A stretch of DNA of 64,000 bases, from assembly GCF_026013415.1 (NCBI RefSeq), contig NZ_JAPDOK010000003.1, positions 310,001-374,000 on the forward strand, read 5' to 3'. The notes below the pieces were generated by a model that searched no databases, was not told the DNA's origin, and saw only the letters and a program-made list of their open reading frames with translations. This document shows positions 1 to 64,000 of the stretch, one piece after another. This DNA is from Sphingomonas caeni (GTDB lineage Bacteria; Pseudomonadota; Alphaproteobacteria; Sphingomonadales; Sphingomonadaceae). The translations under genes were made by a program, and so were the position numbers. Positions within the stretch are counted from its first letter, which is position 1. Every line of letters begins with the position of its first letter.

Positions 1-2766
1 TTCCTGCGCGCAAGCTTCGGGCTGCCGGGCGGCGATATCGACGCGGCGATTGCCGCATCGTGCGGCGATGACCGGTTCGATGTGGCGAGCCTGCGCCGGA
101 TCGTGGCGGCGAACCGGGACTGGGGGACCGCGACCGGACTGGGCGCTGCTGACGCGGTTGGACGCTGGCTGGCGCTGGATGCGGCCGGACGGGCGGCGGC
201 GCTGGGCGATCTGGCCGGCGTGTTCCTCACGCAGAAGGGCGAGCCCCGGAAAATCTCGCCCAAGCTGGTGCAGACCGATCCCGGCTACGAAGCCATGGCC
301 GAGGCGCTGGGTGCGCGCTGCGCCGAGCTGCTGGGGATGAAAGCCCTTGCCGATTATGCCGATCTGCTGGCCGCCGGGCTGGCGGCCGGCCGCGACTATG
401 CCCGCGCCTATGCCGCTGCCAAGCGCCGCGCCGGGGCGGTCGACTTCGACGATCTGATCCGCGCCACCGTGGCGCTGCTCGGCCAGCCCGGCATGGGCGA
501 ATGGGTGCGCTTCAAGCTCGATCAGGCGACCGAGCATGTGCTGATCGACGAGGCGCAGGATACCAATCCGCGCCAATGGGCGATCGTCGCGGCGATCGCG
601 GACGAGTTCTTCAGCGGCGAAGGCGTGCGGCCCCGCGCGGCCCGGACGCTGTTCACGGTGGGCGACTATAAACAGGCGATCTTCGGCTTCCAGGGCACCG
701 ATCCGATCTATTTTCGCGCCGCGCACGATCGGTTCGCGCGGCTGGCGACCCTCTATGCCGATTATGAGGTCGAGGCGCGCGAGCTGGAGACGCTGTCGCT
801 CACCCATAGCTTCCGCTCGACCCGGCCGGTGCTCCAGTTCGTCGACGCGGCGCTGGCGACCCTGCCCGAGCCGGGGATGGGCGCGCTGAGCGATCTCGAA
901 GCGCATGCCAGCATGATCGACGGACCGGGCAGCGTCACGCTGTGGCCGGTCACCGTCGAGGGCGGCGGCGACGCCGATGAGGAGGAATGGATCGGCGATG
1001 CCACGCGCAAGCTGGCCGGCGATATCGCACGCGCGATCAAGGGCTGGCTCGCCTCGGGGATGATGCTGGAGAGCAAGGGGCGCAAGCTCCGCCCTGAGGA
1101 TGTGATGATCCTCGTCAAGCGCCGCGGCGATCTCGCCTCGCTGATCGTCGCGCGGCTCTATGCCGAGGGCGTGCCGGTGGCGGGGGTGGATCGCCTCAGG
1201 CTCAACGCGCCGCTCGCGGTGCAGGACCTGCTCGCGGCGATCCGCTTCGTGCTCCAGCCCGACGACGACCTGTCGCTCGCGAGCCTGCTGGTGTCGCCGC
1301 TGATCGGGTGGAGCCAGGAGGAGTTGCTGGAGACCGCCGTGCGCGGGCGCGTGAGCCTGTGGCGGCACCTGCGCGCGAACTTCGCCGATCGCATCGCGCC
1401 GCTCGAGCAATTGCTGCGGCGGGCGGACTTCACCACGCCCTATCGCTTTCTCGAGGAAATCCTGTCCGGCCCGCTCCAGGGCCGCCGCAAGCTGCTGCTG
1501 CGGCTGGGGGCGGAGGCGCGCGATCCGATCGAGGAATTGCTCAACGCCGCGCTCAATTTCGAAAACGTGGCGACGCCCTCGCTCCAGCGCTTCCTCGACT
1601 GGTTCGATCGCGGCGATGTCGAGATCGTGCGCGATGCGGCGCAGCCCGCGGGCACGGTGCGGGTGATGACCGCGCATGGCGCGAAGGGGCTGCAGGCGCC
1701 GCTGGTGATCCTCGCCGATGCGGCGATCGATCCGGCCAACAACCGGCGCGACACGTTGCTCTGGGCGCCCGAGGGGCATGACGGGGAGCGCTTCCCGATC
1801 TTCCGCCCGCGCGCTGCCGAGCGCGGCGGGCCGCTCGATGCCGCCATCGCCGAGCAGGACGAGCGTGAGCTCGCCGAGCATTGGCGGCTCTTCTATGTCG
1901 CCGCGACGCGGGCCGAGGAACGGCTGGTGATCGCGGGGGCGCTGGGCCCCCAGGCCAAGGGCGTGCCGCCTGAGGCGAGCTGGTATTCGGCGGCGTCGCG
2001 GGCGCTGGCGGGGCTGGGCGTGGCGGGCGAGGGGGTGCTCGAATTTCGCGGGCTCCAGCCCGAACCGCCGGTGGCGGTGTTGACCGAGGCCATGGCGCAG
2101 CTGACCGCCGAGCCTGCGGTCCCGTCATGGCTCGGCGAGCAGGCGCCCGAGGAGGCCCGCCCGCCGCGTCCGCTTGCGCCGTCGTCGCTCGGCGAGGATC
2201 TGGTTGCCGATCCGCCGCCTACGCCTGCGATGCGCGCGGCGGCGGAGCGGGGGCGGTTGATCCATGCGTTGCTCGAACGGCTGCCCTCGGTCGCGCCCGA
2301 GGCGCGCGCGGCGGCGGCGGAGCGTTGGCTGGCGGGCGCGGGGGGCGTCGCCGATGCGGCTGCGCGCGCCGAGCTTGCCGGGGCCGCGCTGGCGGTGACG
2401 CGCGATCCGCGCTTCGCCGATCTCTTCGGGGAGGGCGCGCTTGCCGAGGCGCCGATCGCGGCGGTGGTCGATGGCGTGGTGGTCTCGGGTACGGTCGATC
2501 GACTGGTGGTCGAGGACGGCCGCGTCCGGGTGGTCGATTTCAAGACCGGCCGCCGCGCGCCCGGTCCGGACGAAATCCCTGCCTATCACCTCCGCCAGAT
2601 GGCGGCCTATGCCGCGGCGCTGGCGGTGATCTTCCCCGGACGGACCATCGAGGCAGCGTTGCTCTACACCGCGGGTCCGGTCCTCCACATCCTCCCGCCC
2701 GCGCTGCTTGCCGAGCACAAGCCGCGCTTGGGACCCTCGGAGCAAAGCTTGGCCGCGCGCGCTTGA
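1..2766 (+). CDS. addA: Double-strand break repair helicase-nuclease AddA, 5' truncated by window edge
   Basis: The frame is open from base 1, so this is the C-terminal ~921 residues of a protein usually near 1150 aa; the Walker A region lies off the window. Visible UvrD/RecB-type helicase motifs: IDEAQDTN (fragment residue ~182), GDYKQAIFGFQG (~221), THSFRST (~268), MTAHGAKGLQ (~556) and YVAATRAEERL (~632). A C-terminal PDDEXK nuclease domain follows, with GTVDRL and VVDFKTG (~844) and a YHLRQMAAYAAAL helix. AddAB resects double-strand ends and loads RecA (family knowledge). The partner addB is expected upstream, outside the window. trxA follows 50 bp downstream on the same strand. The assignment is firm because helicase and nuclease motifs occur in one chain. 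Confidence 0.95.
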   Translation, partial: FLRASFGLPGGDIDAAIAASCGDDRFDVASLRRIVAANRDWGTATGLGAADAVGRWLALDAAGRAAALGDLAGVFLTQKGEPRKISPKLVQTDPGYEAMAEALGARCAELLGMKALADYADLLAAGLAAGRDYARAYAAAKRRAGAVDFDDLIRATVALLGQPGMGEWVRFKLDQATEHVLIDEAQDTNPRQWAIVAAIADEFFSGEGVRPRAARTLFTVGDYKQAIFGFQGTDPIYFRAAHDRFARLATLYADYEVEARELETLSLTHSFRSTRPVLQFVDAALATLPEPGMGALSDLEAHASMIDGPGSVTLWPVTVEGGGDADEEEWIGDATRKLAGDIARAIKGWLASGMMLESKGRKLRPEDVMILVKRRGDLASLIVARLYAEGVPVAGVDRLRLNAPLAVQDLLAAIRFVLQPDDDLSLASLLVSPLIGWSQEELLETAVRGRVSLWRHLRANFADRIAPLEQLLRRADFTTPYRFLEEILSGPLQGRRKLLLRLGAEARDPIEELLNAALNFENVATPSLQRFLDWFDRGDVEIVRDAAQPAGTVRVMTAHGAKGLQAPLVILADAAIDPANNRRDTLLWAPEGHDGERFPIFRPRAAERGGPLDAAIAEQDERELAEHWRLFYVAATRAEERLVIAGALGPQAKGVPPEASWYSAASRALAGLGVAGEGVLEFRGLQPEPPVAVLTEAMAQLTAEPAVPSWLGEQAPEEARPPRPLAPSSLGEDLVADPPPTPAMRAAAERGRLIHALLERLPSVAPEARAAAAERWLAGAGGVADAAARAELAGAALAVTRDPRFADLFGEGALAEAPIAAVVDGVVVSGTVDRLVVEDGRVRVVDFKTGRRAPGPDEIPAYHLRQMAAYAAALAVIFPGRTIEAALLYTAGPVLHILPPALLAEHKPRLGPSEQSLAARA

Positions 2767-2816
2767 GCCGCGCGTCACGGCTCCATAGATTACCGCTACA
2801 CTCAGGAGATTCTTAG

Positions 2817-3134
2817 ATGACCAAGCTTGTCACCGACGCCAGCTTCCAGGCCGATGTGCTCGATTCCGAAAAGCCGGTGGTGGTCGATTTCTACGCCGAA
2901 TGGTGCGGGCCGTGCAAAATGATGGCGCCGGGCCTCGCCGAGCTGGCCGAGGAAATGGCCGACGACGTCACCATCGTGAAGATCGACGCCGAGGAAAGCC
3001 CTGAGGCCCCGAGCCGCTATGGCGTGCGCGGTTTTCCGACGCTGATCGTGTTCAAGGGCGGCGAGCCCGTCGCGATCCGCCCGGGCGCGATGCGCAAGAG
3101 CGAGCTGAAGTCGTGGATCGAGGGGGCGATTTGA
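2817..3134 (+). CDS. trxA: Thioredoxin
   Basis: A 105-aa classic thioredoxin, the normal size for the family. The active site WCGPCK has its redox cysteines at residues 30 and 33, and the cis-proline sits at Pro74 in RGFPTL. It is a cytoplasmic dithiol-disulfide oxidoreductase that supplies electrons to reductases (family knowledge). The ATG is preceded by an AGGAG about 8 bases upstream, which fixes the start. It lies just after addA on the same strand and ends at a hairpin terminator shared with convergent argJ. Confidence 0.96.
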   Translation: MTKLVTDASFQADVLDSEKPVVVDFYAEWCGPCKMMAPGLAELAEEMADDVTIVKIDAEESPEAPSRYGVRGFPTLIVFKGGEPVAIRPGAMRKSELKSWIEGAI

Positions 3135-3142
3135 CCTTCCCT

Positions 3143-3163
3143 CCCTCTCCCGATGGGAGAGGG
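3143..3163. terminator. Bidirectional hairpin terminator between trxA and argJ
   Basis: Perfect inverted repeat CCCTCTCCC-GAT-GGGAGAGGG, with 9-bp arms and a 3-base loop, lying between the stops of two convergent genes. The same arms recur at 32091-32111 and twice near 54.3-54.4 kb, so this is a repeated element as well as a plausible terminator. There is no long T tract. Confidence 0.6.
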
Positions 3164-3165
3164 AC

Positions 3166-4395
3166 TTAAGACCGATAATCCGCGTTGATCGAGATATAGC
3201 CATGGGTCAGGTCGCACGTCCAAATCGTCGCGCGGCCTGATCCGAGGCCCAGATCGATCCCGATCTCGATTTCCGAACCCTTGAGATGCGCCGCGACCGG
3301 CGCCTCGTCATAGCCCTCGACCGCAAGGCCGTTCACCGCCACCTGCGTGGTGCCGAAGCGGATCGAGAGGCGGTCGCGCTCGGCGGGTTCGCCGGCCTTG
3401 CCCACCGCCATGACGATGCGGCCCCAATTGGCGTCCTCGCCCGCGATCGCGGTCTTTACCAGCGGCGAATTGGCGACCGACAGGCCGATGCGGTGTGCGC
3501 TCGCGTCGCTCTCGGCGCCCTCCACTTCGACGGTGATGAACTTGCTCGCGCCCTCGCCGTCGCGGATGACGAGGTGGGCGAGCTGCAGGCACAGGTCCGA
3601 CAGCGCGGCGCGGAAGGCATCGCCGCCGGGGGAGTTCTGGTCGGTGAGCGGGGCATTGCCCGCCTTGCCGGTCGCGAAGGCGAGCACGGTGTCGCTGGTC
3701 GAGGTGTCGCTGTCGACGGTGATGCACGAGAAGCTCGCGCGATTCGCCTCGCCCAGTGCGGCCTTGAGGAACACCGGATCGACCGCCGCATCGGTGAAGA
3801 TGAAGCCGAGCATCGTCGCCATGTCCGGCGCGATTATGCCGCTGCCCTTGATGATGCCGATCAGGTTGACCGTGCGGCCGTCCACCACCGCGCGCGTCAC
3901 CGCCGCCTTGGCGAAGGTGTCGGTGGTCATGATCGTTTCGGCCGCCTGCTCCCAGCTGCAGGGTTCGGCGGTGAAGGCGGCGGCGAGCCCCGCTTCGCTC
4001 TTGTCGATCGGCAGCGGCACGCCGATCACCCCGGTCGAGGCGAGGAAGACGTCCGAGGGATCGCATCCCAGATGCTGCGCGGTCCTGGCGGCGAGATTCT
4101 CCACTGCTGCGCGTCCGCGGTCACCCGTGAACGCATTGGAATTGCCCGCATTCACCACCAGCGCGCGCGCTTGCCCCAGCACCAGTGCCTTGCGGCACCA
4201 TTCGACCTCGGGCGAGGGGCAGCGGCTCTGGGTGAGCACGCCCGCGACCGTGGTGCCCGGATCGAGCGTCACGAAGGTCAGGTCGCAGCGGTCCCACGTC
4301 TTGTAACGCGCACGCGCGATGCGCGGCGTCACCCCGGCGATGGCGGGCAGGTCCGGAAAGCCTTTCGGGGCGAGCGGGGAGCGGGTCGTGGACAT
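3166..4395 (-). CDS. argJ: Bifunctional glutamate N-acetyltransferase / amino-acid N-acetyltransferase ArgJ
   Basis: A 409-aa protein of the ArgJ family, which moves the acetyl group from N-acetylornithine to glutamate in cyclic arginine synthesis. The autocleavage site is visible in KGSGIIAP followed by MATMLGF; Thr194 should be the nucleophile freed by self-processing into alpha and beta chains (family knowledge). The N-terminal NAGNSNAFTG and C-terminal SPLVKTAIAGEDANWGR stretches are typical. It converges on trxA. The start ATG at 4395 gives a normal-length protein, with residues MSTTRSPLAP preceding the conserved region. Confidence 0.95.
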   Translation of the reverse strand: MSTTRSPLAPKGFPDLPAIAGVTPRIARARYKTWDRCDLTFVTLDPGTTVAGVLTQSRCPSPEVEWCRKALVLGQARALVVNAGNSNAFTGDRGRAAVENLAARTAQHLGCDPSDVFLASTGVIGVPLPIDKSEAGLAAAFTAEPCSWEQAAETIMTTDTFAKAAVTRAVVDGRTVNLIGIIKGSGIIAPDMATMLGFIFTDAAVDPVFLKAALGEANRASFSCITVDSDTSTSDTVLAFATGKAGNAPLTDQNSPGGDAFRAALSDLCLQLAHLVIRDGEGASKFITVEVEGAESDASAHRIGLSVANSPLVKTAIAGEDANWGRIVMAVGKAGEPAERDRLSIRFGTTQVAVNGLAVEGYDEAPVAAHLKGSEIEIGIDLGLGSGRATIWTCDLTHGYISINADYRS

Positions 4396-4433
4396 GGCGG
4401 CGCGGTTGCACGCGGCCCGGCGCTTTGCAAGCG

Positions 4434-6434
4434 TCAGGCGGTCTTCGCCCTCGGCACCAGCAGGAACGCCGCGAGGTAGAGCAGCCCCGTCAGCAGCAGC
4501 AGATTGTTATACCCGGTGAACAGCGCCGCATATTCCAGGCAGCCGCCGACGATCGTCCCGAGCAGGTTGATCGCGAACGCCGCCTGCGAGTCCGATGAAT
4601 TCTGGAAGCGTTTCGCGAAGGCGACATTGGCGAGATAGATCGGCAGGAACGCCAGCAACGTCGCTGCGATCAGTCGGGGCGCGAAGGGCAGGGGCAGCAG
4701 CCATTCGGGCCGGACGATCCAGGCCAGCGCCAGCGATGCGGCGATGCCAGCGAACACCATCGGCAGCGGCGGCGTGCGGAACTTGCGCGTCGTCTCGACC
4801 GCGGCCAGCACCACGAGCAGCACCCCGGCAAAGACCAGGGCGTTGACGAACCAGGTCGTGCCGAACAGCAAGGCGAAGGTCGCGACATTCTTGGTTTCGA
4901 GCAGCAGGAAGGCCGCCCCCATGAAGAACAGGTCGGCATAGGGGCGCATCGGCCCCAGCGGCCCGCCGAGCGCGCGAACGGTGACCAGCGAGGTCAGCAG
5001 GATGCAGATCAGGGTGACCGTATAGAGCAGCGGGAAGGTGCCGCCGCGGAAATAGAGGAAGGGCGCATTGTCGCTCGCGGGGGCGATCACCTGGGGGCTG
5101 GAGGGCGTCCAGGCGGTGACGCAATGCTGGTTGGCGGGCGCGAGCGCGACGCTGACCACCGCCTGCGCGCCCGAGAAGGTATCGACGCATGGGGCATGGC
5201 CGAACACCGAGGCCGCGGTGCCGGCGAGCCGGTCGATCAGCCAGGGCTCGCGATAATAATTGTACATCGCGAAGGCGCCCTCGGGTTTCAGATGGCGGCG
5301 GACCGAGGCCATCGCTTCCTGGGTGAACAGGAAGGATTCGAGCCGGATCTGCGAGGCGCCGCTGACCAATGTCAGCGAATCGGGCAGCGCGAACAGGATC
5401 AAATCATATTTGCGGTCGGTGCTTTCGAGGAACGCGCGGCCGTCATTGGTGTGCCGGGTGACGCGGGGGTCGGCATAGGGCCGGTCGATGTTCAGCTCGG
5501 CGCCGATCTGGAGGATGCGCGGATCGATATCGACCGCGTCGACCCGCCCCGCGCCATTGCTCAGCGCGATCGCCACGTCCGATCCCGATCCCGCGCCGAC
5601 GATCAGCACATCCTTCAGCGCGTTGCCGGGCAGGCGGAGATAGGGCGTCTCGTAGATCCGCTCGCCCTGCTCGATCTTCCATTTGGCGGGCGCCATCAGC
5701 TGGTGCGGCACGCCATTGGCCTTGATCAGCAGGAAGCCGTCGCCCTTGCCGGCGATCTTCTGGGTGGTGACCTTGTAATAGGGCGACCAGCTGACCCCGG
5801 GCTGCATCGTCTCGAAGGTGAGCGTCATGACCAGCGCCACGCCCCAGGCGGCCGAGATCAGCCGCCGCGCCGGAACGGTCAGCAGCAGATAGAGCCCGGC
5901 CGCGATCGTCCCCCAGACGACCGAAGGTGCCTGGAGAAAGCTGAGCGCGGTGAAGCCGAGGATGCCGGCGAGCGAGCCGAGCAGGTCGTAGCGATAGGCC
6001 GAAAGCGGGCGGAGCTTGCCGAAGCAGCGCCCGACCAGTTCGGCGGGCCCTGCGAGGATCACCGCGGCGAGCACGAAGACGAGCGGGAGCGCAAGCCAGG
6101 CGGGCGGGCCGTTCATCTCCAGCGCGGTGAAATAGATCACGTCCGATCCGCTGCGCTCGATGCTCACCGGGAACAGGAAGACCCCGATCACCAGGATCGT
6201 CAGCAGCGGCAGCGAAAAGGGCCAGAGCGACCAGCTCTTGCGGCTGACCAGGAACCCCGCCCCGATGCCGAGGAACGAGCCGAGCAGCACGAAATTGGAG
6301 AAATAGGAGAGGTGGATGACGTTGGCGCCGAGCCAGCGGATCAGCGCCAGTTCGAGGAACAGCATCAGCGAACTGGAGAGAAGAAGCCGGATGACTGCCG
6401 CCCGGTCGTCGGATGCGCCTTCAGCCTGATCCAC
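4434..6434 (-). CDS. Polytopic membrane protein with spermidine-synthase-like methyltransferase fold
   Basis: A 666-aa protein. The N-terminal third has about six or seven hydrophobic helices and the C-terminal third several more. Between them lies a soluble Rossmann domain with a nucleotide/SAM-type glycine loop (VLIVGAGSGSD) followed by VDAVDIDP, as in spermidine synthases. Such fused proteins are common in bacteria and usually have no proven product, so polyamine synthesis is not claimed. The start is a GTG preceded by GAGGGGGAA about 5 bases upstream. It is divergent from the 6588 gene and lies 38 bp upstream of argJ on the same strand. Confidence 0.75.
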   Translation of the reverse strand: MDQAEGASDDRAAVIRLLLSSSLMLFLELALIRWLGANVIHLSYFSNFVLLGSFLGIGAGFLVSRKSWSLWPFSLPLLTILVIGVFLFPVSIERSGSDVIYFTALEMNGPPAWLALPLVFVLAAVILAGPAELVGRCFGKLRPLSAYRYDLLGSLAGILGFTALSFLQAPSVVWGTIAAGLYLLLTVPARRLISAAWGVALVMTLTFETMQPGVSWSPYYKVTTQKIAGKGDGFLLIKANGVPHQLMAPAKWKIEQGERIYETPYLRLPGNALKDVLIVGAGSGSDVAIALSNGAGRVDAVDIDPRILQIGAELNIDRPYADPRVTRHTNDGRAFLESTDRKYDLILFALPDSLTLVSGASQIRLESFLFTQEAMASVRRHLKPEGAFAMYNYYREPWLIDRLAGTAASVFGHAPCVDTFSGAQAVVSVALAPANQHCVTAWTPSSPQVIAPASDNAPFLYFRGGTFPLLYTVTLICILLTSLVTVRALGGPLGPMRPYADLFFMGAAFLLLETKNVATFALLFGTTWFVNALVFAGVLLVVLAAVETTRKFRTPPLPMVFAGIAASLALAWIVRPEWLLPLPFAPRLIAATLLAFLPIYLANVAFAKRFQNSSDSQAAFAINLLGTIVGGCLEYAALFTGYNNLLLLTGLLYLAAFLLVPRAKTA

Positions 6435-6587
6435 TGCGTTCCCCCTCTCGATACCCGCGCCCCATGCGCTATCCGGTGATGGTTAGCAAAGTCTTGATGA
6501 CGCTTGCGAATGCCGCGAGCGCGCGGTTGCGCGGGTCCGCGCACTTTGCGAGACTGTAGTCGCGGCAAAAGGGGGGAGAGGCGCGCA

Positions 6588-7877
6588 ATGATCGTACCGA
6601 TGATGCTTGCGGTGGCGGCGCCACCGCCGGCCGAGCCGCTGTGGGAATTGGTGCCGCCGGCGCCGCACTACGAGGCGCCCTGTCCGCTGCCCGCCGCGCG
6701 ATGGAAGCCGCTGTCCGGGGAGGAGAGGCCGTTCTCCCGCGATATCGTCTCTTTCGATGGCGGGCAGCTGTCGTGGAACGGCATGGCGATCAGCGAGACG
6801 GATCTGACCATCATCGTGCAGCATGTGGCGTCGCAGCGCTTACGGGCGCCGATCATCCTTTCCGGCGTGGGAGTTGCGTGCGCGAAGCTTCGCCGGATCG
6901 CCGCGCTGATCGCGACCGAGGGCGGTTGCACGCCGGCCATTTGCTGGGTCACCTTCAAGGCGCTGCCCCCGCAGCCGCCGATGGTGTCGGTGGCGCCTCC
7001 GCCGATGCCCGTGCCGGCGAACGTCCTCCCGCCCCCGCCACCGCCGCGATCCTATGCGCCGCCGCCGCCCCAGGAATCGGGCGGGAACCGGGTAAGGCCG
7101 CGCGGCGCGCCGCAGAACTGGGTCACGAACGACGATTATCCCGCCGCCGCACTGCGCGTCGAAGCCTCGGGTCCGGTCGCGTTCCGGCTCGATATCGATG
7201 AGGCCGGACGGGTCTTCGCCTGCACGGTGACCAGCTCGTCGGGATGGGACATTCTCGACGCGACCACCTGCGCCCTGCTCAAGCGGCGCGCCCAGTTCGT
7301 GCCCGCGACCGACGCGCAGGGGCAGCCGGTCCCGTCGAGCTGGTCCAGCCGGCTGCGCTGGGAGCTGCCCGAAGAGGTGCGCGTGCCGGTCGAATCCTGG
7401 GCCTCGACGCTGCGCTTCACGATCAGCCCCAATGGCGAACTCGCCTCGTGCGCCTATCAGGAATATGGCGCGCCGGCGATCGAGGAGCGCTCGCCCTGCG
7501 TCGAGATTTCCGAGGTCCCCGTGCCGGCGATGCGCAGGCTGCGCGGGCGGTCGCAGGGGCCCGTGACGATCGTCATCCGCTTCGATCATGCGGTCGCGGG
7601 GATGACGATGCCCAAGGTCCCGGCGCTTTCGGCCAGGTTCAAGCCGATCGCCGTCTGGAGCGGCGGCTACACGATCAATCCGTACGGCAACCCCACCAGC
7701 TGCACCGGCACGATCGACGACCATGACCTGCCGGTGCCCGCAGTCACCTGCCTCAGCTACACGCATTATCAAGCGCCCGGCCAATCCTATCAGGCGACCA
7801 CGACGCTCAGCTTCTTCACCGATGGTGATCCGGGTGTCGCGGTGGCGCTGCCGGGGCTGACCGATCTGGGGGATTGA
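6588..7877 (+). CDS. ExbD-like / TonB-C-like protein with proline-rich linker
   Basis: 429 aa from the ATG that has GGGGGGAGAGG just upstream; a longer in-frame extension has no ribosome site. Residues ~45-120 resemble the periplasmic part of ExbD/TolR (a short strand, then helix, then PIILSGVGVACAKLRRI). A proline-rich linker at ~130-170 (several PPPPP runs) leads to a TonB C-terminal-like fold: PVAFRLDIDEAGRV, a cysteine pair around CTVTSSSGWDILDATTC, then FVPATDAQGQPV. The far C-terminus is not recognised. The Cys...Cys and the A-D-G-x-P-V ending occur again in the next gene, so the two form a tandem pair. The role is unknown; energy transduction is only an inference from the fold. Confidence 0.6.
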   Translation: MIVPMMLAVAAPPPAEPLWELVPPAPHYEAPCPLPAARWKPLSGEERPFSRDIVSFDGGQLSWNGMAISETDLTIIVQHVASQRLRAPIILSGVGVACAKLRRIAALIATEGGCTPAICWVTFKALPPQPPMVSVAPPPMPVPANVLPPPPPPRSYAPPPPQESGGNRVRPRGAPQNWVTNDDYPAAALRVEASGPVAFRLDIDEAGRVFACTVTSSSGWDILDATTCALLKRRAQFVPATDAQGQPVPSSWSSRLRWELPEEVRVPVESWASTLRFTISPNGELASCAYQEYGAPAIEERSPCVEISEVPVPAMRRLRGRSQGPVTIVIRFDHAVAGMTMPKVPALSARFKPIAVWSGGYTINPYGNPTSCTGTIDDHDLPVPAVTCLSYTHYQAPGQSYQATTTLSFFTDGDPGVAVALPGLTDLGD

Positions 7878-7878
7878 G

Positions 7879-8775
7879 GTGGCTTTGGGTATCGTTGGCC
7901 GGATGATCGGCTGTCTTGCCTTGATCGCGGGCGCCGCGGCTCCGGCCCAGGCGCAGACTGCGAACCGCCCGGCCGGGGCGGGTCCAGCCGTTTGCGGCTT
8001 CTCGATTCCGCCAAGGCCCGGTGAAGCGCGGAAGGCGGCCCCCTGCGGTTCGCCGCAGTCATGGTTCGACCCTAAGGATTTCGCGGCCCTCCCGGCCTGG
8101 AAGACCGCTTTGGGGAAGACGGTGTTCAGGCTCGATATCGACGCCGCCGGGCAGATCGCGCGCTGCACGATCATCGCCTCGAATGTCGATCCCGCGCTCG
8201 ATGCGCGGCTCTGCCAGTCGCTGAGCGAGCGCGGGCGATTTCGTCCGGCGCTGAACGCGGAGGGCGCGCCGGTTCCGTCAACCTATATCAGTTCGACGCT
8301 CTGGCTGGGGAAGGGCGACCCGGTGCCGCTCGAATCCTGGGCTCGAACCGCGCGTATCGAATTCGACGCCGATGGGCGGCTGGTGGGGTGCGATATCCGC
8401 AGCGAAGGCGGCGCATCCGGCGCGCATGTCTTCATGTGCGAAGACCCCTATCGCGGATCGTCGGCGCTCGACGACGCCAGGCATCGCCCGCGCATTTTCG
8501 TGCGGCGGATCGAATATCTGGTCGAAGGCCAGCCGCTCACCGTGGCGGGCGAGGCGCCTCCCGGCAGGTTGTTCGCGAAAAGCGTTCAGGGAATGCACAT
8601 TTCGGCGAAGGGAGAGCCACAAGACTGCGTCCTGCTGGCGGAAGAAGGGGCCACGATCTATCCCCGGCTCTGCGGGCCCGATATGAACTATCGGCCTTTG
8701 CCCCGGGGCACCCGCGCGCCCCTGGGCCTGATGCGGGTCGAGACGATCTGGGAAGTTCCGGCAGGCGCGCAATAG
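7879..8775 (+). CDS. Secreted TonB-C-like domain protein, paralogue of the preceding gene
   Basis: 298 aa starting at a GTG one base after the upstream TGA, so it is translationally coupled. It has an N-terminal signal peptide (LIAGAAAPAQAQ, cleavage near residue 26). The central region VFRLDIDAAGQIARCTII...DARLCQSLSERGRFRPALNAEGAPVPSTY matches the TonB-C-like block of the preceding gene, including the Cys pair. A second half (PLESWARTARIEFDADGRLVGCDI) repeats the theme, giving two related modules. There is no TonB box or membrane anchor beyond the signal. Function unknown; exported, periplasmic or outer-membrane associated. Confidence 0.6.
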   Translation: MALGIVGRMIGCLALIAGAAAPAQAQTANRPAGAGPAVCGFSIPPRPGEARKAAPCGSPQSWFDPKDFAALPAWKTALGKTVFRLDIDAAGQIARCTIIASNVDPALDARLCQSLSERGRFRPALNAEGAPVPSTYISSTLWLGKGDPVPLESWARTARIEFDADGRLVGCDIRSEGGASGAHVFMCEDPYRGSSALDDARHRPRIFVRRIEYLVEGQPLTVAGEAPPGRLFAKSVQGMHISAKGEPQDCVLLAEEGATIYPRLCGPDMNYRPLPRGTRAPLGLMRVETIWEVPAGAQ

Positions 8776-8832
8776 GGCTCGCGCCCTTTTTCGATTGGCG
8801 AAGCCGGATCGAGTCACTATGTCCCGCGTCTG

Positions 8833-9120
8833 TTGCGCTTAATTCCGGATTGTCGCTTGGAACTGCTTCTCCTCCTAACCGCGCTGTTCGCCAGCCTGAC
8901 CGGGTCCGCTTCGGGCGACCAGGCGGCAGTGCGCGGGGTGCAGGGCGTTGCGGTGATCCGGGCGGCCGAAGTCGCGCAGGCGGCGGTCCAGCCCGCGCGT
9001 GCGGCCTTGCCGCGGGCGGTGCTTCCGGCACGCGTGCGCCCGGCCGTGCAGCGCTGGTTCGCGGTTCTGCCGGCGCCCATCTATTCGCTGCGCCTCGTCT
9101 TCGAGCGCCGGCTCGAATGA
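8833..9120 (+). CDS. Possible small secreted protein, unknown
   Basis: A 95-aa reading frame in the 475-base gap before secA. It starts at a TTG without a clear ribosome site, so the start is uncertain. It opens with a hydrophobic leader ([19 protein letters not shown]), then an alanine/arginine-rich tail ending [12 protein letters not shown]. No family recognised. The signal-like leader and the position directly upstream of secA favour a real small gene, but composition alone could produce this in GC-rich DNA. The rest of the gap (8776-8832 and 9121-9250) shows nothing else. Confidence 0.4.
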
Positions 9121-9250
9121 GCTGCTGACGGCGTCCCCAAGGGCCGCCGTTTTCCGATTTCGTGCCGCCCATGTGCGGCACCAGCGCGGGCGCGGGACCG
9201 TTCAGGCGGGCGCACGCATCGATCCATTTCAGATACGACAGGAAACGCAC

Positions 9251-12001
<2,751 letters not shown>

Positions 12002-12010
12002 TCTAGCTTA

Positions 12011-12134
12011 ATCCTCCCCCGGAGGGGGAGGGGACCGCGAAGCGGTGGAGGGGTAATCTCCACAAGCGAGCCGATCGCTTGTGGAGACTACCCCTCCGTC
12101 ATGCTGCGCATGCCACCTCCCCCTCCGGGGGAGG
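12011..12134. repeat. Composite palindromic repeat, copy A
   Basis: About 124 bp bounded by inverted copies of CCTCCCCCGGAGGGGGAGG. Inside are GACCGCGAAGCGGTGGAGGGGTA on the left, TACCCCTCCGTCATGCTG on the right, and a central hairpin CTCCACAAGCGA...TCGCTTGTGGAG. It lies between the stops of convergent secA and the lipoprotein gene. It is nearly the reverse complement of copy B at 32525-32651: its left arm matches the right arm of B. Confidence 0.8.
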
Positions 12135-12143
12135 AATTTGGAT

Positions 12144-12737
12144 TCACTTCTCCTTCGGCAACACGATCCCCGGCCCGAGTCGCTCGACCACCTCGCGCGC
12201 ATCGAACGCCCGCACGTTTCCGGTCGGCTTCGGCCCCTTGCCCACGACGATCTCGGCCATCGCCTCATAGCGGTTGATCGTGCGGACATCGAAGTCGCGG
12301 TCGAAGGGATCGTCGAAGAACGGGTCCCAGCTGCGCCAGCCGAAGCGCGGGCGGTACCAGCGCCAATAGGGCCGCCACGAGCCGAATCCGCCCCCAAAGC
12401 GGCTGCCCCAGCGGCTGTCGACATAGGTTTCGGTGCGCGTCTCGGTATCGCGGCTGACCAGCACGAAATGGTCGAAGCCATGCTGGAGCGTCAGCTCGGC
12501 GGCGCGATAGAGGAGGTAGCGCTCCACCGTCTCGCGCGAGGTGAGGCTGTTGCCCGCGAAGCTGACGCGGAAATGATCGCCATCGACCTGTTCGTCCCAA
12601 TAGCCGGTGCGATACTGACCGGCACCGACCGCGGGCTGATAGGGGGTGGGCGTGGCGCACGAAGCGAGCGCGACGCTGCCCATGAGCATCACGGCCAATG
12701 CGGCGAGGCGTGGACGCCTAAACGATTGTCTCGGCAT
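12144..12737 (-). CDS. CC0125/CC1285-type lipoprotein
   Basis: 197 aa. The ATG at 12737 has GGAGGAA four bases upstream; a TTG four codons earlier would place that ribosome site inside the gene and is rejected. A lipoprotein signal is clear: basic start, hydrophobic core and lipobox ALAS-Cys27. The mature part holds YRTGYWDEQVDGDHFRVSFAGN and TVERYLLYRAAELTLQHGFDHFVLV, the hallmark of a widespread alphaproteobacterial lipoprotein family of unknown role, followed by an aromatic/arginine-rich stretch (WRPYWRWYRPRFGWRSWDPFF). The protein is probably anchored in the envelope. It converges on secA across repeat A. Confidence 0.75.
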   Translation of the reverse strand: MPRQSFRRPRLAALAVMLMGSVALASCATPTPYQPAVGAGQYRTGYWDEQVDGDHFRVSFAGNSLTSRETVERYLLYRAAELTLQHGFDHFVLVSRDTETRTETYVDSRWGSRFGGGFGSWRPYWRWYRPRFGWRSWDPFFDDPFDRDFDVRTINRYEAMAEIVVGKGPKPTGNVRAFDAREVVERLGPGIVLPKEK

Positions 12738-12844
12738 GATTTCCTCCAATTCTATGCACGCGCGAACGCATGCGCCGTGCTTTGGCTCCGTACTCTTTTC
12801 ATCGCCGCCGCTCGCTGCCTATCCGTAATTGCCCGGGTGAGCGA

Positions 12845-13360
12845 TCAGGCGATCCGTTCAGGCACTTCCATCGCGTCCTCGGTCAGCGCCTCTTGCGGCG
12901 CCATCGCCTCCCAGGGGAAGACGAACCAGTCCTTCTGCACCGCGCGGTCGATGACCCTGAAACCATATTCGACTTTTTGCGACGATCGGATGTTGTCCAT
13001 CAGCACCGCGAAACGGACCCGCTCCATCACCGCGCCATGCGCGGCCAGTGCGACGCGCAGTTCGCCGATCGTCTTGCCGCTGTCGTTGATATCCTCGATG
13101 AACAGCAGTCGGTCGCCGGCGCGGGTGCGCTCTGCGAGATGGACGATCAGTTCGTCGCCGAACTGGGCGATCTTCGTCGAATAGTCGACCGACACCATCG
13201 ACAGTCCCATGCGGTGCGACAGGAACACCGCCGGCGTCAGCCCGCCGCGCCCGACCCCGACCAGCAGCGAGGGGTTCCACTCGGCCGAGGCCTCGGCGAT
13301 CGCATGGACGCCCGCGACCATCTCTTCATGCGTGAAGGGGGTGAAGACTATATCGGCCAT
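12845..13360 (-). CDS. Purine-type phosphoribosyltransferase
   Basis: 171 aa with a type I PRTase fold. The PRPP-binding loop LLFIEDINDSGKTIGEL (residues ~85-101) and the early VGVGRGGLTPA loop (~34-43) are visible. It should transfer phosphoribose to a 6-oxopurine such as hypoxanthine, guanine or xanthine; the sequence does not settle which. Its ATG shares an A with the stop codon of add (TGATG), so the two are translationally coupled. That context supports salvage of the hypoxanthine made after adenine or adenosine deamination. Confidence 0.8.
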   Translation of the reverse strand: MADIVFTPFTHEEMVAGVHAIAEASAEWNPSLLVGVGRGGLTPAVFLSHRMGLSMVSVDYSTKIAQFGDELIVHLAERTRAGDRLLFIEDINDSGKTIGELRVALAAHGAVMERVRFAVLMDNIRSSQKVEYGFRVIDRAVQKDWFVFPWEAMAPQEALTEDAMEVPERIA

Positions 13361-14373
13361 CAGTTCGCCTCAACATAGGCATCGAGCCGTTCGAGATGCG
13401 CCGTGACCGCCTCGTCGGGCAGGAACGAGCCGAGGAACGAGTTGCGCGCGAGCGTGACGACTTCGTCGCGCCCGAGCCCGCGGCCCCGCGCGATCGCCCG
13501 GTAATTCTCGCCGACATAGCCGCCGAAATAGGCCGGATCGTCCGAATTGACCGTCGCGCGCAGCCCCTTGCGCAGCATCTCGTCGATCGGATGGACCTCG
13601 ATTGAGGCGACGTTGCACAATTTGACGTTCGAGAGCGGGCAGACGGTGAGCGTCATGCCGCTGCGCGCCAGCTTGGTCACCAGCGCCGGGTCCTCGAGGC
13701 TGCGGTTGCCGTGATCGAGCCGGTCGATATGGAGCAGGTCGAGCGCTTCATGGACATATTCGGGCGGCCCTTCTTCGCCGGCATGGGCGACGCGCTTGAG
13801 CCCCATCGCGGCGGCGGCGGCGAAGACGCGTTCGAACTTGGAGGGCGGATGGCCGATCTCGGACGAATCGAGCCCGACACCCGTGATCTGCTCGATCCAG
13901 GGATGCGCCTGCTCGAGCGTGCGGAAGGCATCCTCCTCGTCGAGATGGCGCAGGAAGCACAGGATCAGCTTCGAGGTGAGCCCGTGCTTCGCTTCCGCTT
14001 CCGCCATCCCGGCGAGCAGCCCGTTGGCGGCCACGCCGAAGGGAATGCCGCGATGCGTGTGCGTCTGCGGATCGAAGAAGATCTCGGCATGGACCACCCC
14101 GTCGGCCGCGGCCCGGTCGAAATAGGCCATCGCCATGTCGCGGAAATCCTCCTCGGTCTGGAGGACGCTGGCGCCGGCATAGTAGATGTCGAGAAAGTCC
14201 TGCAGGTTCGAGAATTCATACGCCGCGCGCACCTCCTCGACCGAGCCGAACGGAATCTCCACCCCGTTGCGCCGCGCGAATTCGAACATCTGCTCGGGCT
14301 CGAGGCTGCCCTCGATATGAAGGTGGAGCTCGGCCTTGGGCAGGCCGGTAATGAAAGCATCGAGATCGCTCAT
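13360..14373 (-). CDS. add: Adenosine/adenine deaminase
   Basis: 337 aa from the ATG that opens MSDLDAFITGLPKAELHLHIEG. Zinc ligands and catalytic residues of the family are present: His17 and His19, His197 and Glu200 in HAGEEG, His221 in LDHGNRS, and Asp278 in NSDDPAYFGG. Whether it prefers adenosine or adenine cannot be read safely; some alphaproteobacterial relatives are adenine deaminases. An in-frame extension to 14472 runs into the repeat-flanked region and lacks a ribosome site. It is coupled to the downstream phosphoribosyltransferase. Its upstream region is interrupted by the foreign insert at 14420-16031. Confidence 0.9.
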   Translation of the reverse strand: MSDLDAFITGLPKAELHLHIEGSLEPEQMFEFARRNGVEIPFGSVEEVRAAYEFSNLQDFLDIYYAGASVLQTEEDFRDMAMAYFDRAAADGVVHAEIFFDPQTHTHRGIPFGVAANGLLAGMAEAEAKHGLTSKLILCFLRHLDEEDAFRTLEQAHPWIEQITGVGLDSSEIGHPPSKFERVFAAAAAMGLKRVAHAGEEGPPEYVHEALDLLHIDRLDHGNRSLEDPALVTKLARSGMTLTVCPLSNVKLCNVASIEVHPIDEMLRKGLRATVNSDDPAYFGGYVGENYRAIARGRGLGRDEVVTLARNSFLGSFLPDEAVTAHLERLDAYVEAN

Positions 14374-14382
14374 GCGGCGAGC

Positions 14383-14419
14383 ATCGCAGGGGCGGGGGAG
14401 AGTCGCAAGCGGGAGCGTG
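14383..14419 (+). repeat. Direct repeat DR1 flanking the foreign insert
   Basis: 37 bases starting ATCGCAGGGGCGGGGGAG and ending AGCGGGAGCGTG. Aligned with DR2 (16032-16065), 31 of DR2's 34 positions match once one 3-base gap is allowed; the last 12 bases are identical. It sits 10 bp upstream of add. Confidence 0.75.
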
Positions 14420-16031
14420 CCAGGCGCTACAGTTGGACCGGGCATTGCGAAATTCCACGCATTGGAGGACAAGCTTCAGAAGAAGAGGATGAAAAGTTTG
14501 GGCCGAGCGCCAGGGAAATCTGATCGAACCAATGTGGATGGGCCGACCGCACTCGATTGGCTTGAAGCCGCCTACAGTAATCTTGAAGGTGTTGTCAGCG
14601 ATGAAGCTGAGCGGGCCAGAACAATTTTGGCAGCGGTAATTTCGGTAGTAGAGCGACTCACCGCCTCTGATTCCAAGCAGATGAGCATTCTTAGAACAGC
14701 GGCTGTCGATCTGGAGGCTGTACCGCTCGAAGAATTTCGTTCGATCTCGCCGTCGATGTACTACAGTAAATACCTGAATAAGAAGATGGGGATAACCTTC
14801 AAAGATGAGATTCAGGGTATTCAGCAATTGATATCACAACTTGGATCTGCTGCGTCCCCAACAGAAGCCTCTTGGAACAAGGCGAGTTTAAGAAAGGTCG
14901 CGGAGCGCACGAGAAGAACGGATCTTCGGACATACTTGTTGCTATTTGAGACAAGGGATTTTGTTCGCACGTCGAAATTGGTTGGAGGAAGCGACGACGG
15001 TATCTGGCGTATCATGCGAACTATTCAGGGTTCAGCCGGTATCCGGTTGTTCGAAGATCTGCAAAGTTTGAAATTTAGCAAGGCTGGAGAGGTATTTGCT
15101 TCGGTTGCGAGTGAGGTACTTGATCAGAAACCCGCGCCTCCGCTGCCCATTGCGCAAGCCGCGAGAATGGTTCGGGCTGTTACCCCGGCTCAGCGCGTCG
15201 GCCCGGTCCAGTTCGAAATTGCAGATGGGGTCCTAAAAGTTGCGCACACTGAAAGTGCGACGGCGCAAGGAGACGAAAACGCGGCGGAAGCGGCGCGGAT
15301 TGCACTTGTCGAAGGTGGTCAGCGACTGCTTGGCGAATTAAGAAGCTCAAACTGCGACCGTCGCGTCGTGGAGACGATCGAAGCAATCCAAGAAAAATTG
15401 GAAAATAAGAAAGATGTCATACAGCTTGGTGTGATGAACATCGGCTGCGAAGCAATGCGGGTAACATTTTCAGATGAGTTACCGGCCGCAGTTGCCGCGA
15501 TGCTTAAAGGTTACTCGGACGGAATCAAAATGTATGTAGGCCAGTTTCCGGAATGGGCGCGGTTTGTAGAAAATGCCGCCGCGATTGATTTAGCGCCGGG
15601 AGATATCGAATTAGTGCACACTGCGGCTGCCAAACTTATCGCCGATTTGAAGCTATCAAGAAAGGTGGACGCTGAAGTTCCAAAAACACTCGCAGCGCTT
15701 AACGGCCTAATTGCTAACGTCGCTAGCGCGGGTCAGCGTGCGTTCTTCGCGGTGCTTCGAACGTTGGAGAACCTTGTCTCAAAGGTTTTTCAGCACGGCG
15801 CAAACATATTGGAATCAATAGCTGAAGGCATTGCGGAGGGAGCAAAAAAGGGCGCGTCCGAGGCGACGCACAAGATTGTGAAATGGGGCTTGCTGGCATT
15901 GGCTCTCAGAATTGCCGTGGAAATTAACCCGGTCGCTGGAAAAATTCCGGATATGGGATGGCTGCCCAATGCAGTCGAGGCAGTGAAAAAAGCCCTCGAA
16001 CCTTTTGGGGTAGAGATGTTTGACTAGGTGG
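14420..16031 (+). mobile_element. Putative inserted segment carrying one cargo gene
   Basis: The segment between two imperfect direct repeats contains just one gene plus a 69-base leader. Its base composition is clearly lower in GC than the surroundings (one 60-base line counted by eye is half G+C), with many TTA, ATT, AAA and AGA codons that are rare in neighbouring genes. Removing it together with one repeat leaves add and the KTSC gene divergent with a ~71-bp spacer. No transposase, integrase or terminal inverted repeat is visible, so the mechanism of entry is unknown. Confidence 0.55.
14489..16027 (+). CDS. Unknown cargo protein, mostly helical, with C-terminal hydrophobic helix
   Basis: 512 aa from ATG 14489, with AAGAAGAGG immediately upstream (spacing tight). 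The frame stays open back to 14336, and a TTG at 14462 is an alternative start. No family recognised. Seen in the protein: a helical N-terminus; a central segment VGPVQFEIADGVLKV followed by heptad-like helices (EAIQEKLENKKD); a conserved-looking block around GYSDGIKMYVGQFPEW; and near the C-terminus an Ala/Gly-rich amphipathic stretch (ESIAEGIAEGAKKGASE) leading to a hydrophobic segment WGLLALALRIAVEI, then an amphipathic tail. Codon use is unlike all neighbours. It is the only gene between the direct repeats. A membrane-associated effector is one possible reading, but this is inference only. Confidence 0.75.
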   Translation: MKSLGRAPGKSDRTNVDGPTALDWLEAAYSNLEGVVSDEAERARTILAAVISVVERLTASDSKQMSILRTAAVDLEAVPLEEFRSISPSMYYSKYLNKKMGITFKDEIQGIQQLISQLGSAASPTEASWNKASLRKVAERTRRTDLRTYLLLFETRDFVRTSKLVGGSDDGIWRIMRTIQGSAGIRLFEDLQSLKFSKAGEVFASVASEVLDQKPAPPLPIAQAARMVRAVTPAQRVGPVQFEIADGVLKVAHTESATAQGDENAAEAARIALVEGGQRLLGELRSSNCDRRVVETIEAIQEKLENKKDVIQLGVMNIGCEAMRVTFSDELPAAVAAMLKGYSDGIKMYVGQFPEWARFVENAAAIDLAPGDIELVHTAAAKLIADLKLSRKVDAEVPKTLAALNGLIANVASAGQRAFFAVLRTLENLVSKVFQHGANILESIAEGIAEGAKKGASEATHKIVKWGLLALALRIAVEINPVAGKIPDMGWLPNAVEAVKKALEPFGVEMFD

Positions 16032-16065
16032 ATCGCAGAGACGGGGAGTCGCTAGCGGGAGCGTG
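16032..16065 (+). repeat. Direct repeat DR2 flanking the foreign insert
   Basis: 34 bases, ATCGCAGAGACGGGGAGTCG to AGCGGGAGCGTG, in the same orientation as DR1. It begins 4 bases after the stop of the cargo gene and ends 25 bases before the KTSC start. Confidence 0.75.
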
Positions 16066-16090
16066 TGAGACGCGTGTGCGTTCTGCGCGC

Positions 16091-16288
16091 ATGCCCTCCA
16101 CCGTGATCCGCGCCTTTAGCTACGACCCCGCCGAGCACCGGCTCGACGTCGAGTTCGTGACGGGCAAGCGCTACAGTTATCACGACGTGCCGGAGCCCGT
16201 GGCGCAGGGGATGCGCGAGGCCTTCTCGAAGGGCAGCTATTTCAACCGCAGGATCCGCGATCACTTTGCCTTCACGAAGCGGCGGTGA
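16091..16288 (+). CDS. KTSC-domain protein
   Basis: 65 aa from the ATG of MPSTVIRAFSYDP; the upstream 21 in-frame codons run into DR2 and are left out. The whole protein is one KTSC domain: VIRAFSYDPAEHRLDVEFVTGKRYSYHDVPEPVAQGM, then a SKGSYFNRRIRDHF tail. The biochemical role of this small domain is not established. Base composition is normal for the genome, unlike the gene just upstream. Its last 17 bases overlap the 3' end of the convergent PIN toxin gene. Confidence 0.8.
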   Translation: MPSTVIRAFSYDPAEHRLDVEFVTGKRYSYHDVPEPVAQGMREAFSKGSYFNRRIRDHFAFTKRR

Positions 16289-16679
16289 GGAGATGGACCG
16301 ATCCGTCCTGGTTCGTGATGATTTGAGCGGCTCGCTTGTCGAAGGTCACGAATGTCTCGCCGCCCAGCCAGCGACCTTCGTACGCAATCACCCCGTCGGC
16401 GAAATCGCCGCCTGCTTCCAGCATCGCGAGGCCGGCCTCGACTGCATCGCGATCGATCGCGACGTTCTCGGAATCGGCGAGGAGCCGCAAAGAGACAGCC
16501 AGTTGATGAGGCGTGAAACCGTAGGCGGCTTTCAAGACCCAGCAAAATTCGCATAGGGCAGGCAAGGTTACGGCAACGATTTCGGCCGTCGCCATCGCGC
16601 TTCGGGCACCTTCAGCCTGCTCGGGGTCGTCTCCGGTGGCGGCACGGACCAGGACATTGGTATCGGCTGTAATCCTCAC
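16272..16679 (-). CDS. PIN-domain ribonuclease toxin (VapC-like)
   Basis: 135 aa starting at a GTG that overlaps the antitoxin stop (GTGA). Acidic metal-binding residues of PIN nucleases are in place: Asp6 in ADTNVLVR, Glu44 in LCEFCWVL, Asp92 and/or Asp95 in GGDFADGVIAY and Asp114 in TFDKRA. The toxin would cleave RNA when freed from its partner. Pairing with an AbrB-type antitoxin is typical of this PIN subgroup. It is convergent with the KTSC gene and overlaps it by 17 bp. The active site looks intact. Confidence 0.88.
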   Translation of the reverse strand: MRITADTNVLVRAATGDDPEQAEGARSAMATAEIVAVTLPALCEFCWVLKAAYGFTPHQLAVSLRLLADSENVAIDRDAVEAGLAMLEAGGDFADGVIAYEGRWLGGETFVTFDKRAAQIITNQDGSVHLLTAAS

Positions 16680-16927
16680 AGTTCGCCGGCCCAGCCCTTC
16701 GCGATGATCTCATTCATCTCTTCAATGGAAACGGGCTTGCCTCTGTGGCTTTTCAAGGAACCGAAAAAATCCTCAATCCTACCCGTTGGCCTTGTCGCCC
16801 TGATCCGCAGTTCACCGCCGGGCAACTCAACGACTTCGATCTGCTCGCCTGGCCGCACGCCGAGATGTTGCAGCAAGTCCTTGCGCAGCGTGACCTGACC
16901 CTTCGACGTGACGGTGAGCCTGCTCAT
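16676..16927 (-). CDS. AbrB/SpoVT-fold antitoxin
   Basis: 83 aa from ATG 16927 (MSRLTVTSKGQVTLRKDL). The N-terminal swapped-hairpin DNA-binding domain has the signature VTSKGQVTLRKDLLQHLGVRPGEQIEV; the C-terminal tail (KSHRGKPVSIEEMNEIIAKGWAGEL) would bind and neutralise the PIN toxin. An upstream in-frame TTG at 16963 would run through the palindrome and is not preferred. It is the first gene of a two-gene toxin-antitoxin operon with a GTGA overlap. Confidence 0.88.
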   Translation of the reverse strand: MSRLTVTSKGQVTLRKDLLQHLGVRPGEQIEVVELPGGELRIRATRPTGRIEDFFGSLKSHRGKPVSIEEMNEIIAKGWAGEL

Positions 16928-16937
16928 GGCGCGGAAG

Positions 16938-16957
16938 GTAAGGCATTTTAGCCTTAC
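16938..16957. promoter_or_regulatory. Palindromic operator candidate upstream of the antitoxin
   Basis: GTAAGGC-ATTTTA-GCCTTAC, perfect 7-bp arms with a 6-base spacer, lying 10 bp upstream of the antitoxin ATG. AbrB-type antitoxins usually repress their own operon through such a palindrome. The site is AT-rich in the centre and may overlap the promoter. Confidence 0.55.
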
Positions 16958-16969
16958 AGTCAAAGGAAG

Positions 16970-17044
16970 TGGCTCCCCGGGCCTGATTCGAACAGGCGAC
17001 CATTCGATTAACAGTCGAACGCTCTACCGCTGAGCTACCGGGGA
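16970..17044 (-). tRNA. tRNA-Asn (GTT)
   Basis: 75 nt including an encoded CCA. The acceptor stem TCCCCGG pairs with CCGGGGA; the D arm GTAGCTCAGCGGTAGAGC, anticodon loop CTGTTAA (anticodon GTT) and T arm GTTCGAATC are all present. It lies just upstream of the toxin-antitoxin operon on the same strand, 42 bp from the antitoxin start. Confidence 0.95.
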
Positions 17045-17318
17045 ATACCGTCTTCATGGGCGGCGGGGCCGCTTGCGGAGGCGCGCCTATAGCAGCGGGT
17101 TTTCGGATATTGCAAGCGCTTGTCGCCCGGTCGGGCTTGCAAAGTAGGATTTGGCTTGCTCGGGTGTCCGTCCGCCGGAGCATCGGCCGCTCTTTGAAAA
17201 CAGGGTATGGCGCCCGATTTCACGCCGATCCGCTAAGCTATTGATTTTACTTAATCGATGCACGCGCAAAAACGCGTGTCTGGCCTAACTTTCCTAACCT
17301 TTGAATATGCCGCGCAAA
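17045..17318. other. Intergenic region between tRNA-Asn and nadK
   Basis: 274 bases without a convincing gene. It should contain the tRNA-Asn promoter (minus strand). CACGCG-CAAAAA-CGCGTG at 17261-17278 could form a 6-bp hairpin just downstream of nadK and act as its terminator. Confidence 0.45.
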
Positions 17319-18086
17319 TCAGGCGACGAACTGCTCCAGCGTGATCCGGTCGTCGAGCGCGTGCTCGGGGTCGAAGAGCAGGGTCAGGTCGCGCGAGGGA
17401 TCGATCGTCACATCGACCCGCTCGACCTCGCGGACCTCGCGCTGGTCGCCCACCGCGCTGACGGGGCGCTTGTCGGCTTCGAGGATGCGGATGCCGATCC
17501 GCGCCTTGTCGGGCAGGATCGCCCCGCTCCAGCGCCGCGGGCGGAAGGGGCTGATCGGGGTGACCGCGAGCATGCCCGATCCGAGCGGCAGGATCGGGCC
17601 CTGGACCGAGAGATTATAGGCGGTCGATCCCGCGGGGGTGGCGACGAGCATGCCGTCGCAGACCAGTTCGGGCAGGACGATGCGGTCGTTGACGCTGATC
17701 TCGAGCTTGGCGGTCTGGCGGGTTTCGCGCAGCAGCGAGACTTCGTTGATCGCGGGAAGCTCGAGATGCTCGCCATGGATGGTCACCGCGACCATCTTGA
17801 GCGGCGAGACGCGGAAGGGCTTGGCGCGGGCGAGGCGGTCTTCGAGCCCCTCGAGCCGCCACTCGTTCATCAGGAACCCGACCGTGCCGAGGTTCATCCC
17901 GAACACGGGCAGGATGCGGCGCGCCTCGAGCATCGTGTGGAGCGTCTGGAGCAGGAAGCCGTCGCCGCCCAATGCGACCACGATCTCGGCCTCCTCGATC
18001 GGGACCCAATCGTAATTGGCGCGCAGCTCTTCCTCTGCCGCCTGTGCGGGCGGGGTAGGCGAGGCGACGAGCGCACGCAGGGTCAT
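17319..18086 (-). CDS. nadK: NAD kinase
   Basis: 255 aa, the short alphaproteobacterial form. The GGDG motif (residues 40-43, in VVALGGDGFLLQTLH) and DGMLVATPAGSTAYNLS are diagnostic. It phosphorylates NAD to NADP with ATP or polyphosphate in the cytoplasm. The ATG overlaps the moaA stop as ATGA, so the two are translationally coupled. Confidence 0.94.
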   Translation of the reverse strand: MTLRALVASPTPPAQAAEEELRANYDWVPIEEAEIVVALGGDGFLLQTLHTMLEARRILPVFGMNLGTVGFLMNEWRLEGLEDRLARAKPFRVSPLKMVAVTIHGEHLELPAINEVSLLRETRQTAKLEISVNDRIVLPELVCDGMLVATPAGSTAYNLSVQGPILPLGSGMLAVTPISPFRPRRWSGAILPDKARIGIRILEADKRPVSAVGDQREVREVERVDVTIDPSRDLTLLFDPEHALDDRITLEQFVA

Positions 18087-19081
18087 CCGCCGGTGACGCT
18101 CATGTGGCGCGCGACCGCGGGGGCGGCGCCCGGTGCGATACGGAAGTCATGGCGGGCGGGCTTGAGCGCGAGCGCCTCTTCGATCCGTGCGTCGACCTCG
18201 GCGAGGCCGCCGGCGCGGATCGCGGCCTTGAGATCGACCGAATCCTCATGGCCGAGGCACATATGGAGCTTGCCGTCGGTCGAGAGGCGGACGCGGTTGC
18301 AGGTCGCGCAGAAGTTGGCGGTGAGGGGCGAGATCAGGCCGAGCCGGCTGTCCGTGCCTTCGATGCGCCAATAGCGCGCGGGGCCGCCGGTGGTGTGGCT
18401 GTCGGGGGTGAGCGCGAACCGGGTGCGCAGATCGGCCATCACCTCGGTGAGCGGCAGGAAGCGGTCGGCGCGGTCCTCGTCGATCGCGCCCAGCGGCATC
18501 GTCTCGATCAGGGTGAGGTCCATGCCCTCGGCGGACGTCCAGGCGAGCATCGGGGCGATCTCGGCCTGGTTGAGGCCCTTGAGCGCGACCATGTTGATCT
18601 TGACCGCGAGTCCCGCGGCCTTCGCGGCGGCGATGCCGTCCAGCACGCGCGTCACATCGCCGTGGCGGGTGATGTAGCGGAAAGTGTCGGGGTCGCGGCT
18701 GTCGAGGCTGACATTGATGCGCCGCACCCCCGCGTCGAACAGGGCCTCGGCATGCTCGGCAAGGCGGGTGCCGTTGGTGGTGAGGGTGAGCTCGTCGAGC
18801 CCCGATCCGATCTTGCCGCCCAGCCGGCGCGCGAGATCGATCATGTCGCGGCGGACGAGCGGCTCGCCCCCGGTCAGGCGGATCTTGCGGACGCCGCGCG
18901 CGATGAAGCGCTCGGCGATCAGCGCCATCTCCTCGAGACTGAGCACCGCACTGCGCGGCATGAAGCTCATCGCCTCGGACATGCAGTAGCGGCAGCGCAG
19001 GTCGCAGCGGTCGGTCACCGAAATGCGCAGATAGGAAATCGTGCGGCCTTCACGGTCGATCAGGGCGGGGGCGCAGGCCAT
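18083..19081 (-). CDS. moaA: GTP 3',8-cyclase MoaA
   Basis: 332 aa from the ATG of MACAPALIDREG; the long in-frame upstream extension is low-complexity shadow of the divergent gene. The radical-SAM cluster motif is Cys26, Cys30 and Cys33 in TDRCDLRCRYCMSE. A second cluster motif NFCATCNRVRLSTDGK lies near the C-terminus, and the protein ends in the functional Gly-Gly (SVTGG). It makes the first intermediate of molybdopterin. moaC and moeA are ~34 kb away. It is divergent from the EAL gene. Confidence 0.95.
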   Translation of the reverse strand: MACAPALIDREGRTISYLRISVTDRCDLRCRYCMSEAMSFMPRSAVLSLEEMALIAERFIARGVRKIRLTGGEPLVRRDMIDLARRLGGKIGSGLDELTLTTNGTRLAEHAEALFDAGVRRINVSLDSRDPDTFRYITRHGDVTRVLDGIAAAKAAGLAVKINMVALKGLNQAEIAPMLAWTSAEGMDLTLIETMPLGAIDEDRADRFLPLTEVMADLRTRFALTPDSHTTGGPARYWRIEGTDSRLGLISPLTANFCATCNRVRLSTDGKLHMCLGHEDSVDLKAAIRAGGLAEVDARIEEALALKPARHDFRIAPGAAPAVARHMSVTGG

Positions 19082-19163
19082 GACAGGAGACCTAGGATGT
19101 TCGCACAGCGCGAACAACCCTCCCGGATGGCGGCGGGGCGCAGTTGGCGCTATCGAGGGGGCA

Positions 19164-21146
19164 ATGGACGAAGAAATCGCCGAGGCCGGTACGGCTGGGC
19201 CCACCGAAGCACCCATGTTCGTGCTGTCTTTCCGCCAGCGCGATGAGATGGCGACTGCCGCCGCGGGCGCGGGCTGGCGCGTGGTTGCCGCACGCCGCGC
19301 CGAGGGGGTCGAGCGGCGCTTCCTCGCGAGCGGGGCGAGCGTCGCGGTGATCGACGCGCGCGGGGCGCTGAGCGACGGGATCGAGGCGGCGCGCGCGCTG
19401 GGCGGGGTGATCGAGGCCAATGGCGGAGCGATGCTGGTGCTCGTCAGCCAGAGCGACACGCTCCATATGCGCGCCTTCTACGATGCCGGCGCGACCCATT
19501 TCCTGAGCAGCCCGATGTCCTCGCCCGCGATCGCCCATGCGATGCGTTTCGCCCAGCGGCATGTCGAGCGGATGGCGGGCGGGTTCGGCGGGGCGAGCGA
19601 GGCGGGCGACCTGATGGGGTGGCGCTACGATGCCGATCTCAAGTCGCTCCAGCTGACGCCCGCTTTCGCCGCGCTGCTCGGGCTGCCCGAGGGTGCTTCG
19701 GTGCGGTCGGTGCTGGCGCTGGTCGATCCGGCCGACCGCAAGCTGGGCCGCGCGGCGATCCGGCGGCTGAGCGAGGAGAAGCCCTCGACCGCCTTTGCGC
19801 ACGATCTGCCGGGGGCGGGGCGTATCGTCCAGCATCTCCAGCGCGATCCGCGGACCGGGCGGCTGCACGCGCTGGTCGAGCGGCTGGGCAGCGCGCCCGA
19901 TGCGGGGGCGGCGGTGCGCGACGTGCTGACCGGTGCGCGCGACGGTGCCAGTGCGCGGCGCTGGATCGAGCGGCGGCTGGGCGACGGGGCGACGGTGTCG
20001 GCGATCCTGATCGGGCTGACGCGGTTCGAGACGGTCAACACCGCCTATGGGCGTCCGGCGGGCGATGCGCTGCTGCGCGCGGTGTCGCGGCGATTGTCCG
20101 AGGTGGCGCGCGAGGCGCTGGGACGGCGCGCGGTGGTCGCGCGGATGGGGGGATCGGAGTTCCTGGTCGCGACCGACGATGCGGATGCCGAGAAGATCGC
20201 ACTGGCCTCGGCGCGGTTCGAGGAGGCGATCGGGCGCCCGTTCGTGATCGAGGGCGAGTTCGTCCCGCTCGGCGCGCGCGTGGTGAGTGCAGTGAGCGCC
20301 GCGGGCGACAGCGCGGCGGGGCTGCTGCGGCGCGCGAGCGAGGCGCTGTTCGAGCATCATGTGCCGCGTGAGGCATCGGCGCCGTCGATGGACGCGCTGG
20401 CGGCGGATTTGCGGCATGCGCTCGACCGCGGCGAGATCGGTGTGCTGTTCCAGCCCCAGGTCTCGATCGCGAACGACCTGATCGTCGGCGTCGAGGCGCT
20501 GGCGCGCTGGCAGCATCCCGAACTGGGCGAGATCGGCGCGGAGACGCTGTTCGCGGCGGCCGAGCATGCCGGGCTTGCCGGGACACTCAGCGATCATGTC
20601 CAGGCGCTGGCGTTGCGCGCGGCGGCGGCATGGCCCGCGGGCCTTTCGAAGCTGCGGCTGTCGATCAATGTGACCGCGGGCGATGTCGGGCGGCCGGGCT
20701 TTGCCGACAGCCTGCTCGGGCGGATCGATGCGAGCGGCTTTCCGCGCGGACGCCTGACGATCGAGCTGACCGAGAGCGGAATCATGCAGGATCTGGGCGA
20801 GGCCGCGCGGCTCTTCGCCGAGCTGCGCACCGCGGGATGCCGGGTGGCGATCGACGATTTCGGGACGGGCTATTCGAGCCTCGCCTATTTGAAGGCGCTG
20901 CCGCTCGACTATCTCAAGATCGACAAGAAGCTGAGCCAGGACATCACCGGTTCGGCGCGCGACCGGGTGGTGGTGCGCGGGGTGATCGACATGGCGCGCT
21001 CGCTGGGGCTGTCGGTGGTCGCGGAGGGGGTGGAGACCAAGGCGCAGCTCGATCTGCTCGCGAAGGAGGGGTGCAACTATTATCAGGGCTTCCTGCGCTC
21101 CGGCCCGATCGACGGCGAGGCGCTGGCGCGGCTGATGGGAGGGTGA
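19164..21146 (+). CDS. Cyclic-di-GMP signalling protein: receiver-like, PAS-like, degenerate GGDEF and EAL domains
   Basis: 660 aa from an ATG with GAGGGGG upstream. Residues ~18-130 form a receiver-like fold without a clear phospho-acceptor Asp. A PAS-like part follows (~150-250). The GGDEF domain carries GGSEF (~328), so the diguanylate cyclase site is altered. The EAL domain looks intact: GVEALARW (~441), TELTESG-type metal site, DDFGTGYSSLAYLK (~563), KIDKKL, VVAEGVET (~617) and YYQGF. The likely activity is c-di-GMP hydrolysis, with the GGDEF domain as a GTP or allosteric module (inference). No membrane segment, so cytoplasmic. Confidence 0.88.
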   Translation: MDEEIAEAGTAGPTEAPMFVLSFRQRDEMATAAAGAGWRVVAARRAEGVERRFLASGASVAVIDARGALSDGIEAARALGGVIEANGGAMLVLVSQSDTLHMRAFYDAGATHFLSSPMSSPAIAHAMRFAQRHVERMAGGFGGASEAGDLMGWRYDADLKSLQLTPAFAALLGLPEGASVRSVLALVDPADRKLGRAAIRRLSEEKPSTAFAHDLPGAGRIVQHLQRDPRTGRLHALVERLGSAPDAGAAVRDVLTGARDGASARRWIERRLGDGATVSAILIGLTRFETVNTAYGRPAGDALLRAVSRRLSEVAREALGRRAVVARMGGSEFLVATDDADAEKIALASARFEEAIGRPFVIEGEFVPLGARVVSAVSAAGDSAAGLLRRASEALFEHHVPREASAPSMDALAADLRHALDRGEIGVLFQPQVSIANDLIVGVEALARWQHPELGEIGAETLFAAAEHAGLAGTLSDHVQALALRAAAAWPAGLSKLRLSINVTAGDVGRPGFADSLLGRIDASGFPRGRLTIELTESGIMQDLGEAARLFAELRTAGCRVAIDDFGTGYSSLAYLKALPLDYLKIDKKLSQDITGSARDRVVVRGVIDMARSLGLSVVAEGVETKAQLDLLAKEGCNYYQGFLRSGPIDGEALARLMGG

Positions 21147-21148
21147 GG

Positions 21149-21640
21149 ATGCGGCTGCTGATCGCGATGGCGGCAATGGCAGTGGCGGCGCCCGGGGCCG
21201 CGCAGACCATCCAGCCCGATGACGGCATCGCCGTCAACGGCATCCGCGCCCAGCTCGAGGCGGTGACCGCGATCATGCGCGGGATGGAGGATTCGGCGAA
21301 GGGCTGGAACGAGGGAAATATCGACCGCTTCCTCGCCATCTATTCGGACGATCCCGGCACGAGCTTCGCGGGCAGCGACGGGGTCGCATACGGCAAGGCG
21401 GGGATTCGGGCGCGGTACCTGAAGCGCTATACGAAGCAATTCGGATCTGAGAGCAGCTCCGCGACCCGATCGACGCTCAATTTCACCAAGGAGAATTTCC
21501 GGCTGATCGGCCCCGACCATGCGCTGCTGATCGCGCGCTGGACGCTGGTGAGCGGGGCGCAGGTGCAATCGGGGATGACCAGCCTGCTGTTCCGCAAGGA
21601 AGCCGGCGGCTGGAAGATCATCGCCGATCACAGCAGCTAG
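21149..21640 (+). CDS. Secreted SnoaL/DUF4440-like protein
   Basis: 163 aa. The ATG starts 2 bases after the EAL gene stop, with GGGAGGGTGAGG as ribosome site, so it shares that transcript. A signal peptide is clear (LLIAMAAMAVAAPGAAQ). The mature part has the NTF2-like pattern: a helix with WNEGNIDRFLAIYSDD, then strands ending FRKEAGGWKIIADHSS. Proteins of this fold act as enzymes or binding proteins; no catalytic residues can be assigned. It is periplasmic by its signal. Its stop overlaps the convergent sulfatase-like gene by a few bases. Confidence 0.75.
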   Translation: MRLLIAMAAMAVAAPGAAQTIQPDDGIAVNGIRAQLEAVTAIMRGMEDSAKGWNEGNIDRFLAIYSDDPGTSFAGSDGVAYGKAGIRARYLKRYTKQFGSESSSATRSTLNFTKENFRLIGPDHALLIARWTLVSGAQVQSGMTSLLFRKEAGGWKIIADHSS

Positions 21641-23499
21641 CGCCGGCACGGACCCTCGGCCGGACCCGACACAGTCCGCCGCAGGGCGCGCAGCGGGGGC
21701 AGCAGCGCGCGGCGCTCGGGGCCCGGCGGCACCGGGCTTCCTTCGAGCGAGCGGCCATCGAGGCGCAGGACCTGTTCGTCGCCGCTCTCGCGCTCGCAGA
21801 GATATTTGAACCGTCCACCCTGGAGGAACGCGATCGTCCCGGTGGTTTCCGCGGTCCCCAGTGGGATGGCGGCGATGGCCGCGGGCGCCTGCAGCGGCTG
21901 GCCGTGCCAGCCTGCGCCGAATTCGCCGTTCACCGCGCGCAGGAAGGTCGGCGCGATATCGATCTGGCTGTAGAGGGGCGCTCCGGGATAGACGCCGCCG
22001 CGGGGATCGTAGACCAGCAGCGGGATCGAGGTCGCGGCGACATCCGGCCGGCCGCCATGGAAATAGAGGCCCTTCTCGCCGAGCCGCTCGCCATGATCCG
22101 CGGTAATGACGATCAGCGCGTCGGCGAGCAGCCCCTTGTCGCGAAGCACCGCGAATATCTCGCTCAGCACCTGGTCCACCTGCGCGACGCGCCCGTCATA
22201 CTGGCGGACGAAGGCAGTGGCGCTGGAGGGCAGGGTGGCGCTCGACACACGGAACCGCGGGCGCACGAACGACGCGGCGTGCGCGGAAATGACGTGGAGG
22301 TAGAGGAAGCTGTGCGTCGGATCGGGAAAGTCGGTCGCCTTGAGCGCTTCGACCAGCTGATCGTCATTGGGGGTGGCGCCCGCGGGCTGCTCGCTGAACC
22401 GGACGATCCCGCGCCCATAGAGTTGGGTCAGCCGGCCGAAATTGGAATGCCGGCCGCCGAGGATCACATAGTTGCGGTACGAATAGCGGGCCAGCGCGTC
22501 GAGGAGGGTCGGCGGGCGCTTGCCGAACGTGTCCCAGCTTTGCGAGGCAAGGATGCTCATGATGCCGCACGCCGAGAAAGTGCAGGTCGCATAGGCCGGA
22601 CCGAGGACCTTGAGCGCGCCGTCCTGCTGGAGCCTAGCCAGGAAGGGTGTCGTCTTGAGCGAAAGATCATAGACCCCCATCCGGTCGGGCCGGAGCGCGT
22701 CGACGACGATCAGGATGAGCGGGCGTGGCTTGGCCAATGTCCGCGGTGCGGGCGCAGGGCCCGGGGGTTCGGCGGCGCTCAGGATCAGGCTCAGCGGGGC
22801 CATGCGGAACTCGCCCGGGGCGCCCTGGTGGAAGATCTCGCTGTTCCAGTATTTACGCGGCACCATGACGACCAAGGCGAGGAACAGCACGAGATAACCC
22901 GCCGCCATCCAGGCCCCAGGAACGGCCGCTTCGGCTGACAGGCGGATGCGCAGCGACATCGCCTCGCGAGCAAGCTCGACCAGTTGCCGGGCTACCGGGG
23001 CGTAGAGCAGCAGGTGGAGCGCCAGGATCACGATCAGCGCAACGACGAGGCTGGCCGCGCCGATATCGACACTCTCGAGCAGCGACAATGCGAGTTCGGG
23101 ATCGGTGACGATCAGCCAGACCGGCGCGGTGAGCCCCGCATAATATTGGGTGACGAACTGGGTGATGTCGAACGCCGTCATCACGGCATGGGCCGTGCCG
23201 AGGAGCAGCACCGCCACGGGCGCCGCGATGTGCCACCCGCGCCACCGCCGCGGGAGGCGCGACACCAGCAGCGCGACGAACACCAGATAGGCAAGGATGA
23301 TCGCGAAATGGAGCGCGCTGCTCACCCAGGTCTCGCGGAAGCTGGGCCGGTGCAGCAGGATGCGCGCAAGGGTCTGGACGGCGAGCAGGGCGGGCAGGAA
23401 CAGCAGATAGGCCTTTCGCCAGCCCCGCACGAGCGGGTTGTCGCCTGCGCCTGTATCCACGTGGCTGGCATTTTCCCTGACGAACCAGCCTCGCTGCAT
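21637..23499 (-). CDS. Membrane-bound sulfatase-fold enzyme (phosphoethanolamine/LTA-synthase-like)
   Basis: 620 aa from ATG 23499 (MQRGWFVREN). The N-terminal ~270 residues hold about five hydrophobic helices (e.g. AYLLFLPALLAVQTLARILL). A periplasmic alkaline-phosphatase-fold domain follows: LILIVVDALRPDRMGVY (metal-binding Asp), a nucleophile region YATCTFSACGIMS, and the metal site ITADHGERLGEKGLYFHGG. This layout matches enzymes that move phospho-head groups onto lipids or glycans, but the substrate is unknown. The longer in-frame start at 23622 would overlap the mfd 3' end and is not preferred. Confidence 0.75.
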   Translation of the reverse strand: MQRGWFVRENASHVDTGAGDNPLVRGWRKAYLLFLPALLAVQTLARILLHRPSFRETWVSSALHFAIILAYLVFVALLVSRLPRRWRGWHIAAPVAVLLLGTAHAVMTAFDITQFVTQYYAGLTAPVWLIVTDPELALSLLESVDIGAASLVVALIVILALHLLLYAPVARQLVELAREAMSLRIRLSAEAAVPGAWMAAGYLVLFLALVVMVPRKYWNSEIFHQGAPGEFRMAPLSLILSAAEPPGPAPAPRTLAKPRPLILIVVDALRPDRMGVYDLSLKTTPFLARLQQDGALKVLGPAYATCTFSACGIMSILASQSWDTFGKRPPTLLDALARYSYRNYVILGGRHSNFGRLTQLYGRGIVRFSEQPAGATPNDDQLVEALKATDFPDPTHSFLYLHVISAHAASFVRPRFRVSSATLPSSATAFVRQYDGRVAQVDQVLSEIFAVLRDKGLLADALIVITADHGERLGEKGLYFHGGRPDVAATSIPLLVYDPRGGVYPGAPLYSQIDIAPTFLRAVNGEFGAGWHGQPLQAPAAIAAIPLGTAETTGTIAFLQGGRFKYLCERESGDEQVLRLDGRSLEGSPVPPGPERRALLPPLRALRRTVSGPAEGPCRR

Positions 23500-23539
23500 C
23501 GCCACCGCATCCCATGTGGCCGCGGCCTCGGTCAAGCGC

Positions 23540-26500
23540 TCAGCCCGCGGCCTTGGCGAGCCCCCGCGAGATCTGCAGCGCCGCGTTGAGTCGCGCCTTG
23601 GGGTTCCCCCATTCGCGCGCAACCACCAGCTTCATGTCGGGGCGCAGGCGCGCGGTGCCGTCGAGGCGGTCGACATAGGCGAGCAGGCCGTCGATGTTCG
23701 GGAATTGATCGGCGTGGAAGCTGATCAGCGCGCCCTTGGGCCCGACATCGAGCTTGGCGATATTGGCCTGCTTGGCGTTGAGCTTGGTCTCGATCAGGCG
23801 GAGCAGGTTGTCGGTCGCTTCGGGGAGCTTGCCGAACCGGTCGATCATCTCGGCGGCGAAGCTTTCGATGCCGTTCGAATCCTCCACCTCGTTGAGGCGG
23901 CGATAGAGGCCCATGCGCAGATCGAGATCGGGGACATAATCCTCGGGGATCATGATCGGGGCGTCGATATTGATCTGGGGCGAGAGGTCCTTGGGGCGGA
24001 GCTCGTCGCGGATGCCGCCCGCTCGGGCGTCGAGGATCGCCTCCTCGAGCATCGACTGGTAGAGTTCGTAGCCGACCTCCTTGATGTGCCCCGATTGCTC
24101 GTCGCCGAGCAGGTTGCCCGCGCCGCGGATATCGAGATCGTGACTTGCGAGCTGGAAGCCCGCGCCCAGCGATTCGAGATCAGAAAGGACCTTGAGGCGC
24201 TTCTCCGCGGCCTCGGTCATCTGGCGCTGCGGCGGCGTGGTCAGATAGGCATAGGCGCGGGTCTTGGCCCGGCCGACGCGGCCGCGGATCTGATAGAGCT
24301 GGGCCAGGCCGAACTTGTCGGCGCGGTTGACGATCAGGGTGTTGGCGCTGGGGATGTCGAGCCCGGACTCGATGATCGTGGTCGAGACGAGCAGGTCGTA
24401 TTTGCGGTCGTAAAAGGCGGACATTCGCTCCTCGACCTCGGTCGGCGCCATCTGGCCGTGCGCGACGACATAGGTGATCTCGGGGATGTGATCGCGCAGG
24501 AACTCCTCGATCTCGGGGAGATCGGCGATGCGCGGGGTGACGAAATAGGCCTGGCCGCCGCGATAATGCTCGCGGAGCAGCGCCTCGCGCAGGACCACCG
24601 GATCCCAGGGCATGACATAGGTGCGCACCGCCAGGCGATCGACCGGGGGCGTCTGGATCACGCTGAGTTCGCGCAGGCCCGACATCGCCATCTGGAGCGT
24701 GCGCGGGATCGGCGTGGCGGTGAGGGTGAGGACGTGGACGTCGGCCTTCAATGCCTTGAGCCGCTCCTTGTGGGTGACGCCGAAGCGCTGCTCCTCGTCG
24801 ACCACGACGAGGCCGAGCCGCTTGAACTCGATGCCCTTCGCCAGGATCGCGTGGGTGCCGATGACGATGTCGATCTTGCCCTCGGCGACGCCCTCCTTGG
24901 TGGCCTTGGCCTCGGCGGCGGGGACGAGGCGCGAGAGGCGGCCGATATTGATCGGGAAGCCCTGGAAGCGCTCCGAGAAATTCTGGAAATGCTGGCGGGC
25001 AAGGAGGGTGGTGGGGCAGACCACCGCGACCTGCTGGCCGGCCATCGCCGCGACGAAGGCGGCGCGGAGCGCGACCTCGGTCTTGCCGAAGCCGACATCG
25101 CCGACGATCAGCCGGTCCATCGGCTTGCCCGCGCCGAGATCGTTCAGCACATCGCCGATCGCGCGATCCTGGTCGTCGGTTTCCTCATAGGGGAAGCGAT
25201 CGACGAACGCCGGATAGCCGCCATGATCGGGCTCGAGCACGATGCCAGGGCGGACGGCGCGGCGGGCCGCGGTGGCGATGAGCTCGCCCGCAATCTCGCG
25301 GATCCGCTCCTTCATGCGGCTCTTGCGGCGCTGCCATGCCTCGCCGCCGAGCTTGTCGAGCGCGGCGCCTTCCTCGCCCGCGCCGTAGCGGCTCAGGACC
25401 TCGAGATTTTCGACGGGGACGTAGAGCTTGTCGCCGCCGGCATAGGTGAGCGCGACGCAGTCGTGCGGGGCCTTCTGGACCGGGATCTGGGTCAGCCCCT
25501 CGTACCGGCCGATGCCGTGATCGACATGGACGACGAGATCGCCGGGGGAGAGGGTGGCGAGCTCGTTGAGGAAGGCGTCGGTCGATTTCTTGCGCTTGGC
25601 GCGGCGGACGAGGCGGTCGCCGAGCATGTCCTGCTCGGTGAGCACGGCGACATCGGGAGCGGCGAAGCCGTGGTCGAGCGGGAGGACGACCAGGGCGACG
25701 CCCCTGTCGGCGATGCCCAGCGCCTCTTGCCAGGTCGCTGCGGGGGCCGCGCCGTGGAGGCCGTGATCGGCGAGCAGGCCGGTCAGGCGTTCGCGGGCAC
25801 CGTTGGAGTAGCTGGCGAGGATGGGCTTCTGGCCGGCCTTCCGGATCTTCGCGATGTGCGCGACGACGGCTTCGTAGATGTTCGCGCCCGATGCGCGCTC
25901 GGGGGCGAAGTCGCGGGGGCCGTCGACGCCAAAGTCGAGGACGGTTCTGCTCTCGGGCTCGTGGAAGGGGGTAGCGGTGTGGACCGGCGCCTCCGCCAGT
26001 GCGGCCTCCCAGGCGGCGGGGGCGAGATAGAGCGCGTCGGCATCGAGCGGGCGGTAGCTGCCGGGATCGCTCGACTGGGCGCGGACGCGGTTGGCCTGGT
26101 AATCCGCGATCGCTTCGAAGCGTTGCTCCGCGGCACCGGTGGTGGCGGTGTCGCGGACCAGGACGGCGCTGTCGGGGAGGTGATCGAACAGCGTCTCGAG
26201 CTTCTCCTCGAACAGCGGGAGCCAATGCTCCATGCCGGCGAGGCGGCGTCCATCGCTGATCGCCTGGTAGAGCGGATCGCCGGTGGCGGTGGCGCCGAAC
26301 TTCTCGCGGTAGCGGGTCCGGAAGCGCTTGATCGACTCCTCGTCGAGCAGGGTTTCGCTGGCGGGGAGGAGGGTGAAGCCGTCGATGCGGCCGGTGGTGC
26401 GCTGGTCGGCGGGGTCGAAGGTGCGGACGGATTCGATCTCGTCGCCGAAGAAATCGAGGCGGAGCGGCTGTTCGGCGCCCGAGGGAAAGAGATCGACCAG

Positions 26501-26998
26501 GCCGCCGCGGACGGCGAACTCGCCCGCGTCGTTGACGGTGTCGAGGCGGACATAGCCGTTGGCGGTGAGCAGTCCGATCAGCTTTTCGAGCGGCATGCGC
26601 TCGCCGGGGGCGAGGCGGGCGACGAGCTGGCGGATGCGGAAGCGGGTGAGGGTGCGCTGGGTGGCGGCGTTGGCGGTGGTGACGAAGAGGCGCGGGGCCT
26701 TGGCCGGCGTCTGGAGCGCGTGGAGCGCGGCGAGGCGCTCGGACATGACGCGTAGTGTAGGGCTGGCGCGGTCATAGGGCAGGCAGTCCCAGGCCGGATA
26801 GGTGACGATCTCGAGTTCGGGGGCGAAATAGGGCGCGGTGCTCGCGAGCGCGCGCATCGCGGCTTCGTCGGGGGCGATGAACACCGCTGTGCCCGAGGCG
26901 CGCGCGAGATCGGCCAGCATCCAGGGGAGGAAGCCGGTGGGCGCGCCTGCCAGGGTAAGCGGCTTGGCGGCGGAGAGGATGGTCTTGAAGTCGGGCAT
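23540..26998 (-). CDS. mfd: Transcription-repair coupling factor Mfd
   Basis: 1152 aa, full length. Order seen: UvrB-like N-terminal region; RNA-polymerase-interacting domain (LSPGDLVVHVDHGIGRYEGL, near residue 490); RecG-like translocase with Walker A GDVGFGKTEVA (~630), DEEQRFGVTHKERLK and TATPIPRTLQMAMSGLRELS; helicase C motif QIRGRVGRAKTRAYAYL; and a C-terminal TRCF domain (EMIDRFGKLPEATDNLL). It removes RNA polymerase stalled at lesions and recruits UvrA. It lies downstream of sdhE on the same strand, separated by a perfect palindrome. Confidence 0.97.
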   Translation of the reverse strand: MPDFKTILSAAKPLTLAGAPTGFLPWMLADLARASGTAVFIAPDEAAMRALASTAPYFAPELEIVTYPAWDCLPYDRASPTLRVMSERLAALHALQTPAKAPRLFVTTANAATQRTLTRFRIRQLVARLAPGERMPLEKLIGLLTANGYVRLDTVNDAGEFAVRGGLVDLFPSGAEQPLRLDFFGDEIESVRTFDPADQRTTGRIDGFTLLPASETLLDEESIKRFRTRYREKFGATATGDPLYQAISDGRRLAGMEHWLPLFEEKLETLFDHLPDSAVLVRDTATTGAAEQRFEAIADYQANRVRAQSSDPGSYRPLDADALYLAPAAWEAALAEAPVHTATPFHEPESRTVLDFGVDGPRDFAPERASGANIYEAVVAHIAKIRKAGQKPILASYSNGARERLTGLLADHGLHGAAPAATWQEALGIADRGVALVVLPLDHGFAAPDVAVLTEQDMLGDRLVRRAKRKKSTDAFLNELATLSPGDLVVHVDHGIGRYEGLTQIPVQKAPHDCVALTYAGGDKLYVPVENLEVLSRYGAGEEGAALDKLGGEAWQRRKSRMKERIREIAGELIATAARRAVRPGIVLEPDHGGYPAFVDRFPYEETDDQDRAIGDVLNDLGAGKPMDRLIVGDVGFGKTEVALRAAFVAAMAGQQVAVVCPTTLLARQHFQNFSERFQGFPINIGRLSRLVPAAEAKATKEGVAEGKIDIVIGTHAILAKGIEFKRLGLVVVDEEQRFGVTHKERLKALKADVHVLTLTATPIPRTLQMAMSGLRELSVIQTPPVDRLAVRTYVMPWDPVVLREALLREHYRGGQAYFVTPRIADLPEIEEFLRDHIPEITYVVAHGQMAPTEVEERMSAFYDRKYDLLVSTTIIESGLDIPSANTLIVNRADKFGLAQLYQIRGRVGRAKTRAYAYLTTPPQRQMTEAAEKRLKVLSDLESLGAGFQLASHDLDIRGAGNLLGDEQSGHIKEVGYELYQSMLEEAILDARAGGIRDELRPKDLSPQINIDAPIMIPEDYVPDLDLRMGLYRRLNEVEDSNGIESFAAEMIDRFGKLPEATDNLLRLIETKLNAKQANIAKLDVGPKGALISFHADQFPNIDGLLAYVDRLDGTARLRPDMKLVVAREWGNPKARLNAALQISRGLAKAAG

Positions 26999-27012
26999 TC
27001 TGTTCCTGTTTG

Positions 27013-27091
27013 GTCATCCCGGCGAAAGCCGGGACCCAGAGTCGCGAGCAATGCCTGTTTGGCTCTGGGTCCCGGCTTTCGCCGGGATGAC
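27013..27091. repeat. REP-type palindrome with perfect 29-bp arms
   Basis: Left arm 27013-27041 begins GTCATCCCGGCGAAAGCCGG; right arm 27063-27091 is its exact reverse complement, ending CGCCGGGATGAC. The 21-base loop has no notable sequence. Each arm contains the inner hairpin CCCGGC-GAAA-GCCGGG. A degenerate half (CCGGCCTTTGCCGGGATGAC) appears at 60466-60485. The palindrome sits between sdhE and mfd. Confidence 0.85.
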
Positions 27092-27093
27092 GG

Positions 27094-27360
27094 TTATTTT
27101 GAAATCGGCACGTAATTCAGTTGCTTGAGATCGGTGATCAGGGTGCCGAGATAGTGCGCGGGCACGGGCAGCGTTCCCATCGCCCAGGCCATGATGTCGA
27201 CATCTTGCTCCTCGAGCATCGCCTCGAACAGCAACGCCTCTTCCTCGCTCCAGCCGGTATGGTGGGCGTCGAAGAAGCCGCCGATCAGCAGATCGGCTTC
27301 GCGGGTGCCGCGGTGATGGCTGCGGAAGCGGAGGCGTTTGAGGCGGGTTTCGAGGTCCAT
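27094..27360 (-). CDS. sdhE: Succinate dehydrogenase assembly factor SdhE (FAD assembly factor)
   Basis: 88 aa, the usual size. The conserved RGxxE motif is residues 17-21 in HHRGTREAD; the following GFFDAHHTGWSEEEALLFEAMLEEQDVDIMAWAMG is the family signature. It promotes covalent flavinylation of SdhA. It is divergent from recG with a 68-base spacer. Finding recG next to sdhE and mfd is common in alphaproteobacteria. Confidence 0.92.
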   Translation of the reverse strand: MDLETRLKRLRFRSHHRGTREADLLIGGFFDAHHTGWSEEEALLFEAMLEEQDVDIMAWAMGTLPVPAHYLGTLITDLKQLNYVPISK

Positions 27361-27428
27361 GTTTCCAACGGCAATTGGCCGGCAGCGCTGGAATGCGCCG
27401 TCGGCTTGGGTGTAGGACGCAGATAGCC

Positions 27429-29480
27429 ATGCGCCCCGAACTCCTCAACCCGCTCTTTGCCGAGATCACCGCGCTCAAGGGCATCGGCGCGGCGCTGGCC
27501 AAGCCGCTCGAGCGGCTGGGGATGGCACGGGTGGTGGACGTGGCCTTCCATTTGCCCACCGGGTTCATCGACAAGCTGCCGCGCGAGGAGCTGATGCAAT
27601 CAGACGTCGGGCGGACGATCACGATCCCGCTGACGGTGATGAACTATCGCTTCGGGGGCAGCGCGCGGGCGCCGGCGCGGGTGCAGGCGGTGGATGCGTT
27701 CGGCAATTATGTCAGCCTGGTGTTCTTCGGGGGCAATTCGGGCTGGGCGAAGAAATTGCTGCCGCTGAACGAGCGGCGCTGGATTTCGGGGCGGCTCGAC
27801 CAGTACGGGCAGGAGCTGCAGATCGTGCACCCCGAGGTGTCCGAGGATGCCGAGGGCGGCGGGCGCGAGGCGGTCTATCCGTGTTCGGAGGGGATCACCT
27901 CGAAGCGGATCGCGGCGCTCGCCGCGCAGGCGATCGAGCGCGCGCCCGAGCTGCCCGAATGGATCGAGCCGAGCCTGAAGGCCAAGAACGACTGGCCGGG
28001 CTGGCGCGAGGCGCTGGCACGGATCCATGCCGATCCCGCCGACGCCAAGGCGCGCGAGCGGCTGGCCTATGACGAGGTGTTCGCGAACCAGCTCGCTTTG
28101 CTGCTCGTGCGCGGCGAGGCGCGATCGAAGCGGGGGCGGCCGCTGGCGGGCGACGGGCGGCTGCGGGCGGCGCTCAAGCTGCCCTATGCGCCGACGGGCG
28201 CGCAAGCGCGGACGATGCGCGAGATCGAAGGCGACATGGCGCAGACGCAACCGATGCTGCGGCTACTGCAGGGCGATGTCGGATCGGGCAAGACGCTGGT
28301 CGCGCTGATGGCGCTGCTGATCGCCGCGGAGGCGGGGGCGCAGGGGGCGCTGCTGGCGCCGACCGAGATATTGGCGCGGCAGCATTTCGAGAATCTGTCG
28401 CGGCTGCTCGCGGGGATGGACGTGCGGATCGCGATCCTGACCGGGCGGGACAAGGGCAAGGTTCGCGAGGCGACGCTGATGGGCGTGGCTTCGGGCGAGA
28501 TCGATATCCTGATCGGCACGCATGCGATCTTCCAGGAGGGGGTGCGCTATCGCGATCTCGGGCTGGTGGTGGTGGACGAGCAGCACCGCTTCGGGGTGGC
28601 CGAGCGGATGATGCTGCAGGCCAAGGCCGCGGTGCCGCCGCATCTGCTGGTGATGACCGCCACGCCGATCCCGCGCACGCTCCAGCTCGCCTCGCACGGC
28701 GAGATGGACGTCAGCCGGCTCGACGAGATGCCGCCGGGGCGTGAGCCGATCCAGACCAGCGTGATCGCCGAGGACCGGCTGGGCGATGTCGTCGACGGGC
28801 TCGGGCGGCATCTGGCGGCGGGGAAGCAGGCCTATTGGGTGTGCCCGCTGGTCGAGGAGAGCGAGAAGGTCGATCTGGCTGCGGCGGAGGACCGCGCGGC
28901 GGTGCTGACGGCGCGGTTCGGGGACAAGGTCGGGCTGGTCCATGGCCGGATGAAGGGCCCCGAAAAGGATGCGGTGATGGCGCGCTTCGCCAGCGGCGAG
29001 CTGGGGGTGCTGGTGGCGACGACGGTGATCGAGGTGGGGGTGGACGTGCCCAACGCGACGCTGATCGTGATCGAGCATGCCGACCGGTTCGGGCTTGCGC
29101 AGCTCCACCAGCTGCGCGGGCGAGTCGGGCGGGGCGGGGGGCAGTCGCATTGCATCCTGCTGCGCGGCGGGAGCCTCAGCGAGACCTCACGGGCGCGGCT
29201 GGGGCTGATGCGCGATACGACCGACGGCTTCCTGATCGCCGAGCGCGACCTGGAACTGCGGGGCGCGGGGGAGCTGCTGGGGACGCGGCAGTCGGGGGAG
29301 CAGACGTTCCGGCTGGCGACCCCCGAGAGCCTGGCATCGCTGATCGTCGCGGCGAACGCCGATGCGCGGTTGCTGGAGGATCAGGACCGGGGGCTCAAGA
29401 CCGAGCGGGGGCAGGCGGCGCGGGTGGCGCTGTACCTGTTCGAGCGGGATGCGGCGGTGAGCCTGTTGCGGGCTGGCTAG
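27429..29480 (+). CDS. recG: ATP-dependent DNA helicase RecG
   Basis: 683 aa from the ATG of MRPELLNPLFAEITALKGIG; the earlier in-frame start lies in the sdhE promoter region. The N-terminal wedge/OB domain is followed by Walker A GDVGSGKT (~281), DEQHRFGVAER (~383), TATPIPRTLQLA, and helicase C ATTVIEVGVDVPNA and LRGRVGRGGGQSHCIL. The C-terminal QSGEQTFRLATPES block is typical. It reverses stalled replication forks and branch-migrates Holliday junctions. Confidence 0.96.
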   Translation: MRPELLNPLFAEITALKGIGAALAKPLERLGMARVVDVAFHLPTGFIDKLPREELMQSDVGRTITIPLTVMNYRFGGSARAPARVQAVDAFGNYVSLVFFGGNSGWAKKLLPLNERRWISGRLDQYGQELQIVHPEVSEDAEGGGREAVYPCSEGITSKRIAALAAQAIERAPELPEWIEPSLKAKNDWPGWREALARIHADPADAKARERLAYDEVFANQLALLLVRGEARSKRGRPLAGDGRLRAALKLPYAPTGAQARTMREIEGDMAQTQPMLRLLQGDVGSGKTLVALMALLIAAEAGAQGALLAPTEILARQHFENLSRLLAGMDVRIAILTGRDKGKVREATLMGVASGEIDILIGTHAIFQEGVRYRDLGLVVVDEQHRFGVAERMMLQAKAAVPPHLLVMTATPIPRTLQLASHGEMDVSRLDEMPPGREPIQTSVIAEDRLGDVVDGLGRHLAAGKQAYWVCPLVEESEKVDLAAAEDRAAVLTARFGDKVGLVHGRMKGPEKDAVMARFASGELGVLVATTVIEVGVDVPNATLIVIEHADRFGLAQLHQLRGRVGRGGGQSHCILLRGGSLSETSRARLGLMRDTTDGFLIAERDLELRGAGELLGTRQSGEQTFRLATPESLASLIVAANADARLLEDQDRGLKTERGQAARVALYLFERDAAVSLLRAG

Positions 29481-29481
29481 C

Positions 29482-29805
29482 CTATTTGGCCTTCATCATC
29501 GCGGCGATGAGTTCGTAATAGCCGGCGAGATTGATCGCGGGATCGAACTGGCAGCCGATCCGGCCGCCCAGCGACCAGCGCACGTCCGCCGCCACCACGC
29601 CGACGACCGGGAGGGTGACCTGGATACGGTCGTCGATCTCGAACTCGCGCTCGCAGCGCGCCATCATGCCGTGCGGCGAGATGTTGACGATGACGATATT
29701 GAGCTGGCGCGCATCGGCGCCGAACGCCTTGGCGCGGTAATGGACGTCTTCACGCCCTTCGCGCCTGCCGTCGGCAAAAGCCAGATTTCCCATACCCAGA
29801 CTCAC
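29482..29805 (-). CDS. Single PilZ-domain protein
   Basis: 107 aa from a GTG with GGAG five bases upstream; an ATG at 29793 is the alternative. Motifs: REGREDVHYRAKAFG near the start (the RxxxR-type arginine site is only partly matched), then NISPHGMMARCE (D/NxSxxG motif) and GRIGCQFDPAINLAGY. It probably senses c-di-GMP, but the degenerate arginine motif leaves binding uncertain. It is convergent with recG, the stops being one base apart. Confidence 0.72.
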   Translation of the reverse strand: MSLGMGNLAFADGRREGREDVHYRAKAFGADARQLNIVIVNISPHGMMARCEREFEIDDRIQVTLPVVGVVAADVRWSLGGRIGCQFDPAINLAGYYELIAAMMKAK

Positions 29806-29923
29806 ACGCGCTCCATTCAACTCGAAGCCACATCGCAAGGATATTCAGTCCCGCGTGAATCTCTATGCAACAAAACTGCTTAACGACGATCTAGTTCCGG
29901 GTAAGGAGTGATACGGACTGTAT

Positions 29924-31141
29924 TTATCCCGCGACGATCAGTCCGTGCTTCTTCTTGCCCGCCGAGACTCGGGCGCCGGGGGTTACCATCGCGGCCTCAT
30001 CCTCGATCTTTTCGCCATCGACTCGCGCGCCGCCGCCCTGGATGAGCCGGCGGGCCTCGCCCTTCGAGGCGCAGAGGCCGAGGCCGACCAGCGCCTCGAC
30101 GATGCCGAGCGGGGCTGCGGCGGCGAAGGTCGGCAGCGCCTCGCCCGCGGCGCCTTCCTCGAAGGTGCGGCGCGCGGTTTCGGCGGCTTCCTCGGCGGCG
30201 GCCTGGCCGCGGCAGAGTGCGGTGGCAGCGCCCGCGAGCAGCTTCTTGGCCTCGTTGATCTCGGCGCCTTCGAGCGATTCGAGTCGGACGATCTCGTCCA
30301 GCGGGATGTCGGTGAAGAGGCGGAGGAACTTGCCGACATCGCGATCGTCGGTGTTCCGCCAGAATTGCCAATAGTCGTAGGCCGAGAGCTGTTCCTCGTT
30401 GAGCCACACCGCGCCGGCGGCGGTCTTGCCCATCTTGGCGCCGTCGGCGGTGGTGATCAGCGGCGTCGTCAGGCCGAACACCTCGACACTGTCGATGCGG
30501 CGCGTGAGCTCGATGCCGTTGACGATATTCCCCCACTGATCCGATCCGCCCATCTGGAGGCGGCAGGCGCGCGTGCGCGACAGTTCGAGAAAGTCGTACG
30601 CCTGGAGGATCATATAGTTGAATTCGAGGAAGGTCAGCGGCTGTTCGCGGTCGAGGCGAAGCTTGACCGAATCGAAGGCGAGCATGCGGTTGATCGTGAA
30701 GTGCCGGCCGACATCGCGGAGGAAGGGGACATATTCGAGCGCGTCGAGCCAATCGGCATTGTCGACCATCACGGCGTCGGTGGGCCCCTCTCCGAAGGTC
30801 AGGAAGCGTTCGAAGACGCGGCGGATCGAGGCGATGTTGGCGTTGATATCCTCGGCAGTGAGCAACTTGCGGCTCTCATCCTTGCCCGAAGGATCGCCAA
30901 CCTTGGTGGTGCCGCCGCCCATCAGCACGATCGGTTTGTGCCCCGCCTGCTGGAGCCGGCGCAGCATCATGATCTGGACCATCGACCCGACATGGAGCGA
31001 GGGGGCGGTGGCATCGAAGCCGATATAGGCGGGGACGACCTGCCTGGCGGCGAGCGCGTCGAGGCCCTGGGCGTCGGTCACCTGATGGATATAGCCGCGC
31101 GACGAGAGCAGGCGGAGCAGATCGGAGCTGAATTCGGTCAT
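29924..31141 (-). CDS. tyrS: Tyrosyl-tRNA synthetase
   Basis: 405 aa. Class I signatures: HVGS at residues 50-53 and KMGKT at 236-240. Tyrosine-binding DQWGN (~201) and a C-terminal S4 RNA-binding domain ([23 protein letters not shown]) complete a TyrRS-type enzyme. It charges tRNA-Tyr in the cytoplasm. It stands alone on its strand. Confidence 0.97.
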
Positions 31142-31488
31142 AGCGCGGCGCGCTTAGCACGAATCGGGCGCACGTCATCAGCGGCATTCGCGTTTTGGGG
31201 CGTGCCGATAAGGTCCCGCACAACGCGTTCATTGGTGACCTTTGTCCGAGGGAAAAGGCGCTGATTGTTGGATCGCGGGGGCGCCGTGCGAGATGCGGTC
31301 TGTCGCTTCATCTGGCAGGGTGGAGCAGATGAAATCCTACATTTCAAGGAAGGCCGCCCTCTTCCTCCGTCACCCTGAACTTGTTTCAGGGTCCATGTCT
31401 CCACAGGCGATGCCGTCGCCTGTCGCACGGTGGATGCTGAAACAAGTTCAGCATGACGGTAGGGGTAGTTCGAAGCGATGGAGGAAAC
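31142..31488. other. Intergenic region with REP-type palindrome
   Basis: 347 bases without a supported gene between tyrS and the divergent YdeI-like gene. It must hold both promoters. Its main feature is the palindrome listed at 31367-31459. Otherwise nothing is evident. Confidence 0.5.
31367..31459. repeat. Imperfect REP-type palindrome
   Basis: Left arm 31367-31395 (CCGTCACCCTGAACTTGTTT...) and right arm 31431-31459 (...GAAACAAGTTCAGCATGACGG) pair over 29 positions with four mismatches. Each arm is itself a hairpin: CCCTGAAC-TT-GTTTCAGGG on the left; TGCTGAAAC-AA-GTTCAGCA on the right. The mismatches between arms are compensated within each small hairpin, suggesting selection on the short stems. 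Confidence 0.75.
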
Positions 31489-32085
31489 ATGGCTGCGGTG
31501 AAGGTCGATCCGGCGAAGGTGTGTGAGTTCAAGGATGCCGAGGCCTTCTACGCCTGGCTGGGCAAGCGTCATGACAGCGCGGACGAGGTGTGGATCAAGA
31601 TCCACAAAGTGGGTTCGGGGCTGCCATCGATCACGCCGAAGGAGGCGATCGATGTCGTGCTGTGCTGGGGCTGGATCGACGGCATCCGCAAGAGTTTCGA
31701 CGCGAAGAGCTATCTCCAGCGCTACACGCCGCGGACCAAGACGAGCATCTGGAGCCAGATCAATGTCGATAACGTCGCGCGGCTGATCGCCGAGGGACGG
31801 ATGACCGAACATGGTCTTGCCGAGGTCGAGAAGGCCAAGGGGGACGGGCGCTGGGACCGCGCCTATGCCAGCGGCAAGGGGATGGCGATCCCCGACGATC
31901 TGCAGGCGGCGATCGATGCCGAGCCGGCGGCGAAAGCGATGCTGGCGAAGCTGAGCGCGCAGAACCGTTTCGCGCTGGCATTCCGCACGCACAATATGAA
32001 GACCGAGGCGGGGCGGGCGAAGAAGATCGCGGGGTTTGTCGAGATGCTGAAGCGGGGGGAAACGATCTATCCGCAGAAGGGGTGA
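31489..32085 (+). CDS. YdeI/OmpD-associated family protein
   Basis: 198 aa. The ATG has a strong GGAGGAAAC ribosome site. Family signature: EAFYAWLGKRHDSADEVWIKIHKVGSG, then PKEAIDVVLCWGWIDGIRKSFDAKSYLQRYTPRTKTSIWSQIN, then a C-terminal AFRTHNMKTEAGRAKKIAGFVEMLKRGETIYPQ. These small cytoplasmic proteins are often annotated as bacteriocin-protection proteins, without a firm mechanism. No signal peptide. It converges on the VOC gene across a hairpin. Confidence 0.85.
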   Translation: MAAVKVDPAKVCEFKDAEAFYAWLGKRHDSADEVWIKIHKVGSGLPSITPKEAIDVVLCWGWIDGIRKSFDAKSYLQRYTPRTKTSIWSQINVDNVARLIAEGRMTEHGLAEVEKAKGDGRWDRAYASGKGMAIPDDLQAAIDAEPAAKAMLAKLSAQNRFALAFRTHNMKTEAGRAKKIAGFVEMLKRGETIYPQKG

Positions 32086-32090
32086 GTTTT

Positions 32091-32111
32091 CCCTCTCCCA
32101 ATGGGAGAGGG
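32091..32111. terminator. Bidirectional hairpin terminator
   Basis: CCCTCTCCC-AAT-GGGAGAGGG, the same 9-bp arms as the trxA/argJ terminator, again between two convergent stops (32085 and 32114). Confidence 0.6.
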
Positions 32112-32113
32112 GT

Positions 32114-32503
32114 TTACCGCTCCTCCCAGGCGAAATCGTAGAAGACGCGCCAGACATTCCCGTCGGGGTCTTGGGCGAAGAATTCGTAGAGCTTGTGGGG
32201 TTGGGCCTCGGGCGGGCCGGCGACGATCGCGCCGGCTTGCGACCATTCGCGGTGGAGCGCGTCGATCTCGGCGCGGTTGGCGAGGTTGAGCCAGAGGACC
32301 AGCGGGGGCTGGTTGGCGAGGTTGGTGCGATAAGGGGCATTGGTCATGAACAGCCGCGTTTCGCCGCGCGAGAGGCCGGCGAGGCCGAGTTGCTCGTCCG
32401 ACCAGTCGATCGTGAAGCCGAGCCGGTCGCGGTAATAGGCGAGCGACAGCGCGAGGTCCGTGGCCGGGATTTCGGGGCAGGCGGGCGGGAAGGGCGGGGG
32501 CAT
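32114..32503 (-). CDS. VOC-superfamily (glyoxalase/bleomycin-resistance fold) protein
   Basis: 129 aa from ATG 32503 (MPPPFPPACPEIPATDLALS). A betaalphabetabetabeta repeat pattern is readable: DLALSLAYYRDRLGFTIDW, GETRLFMTNA, then FFAQDPDGNVWRVFYDFAWEE with the usual DPDGN turn and a C-terminal Glu. It resembles dioxygenase or bleomycin-resistance type proteins; substrate unknown. The ribosome site is weak. A long upstream in-frame extension runs through repeat B and is rejected. Confidence 0.75.
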   Translation of the reverse strand: MPPPFPPACPEIPATDLALSLAYYRDRLGFTIDWSDEQLGLAGLSRGETRLFMTNAPYRTNLANQPPLVLWLNLANRAEIDALHREWSQAGAIVAGPPEAQPHKLYEFFAQDPDGNVWRVFYDFAWEER

Positions 32504-32524
32504 GGGAGGTGGTATAGCACAATC

Positions 32525-32651
32525 AGATCCTCCCCCGGAGGGGGAGGTGGCAGCGTAGCTGACGGAGGGGTAGTTGCCCCAGACGAGCGGATCGCGTGCG
32601 GAGACTACCCCTCCACCGCTTCGCGGTCCCCCTCCCCCTCCGGGGGAGGAA
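32525..32651. repeat. Composite palindromic repeat, copy B (inverted relative to copy A)
   Basis: About 127 bp bounded by inverted copies of CCTCCCCCGGAGGGGGAGG. Inside: GTGGCAGCGTAGCTGACGGAGGGGTAG on the left, and ACTACCCCTCCACCGCTTCGCGGTCC on the right. The right half is the reverse complement of the left half of copy A at 12011, so the two copies lie in opposite orientation. It sits between divergent genes. Confidence 0.8.
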
Positions 32652-32710
32652 TTATCTTGTCCGATCGGGGCAAACGCTTTCAACATCCTCTCGAATCAGA
32701 AAGGCCCCCC

Positions 32711-33361
32711 ATGCCCGCTTTCCCCGAGGACATCTTCACCGAGCCCGCCGATGTCGATCCCGACACGCTGGCGAATCTGGGGCCGTTGCGGCGGCTTGCC
32801 GGGACCTGGGAGGGGCGGCGGGGGATCGATCTGAACCCCAAGGCCGACGGCCCCGAGCGGCGGGAATTTATCGAGCGCGCCGTGTTTGAGCCGATCGATC
32901 CGCAGGCGAACGGGCCGCAGCTCTTCTATGGGCTGCGCTACCATCTGCACATCAACACCGAGGAGGAAGCGATCACCTTCCACGATCAGGTGGGGTATTG
33001 GCTGTGGGAGCCCGCGACGGGGCTGATCCTGCAGACGCTGGCGATCCCGCGCGGACAATCCTTGCTCGCCAAGGGGCGGGCCGAGGGCGACGACCGGATC
33101 GTGGTGAGCGCCGGGCGGGGATCGACCGAGAACGGGATCACCTCGACCGCATTCCTGGAATATGCCTTTCGCACCGATGCTTACCGGCTGGAGCTGAGTT
33201 TCAATCCCGATGGATCGTACAGCTATGTCAGCGATACGACGCTGGTCGTGCGGGGGCGGAGCGAGCCGTTCCTGCACCGCGACAGCAACACGCTGGTGAA
33301 GGTAGCCGAGCCGGTGCCCAATCCGCTGATGCTGCTGACGGTAGGGGCCGGGCGGGCGTGA
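32711..33361 (+). CDS. Nitrobindin-like heme-binding beta-barrel protein
   Basis: 216 aa. The N-terminal signature LRRLAGTWEGRRGIDLNP is the GTWEG motif of the nitrobindin/FABP-like family. Strand-rich repeats follow (FYGLRYHLHINTEEEAITFHDQVGYWLWEP, ILQTLAIPRGQSLLAKG). The C-terminus FLHRDSNTLVKV carries a histidine that could ligate heme iron, as in the family. The start ATG at 32711 has weak upstream purines. It leads a tightly overlapping four-gene string whose next member overlaps it by GTGA. Confidence 0.75.
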   Translation: MPAFPEDIFTEPADVDPDTLANLGPLRRLAGTWEGRRGIDLNPKADGPERREFIERAVFEPIDPQANGPQLFYGLRYHLHINTEEEAITFHDQVGYWLWEPATGLILQTLAIPRGQSLLAKGRAEGDDRIVVSAGRGSTENGITSTAFLEYAFRTDAYRLELSFNPDGSYSYVSDTTLVVRGRSEPFLHRDSNTLVKVAEPVPNPLMLLTVGAGRA

Positions 33362-33915
33362 CCGAATTGCCGTTCGGGGGCCGCGCGGTGCCGCTGGTGC
33401 CGTTTCCCGGCAAGCCGCATCCGAAGATCGCGATCACCGTCGAGGCGACCCGGCTGAGCGCGGGGCGGTTGCGGCTCTGGTATGTGGTGAAGGGTGCGGT
33501 CGAGGGGCTGGTCATGCCGCCGCTGGGCCAGGCGGCGCGCGAGGATGGGCTGTGGCACCATAGCTGCTGCGAGGCGTTCGTCCGCGCCGGGGCGGGGGCG
33601 GCCTATCGCGAGCTCAACCTCTCGCCCTCGGGGAAATGGGCCGCCTATGACTTCGCGTCGTATCGCAAGGGCGGAGCGAATGCGGCGATGCGGCCGCCGA
33701 TGATCACGACCGCGGCGGTCGCGGGGCAGTTTGCGGTGGGGGCCGACCTGCATTTCGACGGGGCCGCGGCGGCGGCAGCCTGGCATATTGGATTGTCGAT
33801 GGTGGTCGAGGCGAAAGGCGGGGCGAAGTCCTATTGGGCGCTGGCGCATGCGGCGGACAAGCCGGATTTCCACCGGCCGGAGAGCTTTACCCTCACGCTG
33901 CCGGCGACGCGATGA
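33358..33915 (+). CDS. DOMON-like domain protein 1
   Basis: 185 aa from a GTG overlapping the previous stop (GTGA). The core LWHHSCCEAFVRAGAGAAYRELNLSPSGKWAAYDFASYRKG is the family hallmark and is repeated in the next gene (LWKSTCFEAFIAG...YHELNFDLNGAWAAYSFDGYRGA), so these are tandem paralogues. It ends AKSYWALAHAADKPDFHRPESF. No signal peptide, so cytoplasmic. DOMON-like folds elsewhere bind sugar or heme; the role here is unknown. Confidence 0.72.
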   Translation: MTELPFGGRAVPLVPFPGKPHPKIAITVEATRLSAGRLRLWYVVKGAVEGLVMPPLGQAAREDGLWHHSCCEAFVRAGAGAAYRELNLSPSGKWAAYDFASYRKGGANAAMRPPMITTAAVAGQFAVGADLHFDGAAAAAAWHIGLSMVVEAKGGAKSYWALAHAADKPDFHRPESFTLTLPATR

Positions 33916-34454
33916 TCGATCTCGAACTGAAACCGCATCCCGCGACGCCGCCCTGCGCCGATTTCGCGGTGAGGGTCGAACTCGAGCGCAAAGGTGCGTG
34001 GCTGACCCTTCGCTACGCCATTTGGGGGAATGTCGACCTGATCGGCCTGCCTTTCAGAGAGCCGGTGCGGACCGACGAGCTGTGGAAGAGCACCTGCTTC
34101 GAAGCGTTTATCGCGGGCGCGATGCCGGAGCGCTATCATGAGTTGAATTTCGATCTCAACGGCGCCTGGGCCGCCTATAGCTTCGACGGGTATCGCGGCG
34201 CGATGCGCGATACGGCGGTGACGCCGGTGACAGGCTATCCCGCCGGAGGCGATGGCTGGCGGTGCATGGGCGCGCTGGTCGATTATTCGGCCCTCGAAGA
34301 CCTTGCCAGGCCTTCGCCATGGCGACTGGGCCTGACCGCGGTGATCGAGGAGGCCGACGGCACCAAATCCTATTGGGCACTCCATCATCCCCGCGACGAG
34401 CCCGATTTCCACCATGCGGGTGGACGTATCCTCGAACTTGCGGCAGCAGGCTGA
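33912..34454 (+). CDS. DOMON-like domain protein 2
   Basis: 180 aa; ATG overlaps the preceding stop (ATGA). It shares the layout of the previous gene, including TDELWKSTCFEAF, ELNFDLNGAWAAYSFDGYRG and the C-terminal TKSYWALHHPRDEPDFHHAGG. It is followed by the NamZ-family gene after 4 bases, so all may be one transcript. A link to cell-wall sugar recycling is inferred only from this position. Confidence 0.72.
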   Translation: MIDLELKPHPATPPCADFAVRVELERKGAWLTLRYAIWGNVDLIGLPFREPVRTDELWKSTCFEAFIAGAMPERYHELNFDLNGAWAAYSFDGYRGAMRDTAVTPVTGYPAGGDGWRCMGALVDYSALEDLARPSPWRLGLTAVIEEADGTKSYWALHHPRDEPDFHHAGGRILELAAAG

Positions 34455-34458
34455 CCCC

Positions 34459-35655
34459 ATGAACTTCGGTATCGACCGGCTGCTCGCCGACCCTGAATTG
34501 CGCCGCCCGCTGGAGGGCAAGCGCGTCGCCTTGCTCGCGCATCCCGCATCGGTGACGGTGGACCTGACGCATTCGCTCGATGCGCTGGTCGCGTGCGGGC
34601 TCAATGTCAGCGCGGTGTTCGGGCCGCAGCATGGCGTGCGGGGCGACCTGCAGGACAATATGATGGAGTCGCCGGACTTTACCGATCCCACTTACGGGAT
34701 GCCGGTATTCAGCCTCTATGGGGAGGTGCGGCGGCCGACGGGCCAGTCGATGCACACGTTCGACACGATCCTGATCGACCTGCAGGACGTGGGTTGCCGC
34801 ATCTACACCTTCGTGACGACCCTGCTCTACGTGCTCGAGGCGGCGGCGCAGCATGGCAAGAGCGTGTGGGTGCTTGACCGGCCCAATCCCGCGGGACGGC
34901 CGGTGGAGGGGACCACGCTGCTGCCGGGGTGGGAGAGCTTTGTCGGCGCCGGGCCGATGGTGATGCGGCACGGGATGACGCTGGGCGAGATGGGGCACTG
35001 GTTCATCGAGCATTTCCGGCTCGACGTGGATTACCGCGTGGTCGCGATGGAGGGCTGGGCGCCCGAGGCCGCGCCGGGGTTCGGCTGGCCGGAGGACCGG
35101 GTGTGGATCAATCCGAGCCCCAATGCGGCCAATGTGAACATGGCGCGGGCCTATGGGGGCACGGTGATGCTCGAGGGGACGATGCTGTCCGAGGGGCGCG
35201 GGACGACGCGGCCGCTCGAGCTGTTCGGCGCGCCGGATATCGACGCGAAGAAGGTGATCGCCGAGATGCGGCGGATGGCGCCCGGGTGGCTGGCGGGGTG
35301 CACGTTGCGCGACATCTGGTTCCAGCCGACCTTCCACAAGCATGTCGGACAGCTGTGCAACGGCGTGTTCATCCATGCCGAGGGTGCCGCGTACGGCCAT
35401 GCGGCGTTCCGGCCATGGCGGGTGCAGGCCTTGGGGTTCAAGGCGATCCGGGCGCTCTATCCGGACTACGATCTGTGGCGCGATTTTCCATATGAATATG
35501 AGTTCGGGAAGCTCGCGATCGACGTGATCAATGGCGGGCCGGGCCTGCGCGAATGGGTCGATGACAGCGAGGCCGCGCCGGGGGATCTCGACGCGCTTGC
35601 CTGCCCCGACGAGGGGGCGTGGGACGCGCTCAGGGCGAAATATCTGCTCTACTGA
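34459..35655 (+). CDS. DUF1343 / NamZ-family exo-beta-N-acetylmuramidase-like protein
   Basis: 398 aa. Family signatures: GKRVALLAHPASV, SAVFGPQHGVRGD, FDTILIDLQDVGCRIYTFVTTLLY, VLDRPNPAGRP and a later RDIWFQPTFHKHVGQLCNGVFIHA. NamZ (YbbC) of Bacillus removes MurNAc from the non-reducing end of peptidoglycan fragments. Unlike secreted members, this protein begins MNFGIDRLLADPEL with no signal peptide, so a cytoplasmic recycling role is possible (inference). No upstream in-frame start would add a signal. Activity on MurNAc is assumed from the family. Confidence 0.8.
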   Translation: MNFGIDRLLADPELRRPLEGKRVALLAHPASVTVDLTHSLDALVACGLNVSAVFGPQHGVRGDLQDNMMESPDFTDPTYGMPVFSLYGEVRRPTGQSMHTFDTILIDLQDVGCRIYTFVTTLLYVLEAAAQHGKSVWVLDRPNPAGRPVEGTTLLPGWESFVGAGPMVMRHGMTLGEMGHWFIEHFRLDVDYRVVAMEGWAPEAAPGFGWPEDRVWINPSPNAANVNMARAYGGTVMLEGTMLSEGRGTTRPLELFGAPDIDAKKVIAEMRRMAPGWLAGCTLRDIWFQPTFHKHVGQLCNGVFIHAEGAAYGHAAFRPWRVQALGFKAIRALYPDYDLWRDFPYEYEFGKLAIDVINGGPGLREWVDDSEAAPGDLDALACPDEGAWDALRAKYLLY

Positions 35656-36470
35656 GCGAGGTCGCTTGCCCCGAGCAGCCCGAGCGCGGTCTTGAACCAC
35701 CAGTCGCTGCCCCATAGCGCGTGCATCAGCGTTGCGGGGACGATCGCGACGCCGAGCCAGATCCAATAGGCGCGGTGGATGCCGCGCTGGCGGTACAGAT
35801 CCCACAGGATCAGCGGCGAGAGCACCACCAGCGGCCAGAACTCGACGCTCCAGGCGGTACCGGGCAAGGAGCTGGGGAGCCAGGTCATCCGGTCGGTCGC
35901 GGCGGGGAGCGGCGCGGCGGTAGCGAGGAACAGCAGACGCTTGTGCACCTCGGAATCGGATTTGCGCAGCGTCAGTGCGATCGCGACGAGCACCGCGAAG
36001 ACGAAACCGGCGCGGATCTGGATCAGCATGATGTTCATGACGAGCGGCAGGATCGCCCTGAGCTGGGTCGCGACCTCGGGCGGACCGTGGCGGATGCCCT
36101 CGACGATCTGGCCGTCCATGGTGGGGATCAGGATGAAGCCCGCGATCACCATCGCCGGCGCCAGTACCATGCCGAGCAGGCCGAGCTGCATGTGGAAACC
36201 CCGCCGGCCAGTCGCCATCAGGACGGCCTGGACGAACAGCAGGGTGAGCCAGCTTCCCATCAGCACGGCGTGGATGTGAAGGATCGGGGGCAGCGGCGGG
36301 CGCCGGCCCGCGGCGACATCGCCCAGCATGCCCATCGAGTGCGGGATGAACCCCGCGAGCACGGTGACGATGAACAGCCCCGCCATGAAGACGTAGATCC
36401 AGCGATCGATGAAGGCGGCCGAGCCAATTTCGCCGTTATCGCCTGTCGTGTTTTCCGCCGCCGTTGCCAT
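35649..36470 (-). CDS. Polytopic membrane protein, unknown
   Basis: 273 aa from ATG 36470, which has GAGGGGG upstream; the extension to 36974 overlaps the next gene and is not used. About seven hydrophobic segments: WIYVFMAGLFIVTVLAGFI, ILHIHAVLMGSWLTLLFVQAVLM, LGLLGMVLAPAMVIAGFIL, then four more. The early pairing of H-x-H (ILHIHAVLMGSW) and the later H-K-R-L-L-F-L recall small heme- or copper-linked membrane proteins, but no family is named with confidence. It converges on the NamZ-like gene, whose stop it overlaps by 7 bp. Confidence 0.7.
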   Translation of the reverse strand: MATAAENTTGDNGEIGSAAFIDRWIYVFMAGLFIVTVLAGFIPHSMGMLGDVAAGRRPPLPPILHIHAVLMGSWLTLLFVQAVLMATGRRGFHMQLGLLGMVLAPAMVIAGFILIPTMDGQIVEGIRHGPPEVATQLRAILPLVMNIMLIQIRAGFVFAVLVAIALTLRKSDSEVHKRLLFLATAAPLPAATDRMTWLPSSLPGTAWSVEFWPLVVLSPLILWDLYRQRGIHRAYWIWLGVAIVPATLMHALWGSDWWFKTALGLLGASDLAQ

Positions 36471-36570
36471 GACCGAGATCCCCCTCGCCAAAACGATTGC
36501 CGGCGGGCCCCATAGCATGATCGCCAGCGTCTTGGAACGTTTCGGAGCCGTTCCTTCGCCTGGGCTGTGG

Positions 36571-36605
36571 GATCGGGCGGGCGGCCGTCCCTCGTCCGCC
36601 CGATC
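36571..36605 (-). terminator. Hairpin terminator of the duplicated-domain gene
   Basis: GATCGGGCGG and CCGCCCGATC form perfect 10-bp arms around a 15-base loop, 9 bases after the stop of the minus-strand gene at 36614. There is no T run, so a factor-independent role is likely but not certain. Confidence 0.5.
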
Positions 36606-36613
36606 TGAAGCGG

Positions 36614-37192
36614 TCAGAAGCCGACGGACAGCGTCTGGCCTTCCTGGCCACCGACGAAGGTCGCGGTCCCGTTCACCGAATACTCCATCGCGAAATATTT
36701 GGTGTTGCCGTAGTCGGGATCGCCGCCGAAGGTTTCGTTGGCGATCGCGATCTGGGCAGGCGCCGAGCTCTGGCCGGCGACGATGCCGCCCTGGTTGACG
36801 ATCGCCTGGCAGATCGCGGTCACGTCGAAGCCATTGTTCGGCGTGCCATAGACCGCGCGGGTGACCGAGATCGTCGAGATCGCCGACTGACCGAGCGAAG
36901 GCTGGGCCGATGTGGCGAAGTAATAGGAGGGCGGCGAAGTCGGGATCAGGTCGATCGTCTGACCTTCCGCGCACGCCAAACCAACGGGATTGCCGTTGTT
37001 CACGCTCGGCGAGGTGTACCAGACGATGAAATATTTGGTCGAGCCCGGATCGGGGTCGCCGAAACTGGCATTGTTGGCGGTCACGTCGTCATTGCCGGAC
37101 GCTGTGAGGCTGGTCACCTGGCTGGTGACGTCGGCCCCCTTGTTGTTGGATGCGTAGACCGCCAGCATGATTGTCAGATTGGGATTGGCCAT
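36614..37192 (-). CDS. Internally duplicated DVT / FGDPD-module protein, unknown
   Basis: 192 aa, ATG with GAGGA about 8 bases upstream. It consists of two copies of one ~90-residue module. Copy 1: MLAVYASNNKGADVTSQV...NNASFGDPDPGSTKYFIVWYT...AEGQTIDL. Copy 2: TRAVYGTPNNGFDVTAIC...ANETFGGDPDYGNTKYFAMEYS...QEGQTLSV. No signal peptide and a strongly acidic, Asn/Thr/Ser-rich composition. The Y-x(n)-DVT ... DP-x-G-x-x-K ... Y pattern faintly recalls the C-terminal DUF3395 domain of DNAJC11-type proteins; this is a pattern match by eye only. Its promoter lies in a noticeably AT-rich spacer. Confidence 0.75.
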   Translation of the reverse strand: MANPNLTIMLAVYASNNKGADVTSQVTSLTASGNDDVTANNASFGDPDPGSTKYFIVWYTSPSVNNGNPVGLACAEGQTIDLIPTSPPSYYFATSAQPSLGQSAISTISVTRAVYGTPNNGFDVTAICQAIVNQGGIVAGQSSAPAQIAIANETFGGDPDYGNTKYFAMEYSVNGTATFVGGQEGQTLSVGF

Positions 37193-37481
37193 AGGTTTGT
37201 CCTCTGATTTGAATCAATACATAAATACTGATCTATTGATCTTGAGGCGGCCCAATTGTAAAAATACGACGAGAGTCGATTGAAGAATAAATATCTTCAG
37301 ATATGCAATTTCACTACGACTCGAAGGCATTAATTCTGCACTTGAATCCGCAAGCATCGCAAGCAATTTAAATTTCATTCAGTTGATATTTACGGGCCAA
37401 GCGATGCACTGAGCTGTCGCTGGCGTACTCGGATGCCGCGCGGCAATTGCCTCGCCGGGCCAATCCGCCTAACTCCGCGTC
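37193..37481. promoter_or_regulatory. AT-rich divergent promoter region
   Basis: 289 bases between divergent genes, far richer in A+T than the rest (e.g. AATAAATATCTTCAGATATG and CAATTTAAATTTCATTCAGT). It includes the small palindromes ATATCTTCAGATAT and AAATTTAAATT-like runs. No gene seen. Probably binds an AT-preferring protein or is recently acquired; this is inference. Confidence 0.5.
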
Positions 37482-38657
37482 ATGTTGGCGGGATTGATTT
37501 TCGCGATTGACGAGGCGGTGGACCGGCCGGGGACGCTGGCGGCGACCTTGCCGTTCGGGGGCATGACCCTGCTCGAATATCAGGTGCGGCTGCTGACCGG
37601 CGCCGGGGCGGGGCAAGTGATGGTCGCGGTGGGGCGGATGACCCCGGCGCTGCTCAACGCGGTCAATCGCGCGGTGAAGCGCGGGGCGCATGTCGAGGTG
37701 GTGCGATCGGCCGAGGAAGCCTCGGAGAAGATCCCGCCCGATGCGCGCGTGCTGGTGCTCGCCGACGGGCTGGTGACGACCGATCCCGTCATCGATCGCA
37801 TGGCGGCGGAGGGCGCGGAGGCGCTGCTCGTGACCGACGATCCGCAGTCCCCCGCGGCGATCGAGCGGCTCGACATGAAGGATTGCTGGGCGGGGATCGC
37901 GAGGGTGACGGGCAAGCAGCTCGGCGAGATCGCGACGATGCCCGCCGATTACGACTTTCAGTCGGCGCTGCTGCGCGTCGCGGTGCAGGCCGGGGCCGAG
38001 CATGTGATGCTGACCCCGGGCTGGGCGAAGAGCGGGCATGTCGTCGAGCGCAGCGCGGGAGCGCTGGCGACGCGCGGCAATGCGGTGCTCGCCGCGCTGA
38101 CCGAACGGCGGACGAGCTGGGCCGACCGCTGGGTGTTCAACCGGATCGCGCGGATGACGCTGCCATGGCTGACCACGCGCAACGTGCCGGGATGGGCGCT
38201 GGAGGCGGGCGGGATCGCGCTGGCGCTGGGCGCGCTCGGCGGGATCGGCTGGGGCTGGCCGGGCGCGGGGATGGTGGCGGCTCTGGTATCGGCGGCGTTG
38301 CTCGCGGGTGGCGCGGCGATGGCGGCGCTGGGCGGTCAGCCGAAGCGCGCCGATGCGATGGAGATCGGCATCACGATCCTGTTCGGCGCGGCGACTTTGG
38401 CCGTGGGGGCGATGACGCGGATCGGGACCGGGGACTGGACTCCGTTCGTGCTCGCGATCGTCGCGGTTGCGGCACAAATACTGGTCGAGCGGTCGCCCGT
38501 ACGGCACAAGCGCTGGTGGTCGAGCCCCGCCGCGCACCTGCTCGCGCTCACGCCGTTCGTGCTCGCCCATTGCGCCACGATCGGTCTTGCCGGAATCGCG
38601 ACATATGCATTCGCGACCCTGGCCGCGGCGGTTGAGGGCAGCCGCGAAAAAGCTTAG
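37482..38657 (+). CDS. Nucleotidyltransferase-like N-domain fused to a membrane domain
   Basis: 391 aa. Residues 1-180 look like a MobA/IspD-type nucleotidyltransferase fold: GTLAATLPFGGMTLLEYQVRLLTGAGAGQVMVAVG, ARVLVLADGLVTTDPVIDRM. The C-terminal half has four or five hydrophobic helices. The architecture is reminiscent of the bifunctional inositol-1-phosphate cytidylyltransferase / CDP-alcohol transferase proteins, but the CDP-alcohol motif DGxxAR...GxxxDxxxD is absent, so the membrane half is either a different family or degenerate. Function unknown. It lies 36 bp upstream of the DUF2336 gene. Confidence 0.65.
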   Translation: MLAGLIFAIDEAVDRPGTLAATLPFGGMTLLEYQVRLLTGAGAGQVMVAVGRMTPALLNAVNRAVKRGAHVEVVRSAEEASEKIPPDARVLVLADGLVTTDPVIDRMAAEGAEALLVTDDPQSPAAIERLDMKDCWAGIARVTGKQLGEIATMPADYDFQSALLRVAVQAGAEHVMLTPGWAKSGHVVERSAGALATRGNAVLAALTERRTSWADRWVFNRIARMTLPWLTTRNVPGWALEAGGIALALGALGGIGWGWPGAGMVAALVSAALLAGGAAMAALGGQPKRADAMEIGITILFGAATLAVGAMTRIGTGDWTPFVLAIVAVAAQILVERSPVRHKRWWSSPAAHLLALTPFVLAHCATIGLAGIATYAFATLAAAVEGSREKA

Positions 38658-38693
38658 TCTCGTCTTAAGGACACTCCCGCTAGTTTGAGGTCG

Positions 38694-39812
38694 ATGTCGG
38701 ACAATCCCGTCGACACGCGCGATGGCGCTACCATCGGCGCGAAAAGGCTGCTTGCCCGGGCGGCGGCCGCGGACGTGCGCGCGTTTCACGCGCTGATGAT
38801 CGCGGTTGACGATTTCTTCCTGCCAGAGGAGTCGCGGCTCGACGAGCGGACCCGGTCGGCGCTGGCGATGCTGGTGCGCTCGCTGGTGGAGACGGTGGAA
38901 GCCGAGATTCGCGAGCATGGCGCGCGTCTGCTGGGCGCGCGGGGCGAGGCCGCGCTTGCCGGCAAGCTTGCCGACGAGCGCGTGCCGGTGCTGGCGCGGC
39001 TCTCCAAATCGGGGCTGCTGCGCGATCCCGAACTGATGGCCGAGCTGATCGCGCGGGTGCGCCAGGAATTGCTGGGCAATGCGCTGCCGATGCAGGGGGC
39101 GGTCGATCCCGAAAGGCCGAGCCTCATCAACCGCTTCGTTCAGCATCCCGACCGAGTCGTGGCGGCAGGCGCGATGGCGGTGCTGATCGCCGAGTCGCGC
39201 CGGCGCGGCGGTCCCGAATCGGGACAGCTGACTCAGACCGAGCTGCCCGCCGAGCTGCACCACCGGATGATCTGGTGGGTCGCGGCCGCGCTGCGCGAAC
39301 GCGTTGCCGAGGGTGCGGAAGGCGGAGTGGATCCGCTCGACAAGGCCCTGTCCGACGCGGCGCAGCGCAGCCTCAGCGCCTATGACGAGGGCGACCGGCT
39401 GGAGGCGACCGCGATGCGCTTCGCCGCTGCGATCGACGCGCAGCCGGGCGAATTGCCCCAATTGCTGGTGGAATCGCTGGGCGACCGTCGGATCGTGCTG
39501 TTCACCGCCTTGCTCGCGCACGCGCTGGGGGTGGGGTATGCGCTCGCCCGCGACGTGGTGGTCGATCCGGCGGGGGACCGGCTGTGGCTGGCGCTGCGCG
39601 CGCTCGACCTGACGCGCGATACCGTCGCCAAGATTGGCTATGCGCTGTGCGAGGCCGATCCTCGGCGCGATCTCGAGAGCTTCGCCGATACGCTGGATTC
39701 GATCGCCGCGATCGATGCGGGCGAGGCGCGGACCGCGCTGGCGCCGATGAAGCTTCATCCCGATTACCGGGCCGCCGTGCTGGCGCTGGGCCGCGCCGGA
39801 GGGGGGGCGTGA
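38694..39812 (+). CDS. DUF2336-domain protein
   Basis: 372 aa from an ATG with GAGG upstream. The all-helical repeat-rich protein matches DUF2336: DERVPVLARLSKSGLLRDPELMAELIARVRQE, then LPQLLVESLGDRRIVLFTALLAHALGVGYALARDVVVDPAGDRLWLALRALDL. DUF2336 proteins are common in alphaproteobacteria, often near signalling genes, with no settled biochemical role. Its stop overlaps the start of the kinase-like gene (GTGA), so the two are probably partners. Confidence 0.8.
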   Translation: MSDNPVDTRDGATIGAKRLLARAAAADVRAFHALMIAVDDFFLPEESRLDERTRSALAMLVRSLVETVEAEIREHGARLLGARGEAALAGKLADERVPVLARLSKSGLLRDPELMAELIARVRQELLGNALPMQGAVDPERPSLINRFVQHPDRVVAAGAMAVLIAESRRRGGPESGQLTQTELPAELHHRMIWWVAAALRERVAEGAEGGVDPLDKALSDAAQRSLSAYDEGDRLEATAMRFAAAIDAQPGELPQLLVESLGDRRIVLFTALLAHALGVGYALARDVVVDPAGDRLWLALRALDLTRDTVAKIGYALCEADPRRDLESFADTLDSIAAIDAGEARTALAPMKLHPDYRAAVLALGRAGGGA

Positions 39813-41227
39813 ACGCGATCGATTCCTCGCTCCCCACCGCCATCGGGCACATCGATTCGGAGGGCCGGCTGCTCGATGCCGAGGCCCGGCTCGCCGAGCT
39901 GAACGCGCGCGCTGGCGGGGCGATCGGGCAGGCGCTGGCGGTGCCGCAGATCGCCACCCTCGCGAGGCTGGCGCAACGGCTGGGGATCGGCATCTCGCGC
40001 AACGTGATCGCCGCCGATGGCGAGGACGATCTGGAACTCTGGGTGCGCGCCGAGCCTCAGGACGGCGGGGTGCGGCTCGAGGTGAGCGGGTGGCGGCTGC
40101 GGCCGCTGTGGCGCGCGGTGGCGACCGAACCCGAGCGCGACGGGGATTTCTTCCGTTCGGCTGCCGATTGGCTGTGGGAGACCGATGCGTCGCTGCGCAT
40201 CACCTTCCTCTCGATCGAGGCGGGTGCGCGTTACGGCTTCGATACCAGCGCGATGCTGGGGCAGCCGCTGACCCGGCTGTTTGCGCTCGAAGAGGATGAG
40301 ACGGGCAATTTGCCGATCCTGAGCGCGGTGGCGGCGCAGGCGCGGTTCGACGGGCAGAAGGCGGAATTGCGCGGCACAGGCCGGATGGTGCGGCTCGATG
40401 CGACGCCGCGCACCGATCCGGGCGGTCGTTTCGCAGGGTTCGTCGGCGCGGCGCACATGCTCGATCTGATCGAGCCGGTGGCGCCCAAGGTCGATGCGCC
40501 GGTGCCGGCGACGCCGTTCGGAGGCTTCCCGGACTCGTTCAGCCAGCGGCTCGACCGGGCGCTGCGCGGACCGCTGGGCAAGATCATCGCCAATGCGGAT
40601 TCGATCAGCGCGCAGACCGAGGGGCCGCTCAAGCCCGATTATGCCGAATATGCCAGCGACATCGCCAATGCCGGGCGGCATCTGCTCGGGCTGGTCGACG
40701 ATCTGGTCGATTTGCAGGCGATCGAGCGCGACGATTTCAGCACCGCTTCGGAGCCAATCGATCTGGCCGACGTCGCGCGGCGGGCGGGCGGGCTGCTCGC
40801 GGTGCGTGCTGCTCAAGCGGAAGTGCGGGTCGACAAGCCCTCGGCGAGCGAGGCGATGCCGGTGACCGGCGAATTCCGCCGCGCCTTGCAGGTGCTGGTC
40901 AATCTGATCGGCAACGCGGTGCGCTATTCGCCGCCGGGCGCGATGGTGTGGATCCGGCTCGAGCGCGACGGCGATATGGGCTGCGTGATCGTCGCCGATC
41001 AGGGCAAGGGCATCGCGTTCGAGGATCAGGAGCGCATCTTCGAGAAGTTCGGCCGCGTCGACCCGACCGAGCCTGGCGGGAGCGGGCTGGGGCTCTATAT
41101 CGCGCGGAGGCTGGCGCGGGCGATGGGCGGCGACCTGAGCGTGGACAGCGCCCCGGGCATGGGCGCGCGCTTCATCTTCACGCTTCCCTATCGTGATCCG
41201 GTGCGCGGGGCGGCTTTCGGGGCGTGA
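39809..41227 (+). CDS. PAS / histidine-kinase-like protein lacking the phospho-acceptor His
   Basis: 472 aa from a GTG overlapping the DUF2336 stop. A PAS-type domain (DWLWETDASLRITFLSIEAGARYGFD) lies near residues 110-200. The dimerisation helix reads LDRALRGPLGKIIANADSI (~249): where family members have SHELRTPL, the catalytic His is replaced by Arg. The ATPase domain is intact: N box NLIGNAVRYSPPG (~365), G1 DQGKGI (~398), FEKFGR and G2 GGSGLGLYIARRLARAMGG (~424). It binds ATP in principle but cannot autophosphorylate in the usual way. No transmembrane segment. It may act as a pseudokinase or ATP-controlled scaffold (inference). Confidence 0.82.
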   Translation: MNAIDSSLPTAIGHIDSEGRLLDAEARLAELNARAGGAIGQALAVPQIATLARLAQRLGIGISRNVIAADGEDDLELWVRAEPQDGGVRLEVSGWRLRPLWRAVATEPERDGDFFRSAADWLWETDASLRITFLSIEAGARYGFDTSAMLGQPLTRLFALEEDETGNLPILSAVAAQARFDGQKAELRGTGRMVRLDATPRTDPGGRFAGFVGAAHMLDLIEPVAPKVDAPVPATPFGGFPDSFSQRLDRALRGPLGKIIANADSISAQTEGPLKPDYAEYASDIANAGRHLLGLVDDLVDLQAIERDDFSTASEPIDLADVARRAGGLLAVRAAQAEVRVDKPSASEAMPVTGEFRRALQVLVNLIGNAVRYSPPGAMVWIRLERDGDMGCVIVADQGKGIAFEDQERIFEKFGRVDPTEPGGSGLGLYIARRLARAMGGDLSVDSAPGMGARFIFTLPYRDPVRGAAFGA

Positions 41228-41311
41228 AATCTTCCGGACACATACCGGACCCCGCGTTATTCCTAGTTTAACCACCCGGGATTATCCCCTGTTTCAGGGA
41301 GGGTTCCGGGA

Positions 41312-41737
41312 ATGTCGGGTCAGGCTGCGGTCAACGGGTACGTGCCCCCTGCGCATCAGCGCGAGGTCGATGCCATGCTGGCCGAAATCCGCGCCCAGGC
41401 TGCCCAAGCGGCGTTGCCCCCCTCCGCGACCCCGATCAAGCGCCCTTTGTTTCGCGAGCCGCCGCCGCGTCCCACGGCCTCCAATGATCCGATCGATTTC
41501 CGCATCGCCGAGGAGCTCGACACGATCCGCCGCCGGCTCGACCAGATCGGCGATGCACTGATCGGCGACCCGATCCTGCTCCACCGCCACGCCATGGCGC
41601 TGCAGGGGATCGACCTGACCAACCAGATTCTCGCGCACCTGGCCGAAGTCATCAAGGCAGCGGACAAGGCGGCGGGGGTCGAGGCGGTGAAGATGGACGA
41701 CCTGCGCGCGCGGCTGAAGCGGCAGACGGGGCTCTAA
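41312..41737 (+). CDS. Small helical protein, unknown
   Basis: 141 aa; strong AGGGAGGG about 9 bases before the ATG. Proline-rich N-terminus, then two long amphipathic helices (DFRIAEELDTIRRRLDQIGDALIGD and LQGIDLTNQILAHLAEVIKAADKA). No family recognised. It follows the kinase-like gene on the same strand and could share its transcript. Confidence 0.7.
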   Translation: MSGQAAVNGYVPPAHQREVDAMLAEIRAQAAQAALPPSATPIKRPLFREPPPRPTASNDPIDFRIAEELDTIRRRLDQIGDALIGDPILLHRHAMALQGIDLTNQILAHLAEVIKAADKAAGVEAVKMDDLRARLKRQTGL

Positions 41738-41780
41738 CCCGGCACTCGCCTTCTGCGCCCCGCGGCGCTAGCATTTTCCC

Positions 41781-41981
41781 ATGGCCGACTATGTCTGGGC
41801 GCTGCTTGGAGCGGCGATCGGAGCGACGATCCTGTCGCGGGGCCTTTTGCGCGGCGCCCTGGTCTGGGGGGATCGCGCGGTGACGCGGGCGCGCCAGCCC
41901 GGGGCCTATTGGATCGTGATGGTGCTCGCGGGCATCTTGATCGTGCACGGCGCTTGGTATTTGGCGCGCGGCTGGGGCTGA
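41781..41981 (+). CDS. Small membrane protein, two helices, unknown
   Basis: 66 aa with two hydrophobic segments, VWALLGAAIGATILSRGLL and YWIVMVLAGILIVHGAWYLA, joined by a basic loop. No family named. It lies between the helical protein and the EF-hand gene on the same strand. Confidence 0.6.
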   Translation: MADYVWALLGAAIGATILSRGLLRGALVWGDRAVTRARQPGAYWIVMVLAGILIVHGAWYLARGWG

Positions 41982-42032
41982 CATTCGCCATTCGCATGTG
42001 CGAAAGAGGGCGACGAATCCGGGGAATTTTCG

Positions 42033-42587
42033 ATGCTTGTCCTGCTTGCCCTTCCTGCACTGATAATCGTTGCCGCTCCGGCGGCCGACCGGCTGTTCGT
42101 CAGCCCGATGGGCGAGCCCTTTGTCGGCGACAAGGCCAATCCGCCCGCGCTCACCTGGTTCAACGGCGCCGATGCGGACAAGGACGGCAAGGTCAGCATC
42201 TACGAGTTCGAGGACGACGCGCAGCGTTTCTTCAAGACGCTCGACCTCGATCACAGCGGCGAGATCGATCCGCAGGAGAATGAGCGCTACGAGCTGCTGA
42301 TCCAGCAGGCGATCAGCGATTCGGGCGGCGGCGTCGGCCGCGGAATGGACCGCGGCTACGACCCCGAGGCCGACGGCATGATCAAGCCGAACGTGACCTA
42401 TGTGCGGCGCGGCGGCGCTTCGTCGTACAATTGGCTGGGGATCCCGCAGCCGGTGATGTCGGCCGACACCAATTTCAACCGCGGCGTGACCGCGCAGGAA
42501 TTCGACCGCGCGGCGATCACCCGCTTCCGCCTGCTCGACACCAATGGCGACGGCAATCTGGACAAGGCGGAATTGCCGAAGAGCTGA
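42033..42587 (+). CDS. Secreted four-EF-hand calcium-binding protein
   Basis: 184 aa with a short leader (LVLLALPALIIVAAPAA). Four EF-hand-type loops: D47-E58 (DADKDGKVSIYE), D71-E82 (DLDHSGEIDPQE), D145-E156 (DTNFNRGVTAQE) and D169-E180 (DTNGDGNLDKAE). Loops 1, 2 and 4 keep good ligands; loop 3 is weaker (Phe and Arg at usual ligand places). A periplasmic calcium-binding or calcium-buffering role is likely. It should be exported by Sec; the leader is short. Confidence 0.82.
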   Translation: MLVLLALPALIIVAAPAADRLFVSPMGEPFVGDKANPPALTWFNGADADKDGKVSIYEFEDDAQRFFKTLDLDHSGEIDPQENERYELLIQQAISDSGGGVGRGMDRGYDPEADGMIKPNVTYVRRGGASSYNWLGIPQPVMSADTNFNRGVTAQEFDRAAITRFRLLDTNGDGNLDKAELPKS

Positions 42588-42739
42588 GCGGTTGCATCGA
42601 TCTTCAGCCCATGGCGGGCTGCAAATGGCGTTTTCCCGCGCTTCCGGTGCTCACGTGCCTTGAGCACGCTGCGCTCCGGGTCGCGGCAAACCACCATTTT
42701 CGCCGCGCCCTGAGCTGAATCTCGACGCAACCGTAGCGC

Positions 42740-42958
42740 TCAATCCTCGCCTTTCTTGCGCGTCGCCGGCACCAGCCGGACGCCCGCCACCAGGATCGCG
42801 CTGAGGAAGGCGAGGATGCCGCCGCGCGTGATCCAGACATGGTTGTCGACCATGAAGCTGCTGGGGGGATAACGGATCACGCCGAGCCCCTGGAGCATGA
42901 AGATCATGCCCGCGATGAAGCCGATGATGCCGGCGAAGATCAGGATTTGCTGGCGCAT
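42740..42958 (-). CDS. Small two-helix membrane protein
   Basis: 72 aa. GGAGGACCCG precedes the ATG, a strong ribosome site. Two hydrophobic segments, ILIFAGIIGFIAGMIFMLQG and ITRGGILAFLSAILVAGVRL, with a short YPPSSFMVDNHVW loop between them. Such small proteins are common in sphingomonads, with no function given. It lies 26 bp downstream of gltA and is probably co-transcribed. The gap 42588-42739 shows nothing else. Confidence 0.7.
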   Translation of the reverse strand: MRQQILIFAGIIGFIAGMIFMLQGLGVIRYPPSSFMVDNHVWITRGGILAFLSAILVAGVRLVPATRKKGED

Positions 42959-42984
42959 CGGGTCCTCCGTTAGCGCCAATAGCC

Positions 42985-44262
42985 TCAGCGCTTGTCCACC
43001 GCCACATAATCGCGCTGCACCGGGCCGGTGTAAAGCTGGCGCGGGCGGCCGATCTTCTGGTCGGGGTCCGAAATCATCTCGTTCCATTGCGCGACCCAGC
43101 CCACGGTGCGGGCGAGCGCGAACAAAGCGGTGAACATGGTGGTCGGGAAGCCGATCGCCGAGAGGATCACGCCCGAATAGAAATCGACGTTCGGGAACAG
43201 CTTCTTCTCGATGAAATAATCGTCCTTGAGCGCCATTTCCTCGAGCTGGAGCGCGACGTCGAACAGCGGATCGGTGACGTTGAGCGCAGTCAGCACTTCG
43301 CGGACGGTCTTCTGCATCACGGTCGCGCGGGGGTCGTAGTTTTTGTACACGCGGTGGCCGAAGCCCATCAGGCGGAACGGATCGTTCTTGTCCTTGGCGC
43401 GGGCGATATATTCGGGGATGCGCTCCGGACGGCCGATCTCGCGCAGCATGTTGAGCGCTGCCTCGTTGGCGCCGCCATGCGCGGGGCCCCAGAGGCAGGC
43501 GATGCCCGCGGCGATGCACGCGAAGGGGTTCGCGCCCGACGAACCGGCGAGGCGCACGGTCGAGGTCGAGGCGTTCTGCTCGTGATCGGCGTGGAGGATG
43601 AAGATGCGGTCGAGCGCGCGCTCGACCACCGGGTTCACGACATATTCCTCGGCGGGCACGCCGAAGGTCATGCGCAGGAAGTTGCCGGTGTAGGACAGCG
43701 AGTTCTTCGGATACACGAAGGGCTGACCGATCGTGTATTTATACGCCATCGCCGCGATCGTCGGCATCTTCGCGATGAGGCGATGCGAGGCCACCATGCG
43801 CTGATACGGATCGGTGATGTCGGTCGAATCGTGATAAAAGGCCGAGAGCGCGCCGACGATACCGCACATCACCGCCATCGGATGCGCATCGCGCCGGAAG
43901 CCGCGATAGAAGGTCGCGAGCTGCTCGTGCAGCATGGTGTGGCGGGTGATGGTGTAGCTGAACTTGTCGAGCTCCTCCTTGTTCGGCAGCTCGCCGTTGA
44001 GGAGGAGGTAGCTCACCTCCATGAAGCTCGAATGCTCCGCGAGCTGGCCGATCGGATAGCCGCGATGGAGCAGCACGCCCTCGTCGCCGTCGATGAAGGT
44101 CAGGCCCGATTCGCAGCTCGCGGTCGAGGTGAAGCCGGGGTCGTAGGTGAACATCCCCGTATTCGCATAGAGCTTGCGGATGTCGATCACGTCCGGACCC
44201 GTGCTGCCGGACATCACGCCATAATCGCGATCGCCGATCTTGATCGAGGTGCCGTCGGTCAT
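42985..44262 (-). CDS. gltA: Citrate synthase
   Basis: 425 aa from ATG 44262 ([19 protein letters not shown]), preceded by AAAGGA. Family motifs: [41 protein letters not shown], then [16 protein letters not shown] (active-site His and Arg), and a C-terminal [14 protein letters not shown] with the catalytic Asp. It condenses acetyl-CoA with oxaloacetate at the head of the TCA cycle. It sits 16 bp downstream of gltX on the same strand. The longer frame to 44493 overlaps gltX and is not used. Confidence 0.96.
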
Positions 44263-44278
44263 CGCATCTATCCTTTCG

Positions 44279-45700
44279 TTAGGCCGGTACGCCCATCTGA
44301 TCGGAAATGCGGCCCAGGCTTTCGTCGCGCCCCAGCAGAACCAGGACGTCGAAAATCCCAGGGGAAGTCCGTTTGCCCGTGAGCGCGGCCCGAAGGGGCT
44401 GCGCGACCTGGCCAAGCTTGACCCCCGCATCTTCCGCGACCGTGCGTACCGCCGCTTCGAGCGTCTCCGTATCCCAGCTTTGCGCCGCGTCAAGCGCGGC
44501 GTGCAATTGGACCAGGAGCGACCGTGCCGCGCCCTCTAGCAGAGGTGCCGCGTCCGCGTCCAATTCCAGTGGGCGGGTGCGAAACAGGAACTCGGCGCCG
44601 GCCGTCAACTCAAGGAGATTCGCGGCGCGGGGCTTCAGCTCGGCCATGCTGCGGCGCAGAAGGTCGAGCTGCGATTCGCCGAGTTCAAAACCGAGTCGCG
44701 CGGCGACGAGACCGGCGAGCCGGCTATCGTCGGCGGCGCGGATATAGTGACCGTTCAGGTTCTCCAGCTTCTTCAAATCGAACCGGCTTGGTGATTTTCC
44801 GACTGCGTCGATATCGAACCATTCGACGGCCTGCTCGCGGCTGATGATCTCGTCATCGCCATGCCCCCAGCCGAGGCGGAGCAGATAATTGAACAGCGCC
44901 TCGGGCAGGATCCCCATCTCGTCGCGATAGGCATCGACGCCGAGCGCGCCGTGACGCTTCGAGAGCTTGGCACCGTCCGAGCCGTGGATCAGCGGGATAT
45001 GGGCGTAGACGGGCTCGGGCCAGCCCATCGCGCGGTAGATCGGCAGCTGGCGGAAAGCGTTGTTGAGGTGATCGTCGCCGCGGATGACGTGGGTGACGCC
45101 CATGTCGTGATCGTCGACCACCACCGCGAGCATATAGGTGGGCGTGCCGTCCGAGCGGAGCAGGACGAGATCGTCGATCTCGCTGTTCTGGACGGTGACC
45201 TCGCCCTGGACGCGGTCATGGATCGTGGTGGCGCCTTCGCTTGGGGCCTTGAGGCGGACGACGAAGGGCTTGCCCTCCTCGTTCGGAGTCTTGTCGCGCC
45301 AGGGCGAGCGGATGCGGAGCGGCTTCTTGTTGGCCTCGGCCTCGGCGCGCATCGCGGCGAGCTCGTCCTGGGTCAGGTAGCAGCGATAGGCCGCGCCCTT
45401 CTCGACCATTTCGTGCGCGACCGCGGCGTGGCGATCGGCGCGGGTGAACTGATAGGTTTCGTCGCCGTCCCAATCGAGGCCGAGCCAGCGCATCCCGTCG
45501 AGGATCGCCTCGATCGCGGGCTGGGTCGAGCGGGCGCGGTCAGTATCCTCGATCCGCAGCAGGAACTTGCCGCCATGGTGACGGGCATAGAGGAGGTTGA
45601 ACAAGGCAGTGCGTGCGCCGCCGATGTGCAGAAAGCCCGTCGGAGACGGCGCGAAACGGGTGACGACAGCGGTGCTGCCGGTATCAGATGTTGCGCTCAA
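44279..45700 (-). CDS. gltX: Glutamyl-tRNA synthetase
   Basis: 473 aa. HIGG at residues 25-28 ([17 protein letters not shown]) and KLSKR ([12 protein letters not shown]) mark a class I enzyme. The start is a TTG at 45700 with GGGAG nine bases upstream; no in-frame ATG precedes the conserved TRFAPSPTG core, and the next ATG (residue 69) would cut into it. Alphaproteobacterial genomes often carry two gltX genes, some charging tRNA-Gln as well; specificity cannot be read here. It is divergent from comEC across a large nested palindrome. Confidence 0.93.
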
Positions 45701-45763
45701 CCGCGCTTGCTCCCAGCATGAAAATCGATGGCCAGTTCAGCCGCCGAGGCCCTAGGGCTTAAA

Positions 45764-46014
45764 CTCATCTCCCGCAATGGCCGGGACGGAGCGTATTTTG
45801 GCGCACAGGTAGGAGCAAGGAGCGGAGCGATGCGAAGGCATCGTGACCGACGCGCGACGCCGCTGTGCGCCAAAATACGCCCGCCGCTTCGCGGTCGCCC
45901 GGAGAGAGGCGCTGGCTGCGTCAGGCCGCTTGCGCGTGGCGCCGCCACGCGACTGCACGACCTTCCTTGCCAGCGCCTCTCTCCGGGCGATCACGGCCGT
46001 TGCGGAAGATGAGT
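45764..46014. repeat. Nested composite palindromic element upstream of comEC
   Basis: About 250 bp with three layers. Outer imperfect pair: ACTCATCTCCCGCAATGGCCG and CGGCCGTTGCGGAAGATGAGT. Inner pair 1: GCGTATTTTGGCGCACAG (45791-45808) and its exact reverse complement (45863-45880), enclosing a small CGATGC-GAAG-GCATCG hairpin. Inner pair 2: 21-bp perfect arms at 45895-45915 and 45970-45990 (TCGCCCGGAGAGAGGCGCTGG). The 347-base gltX/comEC spacer holds nothing else. A longer in-frame comEC start (46009) would lie inside it. Confidence 0.85.
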
Positions 46015-46047
46015 CTAAGCCCACGCACGGGGGACCTGCCCCTTCAA

Positions 46048-48183
46048 ATGGGGGCGATCAGCCTGTTCGGCCAGATCCCGGGCGCGGTCGAACACTGGCT
46101 GGAGGGCGAGCGCGAGCAGCTGATCCTGTGGCTGCCGGTCGCGCTGGGGGCGGGGATCGCCGCCTGGTTCGTGCTGCCGGGAGCGGAGGCGTGGCGCTGG
46201 TTTCTGGTGGCGACTGGCGCGCTGGCGCTGCTGGGGCTGGCCTTTTCGGGCGCGGGCCGGGGCGGGCGGGTGCTGCTGGTCGGAAGCCTTGCGATGGCGG
46301 CGGGATGTTCGCTGACATGGTGGCGCGCGGAAAGCGTGGCGGCGCCGGTGCTGGCGCGGGCGGCGCTGGTGACCATCGAGGCGCGGGTTGAGCGGATCGA
46401 GCAATTGCCGGCGCGCGGGCTGGTGCGGCTGCGGCTGGCGCCCGAGGGCAGGGCGGATTTGCCGCCGCATGTTCGGGTCAATCTGGCGGAAAAGGACGTG
46501 CCGGCGCGACTGGCGCGGGGCGCGATGGTGCGGCTGCGCGCGCGGCTGATGCCACCGCCGCCGCCTGCGGTGCCGGGGGCGTACGACTTTGCGCGGGTGG
46601 CGTGGTTCGACCGGATCGGGGCGACGGGGCGCGGGTTCGGGCCCGTGGCGGTGGTGAAGCCGGGCGAGGCGCCGGGGGCGGACCTGCGCGCCTCGCTCTC
46701 GGCGCATATCCAGAGCCGCCTCGAGGGCAGCGCAGGCGGGATCGCGAGCGCGCTGGCGACCGGGGACCAGGGCGCCATCGCCGAGGCGGATTCGGAGGCG
46801 ATGCGGCGATCGGGGCTCGCGCATCTGCTCTCGGTGAGCGGACTGCATGTGACCGCGGTGACGGCGGCGGCGATGCTGGTGGTGCTGCGGCTGCTGGCGC
46901 TGAGCCCGTGGCTGGCGCTCCGCTTCCGGCTGCCGCTGATCGCGGCGGGGGCGGGGGCGGTGGCCGCGATCGGCTATACCCTGCTGACCGGCGCCGAGGT
47001 GCCGACGATCCGCTCCTGCGCGGCGGCGCTGCTGGTGTTGCTCGCGCTGAGTCTGGGGCGTGAGGCGATCACGCTCCGGCTGGTCGCGGCAGGGGCGTTC
47101 TTCGTGCTGCTGCTCTGGCCCGAGGCGCTGGCGGGCCCGAGCTTTCAGCTGAGCTTCGCCGCGGTGACCGCGATCGTCGCGCTGCACGAGAACCGGACGG
47201 TGCGTGGCTGGTTCGAGCGGCGCGAGGAGGGGCGGGTGAAGCGGCTGGCGCGCAGCCTGGGTTCGCTGCTGCTCACGGGTATCGCGGTCGAGCTGGCGCT
47301 GATGCCGATCGCGCTGTTCCATTTCCATCAGGCGGGGGTTTACGGCGCGCTCGCGAATATCGTCGCGATCCCGCTGACCACTTTCGTGATCATGCCGCTC
47401 GAGGCGCTGGCGTTGCTGCTCGACACGATCGGGCTGGGCGGGCCGCTATGGTGGCTGACGGGACAGGCGCTCGCGCTGCTGTTGTGGCTCGCGCACGCCG
47501 CCGCGAACGCACCGGGGGCGGTGGCGGCGCTTCCCGCCATGCCGGGCGGCGCGTTCGCGCTGATGGTCGCGGGCGGGCTGTGGCTGGCGCTGTGGCGGAG
47601 CCGGGTGCGGCTGGCTGGGGCGGTGCCGCTGGCGATCGGGGCGGTCTGGGCGCTGATGACGCCGCCCCCCGATCTGCTCGTCACCGGGGATGGGCGGCAC
47701 CTGGCGATCCGGATGCCCGATGGCGGGATGGCGCTGCTGCGCGACCGGGCGGGGGATTATACCCGCGACATGCTGGGCGAGAATAGCGGCGATGACGAGC
47801 TGGCTTTGCTCGCCGAGCAGGAGGGCGCGCGGTGCAGCGCCGACCTCTGCCTGATCGATGTCGTATCGGGCACGCGGCGCTGGCGGGTGGCGGCGACGCG
47901 GAGCAATTATCTGGTGCCGTGGCCGCAGATGGTGGCGCTGTGCCGTTCGGCGGACATCGTGGTGAGCGACCGGCGGCTGCCCGCGGGATGCACGCCGCGT
48001 TGGCTCAAGCTCGACCGCGAGGCGCTGGCGAAGAGCGGCGGGGTGGCCATCACCTTCAGCGATGCCCGGGTGCGCAGCGTTGCGGCGACAGGCGGGCACC
48101 ATCCCTGGGTTGACCCGCCCGGGGTAATGCCGCCACCACTGCACCCGACCCAACAGCCGCCAAGAACAAGTGGACCCCGATGA
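46048..48183 (+). CDS. comEC: ComEC/Rec2-family DNA uptake channel protein
   Basis: 711 aa from ATG 46048; an earlier ATG at 46009 lies in the palindrome and is less likely. The protein has an N-terminal DUF4131-like region, the competence domain (MRRSGLAHLLSVSGLHVTAV, then ~8 membrane helices), and a C-terminal soluble part beginning LAIRMPDGGMALLRDRAGDY. The C-terminal metallo-beta-lactamase-like domain lacks the HxHxDH metal motif, so nuclease activity is doubtful. It is expected in the inner membrane for single-strand DNA uptake in transformation. The next gene starts at an ATGA overlap. Confidence 0.9.
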   Translation: MGAISLFGQIPGAVEHWLEGEREQLILWLPVALGAGIAAWFVLPGAEAWRWFLVATGALALLGLAFSGAGRGGRVLLVGSLAMAAGCSLTWWRAESVAAPVLARAALVTIEARVERIEQLPARGLVRLRLAPEGRADLPPHVRVNLAEKDVPARLARGAMVRLRARLMPPPPPAVPGAYDFARVAWFDRIGATGRGFGPVAVVKPGEAPGADLRASLSAHIQSRLEGSAGGIASALATGDQGAIAEADSEAMRRSGLAHLLSVSGLHVTAVTAAAMLVVLRLLALSPWLALRFRLPLIAAGAGAVAAIGYTLLTGAEVPTIRSCAAALLVLLALSLGREAITLRLVAAGAFFVLLLWPEALAGPSFQLSFAAVTAIVALHENRTVRGWFERREEGRVKRLARSLGSLLLTGIAVELALMPIALFHFHQAGVYGALANIVAIPLTTFVIMPLEALALLLDTIGLGGPLWWLTGQALALLLWLAHAAANAPGAVAALPAMPGGAFALMVAGGLWLALWRSRVRLAGAVPLAIGAVWALMTPPPDLLVTGDGRHLAIRMPDGGMALLRDRAGDYTRDMLGENSGDDELALLAEQEGARCSADLCLIDVVSGTRRWRVAATRSNYLVPWPQMVALCRSADIVVSDRRLPAGCTPRWLKLDREALAKSGGVAITFSDARVRSVAATGGHHPWVDPPGVMPPPLHPTQQPPRTSGPR

Positions 48184-49064
48184 TGCGCGCTCTCTCTCTG
48201 CTCCTCCCGCTGATGATGATGATGATGACGGCCGCACCCGCCGCCGCGCAGACGACCGACTGGACGCAGGCGATCGTCGAATGGACGCGGCCGACCACGC
48301 CCTTCCGGGTCGTCGGCAATGTCTATTATGTCGGGACGGCGGGGGTTTCGGTCTATCTGATCACCAGTCCGCAAGGGCATATCCTGATCGATGGAGCGAT
48401 GGATCCAAGCGTCGACGGGATCGTCGCCAATATCCGCGCGCTCGGTTTCCGGATCGAGGATGTGCGCTATCTGCTGATCAACCATGCGCATTTCGATCAT
48501 GCGGGTGGGCTGGCGAGGCTCAAGGCACTGAGCGGCGCGCAGCTGCTGGCGAGCGTGGGCGACGCGCCCGATCTCGAGGCGGGGATGACCGCGGGGCGGA
48601 CCGACCTGCTCCATTTCGCGCCGGTGCATGTCGATCGGCTGATCCTGAACGGCATGCATGTCCGCTGGGGGGCGATCGACCTGGTGACGCACCTCACCCC
48701 GGGGCACACCAAGGGCTGCACGAGCTGGTCGTTACGGACGGCGGAGATGGGGCGGCCGCTCGACGTGCTGTTCGCCTGCAGCCTGACGGCGGCGGGGCAG
48801 GACCTGACGGGGGGGAATCCCGTCTATCCGGGCGTGGCCGATGATTTCCGGAGGACCTTCCGGCTGCTGCGCGGGTTGCAGGCGGACGTGTTTTTGAGCT
48901 TTCATCCCGCGGTGTTCGACATGGAGGCCAAGCGGAAGGCGCTGGAAGCGGGGGATCGCTTCGCCTTTGTCGATGCGCACGAATTGGGGCGGCGGGTCGA
49001 CGCGGCGGAGGCGGCGTTCGAGAAGGAACTCGAGGCGCAGACCGCGGCGAAACGCGGACGGTGA
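48180..49064 (+). CDS. Subclass B3 metallo-beta-lactamase
   Basis: 294 aa (ATGA overlap with comEC; a second ATG follows directly). A signal peptide with a Met run (LLLPLMMMMMTAAPAAAQ) exports it. Zinc ligands match subclass B3: His102, His104, Asp106 and His107 in NHAHFDHAGG, His176 in TPGHTKGCTSW, and His242 in LSFHPAVFDM. It would hydrolyse beta-lactams, including carbapenems, in the periplasm (family knowledge), though close environmental relatives vary in activity. No mobile element flanks it, so it looks chromosomal and intrinsic. Confidence 0.88.
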   Translation: MMRALSLLLPLMMMMMTAAPAAAQTTDWTQAIVEWTRPTTPFRVVGNVYYVGTAGVSVYLITSPQGHILIDGAMDPSVDGIVANIRALGFRIEDVRYLLINHAHFDHAGGLARLKALSGAQLLASVGDAPDLEAGMTAGRTDLLHFAPVHVDRLILNGMHVRWGAIDLVTHLTPGHTKGCTSWSLRTAEMGRPLDVLFACSLTAAGQDLTGGNPVYPGVADDFRRTFRLLRGLQADVFLSFHPAVFDMEAKRKALEAGDRFAFVDAHELGRRVDAAEAAFEKELEAQTAAKRGR

Positions 49065-49720
49065 CCGGGCCGCTCAAGCGTATTCCGCCGTACCGCGTCT
49101 ACCGGGATTTCCTGCCGGCCGGCGAGCGCGCGGCCTTGCTCGAATGGGCGATCGCGAACGAGGCGCTGTTCGGCGCGGCGGGGCTTGGGCGGGCGCAGAA
49201 GGTCGATCTGACCATGCGCAACTCGCTCAACGTCCGCGCGAAGGTCGCGCAGCCCTGGCGGCGGGTGTTGCGCGAGCGCTTCATGGCGATGTTGCCCGAA
49301 TGGACGGCCGCGTTCGGGATGGCGGCGTTCGAGGTGAGCGTGATCGAGTTCGACATGATCGCCTATAATGACGGCGCCTATTATCGGCGGCATTCGGACC
49401 TTGGTCCGCGTAACCGGCATGGCGGCGATCCGTCATTGCCCGGGCTGCCGGGGGACCGGCTGATCACCGCGGTCTATTATTTCCACAATGAACCCAAGGG
49501 GTTCGAAGGCGGCGACCTGAGGCTCTATCCAATTGCGCGGCCGGGGCCGAGGAAGGCTGAGGCGTTCGCCGATATTCCGCCCGAGCAGAACAGTCTTGCG
49601 GTGTTTCCGAGCTGGGCGCCGCACGAGGTGTTGCCGGTGCGCTGTGCTTCGGGAGCGTTCGGGGATTCGCGGTTTGCGGTGAATTGCTGGATCCGGCGGG
49701 CGCGGGAAACCCCGGTTTAA
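49061..49720 (+). CDS. 2-oxoglutarate/Fe(II) oxygenase (prolyl-4-hydroxylase-like)
   Basis: 219 aa from a GTG overlapping the beta-lactamase stop (GTGA). The iron triad is readable: His111 and Asp113 in YYRRHSDLG, His188 in APHEV; Arg204 (RFAVNCW) should bind 2-oxoglutarate. The fold and YDGGDLRLY-like strand (EGGDLRLY) fit the P4H-type 2OG-Fe(II) family. Substrate unknown. No signal peptide. It completes a comEC/beta-lactamase/oxygenase overlapping string. Confidence 0.85.
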   Translation: MTGPLKRIPPYRVYRDFLPAGERAALLEWAIANEALFGAAGLGRAQKVDLTMRNSLNVRAKVAQPWRRVLRERFMAMLPEWTAAFGMAAFEVSVIEFDMIAYNDGAYYRRHSDLGPRNRHGGDPSLPGLPGDRLITAVYYFHNEPKGFEGGDLRLYPIARPGPRKAEAFADIPPEQNSLAVFPSWAPHEVLPVRCASGAFGDSRFAVNCWIRRARETPV

Positions 49721-49737
49721 GCGGCGCTTTGCACCGC

Positions 49738-49842
49738 GCGCTCACAAGTGTGAGCGCTACCCCTCACCCAGCTCCGACTAGGGCCGCGTGAAGAACGCGA
49801 CCCAAGTCTGCGCAACCCTCTCCCCTCTGCGAGGGGCGAGGG
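49738..49842. terminator. Two hairpins in the oxygenase/lexA convergent spacer
   Basis: GCGCTCACA-AG-TGTGAGCGC (49738-49757, 9-bp perfect arms) follows the oxygenase stop. CCCTC-T-CCCCTC-TGC-GAGGGG-C-GAGGG (49816-49842) precedes the lexA stop on the other side and resembles the CCCTCTCCC hairpin family. Together they likely end transcription from both strands. Confidence 0.55.
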
Positions 49843-49851
49843 AAGGTCAGG

Positions 49852-50523
49852 TCAATTATACCGCCGCAGCAGCCCTGCCAGCTTGCCTTGCACGCGGACC
49901 TGCTCGGGGCGGTAGCGCTGGGGGTCGTAGCTGCGGTTCGCGGGATCGAGGCGGACCATCGCGCCTTCCTTGCGGAAATATTTGAGCGTCGCTTCCTCGT
50001 CGTTGATCAGCGCCACGACGATATCGCCGTCGCGCGCGGTCTCGGCCTTGCGGATCAGCGCGTAGTCGCCGTCGAGGATGCCAGCCTCGACCATCGAGTC
50101 ACCCGCCACTTCGAGCGCATAATGTTCGCCCATGCCGAGCAGGGCGGCGGGGACCGGCAGCATCGACGCGCCTTCGAGCGCCTCGATCGGCACGCCCGCG
50201 GCGATGCGGCCGTGCAGGGGGATCTCGATCACGTCGTTGGCGGGCTCGGGTGCGCGCGGTGTCATCTGCACCACATTGCCCTTGGGCGCGGCCTTCCTGG
50301 CATCGGCACGCTCGGGCATCTTGAGCACTTCGAGCGCGCGGGCGCGGTTGGCGAGGCGGCGGATGAAGCCGCGTTCCTCGAGCGCCGAGATCAGGCGGTG
50401 CACGCCCGACTTCGACTTGAGGTCAAGCGCCTCCTTCATTTCCTCGAACGACGGCGACACGCCGGTCTCGTTCAGGCGGTCGTTGATGAAGCAGATCAGC
50501 TCGTGCTGCTTGCGCGTGAGCAT
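49852..50523 (-). CDS. lexA: SOS repressor LexA
   Basis: 223 aa. The N-terminal winged helix ([44 protein letters not shown]) binds DNA. The self-cleavage site is Ala109-Gly110 in [11 protein letters not shown]; the catalytic pair is Ser143 ([10 protein letters not shown]) and Lys181 (ATLKYF). RecA filaments trigger cleavage after DNA damage. A consensus LexA box lies 20 bp upstream, so it represses itself. The addA, recG and mfd genes are elsewhere in this window. Confidence 0.96.
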
Positions 50524-50542
50524 CGACAGGTCCTCTCGTCGG

Positions 50543-50557
50543 GAACAGACTGGGAAC
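50543..50557. promoter_or_regulatory. LexA operator (SOS box) upstream of lexA
   Basis: GAACAGACTGGGAAC matches the alphaproteobacterial LexA box GAAC-N7-GAAC (GTTC-N7-GTTC on the coding strand). It lies 20 bp upstream of the lexA ATG, the usual place for autoregulation. A further GTTC half-site is at 50569-50572. Confidence 0.85.
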
Positions 50558-50582
50558 GTTTACGCAATGTTCCGCGTGCCTG

Positions 50583-51767
50583 TCAAGCGATGTCGAGGAT
50601 TTCCACCGAGTCGCCCGTTTTTGCGGGGGGAGCACCCGGCTCGCGGACGATCAGGCAGGACGCGCGCGCGAGGGTGCGGAGCATCGAACTGTCCTGGATC
50701 GTCGAGGCGAAGGCGTGGCCATCGCGGAGCTCGGCGCGGAGATAGTCGGTGCGTTCGCCATTGGCGGGGAGCGGTTCGCCGAGCGGGACCGTGCGCGTGG
50801 CCGGGAAGGGATCGGCGGCGCCGGAAAGGCGGGCGATCAGCGGGCGGACGAAGAGCTGGGCGGTGACGAAGGCCGAGACCGGATTGCCGGGGAGGCCGAG
50901 CACCGCTGTGTTGCCGAGCATGCCCGCCATCATCGGCTTGCCGGGGCGTAGCGCGATGCGCCAGAAGTCGATCGTGGCGCCGGCGGCTTCGAGTGCGGGG
51001 CGGACAAGGTCGTGATCGCCGACCGAGGCGCCGCCGGTGGTGACGAGGAGATCGGCCTGGACGGCACGGAAGCCGGCTTCGAGAGTCGGCTGGTGATCGG
51101 GAAGGATGCCGAGATCGACGATCTCGACCGGCAGGCCGGCCAGTTGCGCGGCGAGCATCATCCGGTTGGTTTCGGGGAGCTGGGCTTCGGCGAGCGGCGT
51201 GCCAGGGGGCACGAGTTCGTCGCCGGTGGCGGCGAGGGCGACGCGGATCTTGCGGCGGACGGGGAGGGCGGCGTGGCCCGAGATGCCGGCGAGGGCGAGA
51301 CGGGCGGGGGTGAGGCGCTCGCCGGCTTCGATCAGCGTATCGCCCTGGGTGAAGTCGAGGCCCTTGCGGCGGATATTGCGGCCCCGGTGGGGCGGGCCGT
51401 CGCCGGTGAGGGTGAGGGCGGTGCCGTCACGGGTCGCCTCTTCCTGGACGAGGACGGTGTCGGCCCCGCCGGGAACGGGTGCGCCGGTGAAGATGCGGAC
51501 GGCCTGGCCCGGGGCGACCGATCCGGCGAAAGCGCGTCCGGCGGCGCTTTCGCCGATGACGTGCCAGGGGCCGGGCATGTCGGCGAAGCGGATCGCGTAG
51601 CCGTCCATCGCCGAGAGATCGGCATAGGGCTGGGTGCGAAGGGCAGGGATGTCCTCCGCGGCCCAGCGGGCGGCGGCTTCGTGAAGGGGGACGTGCTCGA
51701 CCGCGACGGGCTCGACGAGGGCGAGGAGACGTTGCTGGGCTTCGAGGACGGGGAGGAGGGGTTTCAT
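50583..51767 (-). CDS. moeA: Molybdopterin molybdenumtransferase MoeA
   Basis: 394 aa from ATG 51767 (MKPLLPVLEAQQRLLALVEPV). The domain order is typical: N-terminal SAMDGYAIRFAD, IFTGAPVPGGADTVLVQEE, RKGLDFTQGDTLIEAG; molybdopterin-binding core ALAATGDELVPPG, TTGGASVGDHDLV and LPGNPVSAFVTAQLF; C-terminal beta domain. It inserts molybdate into MPT-AMP. An in-frame extension to 52085 overlaps the PilZ gene and is rejected. moaC lies upstream on the same strand, two genes away. Confidence 0.95.
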   Translation of the reverse strand: MKPLLPVLEAQQRLLALVEPVAVEHVPLHEAAARWAAEDIPALRTQPYADLSAMDGYAIRFADMPGPWHVIGESAAGRAFAGSVAPGQAVRIFTGAPVPGGADTVLVQEEATRDGTALTLTGDGPPHRGRNIRRKGLDFTQGDTLIEAGERLTPARLALAGISGHAALPVRRKIRVALAATGDELVPPGTPLAEAQLPETNRMMLAAQLAGLPVEIVDLGILPDHQPTLEAGFRAVQADLLVTTGGASVGDHDLVRPALEAAGATIDFWRIALRPGKPMMAGMLGNTAVLGLPGNPVSAFVTAQLFVRPLIARLSGAADPFPATRTVPLGEPLPANGERTDYLRAELRDGHAFASTIQDSSMLRTLARASCLIVREPGAPPAKTGDSVEILDIA

Positions 51768-51862
51768 CGCGGCAAGCGTTGGCGCGGAATGTGGTGAGGA
51801 TGCAAGGGGCGCTTCAATACATCGCCACCCGGGCACCAGGCCGGGGCGAGGGGGTTTTGGGA

Positions 51863-52834
51863 TTACCCCGCCGCCAACCGTCCCGGGGCGATCATGGCGA
51901 GTTCGTGCTGCCTCAGCGGCAGGCGGAATTCGGCGAGGTAGCGCAGATTCTCCGCCTCGATCACGCTGATCGGCCAGCCGGCGGTGCCGGGCAGGCTGAA
52001 CCAGAGCTGGGTGCCCTTGGAGAAATCGGCTGCAGCCTCGAATTCGACGAGGGTGGGGGTGAGGTTGCGGACCTCGACGTTCCACCAGATCGTGCCCTCG
52101 CGGACCCGGCCGGGGGCGTTGATACGGATCGCGTTCTTGTCCGAGGTGAGGCCGAAGCCGCGCTCTTCGTGGATGTCGTGGAGGCGCGGCGCGGGGCGGA
52201 CGGGGCGGCTCTGCACTTCGCGTAGCCAGGGCATCAGCATTTGCCAGCCCAGTTCCTCGTTGAAGGCGATGCCGGCGAGGCCGTCGCGTTCCCAGCGGAC
52301 CTTGCCCGCGATCGGGCGGAGACCGTCGAAGGCGAGCTGGACCTCGTCGCCCTCCTGCAGCGCGAGCCCGGTCTCGATGCCGACGCCGGCCTGCGAGATG
52401 TCGCGGGTGCGGGTGAATTCGACATTGTTGCCGCGGTGGAGGCAGACGGTCTGGCGGACCTCGACGCGCGGCACGCGGCGGCGCTCGGCGGGGAGGATGG
52501 CGAGGTTGCGCGCGAGCGTGCCGACCACGTCCATTGCCGCATCGAACAGGAAACCGGCCTCGCCCTCGCCGAGCCAGGCGATCGTGCCGGGAATGGCCTG
52601 GCCGTTGCGGAGCTCGAGGATATGCGCTTCGCCTTCGGCGAGCGCATCGACGGTGAGGCGCAGCGTGGCGCCGGCGGCGGTGAAGCGGCTGATGCGGCAG
52701 AGGATGCGGCGCTCCTCACCCACCAAAATGGCGGAATCGAGCGCCGACTCATACCCTTCTGCCGGCGCGGGAAGGGCGGTCGGCAGATCGGCATTGAGCG
52801 AAAAAATGGTAGACGACGCAAGCACTTCCGACAT
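51863..52834 (-). CDS. Multi-PilZ-domain protein
   Basis: 323 aa with three PilZ-like modules in a row: residues ~25-110 (GEERRILCRISRFTAAGATLRL...IAWLGEGEAGFLFD), ~115-205 (RRRVPRVEVRQTVCLHRGN...TRDISQAGVGIETGL...KVRWERDGLAGIAFNE), and ~225-320 (GRVREGTIWWNVEVRNLTPTLVEFE). The central module keeps the best c-di-GMP-type motif (RRRVPR...DISQAGVGIE); the others look degenerate. No membrane segment. A flagellar or envelope c-di-GMP effector role is possible; target unknown. Confidence 0.7.
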   Translation of the reverse strand: MSEVLASSTIFSLNADLPTALPAPAEGYESALDSAILVGEERRILCRISRFTAAGATLRLTVDALAEGEAHILELRNGQAIPGTIAWLGEGEAGFLFDAAMDVVGTLARNLAILPAERRRVPRVEVRQTVCLHRGNNVEFTRTRDISQAGVGIETGLALQEGDEVQLAFDGLRPIAGKVRWERDGLAGIAFNEELGWQMLMPWLREVQSRPVRPAPRLHDIHEERGFGLTSDKNAIRINAPGRVREGTIWWNVEVRNLTPTLVEFEAAADFSKGTQLWFSLPGTAGWPISVIEAENLRYLAEFRLPLRQHELAMIAPGRLAAG

Positions 52835-52937
52835 TCCACGCCCCGCCCGGTACTTGCCCCGACTGTCAGGCGCGGGGCCTGAAGAAAGCGTTAAGCCGGG
52901 GGCCCGTTAACCTCCTAATTTGCGCCGTTACCGGACG

Positions 52938-53762
52938 TCAGCGCATCGCGGGTCGCCGTTGCAGCTCGACCTCGAAGGTCGCCGCCCCGCGCACCGGCTG
53001 GCCTTGCGGATCGCGGCCGGGCGTCAGCAGCTTGCGGTTCATGACCGCGTCGCAGCCGATCTTTTCCGCGCGTTTGTCGGTTTCCGGATCGATGATCTGA
53101 CAGCCATCCACCACGCCCTCGGGCGTGGCAGTGACGCGAAAGGCGGCATGGAAGAAGTGCGCGTTGCCGGCCATGAAGATCAGCTGCCGGTTCGGGATCC
53201 AGTCGTCGATCGGTACCAGCGCCACCGCGGGCGCGCCGCCTTTGGCAAACTGGGCGGGATCGGCGCCCCATTCGATGAGCTGGTCCGCGACGCAGCCCTT
53301 GAATGCGCGAACGGCGGGCCCGGCGCTCGGCAGCAAATAGGGGCCGAAACTCTTCGACCCGATCGTTACCGTAAGCGCCGAGGCTCCCGCGAAGGCCTCA
53401 AGAAACGCTGGCCTCATGCCGGTGACCGTGACCCCGTGGATGCCTTGCGCGTGAACGGGGAACACGCCAACGTAGCCCTTGTGGACCGGGCCGTCGGCGG
53501 CGAACTGGACGGTTGCCGGGACGGGATAACGGCCGCCGAGATCAGGCAGTCCGCGCTCGGCGATCACCAGCGTGAAATAGTCCGAGCCCGGCCGGGTCCA
53601 AAGTCCGATCATGTGCGGAGTCGGCTCGGTCACGGTGCGATTGAGCGTGCACATCGCCGGATCGATCTGAAGCGACCAGTCACGCGCGGCACCCTGTGCC
53701 GCCGCCGGAGCTGCGGCAAACAGGCACGCCGCGGCCATCGGTAGATAGAATTTGCCCCACAT
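52938..53762 (-). CDS. Secreted protein, TonB-C-like ending, unknown
   Basis: 274 aa from ATG 53762; the signal peptide is MWGKFYLPMAAACLFAAAPAAAQ. Cys residues are paired across the mature part (DPAMCTLNR, KGCVADQ, VDGCQIID, IGCDAVMN). The C-terminal stretch FRVTATPEGVVDGCQIIDPETD...CDAVMNRKLLTPGRDPQGQPVRGAATFEVEL matches the TonB-C-like pattern of the genes at 6588 and 7879. Periplasmic; function unknown. Confidence 0.65.
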   Translation of the reverse strand: MWGKFYLPMAAACLFAAAPAAAQGAARDWSLQIDPAMCTLNRTVTEPTPHMIGLWTRPGSDYFTLVIAERGLPDLGGRYPVPATVQFAADGPVHKGYVGVFPVHAQGIHGVTVTGMRPAFLEAFAGASALTVTIGSKSFGPYLLPSAGPAVRAFKGCVADQLIEWGADPAQFAKGGAPAVALVPIDDWIPNRQLIFMAGNAHFFHAAFRVTATPEGVVDGCQIIDPETDKRAEKIGCDAVMNRKLLTPGRDPQGQPVRGAATFEVELQRRPAMR

Positions 53763-53832
53763 GTCGCGCTGCCCCCATCGCGATTGAAACGTCCAGCCTA
53801 GGAGAGGCCGCGTGGGGCTGCAACCGTTCGGA

Positions 53833-54297
53833 TCACGCCTTCCAATCCCCCGATTTGCCACCGGTTTTGGAGAGGAGGCGAATCTCGCCGATCACCATCG
53901 CCTTATCGAGCGCCTTGGCCATGTCGTAGATCGTCAGCAGCGCGACGCTGACCGCGGTGAGGGCTTCCATCTCGACGCCGGTCTGGGCCTCGGTGGCGGC
54001 GGTGGCGGTGGCGGTGATGCCGGTTTCGTCCAGCGCGAGGTCGATGGCGACGCGGGTGAGGGGGAGGGGGTGGCACAGCGGGATGAGGTCGCTCGTCTTC
54101 TTCGCGGCCATGATGCCGGCGATACGGGCCGTCGCGAGGACGTCGCCTTTCCTGACCGATCCTTCGCGGATGGCCGCGGCGGCCTCTGGGGACATGGCGA
54201 TGCGGCCGGTGGCTACGGCTTCGCGCGCGGTGACGGGCTTGCCGCCGACATCGACCATGTGCGCGGCGCCGGTGGAGTCGAGATGGGTGAGGGTCAT
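53833..54297 (-). CDS. moaC: Cyclic pyranopterin monophosphate synthase MoaC
   Basis: 154 aa. Signature blocks: [52 protein letters not shown] and [28 protein letters not shown]. It forms the second step of molybdopterin synthesis after MoaA. The ATG at 54297 is the first consistent start; the in-frame upstream extension runs through a hairpin repeat. It follows trpC on the same strand. Confidence 0.95.
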
Positions 54298-54302
54298 ACT
54301 GT

Positions 54303-54433
54303 CCCTCTCCCTTTGGGAGAGGGAAGGAGCCGCGAAGCGGCGGGAGGGTGAGGGTGAAGGGTCGAGAGGCAGGTCACCCTCACCCTTCCCACGCCTTCGG
54401 CGCGGGCCCCTTCCCTCTCCCAAAGGGAGAGGG
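54303..54433. repeat. Double hairpin repeat upstream of moaC
   Basis: Two copies of the CCCTCTCCC/GGGAGAGGG hairpin, at 54303-54323 (loop TTT) and 54413-54433 (loop AAA), flank GCCGCGAAGCGGCGGGAGGG and CACGCCTTCGGCGCGGGCCCC hairpins. The whole reads as a larger palindrome (AGGGTGAGGGTGA...TCACCCTCACCCT). It belongs to the same family as the terminators at 3143 and 32091. Confidence 0.75.
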
Positions 54434-54448
54434 AGATTTGTGTAGCCC

Positions 54449-55234
54449 TCACCCGATCAGCTCCCGCGTTGCCTTTTCGACGTCCGCCTGGCGCATCAGC
54501 GCTTCGCCGATCAGGAAGCAGCGGACGCCGTGTTCGGCCATGGCGTCGAGATCGGCGCGCGCCGTCAGGCCGGACTCGGCGACGAAGGTGCAGCCCTCGG
54601 GCGCGCGGCCTACCAGTTCGTAGGTGCGGTCAAAGGAGACCGTGAAGTCCTTGAGATTGCGGTTGTTCACGCCGATCAGGCGAGACTTGAGCGACAGCGC
54701 ACGGTCCAGCTCCGCCGCGTCGTGCACCTCGACCAGCACGTCCATGCCGAGCCCGATCGCGGCGTCCTCGATCTCGGCCATCCGGGCGTCGTCGAGCGCG
54801 GCGACGATGATCAGGATCGCGTCTGCGCCGATGCCGCGCGCCTCGATCACCTGCCAGGGATCGACCATGAAATCCTTGCGGAGGACCGGGATCGAGACGG
54901 CGGCGCGGGCGGCGATCAGATAATCCTCATGGCCCTGGAAACCCGGTGCGTCGGTGAGGACCGAGAGACAGGCCGCGCCGCCGGCCTGATAGGCGCGGGC
55001 ATGGGCGGCGGGATCGAAATCGGCGCGGATCAGACCCTTGGAGGGGCTGGCCTTCTTGACCTCGGCGATCAGGCCATAGCCGGTCGCGGCCTTGGCATCG
55101 AGCGCGGCGCGGAAGCCGCGCGGGGGCGTTTGCGCAAGCGCGGCGGCGCTGAGGTCGGCAAGGCTGGTCGCGGCCTTGCGCCCGGCGACTTCGACGCGCT
55201 TGCGGTCCAGGATTTCGTCCAGCATCGTACTCAT
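54449..55234 (-). CDS. trpC: Indole-3-glycerol phosphate synthase
   Basis: 261 aa from ATG 55234 ([21 protein letters not shown]). TIM-barrel motifs: [17 protein letters not shown] (catalytic Glu and Lys), [24 protein letters not shown] and FVAESGL. It closes the indole ring in tryptophan synthesis. Its start overlaps the trpD stop (ATGA). A longer in-frame start lies within trpD and is rejected. Confidence 0.95.
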
Positions 55235-56226
55235 GAATAGGCGATCCAGCAGTCGAGCAGCGCATTGGCAAGCCCGTTGTCGAGGACCTCGGCGGCTTCC
55301 TCGGCGCCGTCCCGCAGGTCGGCGGCGCGGCCGGCGACCATCAGCGCGGCGGCGGCGTTGAGGAGGACGGCGTCGCGATAGGCGCCCTTCTCGCCGAGCA
55401 GCAGCTTGCGCAGCGCCACCGCATTCTCTTGCGGGTTGCCGCCGCGGATCGCGCTGAGCGGGTGGCGGGGGAGACCGGCATCCTCGGGGGTGATCCGCGC
55501 GGGCAGGCTCGCGCTGCCCACATTGACGGCGATGCTCGCGCCCTCGGTCGAGAGTTCGTCGAGCCCTTCCTCGCCCGCGATCACCGCGGCGGCCTCGGTG
55601 CCGAGCTGCGCCAGCGCCTCGGCAAAGACAGGCGCATAGTCGGGGCGTGCGATGCCGATCAGCTGGCGGGTGACGTGCGCGGGGTTGGCGAGCGGACCCA
55701 TCAGGTTGAAGATGGTGCGGCGGCCGATGCGCCTGCGGATCGGCCCGATGCGCGCAAGCGCCGGATGATGGTGCTGTGCGAACAGGAAGGCGATGCCGAT
55801 ATCGCTCAGGCTCGCCTCGGCCCGGGCGGTGGCGCGGTCGAGGTCGAGGCCCAGTGCCTCGAGCGTGTCGGCGGCACCGGCCTTGGACGAAGCGGCGCGG
55901 TTGCCATGCTTGGCGACGGGGACGCCGCAGGCCGCGACCACCAGCGCGACCGCGGTCGAGACGTTGAGCGTATGGTGGCCATCGCCGCCGGTGCCGCACA
56001 CATCGATCGCGCCGGCGGGGGCGGCGACGGGGATCAGCCGGGCGCGCATCGCGCGGGCGGCCTCGGCGATCTCGACGCTGGTCTCGCCGCGTTCGGCGAG
56101 CGCGATCAGAAAGGCCTCGATCTCGGCCTCGGGCACGTCGCCGTCGAGCAGATCGGCAAAGGCCTGCGCGGCGGATTCGCGCGCGAGCGGCGCACTGGGA
56201 TCGGGAAGGAGGGCGAAGACGGTCAC
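55231..56226 (-). CDS. trpD: Anthranilate phosphoribosyltransferase
   Basis: 331 aa starting at GTG 56226 (V-T-V-F-A-L-L-P-D). Signature residues: [52 protein letters not shown], then [24 protein letters not shown]. It joins anthranilate to PRPP. It is coupled to trpC. trpG lies ~1.7 kb upstream, separated by a small gene and an opposing gene, so it is not a simple trpGDC operon. Confidence 0.93.
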
Positions 56227-56272
56227 GGCGTCGCTATCCCGTTCCGGGCGGCCGGAGTCGAGATAGAATTGC

Positions 56273-56629
56273 TTAGGGCGCGTCACCCTTGAGGCGATGA
56301 TAGCGATTGTTGAGTTCCGCCACATCGTTGGGGGTGAGCGTCACCGGACCCTCCGCGGAACGGTAGGTCATCTTGGCGCCCGGACCATCGCCATGGAAGG
56401 GGAGCGACGCCAGCGCCTGTTGCATCAGCGGATCGTCGAGCGGGGCGGCGAGCTGGCTGGTCCGGATCGCCGCCCTGGAGACCGGGATGCCCGGATTGCC
56501 CGGCCATTCGGTCATCTCGGGCTGGTTCACGGGATGCGCGGGCGAGAAAAGGCCCCCGACGAGGCGGATCGTCACCGCCATTACGATCAGGAAGCCCAGC
56601 CGCCACATCAACCGATTCAGGAAGCCCAT
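56273..56629 (-). CDS. Single-helix membrane protein, unknown
   Basis: 118 aa; GGAGCGAGGG precedes the ATG. One N-terminal hydrophobic segment, RLGFLIVMAVTIRLVGGLF, then a Pro/Ala-rich soluble part ending VTLTPNDVAELNNRYHRLKGDAP. No family recognised. It is 46 bp upstream of trpD on the same strand, so the trpD-trpC pair may begin with it. The 197-base gap to the divergent gene at 56827 is AT-rich in the middle (e.g. AATTATAAACTATAC) and should hold promoters. Confidence 0.6.
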   Translation of the reverse strand: MGFLNRLMWRLGFLIVMAVTIRLVGGLFSPAHPVNQPEMTEWPGNPGIPVSRAAIRTSQLAAPLDDPLMQQALASLPFHGDGPGAKMTYRSAEGPVTLTPNDVAELNNRYHRLKGDAP

Positions 56630-56826
56630 CGCCCTCGCTCCGCCTTGCCGGAGCAAGGAAGCCAGAGCGAGCTTAACATCGGGTAAGGGCGGTACGGAGG
56701 GTGAATTGATCGATGCTCAATTATAAACTATACACTGCTCAATTAATTCGCTAGGCGGGCGGATACGGAACATTCACGCTGGGCGGGCGACGACTGGGGA
56801 CGCTCGGGGCAAAGGGGGAAGACGCG

Positions 56827-57963
56827 ATGCGCAAGTGGCTGAGGCAGCTTGAAAAGGATCTCGAATCGCCGATCGAGGTGCGCCGGTTCGGCAGCGGCTG
56901 GTTTTCGGGGCTGTTCGGGCTGGTGCTCGCGGTTTCGGGGCTGTGCCTCGTGGTATCGCTACGTTGGCCCGATCTCGCCTCGATGCCCGAACTGGCGGCG
57001 CTCCGGGCGGTGCCCTGGTTCCGCGGGCTGGTCCATGCGGTGCTGATCGCGGCCTATGCGCTGGCGTTGCTCAGCCTGATGCTGCGGCCGCGCAAGGCGA
57101 TCGGCGCGACGGCGCTGGTGGTGGTGATCGCCGCGACCCTGCTCGGGGGCGCCAATGTCCAGCCGCACGAGACGCGCGACTGGGGCATCTTTTTCGGCGT
57201 CGATTTCTTCGTGATCAATCTGGTGATGATCGGGCTGATGTTCGCCCCGGTCGAGCGGATGTTCCCGCACCGGCGCGGCCAGCGGCTGTTCCGGCCCGAA
57301 TGGGGCGAGGACCTGTTCTACTATCTGGTGAGTTCGATGCTGATCCAGCTGACCACCTTCCTCGCGCTCGGCCCGTCGACATTGGTGATGGCGGCGACGG
57401 GCGGGTTCGGCGAATTTCGCGCCGCGGTGGCGGGCCAGCCCTGGCTGCTCCAGTTCGTCGAGGTGCTGATCGTCACCGACCTCGCCCAATATTGGTTCCA
57501 CCGCGCCTTTCACCGCATCCCCTTCCTGTGGGGCTTCCACGCCGTCCACCATTCGGCGAAGTCGATGGACTGGCTGGCGGGCGCGCGGATGCATTTCGTG
57601 GAGATCGTGGCGTTGCGCGGGCTGACCTCGCTGCCGCTGCTGACCCTGGGGTTCAGCCCGTCGGTGATGCAGGCTTATGTGGGGTTCGTGTTTATCTATG
57701 CGACGATCGTCCACGCCAATTTGCGTGGTGATTTCAACCTGTTGGGGCGGTTCGTGGTCACGCCGCGCTTTCATCACTGGCACCATGGAATCGACGACAT
57801 CGCGGTGGACAAGAATTTTGCGATCCATTTTCCGCTGCTCGACCGGCTTTTCGGGACCTATCATTTCCCGAAGAGTGAATGGCCGAGCGGCTATGGCGTG
57901 CCGGAAAGCGTGCCGCGGGGATATGCAGCGCAGTTGCTCTATCCGTTCCGGCGGAAGGGTTAG
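56827..57963 (+). CDS. Fatty-acid-hydroxylase / sterol-desaturase superfamily membrane protein
   Basis: 378 aa with ~7 hydrophobic helices and the diiron histidine clusters: HRAFH (~226), HAVHHS (~238) and FHHWHHG (~316), plus an early [11 protein letters not shown]. The superfamily oxidises lipids such as carotenoids, sterols, sphingolipids or ubiquinone; sphingomonad members are often linked to sphingolipid or carotenoid change, but the substrate cannot be read. It is expected in the inner membrane. It lies on the opposite strand within the trp cluster and overlaps the trpG stop by 4 bp. Confidence 0.85.
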
Positions 57964-58544
57964 GCCAGCGCCTTCGCCTCTAGCCCCGCGAGGCGCATGA
58001 AATTGGCCAGCATCGCATGGCCGTGTTCGGTGGCGATGCTTTCGGGGTGGAACTGGACGCCGTGGATCGGGAGGGTGGCGTGGCGGAAGCCCATCACGGT
58101 GCCGTCCTCGGCGGTGGCGTTGACGATCAGGTCCGCGGGCACCTCCTCGACGATCAGCGAGTGATAGCGCGTCGCGGTGAAGGGCGAGGGGAGGCCCTCG
58201 AACAGCCCGGTGCCGTCATGCGAAACCGGGCAGGTCTTGCCGTGCATCAGCCCGCCGCGCACCACTTGCCCACCGAAATGCTGGCCGATCGCCTGATGGC
58301 CGAGGCACACGCCGAGCAAAGGCTTGCCCAGTTCGGCGCAGGCGGCGACCAGGTCGAGGCTGATCCCGGCCTCGTTGGGAGTGCAGGGGCCCGGCGAGAT
58401 GAGGAAGGCCTGGGCGTTGCTCGCGATCGCGTCGCGCGCGGTGAGGGCGTCGTTGCGGACGACCTGAACTTCGGCGCCCAGCTCCATCAGGTAATGGACG
58501 AGGTTCCAGGTGAAGCTGTCATAATTGTCGAGGACGAGGATCAT
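57960..58544 (-). CDS. trpG: Anthranilate synthase glutamine amidotransferase subunit
   Basis: 194 aa. Class I amidotransferase triad: Cys80 in [10 protein letters not shown], His166 and Glu168 in QFHPESI. The opening [17 protein letters not shown] and the CTPNEAG loop are typical of TrpG/PabA. It gives ammonia from glutamine to TrpE; trpE is not in this window. The adjacent MetX-like gene is only 11 bp upstream on the same strand. Confidence 0.93.
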
Positions 58545-58555
58545 GGCCGCGCCAC

Positions 58556-59620
58556 TTAGTGCGTCGCCAGCAATTGCGCCAGATCGGCTTTCCAGAACCT
58601 GGCCCAAGTGTGTGTCCCATGCCCGCGCGTTTCGGTGGTGGCGGGAATCAGGATGAAGCGCGCGTGGGGCATGCGCTTCACTTCGCGCTCGGCGATGCCG
58701 AGTTCGGGCGGGTTGATGAAATCGTCGGCCGAATTGATCCACAGGACGGGGACGGTGATCCGCTCGAGAAAGGGCGAGGGATTGTAGTTCCGCGAGGCTT
58801 CGAGCCAGTAGATGGTGTCGTTCGCGTCGGCCATGGTCGCGAAGCGCGCAGCCATCGGGCCGGCGAGTTCGGCCTCGAGTTTCTCGCGGGTGGGGAAGTG
58901 GTCCTGCAGCATCAGCGGGTTCGCGCCCGCGATGATCGACAGGCTGGTCGCGGTGCGCATTCCGGACAGGGGCTGGGCGGTGTAGTTGCCATTGTCCCAG
59001 GCCGGATCGGCCTCGATCGCGTCGATCGAGAGCTTGCGCCACAGCCGGTTGCGGCCGGCAATCTCGACCGGCTGGCACGCGAACGGGGCGAGGCGTTCGG
59101 CGAAACCGGGGTGGGTCGTGCCCCAGACAAAGGCGTGCATGCATCCCATCGAGGTACCGAGGATCAGCCGCAGCCTGGTCACGCCCAGCCCATCGACCAG
59201 CAGGCGGCGCTGGGCCTCGACCATGTCGTCATAATCGTAATGCGGGAAGGCCATGCGCAGCCCGTCGCTCGGCTTGGAGGAGCCGCCATGGCCGATATTG
59301 TCGGGCAGGATGATGTAATGGGTGGCGATGTCGAGCGGGGCGCCGGGGCCGTAAAGCTCGTCGGCGAACTGGGGCTGGAGGAACTGCTTGCCGGTGCCGC
59401 CGGTGCCGTGGAGGACCATCACCGCATTGTCGATCCGGCCGTTCTTGTCGCGGTGCGGGAAGCCGAGCGTGGTGTAATGCATCCGCAGCTCGGGGAGCTT
59501 CTCGCCCGATTTGAAGGCGAAATCGTGGAGGGTGAAGTCGCCTTCCTTGATCGGCCAGTCCTTCGCGGCGGCGGGGGTAGCGGTGAGGATCAGGGCGAGG
59601 AGAGTGAGAAGGATGCGCAT
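58556..59620 (-). CDS. Secreted MetX-like alpha/beta hydrolase
   Basis: 354 aa with a signal peptide ([20 protein letters not shown]). The homoserine-acetyltransferase-type fold is clear: [16 protein letters not shown], nucleophile elbow GTSMG with Ser157, ADDFINPPE (Asp) and GHGTHTW (His). Cytoplasmic MetX enzymes lack a signal, so this one is probably a periplasmic esterase or acyltransferase of the same fold rather than a methionine enzyme. It is 11 bp upstream of trpG and may share its transcript, which is odd for a tryptophan gene. Confidence 0.78.
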
Positions 59621-59717
59621 GGAGGCATGCGTAACCCAAATCCTCTCCCGAAGGGAGAGGGGGCCGCTTGACTCCGGGCGGCCTGCTGCGTTTCGTGGCG
59701 CGAGGGAGGAATCGGCG

Positions 59718-60446
59718 ATGCCTGGTTTGATACTTGCGGTCGCGCTTTCGACTGCCGCGACGCAAACCGCGGATGATATCGGAACGCGGCCTTCCTTCGA
59801 GCAAGGCGTCGCGCTTGGCGAGCGCGCCATCAAGGGCAGCCTGATCGACCCGGGTTCGGCGCAGATCGAATGGCCATATGATTTTACCGGCGGCTCGCTG
59901 AAGCCCCTGATCGGGCGGCGTCAGGCGGGCTATTATACCTGCGGTTGGGTCAACGCGAAGAATCGGATGGGTGGCTACACCGGCCGCGTCTGGTTCCTGC
60001 TGATGATCCGTAACGACGTGGTCGTCTCGCTGTCCATCGGTTCGGTGGATGGCGTCGACACGGCCACAGCGACCTGCCCGGGCTTGCTGAAGCGGGGTTT
60101 TCTCAGGGCGGCTCCCTCGCGAAATGCCGGTCCGCCGAGTCCTCAGGCGTCGAGTGCGCGAGCTGCATTGGGGGACGGCGAAGCGCCGAATTCGGAAGCC
60201 CCCGTTCAAACCGGATTTGGGGTCACATTCGTCCAGACGCCCTTTGGCGCGATGATCACGGCGATCGCCGCGGGTTCGCCGGCCGAGAAGGCCGGGCTGA
60301 AGCCAGGCGCAGTCATAGAGAGTGTGAACGGGATCCAGTTCAAGGGCTTCGATCTCGCGACCATGCAGAACGTGCTGCAGGCGGCGCACGGGACCGTGAC
60401 CCTGGGAATTGTTGGCGTAGGTGATGTGAAGGTCGTTCGCCCCTAG
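59718..60446 (+). CDS. PDZ-domain secreted protein
   Basis: 242 aa; GAGGGAGGA precedes the ATG. A short leader (PGLILAVALSTAATQ) suggests export. The N-terminal half is unrecognised (YTCGWVNAKNRMGGYTGRVWF). The C-terminal 75 residues are a PDZ domain (MITAIAAGSPAEKAGLKPGAVIESVNGIQFKGFDLATMQNVLQ). No protease domain is present, so it is probably a periplasmic binding or adaptor protein. Confidence 0.72.
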   Translation: MPGLILAVALSTAATQTADDIGTRPSFEQGVALGERAIKGSLIDPGSAQIEWPYDFTGGSLKPLIGRRQAGYYTCGWVNAKNRMGGYTGRVWFLLMIRNDVVVSLSIGSVDGVDTATATCPGLLKRGFLRAAPSRNAGPPSPQASSARAALGDGEAPNSEAPVQTGFGVTFVQTPFGAMITAIAAGSPAEKAGLKPGAVIESVNGIQFKGFDLATMQNVLQAAHGTVTLGIVGVGDVKVVRP

Positions 60447-60494
60447 GCGAAGAAACGGCCGGGGCCCGGCCTTTGCCGGGATGACGCGCGGGCT

Positions 60495-61259
60495 CTAGGG
60501 CCGCTGCAGCGCCACGACCATCGGGCCGATGTCGGCGCCTACATCCCTGCGGGCGGCAACCGGATCCCATAGCCGCGACACCGCGCCGTCGAGGAACAGT
60601 GCGTTGGGCGCCCCCAGCCGGTCGCGGAACAGCCGGGCGAAGCGGCCGAACGAGACGGGTTGGTCGCTGATCGCGAACCAGGCGGAGCCGTCCGCCGAGA
60701 TGCCGACGCCGTTGCGGGTCTGGAGCGAGGTGCCGTTCTCGCTGATTTCGGGGTGGAGCTTGCCCGCGATCACCAGCATCGGGCCCGACTGGGTGGCGAA
60801 GCGGACATGATCGGGCTTGGCCTTGGCGAAATCATCGGTGGTGGCGACGTGCCAGCCCGCCGCGTCGCCATAGAAGACGCCATTGGGCTTCATGTGGAAA
60901 TTGCCGGGGCCGTCCTTGCGGTTGAGCGGTACCTGGACCGCGCCGTCCTCGACATAATAGCCGATCGGCGCGCCCTCAGGATCGTACATCCCCGCGTTCA
61001 TCGCGAAGGCGAGGCGGGGAAAGCGTTCGCCGAGCCGCGCCTCGAGCTTGTCGAAATCGCGCATCGGCTTGCCGTCTGCGCCGCGGTCGGCGAGCAGAAG
61101 GTCGTGCTTGCCCGGCTGGGCGCGGCAGACGGTGAAGGCCGAGCCTTCGAATTCGACCCTGGAGCAAGCCGCGGCGATCCCGTCGCGGGCCTTGGGGGCT
61201 CCGCAGGCGGCGAGAAACAGGAGTCCGGCGAAGGCGGCGAGCCGGTGGAAGCAGGTCAT
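60495..61259 (-). CDS. Phosphodiester-glycosidase-like (NAGPA/DUF2233) lipoprotein
   Basis: 254 aa from ATG 61259; a GTG three codons earlier is an alternative. Lipobox FLAACG with Cys19. Family motifs: RLAFAMNAGMYDPEGAPIGYYVEDG, NGVFYGD, GPMLVIAGKLHP, NGVGISADG and ALFLDGAVSRLW. The fold is that of the enzyme uncovering mannose-6-phosphate in animals; bacterial forms act on unknown glycans. Envelope-anchored. It is convergent with the PDZ gene; a partial REP half (CCGGCCTTTGCCGGGATGAC) lies between them. Confidence 0.8.
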   Translation of the reverse strand: MTCFHRLAAFAGLLFLAACGAPKARDGIAAACSRVEFEGSAFTVCRAQPGKHDLLLADRGADGKPMRDFDKLEARLGERFPRLAFAMNAGMYDPEGAPIGYYVEDGAVQVPLNRKDGPGNFHMKPNGVFYGDAAGWHVATTDDFAKAKPDHVRFATQSGPMLVIAGKLHPEISENGTSLQTRNGVGISADGSAWFAISDQPVSFGRFARLFRDRLGAPNALFLDGAVSRLWDPVAARRDVGADIGPMVVALQRP

Positions 61260-61367
61260 GCGCACCACTTAGGGACTGGAAATCCCCGGACAAGCCGCAT
61301 TGCGGCCACAGTGGGACGCAACGGTGCGCAGCGCAGGGACGTTGTACGGGGGCAGAGGAGTTTGACC

Positions 61368-61775
61368 GTGTTCGCCAGATTGATGTTCGCCGTCCCGTTG
61401 CTGCTGATCGCCACGCCCGCCCTTGCCCAAAAGGAGGGCGGGGCCCCGCCGCCGCAGCGCGTGCGGAGCGTCGTGCTCTATGGCGAGGAGCAATGCCCCA
61501 AATCGACCGACCCCGACGAGATCGTGGTCTGCGCCCAGGGCGGCGATTCGCCGTACCGCATCCCCAAGGAGCTTCGCGACCAGCCCAATGAGAGCGCCGC
61601 CGCGCAGAGCTGGACGCGGCGGACCGAGACGGTGACCGAGGTCAACCGCGCGGTGCTGCCGGGCAGCTGCTCGCCGATCGGATCGTACGGGCAATCGGGC
61701 TGCTCGCAGGCGATGATCCGCGAATGGTATCGCGAGCGCGCGGACCAGCGACGCAAGGCGGGGCGGGTGCCTTAA
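61368..61775 (+). CDS. Small secreted protein, unknown
   Basis: 135 aa from GTG 61368, with GAGGAG seven to eight bases upstream; an ATG at 61383 is the alternative. Signal peptide LLLIATPALAQ. The mature part contains EEQCPKSTDPDEIVVCAQGGDSPYRIPKELRDQ and two Cys pairs (CPKST...VVCAQ; GSCSPIGSYGQSGCSQ). The S-T-D-P-D-E-I-V-V-C block recurs in sphingomonad secreted proteins that I recall only as hypothetical. Periplasmic; role unknown. Confidence 0.65.
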   Translation: MFARLMFAVPLLLIATPALAQKEGGAPPPQRVRSVVLYGEEQCPKSTDPDEIVVCAQGGDSPYRIPKELRDQPNESAAAQSWTRRTETVTEVNRAVLPGSCSPIGSYGQSGCSQAMIREWYRERADQRRKAGRVP

Positions 61776-61779
61776 TTCC

Positions 61780-61893
61780 CTCTCCCTTTGGAAGAGGGTG
61801 AACCTTGCCGTTCCATTCCGACCTATCGTTCGGTCACCCTCATCCTTCCCAACGCTTCGCGGCGGGCGCCTTCCTTCTCCGGGAGGGAGAGGG
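61780..61893. repeat. Degenerate CCCTCTCCC-family hairpin repeat
   Basis: Left CCCTCTCCC-TTT-GGAAGAGGG (one mismatch), right CCTTCTCCGGGAGGGAGAGGG, with an inner AACGCTTCGCGGCGGGCGCC hairpin. It resembles the 54303-54433 element. It lies between convergent genes (61775 and 61896), so it probably ends both transcripts. Confidence 0.65.
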
Positions 61894-61895
61894 AA

Positions 61896-62657
61896 CTACT
61901 CCCGCCAGCTCCGATCGATCCGGTCGACCAGCCGCACCATCGCCGCGAAATCCGCCGCGCCCGCGCCGCCGGGAATCTGGACCTTGGAGAGGTCGCGCTG
62001 GTGCACCGCGATCACCTCCGGCGGCACCATCAAAGGCTTGCCCATCGACAGCGTCGCCATCTGGATCTCGCACGCGCGCTGGAGCGACCAGTGCTTGAGG
62101 AACGCCTCGGGCAAGGTCCGGCCCATGGCCAGGATGCCGTGGTTGCGCAGGAACATCACGCGCTTGTCGCCCAGATTGGCGATCAGCCGCTCGCCCTCCT
62201 CCGAACGGACCGTCACACCCTCGAAATCATGATAGGCGATCTGGCCGATGAAGTTGCACGCGTAGAAATTGACCGGCTGGAGCCCGCCCTCGAGCGAAGC
62301 CACCGCCATGCCCGCGGTGGTATGCGTGTGCATGATGCAATGCGCATCCTCGAGATGGCGGTGGAACAGCGAATGCTGGACGAAGCCGGCAAGATTCACC
62401 GGATAGGGGTTATCGTCGAGCTTGTTGCCGTCGATATCGATCTTGACGAGGTTCGAGGCCTTCACCTCGCTGAAATGCAGCCCGAACGGGTTGATCAGGA
62501 ACGCGCTGTCCTCGCCGGGCACCTTCAGCGTGATATGGTTGTAGATCATCTCGTCCCAGCCGAGCATCGCGAACACGCGGTAGCAGGCGGCGAGCTGCTG
62601 ACGGGCTTCCCATTCGGCCTCGGTGACCTTCGGCTTTTCCTGAAGCGCGGTGGCCAT
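61896..62657 (-). CDS. Class II aldolase/adducin-family protein
   Basis: 253 aa. Metal site: His110 and His112 in IMHTHTTAGMAVA and His173 in LRNHGILAMG; the third family histidine may be elsewhere. Catalytic acid not assigned. The family includes L-fuculose-phosphate and ribulose-5-phosphate epimerases and also non-enzymatic members. No signal peptide. ATG with AGAGGGATC upstream. Substrate unknown. Confidence 0.8.
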   Translation of the reverse strand: MATALQEKPKVTEAEWEARQQLAACYRVFAMLGWDEMIYNHITLKVPGEDSAFLINPFGLHFSEVKASNLVKIDIDGNKLDDNPYPVNLAGFVQHSLFHRHLEDAHCIMHTHTTAGMAVASLEGGLQPVNFYACNFIGQIAYHDFEGVTVRSEEGERLIANLGDKRVMFLRNHGILAMGRTLPEAFLKHWSLQRACEIQMATLSMGKPLMVPPEVIAVHQRDLSKVQIPGGAGAADFAAMVRLVDRIDRSWRE

Positions 62658-62820
62658 GATCCCTCTCCTCGGTTTTCGTAAGCGCGGTATGCCATGCCAT
62701 CACGCATCGGCGCAACGCCGAGGTTGAATCCGTAATCTCCTCAACCGGAGAATTACCAAAATCCGCGCGATCGGGCGGCGCCTAGAGCGGCCCCCTCGAA
62801 ACACCAAGAGGACAAGTTCG

Positions 62821-63480
62821 ATGCGCACGACCCTGATTATCGCCCTGGCGGGCACCGCGCTGTTTGCCACCCCCGCCTTTGCCCAGAACGACCGGGAGGC
62901 CGGTGACTGGCTGGTGCGCGCCCGCGCCATATTGGTCACGCCGAACGAGGAGAGCGGCGCGGTGACCGGCATCGCCGGCAGCGGGGCGACTGTCGATGAC
63001 GACGTGATGCCGGAGGTCGACTTCACCTATTTCGTCACGCGCCACATCGGCGCCGAGTTGATCCTCGCCACCACCAAGCACAATGTGAACGGCGCCGGAT
63101 CCATCGCCGGACTCGGCCGCATCGCGAGCAGCCGGGTGCTGCCTCCCACGCTCACGCTGCAATATCATTTTGCCCCGGGCGGCGCGGTGCACCCCTATGT
63201 CGGCGCGGGCGTCAACTACACCATTTTCTATTCGGAGAAGGCGACTTCGTCGCTCAACACCGCGCTCGGCGCGACCACGATCGATATGGAAGACAGCGCC
63301 GGCTACGCGCTCCAGGCGGGCGTCGATATCGATGTGGGCCACAACCTCTTCATCAACGCCGATGTCAAATATATCGACATGGACACGACCGCGACGCTGA
63401 GGTCCGGCGCCACGGTGCGGACGCTCGACGTGAGTATCGATCCCATCGTCGCATCCGTGGGTGTTGGCGTGAAGTTCTAA
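62821..63480 (+). CDS. OmpW-family outer membrane protein
   Basis: 219 aa; signal peptide LIIALAGTALFATPAFAQ. The 8-strand barrel features are seen: GDWLVRARAILVTP near the start, HIGAELILATTKHNV, PTLTLQYHFAPGGAVHPYVGAGVNYTIFY, and the C-terminal VASVGVGVKF ending in Phe. It forms a small outer-membrane channel for hydrophobic compounds (family knowledge). The ATG at 62821 has AAGAGGACAAGTTCG upstream. Confidence 0.9.
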   Translation: MRTTLIIALAGTALFATPAFAQNDREAGDWLVRARAILVTPNEESGAVTGIAGSGATVDDDVMPEVDFTYFVTRHIGAELILATTKHNVNGAGSIAGLGRIASSRVLPPTLTLQYHFAPGGAVHPYVGAGVNYTIFYSEKATSSLNTALGATTIDMEDSAGYALQAGVDIDVGHNLFINADVKYIDMDTTATLRSGATVRTLDVSIDPIVASVGVGVKF

Positions 63481-63541
63481 GGAACGCTCACCTCGCCACG
63501 CTTCAGCCTCTCCCGGTGATCCCCCGGGAGGGGCCGGACTG

Positions 63542-63706
63542 CTAGTTGCGGAAGAGCGGGGTGCGGTTCCAGCCGCCGAGCAGGCCGAAGCGGCGCACGC
63601 GCCGGAGCCGGTCCGCGGCCTCGTGCAGGGCCTGGCCCTCGGCCAGCGAACGGGCCTGGCCCGCGCGGGCGTCAAGTTCCTGAGCGAGAGTGATCTTCTG
63701 CCCCAT
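63542..63706 (-). CDS. 54-aa small protein, unknown
   Basis: A short gene: ATG at 63706, stop TAG at 63544-63542. The protein begins MGQKITLAQELDARAGQARS and ends GLLGGWNRTPLFRN. It is helical and basic, with an RLRRVRRFGLLGG core. No family recognised. A perfect DnaA box (63716-63724) lies just upstream. Real-gene support: clean start, no internal stops, typical codon bias. Confidence 0.55.
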   Translation of the reverse strand: MGQKITLAQELDARAGQARSLAEGQALHEAADRLRRVRRFGLLGGWNRTPLFRN

Positions 63707-63715
63707 GTCCACAAG

Positions 63716-63724
63716 TTATCCACA
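63716..63724 (+). promoter_or_regulatory. Perfect DnaA box
   Basis: TTATCCACA, an exact match to the DnaA consensus, 10 bp upstream of the small gene at 63542-63706. Only one perfect box is seen; GTCCACAAG (63707-63715) is at best a weak relative. A lone box suggests DnaA-linked control rather than an origin. Confidence 0.55.
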
Positions 63725-63837
63725 GATTTGTGAACAGGCAATGACGAAGGGGTTAACGCGCGGATGAGCCGCAGCGGGGAGGAGATCCTGGATTTGGGGA
63801 GAGGCCACCCGGCAGCCTTGCTGCCGTCACCAGCGGC

Positions 63838-63917
63838 CGAAAACGTGCCCCGCACGTTTTCGAGTCCGCTGTCACCACGCGAAATCATCGCCCCGCGATG
63901 ATTTCCAGCGTGGTGAC
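63838..63917. repeat. Two tandem perfect hairpins downstream of tRNA-Glu
   Basis: Hairpin 1: CGAAAACGTGC-CCC-GCACGTTTTCG (63838-63862; 11-bp perfect arms), with CAGCGG/CCGCTG outside. Hairpin 2: GAAATCATCGC-CCC-GCGATGATTTC (63881-63905; 11-bp perfect arms), with GTCACCACGC (63871-63880) and GCGTGGTGAC (63908-63917) outside, separated by a 2-base bulge. Hairpin 2 overlaps the 3' end of tRNA-Glu. Both loops are CCC. Confidence 0.85.
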
Positions 63918-63985
63918 CCCTACGAGAATCGAACTCGTGTTTTCGCCGTGAGAGGGCGACGTCCTGACCGCTAGACGAAGGGGCC
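63911..63985 (-). tRNA. tRNA-Glu (CTC)
   Basis: 75 nt with encoded CCA. Acceptor GGCCCCT pairs with AGGGGTC (one G-T); D arm TTCGTCTAGCGGTCAGGAC, anticodon loop CTCTCAC (anticodon CTC) and T arm GAGTTCGATTCTC are all seen, closely like E. coli tRNA-Glu. The 3' end is shared with the right arm of hairpin 2. Confidence 0.94.
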
Positions 63986-64000
63986 ATGCGCGGAAGCGGG

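Follow-up and report, generated by a model that had tools for sequence, protein, structure and literature searches.

A 472-aa histidine-kinase-like protein encoded in a 64,000-nucleotide stretch of the Sphingomonas caeni genome (hereafter, the window) has arginine at the phospho-acceptor position and lacks the rest of the catalytic set. A kinase fold, lost catalytic residues and a gene maintained by selection together place it among the pseudo-histidine kinases. This protein is not DivL. We consider it likely that it acts allosterically and that it derives from a working HisKA kinase encoded beside a DUF2336 gene, with the PAS and nucleotide-binding domains setting a DHp hairpin that would dock a partner. 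The features of the locus are collected in Table 1.

Table 1. Features of the His-less kinase locus and their positions in the window
Feature	Position	Strand	Evidence
First gene of the conserved trio, NTP-transferase-like	37482..38657	+	NTP_transf_3 20.3 bits, below the 27-bit cut-off; hydrophobic, membrane-like C-terminal third
DUF2336 protein, 375 aa, all-helical model	38685..39812	+	Pfam PF10098, 60.9 bits (cut-off 34.6)
GTGA start-stop overlap of DUF2336 and kinase frames, 4 nt	39809..39812	+	Sequence
His-less histidine-kinase-like protein, 472 aa, GTG start	39809..41227	+	Translation, Pfam, AF2 model
N-terminal mixed alpha/beta domain, residues 11-98, putatively PAS-like	39839..40102	+	AF2 strand/helix order; unnamed by Pfam
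PAS domain, residues about 107-217	40127..40459	+	Pfam PAS 28.3 bits over 116-216; AF2 model
DHp helical hairpin, residues 242-306	40532..40726	+	Pfam, AF2 model, fold search
Arg250 codon, phospho-acceptor position	40556..40558	+	Alignments, translation
Lys258 codon (H+8)	40580..40582	+	Arg/Lys in 155/161 His-less rows versus Ala in all 36 canonical rows
CA (ATP-binding) domain, residues 315-461; N, G1, F and G2 boxes	40751..41191	+	Pfam, conservation
Citrate synthase gene, convergent with the trio and used as a positional marker	42988..44262	-	Pfam Citrate_synt 458.7 bits

Catalytic residues and the ATP site

In addition to the PAS match, Pfam assigns HATPase_c (97.6 bits) to the protein; its HisKA match, at 22.7 bits, is below the 26.9-bit cut-off, and no membrane segment is predicted. 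Among the NCBIfam matches listed (25 of 77 rows), no named family reached its cut-off for the kinase, and none did for its neighbor genes. The AF2 model, built on an 86-row alignment (pLDDT 89.3, pTM 0.53), places the helices of the DHp hairpin at residues 242-268 and 276-306. A fold search with this model, which hardly probed the N-terminal domain, returned DivL as the best match (4q20; Z 22.5, rmsd 5.2, 220 aligned), level with HK853 at Z 22.4.

The translated sequence around the acceptor site reads SFSQRLD-R250-ALRGPL-GKIIANAD, and phmmer aligns this stretch to MSHEIRTPL of 7z8n with R250 opposite the histidine, in agreement with the initial annotation, which had read RALRGPL as an acceptor replaced by arginine. 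Ala251 and Gly254 stand in place of the glutamate and threonine, respectively, so that the protein lacks the catalytic set of an active HisKA kinase (His, then Glu or Asp, with Thr or Asn at +4).

To place the protein in its family, we use a protein search of the window's GTDB family, which gave one match at E <= 1e-40 in each of 157 out of 199 genomes. The motif was inspected in 116 of the matching genomes (30 loci, a further 80, and six from separate rounds), of which 111 lack the catalytic set and five are canonical (G012, G040, G052, G056 and G085). A profile search of the other 42 genomes recovered a near full-length match in two, one His-less (G019) and one canonical (G007). By these sequence matches, the His-less protein is present in most sampled genomes of Sphingomonadaceae, a large family that lives in soil and water. 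With 49 named loci added, the alignment comprises 161 His-less rows, in which the named and unnamed sets overlap to leave 153 distinct sequences.

Alignment of homologues had been suggested as a means of seeing whether the arginine is fixed, and it is not: the site is occupied by P55 R49 A16 Q16 K7 E4 T3 G3 N2 S2 H2 V1 D1 in the 161 rows, which represent related species rather than independent events, and by P55 R46 Q16 A13 K6 and others in the distinct sequences. Eleven different residues still occur there in 36 rows thinned to below 66% identity. A role for arginine as a fixed functional residue was rejected on this variation. The complete H-E/D-x-x-T/N set is found in none of the 161 relatives, and none has Glu or Asp at +1, with the threonine lost as well. 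As judged from the alignment, the fixed feature of the family is the loss of the catalytic set, not the arginine itself. Two members of one genus with small genomes (g25; L141 and L164), nested in the His-less lineage, again have a histidine at the site, reading HSFKP, without the Glu or the Thr/Asn; a third member (L162) has arginine.

The initial annotation had named a histidine one turn away as evidence that would undo its reading. Helix 1 of the window protein holds no other histidine, and among the relatives a helix-1 histidine occurs anywhere in only 34/161 rows, at scattered places with no recurring one. It is conceivable that the protein is a working kinase with a different acceptor in its own DHp, such as His291 of helix 2, which is kept in 160/161 His-less rows. 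This residue is, by alignment, an ordinary family residue because it is equally fixed in all 36 canonical rows described below, and it has a counterpart at the aligned place in ShkA (6qrj). With the +1 Glu gone throughout, we regard a substitute acceptor in the DHp as very improbable, and both His291 and a shifted histidine were rejected as candidates.

The ATP boxes, by comparison, were correctly described as intact. The window protein has all four boxes of an active HisKA kinase: N365 and N369 in the N box, D397-x-G-x-G401 in G1, F411 in F, and G424, G426 and G428 in G2. Each of Q361, N365, N369, D397, G399, G401, F411, G424, G426 and G428 is kept in 158-161 of the 161 His-less rows, with R372 being looser (R in 143/161), and the site is complete over divergence down to about 33% identity. 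We infer from this conservation that the His-less protein binds ATP. Intact boxes are no proof of binding, and the conserved site could serve catalysis on another substrate.

The sequence evidence also supports purifying selection on a gene that is not decaying. In five chosen pairs, dN/dS of the kinase is 0.08-0.38 by domain, these values being rough with dS up to 1.2. One locus (L055, Sphingomonas sp. 7/4-4) has a kinase frame that is apparently split near its start, which could be a sequencing error. A split frame of this kind is what a decaying gene or an annotation artefact would produce, but the gene is open and full-length in most relatives, is matched once per genome in the 157 genomes above, and has dN/dS well below 1. 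Decay is hardly credible and was rejected on dN/dS and conservation.

Descent from DUF2336-linked kinases

Canonical relatives were gathered by using a canonical kinase adjoining DUF2336 (L195) as a query within the same order. The 30 best loci all read HEL(R/K)TPL, and 29 of them are preceded on the same strand by a DUF2336 frame, the remaining one (L268) ending at a contig end. Together with L194, L195 and L291-L294, they form a canonical set of 36 rows, which represent 35 genes because L258 and L293 duplicate each other. Sister families contribute 29 of these genes, and the other six come from the family to which the window belongs. All 36 rows have an intact motif, unlike the His-less family, and a DUF2336 neighbor is visible for 34/35 genes. 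Four longer loci from other orders were also compared, and in two of them (L325 and L327) a canonical kinase again follows a DUF2336 gene.

In a maximum-likelihood tree of 74 rows from which the motif columns were dropped (36 His-less, 26 DUF2336-linked canonical, and 12 other kinases), all 36 His-less rows group as a single clade (100/97). Its sister group, the 26 DUF2336-linked canonical rows, lies on one side of a branch (97/76), and the two together are separated from the 12 other kinases (99/97). Because the bootstrap had yet to converge completely (0.978) and several terminal branches are long, the finer branching is unsure. By this topology, the His-less proteins share common descent with the kinases encoded after a DUF2336 gene, and their forming one clade in a motif-free tree points to a single loss, within an operon that already existed, as the simplest history.

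One canonical relative occupies the same chromosomal position. At L322 (G012), the order is NTP-transferase-like gene, DUF2336, canonical kinase (SHELRTPL) and citrate synthase, so that all four genes and their arrangement are as in the window, and the L322 kinase is a positional orthologue that retains its histidine. At L323 (G085), citrate synthase is about 0.85 kb behind the canonical kinase and the NTP-transferase-like gene is further off. In the stretches examined, both neighbors are absent from the other canonical loci L318-L321, and L324 has a weak match some 3 kb off and is otherwise without them.

Between the canonical and His-less sets, the DHp shows two switches: A258 (H+8) becomes Arg or Lys as tabulated, and G261 (H+11) becomes Ala in 136/161. 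Counted from H260, these are HK853 positions 268 and 271, which according to PDB entry titles are among the residues mutated in rewiring the partner interface. Near the ATP lid, H430 (35/36 canonical) becomes Tyr in 147/161, and Q416 (34/36 canonical) becomes Arg in 161/161, a switch that is not clean, with Arg also present in canonical L194. We infer that this docking face was remodeled to fit a partner that is new or has changed, and that nucleotide binding remained useful.

DivL and other known kinases

We take the marks of DivL orthology to be a gene beside tsaE, a full YELRTPL motif, several PAS domains and a length of about 770 aa; its functional hallmark is allosteric control of another kinase, CckA. 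The structural and positional marks belong to a separate DivL gene of the window genome, upstream of the window (L329:2742-5090; G000:C18:301241-303589), which encodes 782 aa with SYELRTPL, has DivL 4q20 as its best PDB match (3e-32), and is followed by TsaE, APH and nucleotidyl-transferase genes. The identity of the His-less protein as the sphingomonad DivL was rejected on the existence of this Tyr-type DivL with adjoining tsaE.

The 472-aa protein resembles DivL of Caulobacter crescentus (4q20) in being an alphaproteobacterial protein with PAS domains and a HisKA-type fold in which the acceptor histidine is replaced. In DivL, however, the replacing tyrosine and the rest of the motif are kept (YELRTPL) and the N box is eroded, whereas in the His-less family all three of His, Glu and Thr are lost and the ATP site is kept whole. 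The genome's own DivL has His for both N-box asparagines, and in L303 and 4q20 the first of them is His. By this measure, the window genome's DivL is more eroded in the N box than that of Caulobacter. The DivL of this genome is also the longer protein, and its gene adjoins tsaE; the His-less protein has no predicted membrane segment. By sequence, DivL and the His-less protein have lost opposite halves of the catalytic machine.

This comparison bears on whether the ATP site could be a structural relic retained for folding, in a DivL-like scaffold insensitive to nucleotide. We find this improbable, as the dispensable site of DivL has eroded, whereas the His-less family keeps N365 in 160/161 rows and N369 in 161/161.

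Likeness to other characterized kinases is less specific. HK853 of Thermotoga maritima and other solved HisKA kinases share the DHp-CA fold (Z about 22), but HK853 has its catalytic histidine (H260, from PDB entry titles). RetS of Pseudomonas aeruginosa is among the sequence matches (6dk8 and 6dk7); its target is another kinase, GacS, and it does not work through a phosphorelay of its own. RetS is a membrane hybrid that keeps its histidine.

DivL is described as a pseudo-histidine kinase without kinase and phosphatase activity that acts allosterically (PMC4211667). Because that mechanism is described, the statement in the initial annotation that an ATP-binding pseudokinase coupled to DUF2336 would have no described mechanism was too strong. 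In the same study, the DivL variant Y550H does not regain autonomous autokinase activity but is allowed such activity with DivK~P present (PMC4211667). By analogy, residual catalytic competence is possible in the His-less protein because DivL Y550H is active when DivK~P is present.

Neighboring genes and a proposed mechanism

The overlap of the kinase frame with that of a DUF2336 gene had been noted at the outset and stands, the domain assignment being well above the Pfam cut-off. The window DUF2336 is the sole Pfam DUF2336 match in its genome. Its AF2 model (pLDDT 91.6, pTM 0.90) has a long N-terminal helix hairpin (11-44 and 54-85) ahead of the Pfam match, and among the top Foldseek chains there was no close solved relative, the best having Z 6.1, rmsd 3.9 and 104 aligned, a match that could reflect just a common arrangement of helices in a helical protein. 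Genomes of the sister families mostly have 4-8 DUF2336 copies, and those of the window's family usually have a single diverged copy or no copy that Pfam detects. Our literature search found no paper on DUF2336 or PF10098, and none joining Sphingomonadaceae with a pseudokinase.

Since Pfam misses DUF2336 in many genomes of the family, we built our own profiles, with which DUF2336 was found directly upstream in 125/159 loci on the first pass and 145/159 after iteration. Among the remaining 14, two end at contig ends (L118 and L188), one has no long upstream frame (L133), and one has a weak match of 22 bits (L187). In the other ten, and at L340, the NTP-transferase-like gene is the direct upstream neighbor, making eleven His-less loci with no DUF2336 in the adjoining position. 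The 49 named loci have DUF2336 upstream in 49, the NTP-transferase-like gene in 48 and a facing citrate synthase in 44; longer loci around 17 diverse His-less members contain the NTP-transferase-like gene in 17 cases, citrate synthase in 15 and DUF2336 in 12. The upstream NTP-transferase-like gene, which has no clear Pfam or NCBIfam name, stays beside the kinase even without DUF2336. Elsewhere in the window are an exported-looking EF-hand protein (42033-42587, + strand) and a repeat protein whose lectin match is below threshold (36614-37192, - strand).

The coupling to DUF2336 claimed initially is therefore correct in part: judged by gene order, it is ancestral and common, but not obligatory. 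DUF2336 also evolves faster than the kinase (dN/dS 0.25-0.48 versus 0.08-0.38 in the five pairs), and its proteins have no invariant column in 67 rows. Given the eleven loci, this faster change and the lack of an invariant column, a two-protein pseudokinase-DUF2336 machine is not the constant core.

The main rival to an allosteric role is that the CA domain acts in trans as a GHKL kinase, phosphorylating either a histidine kinase with which it forms a heterodimer or a Ser, Thr or His of a partner such as DUF2336. The complete ATP site, kept down to the divergence given above, and the abundance of further HisKA kinases in this genome (26 matches) are in its favor, and there is precedent in the heterodimers involving a pseudokinase that were proposed for ChrS/HrrS (PMC9491836). 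Against this, DUF2336 proteins have no invariant histidine, the best column being H193 (96/143), and DUF2336 as the carrier of a substitute histidine was rejected on this ground; the missing neighbor at eleven loci and the Arg or Lys at H+8, which alters the docking face, are further points against it. On balance, we regard a trans-acting kinase as unlikely.

In the allosteric reading that we favor, the ancestor was an active HisKA kinase whose gene directly followed one for DUF2336. It lost the His, Glu and Thr/Asn needed for phosphorylation and dephosphorylation at the root of most Sphingomonadaceae or close to it, and, as the sequences show, the PAS input, the dimer-forming DHp and the complete nucleotide site were kept. 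Signaling would then proceed without phosphate transfer, probably by a change of shape rather than by phosphorylation, and is probably gated by nucleotide. In such a scheme, PAS input and the ATP/ADP occupancy of the CA domain would set the shape of the DHp, whose remodeled surface, with Arg or Lys at H+8 (equivalent to HK853 A268, which was changed to rewire partner choice), would dock a partner. Candidates for this partner are another kinase, a response regulator, the DUF2336 protein and the upstream membrane protein. The protein would thus share with DivL an allosteric role and the loss of catalysis, and differ from it in having kept the nucleotide site. More speculatively, and in our view somewhat doubtfully, a kinase lineage may have turned once into a phosphorylation-free nucleotide sensor, with the membrane NTP-transferase-like protein perhaps as its partner and DUF2336 as a dispensable adaptor.

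Among bacterial pseudo-histidine kinases, DivL is the standard example, with a nucleotide site that is weak and can be dispensed with. The His-less protein would be a second pseudo-histidine kinase with the opposite pattern, in which the residues of phosphorylation are gone and the ATP site is strictly constrained. Canonical relatives survive, one at the same chromosomal position, which allows the states before and after the loss to be compared and makes the idea of ATP as the signal for a dead kinase directly testable. The His-less kinase locus also offers a first handle on DUF2336.
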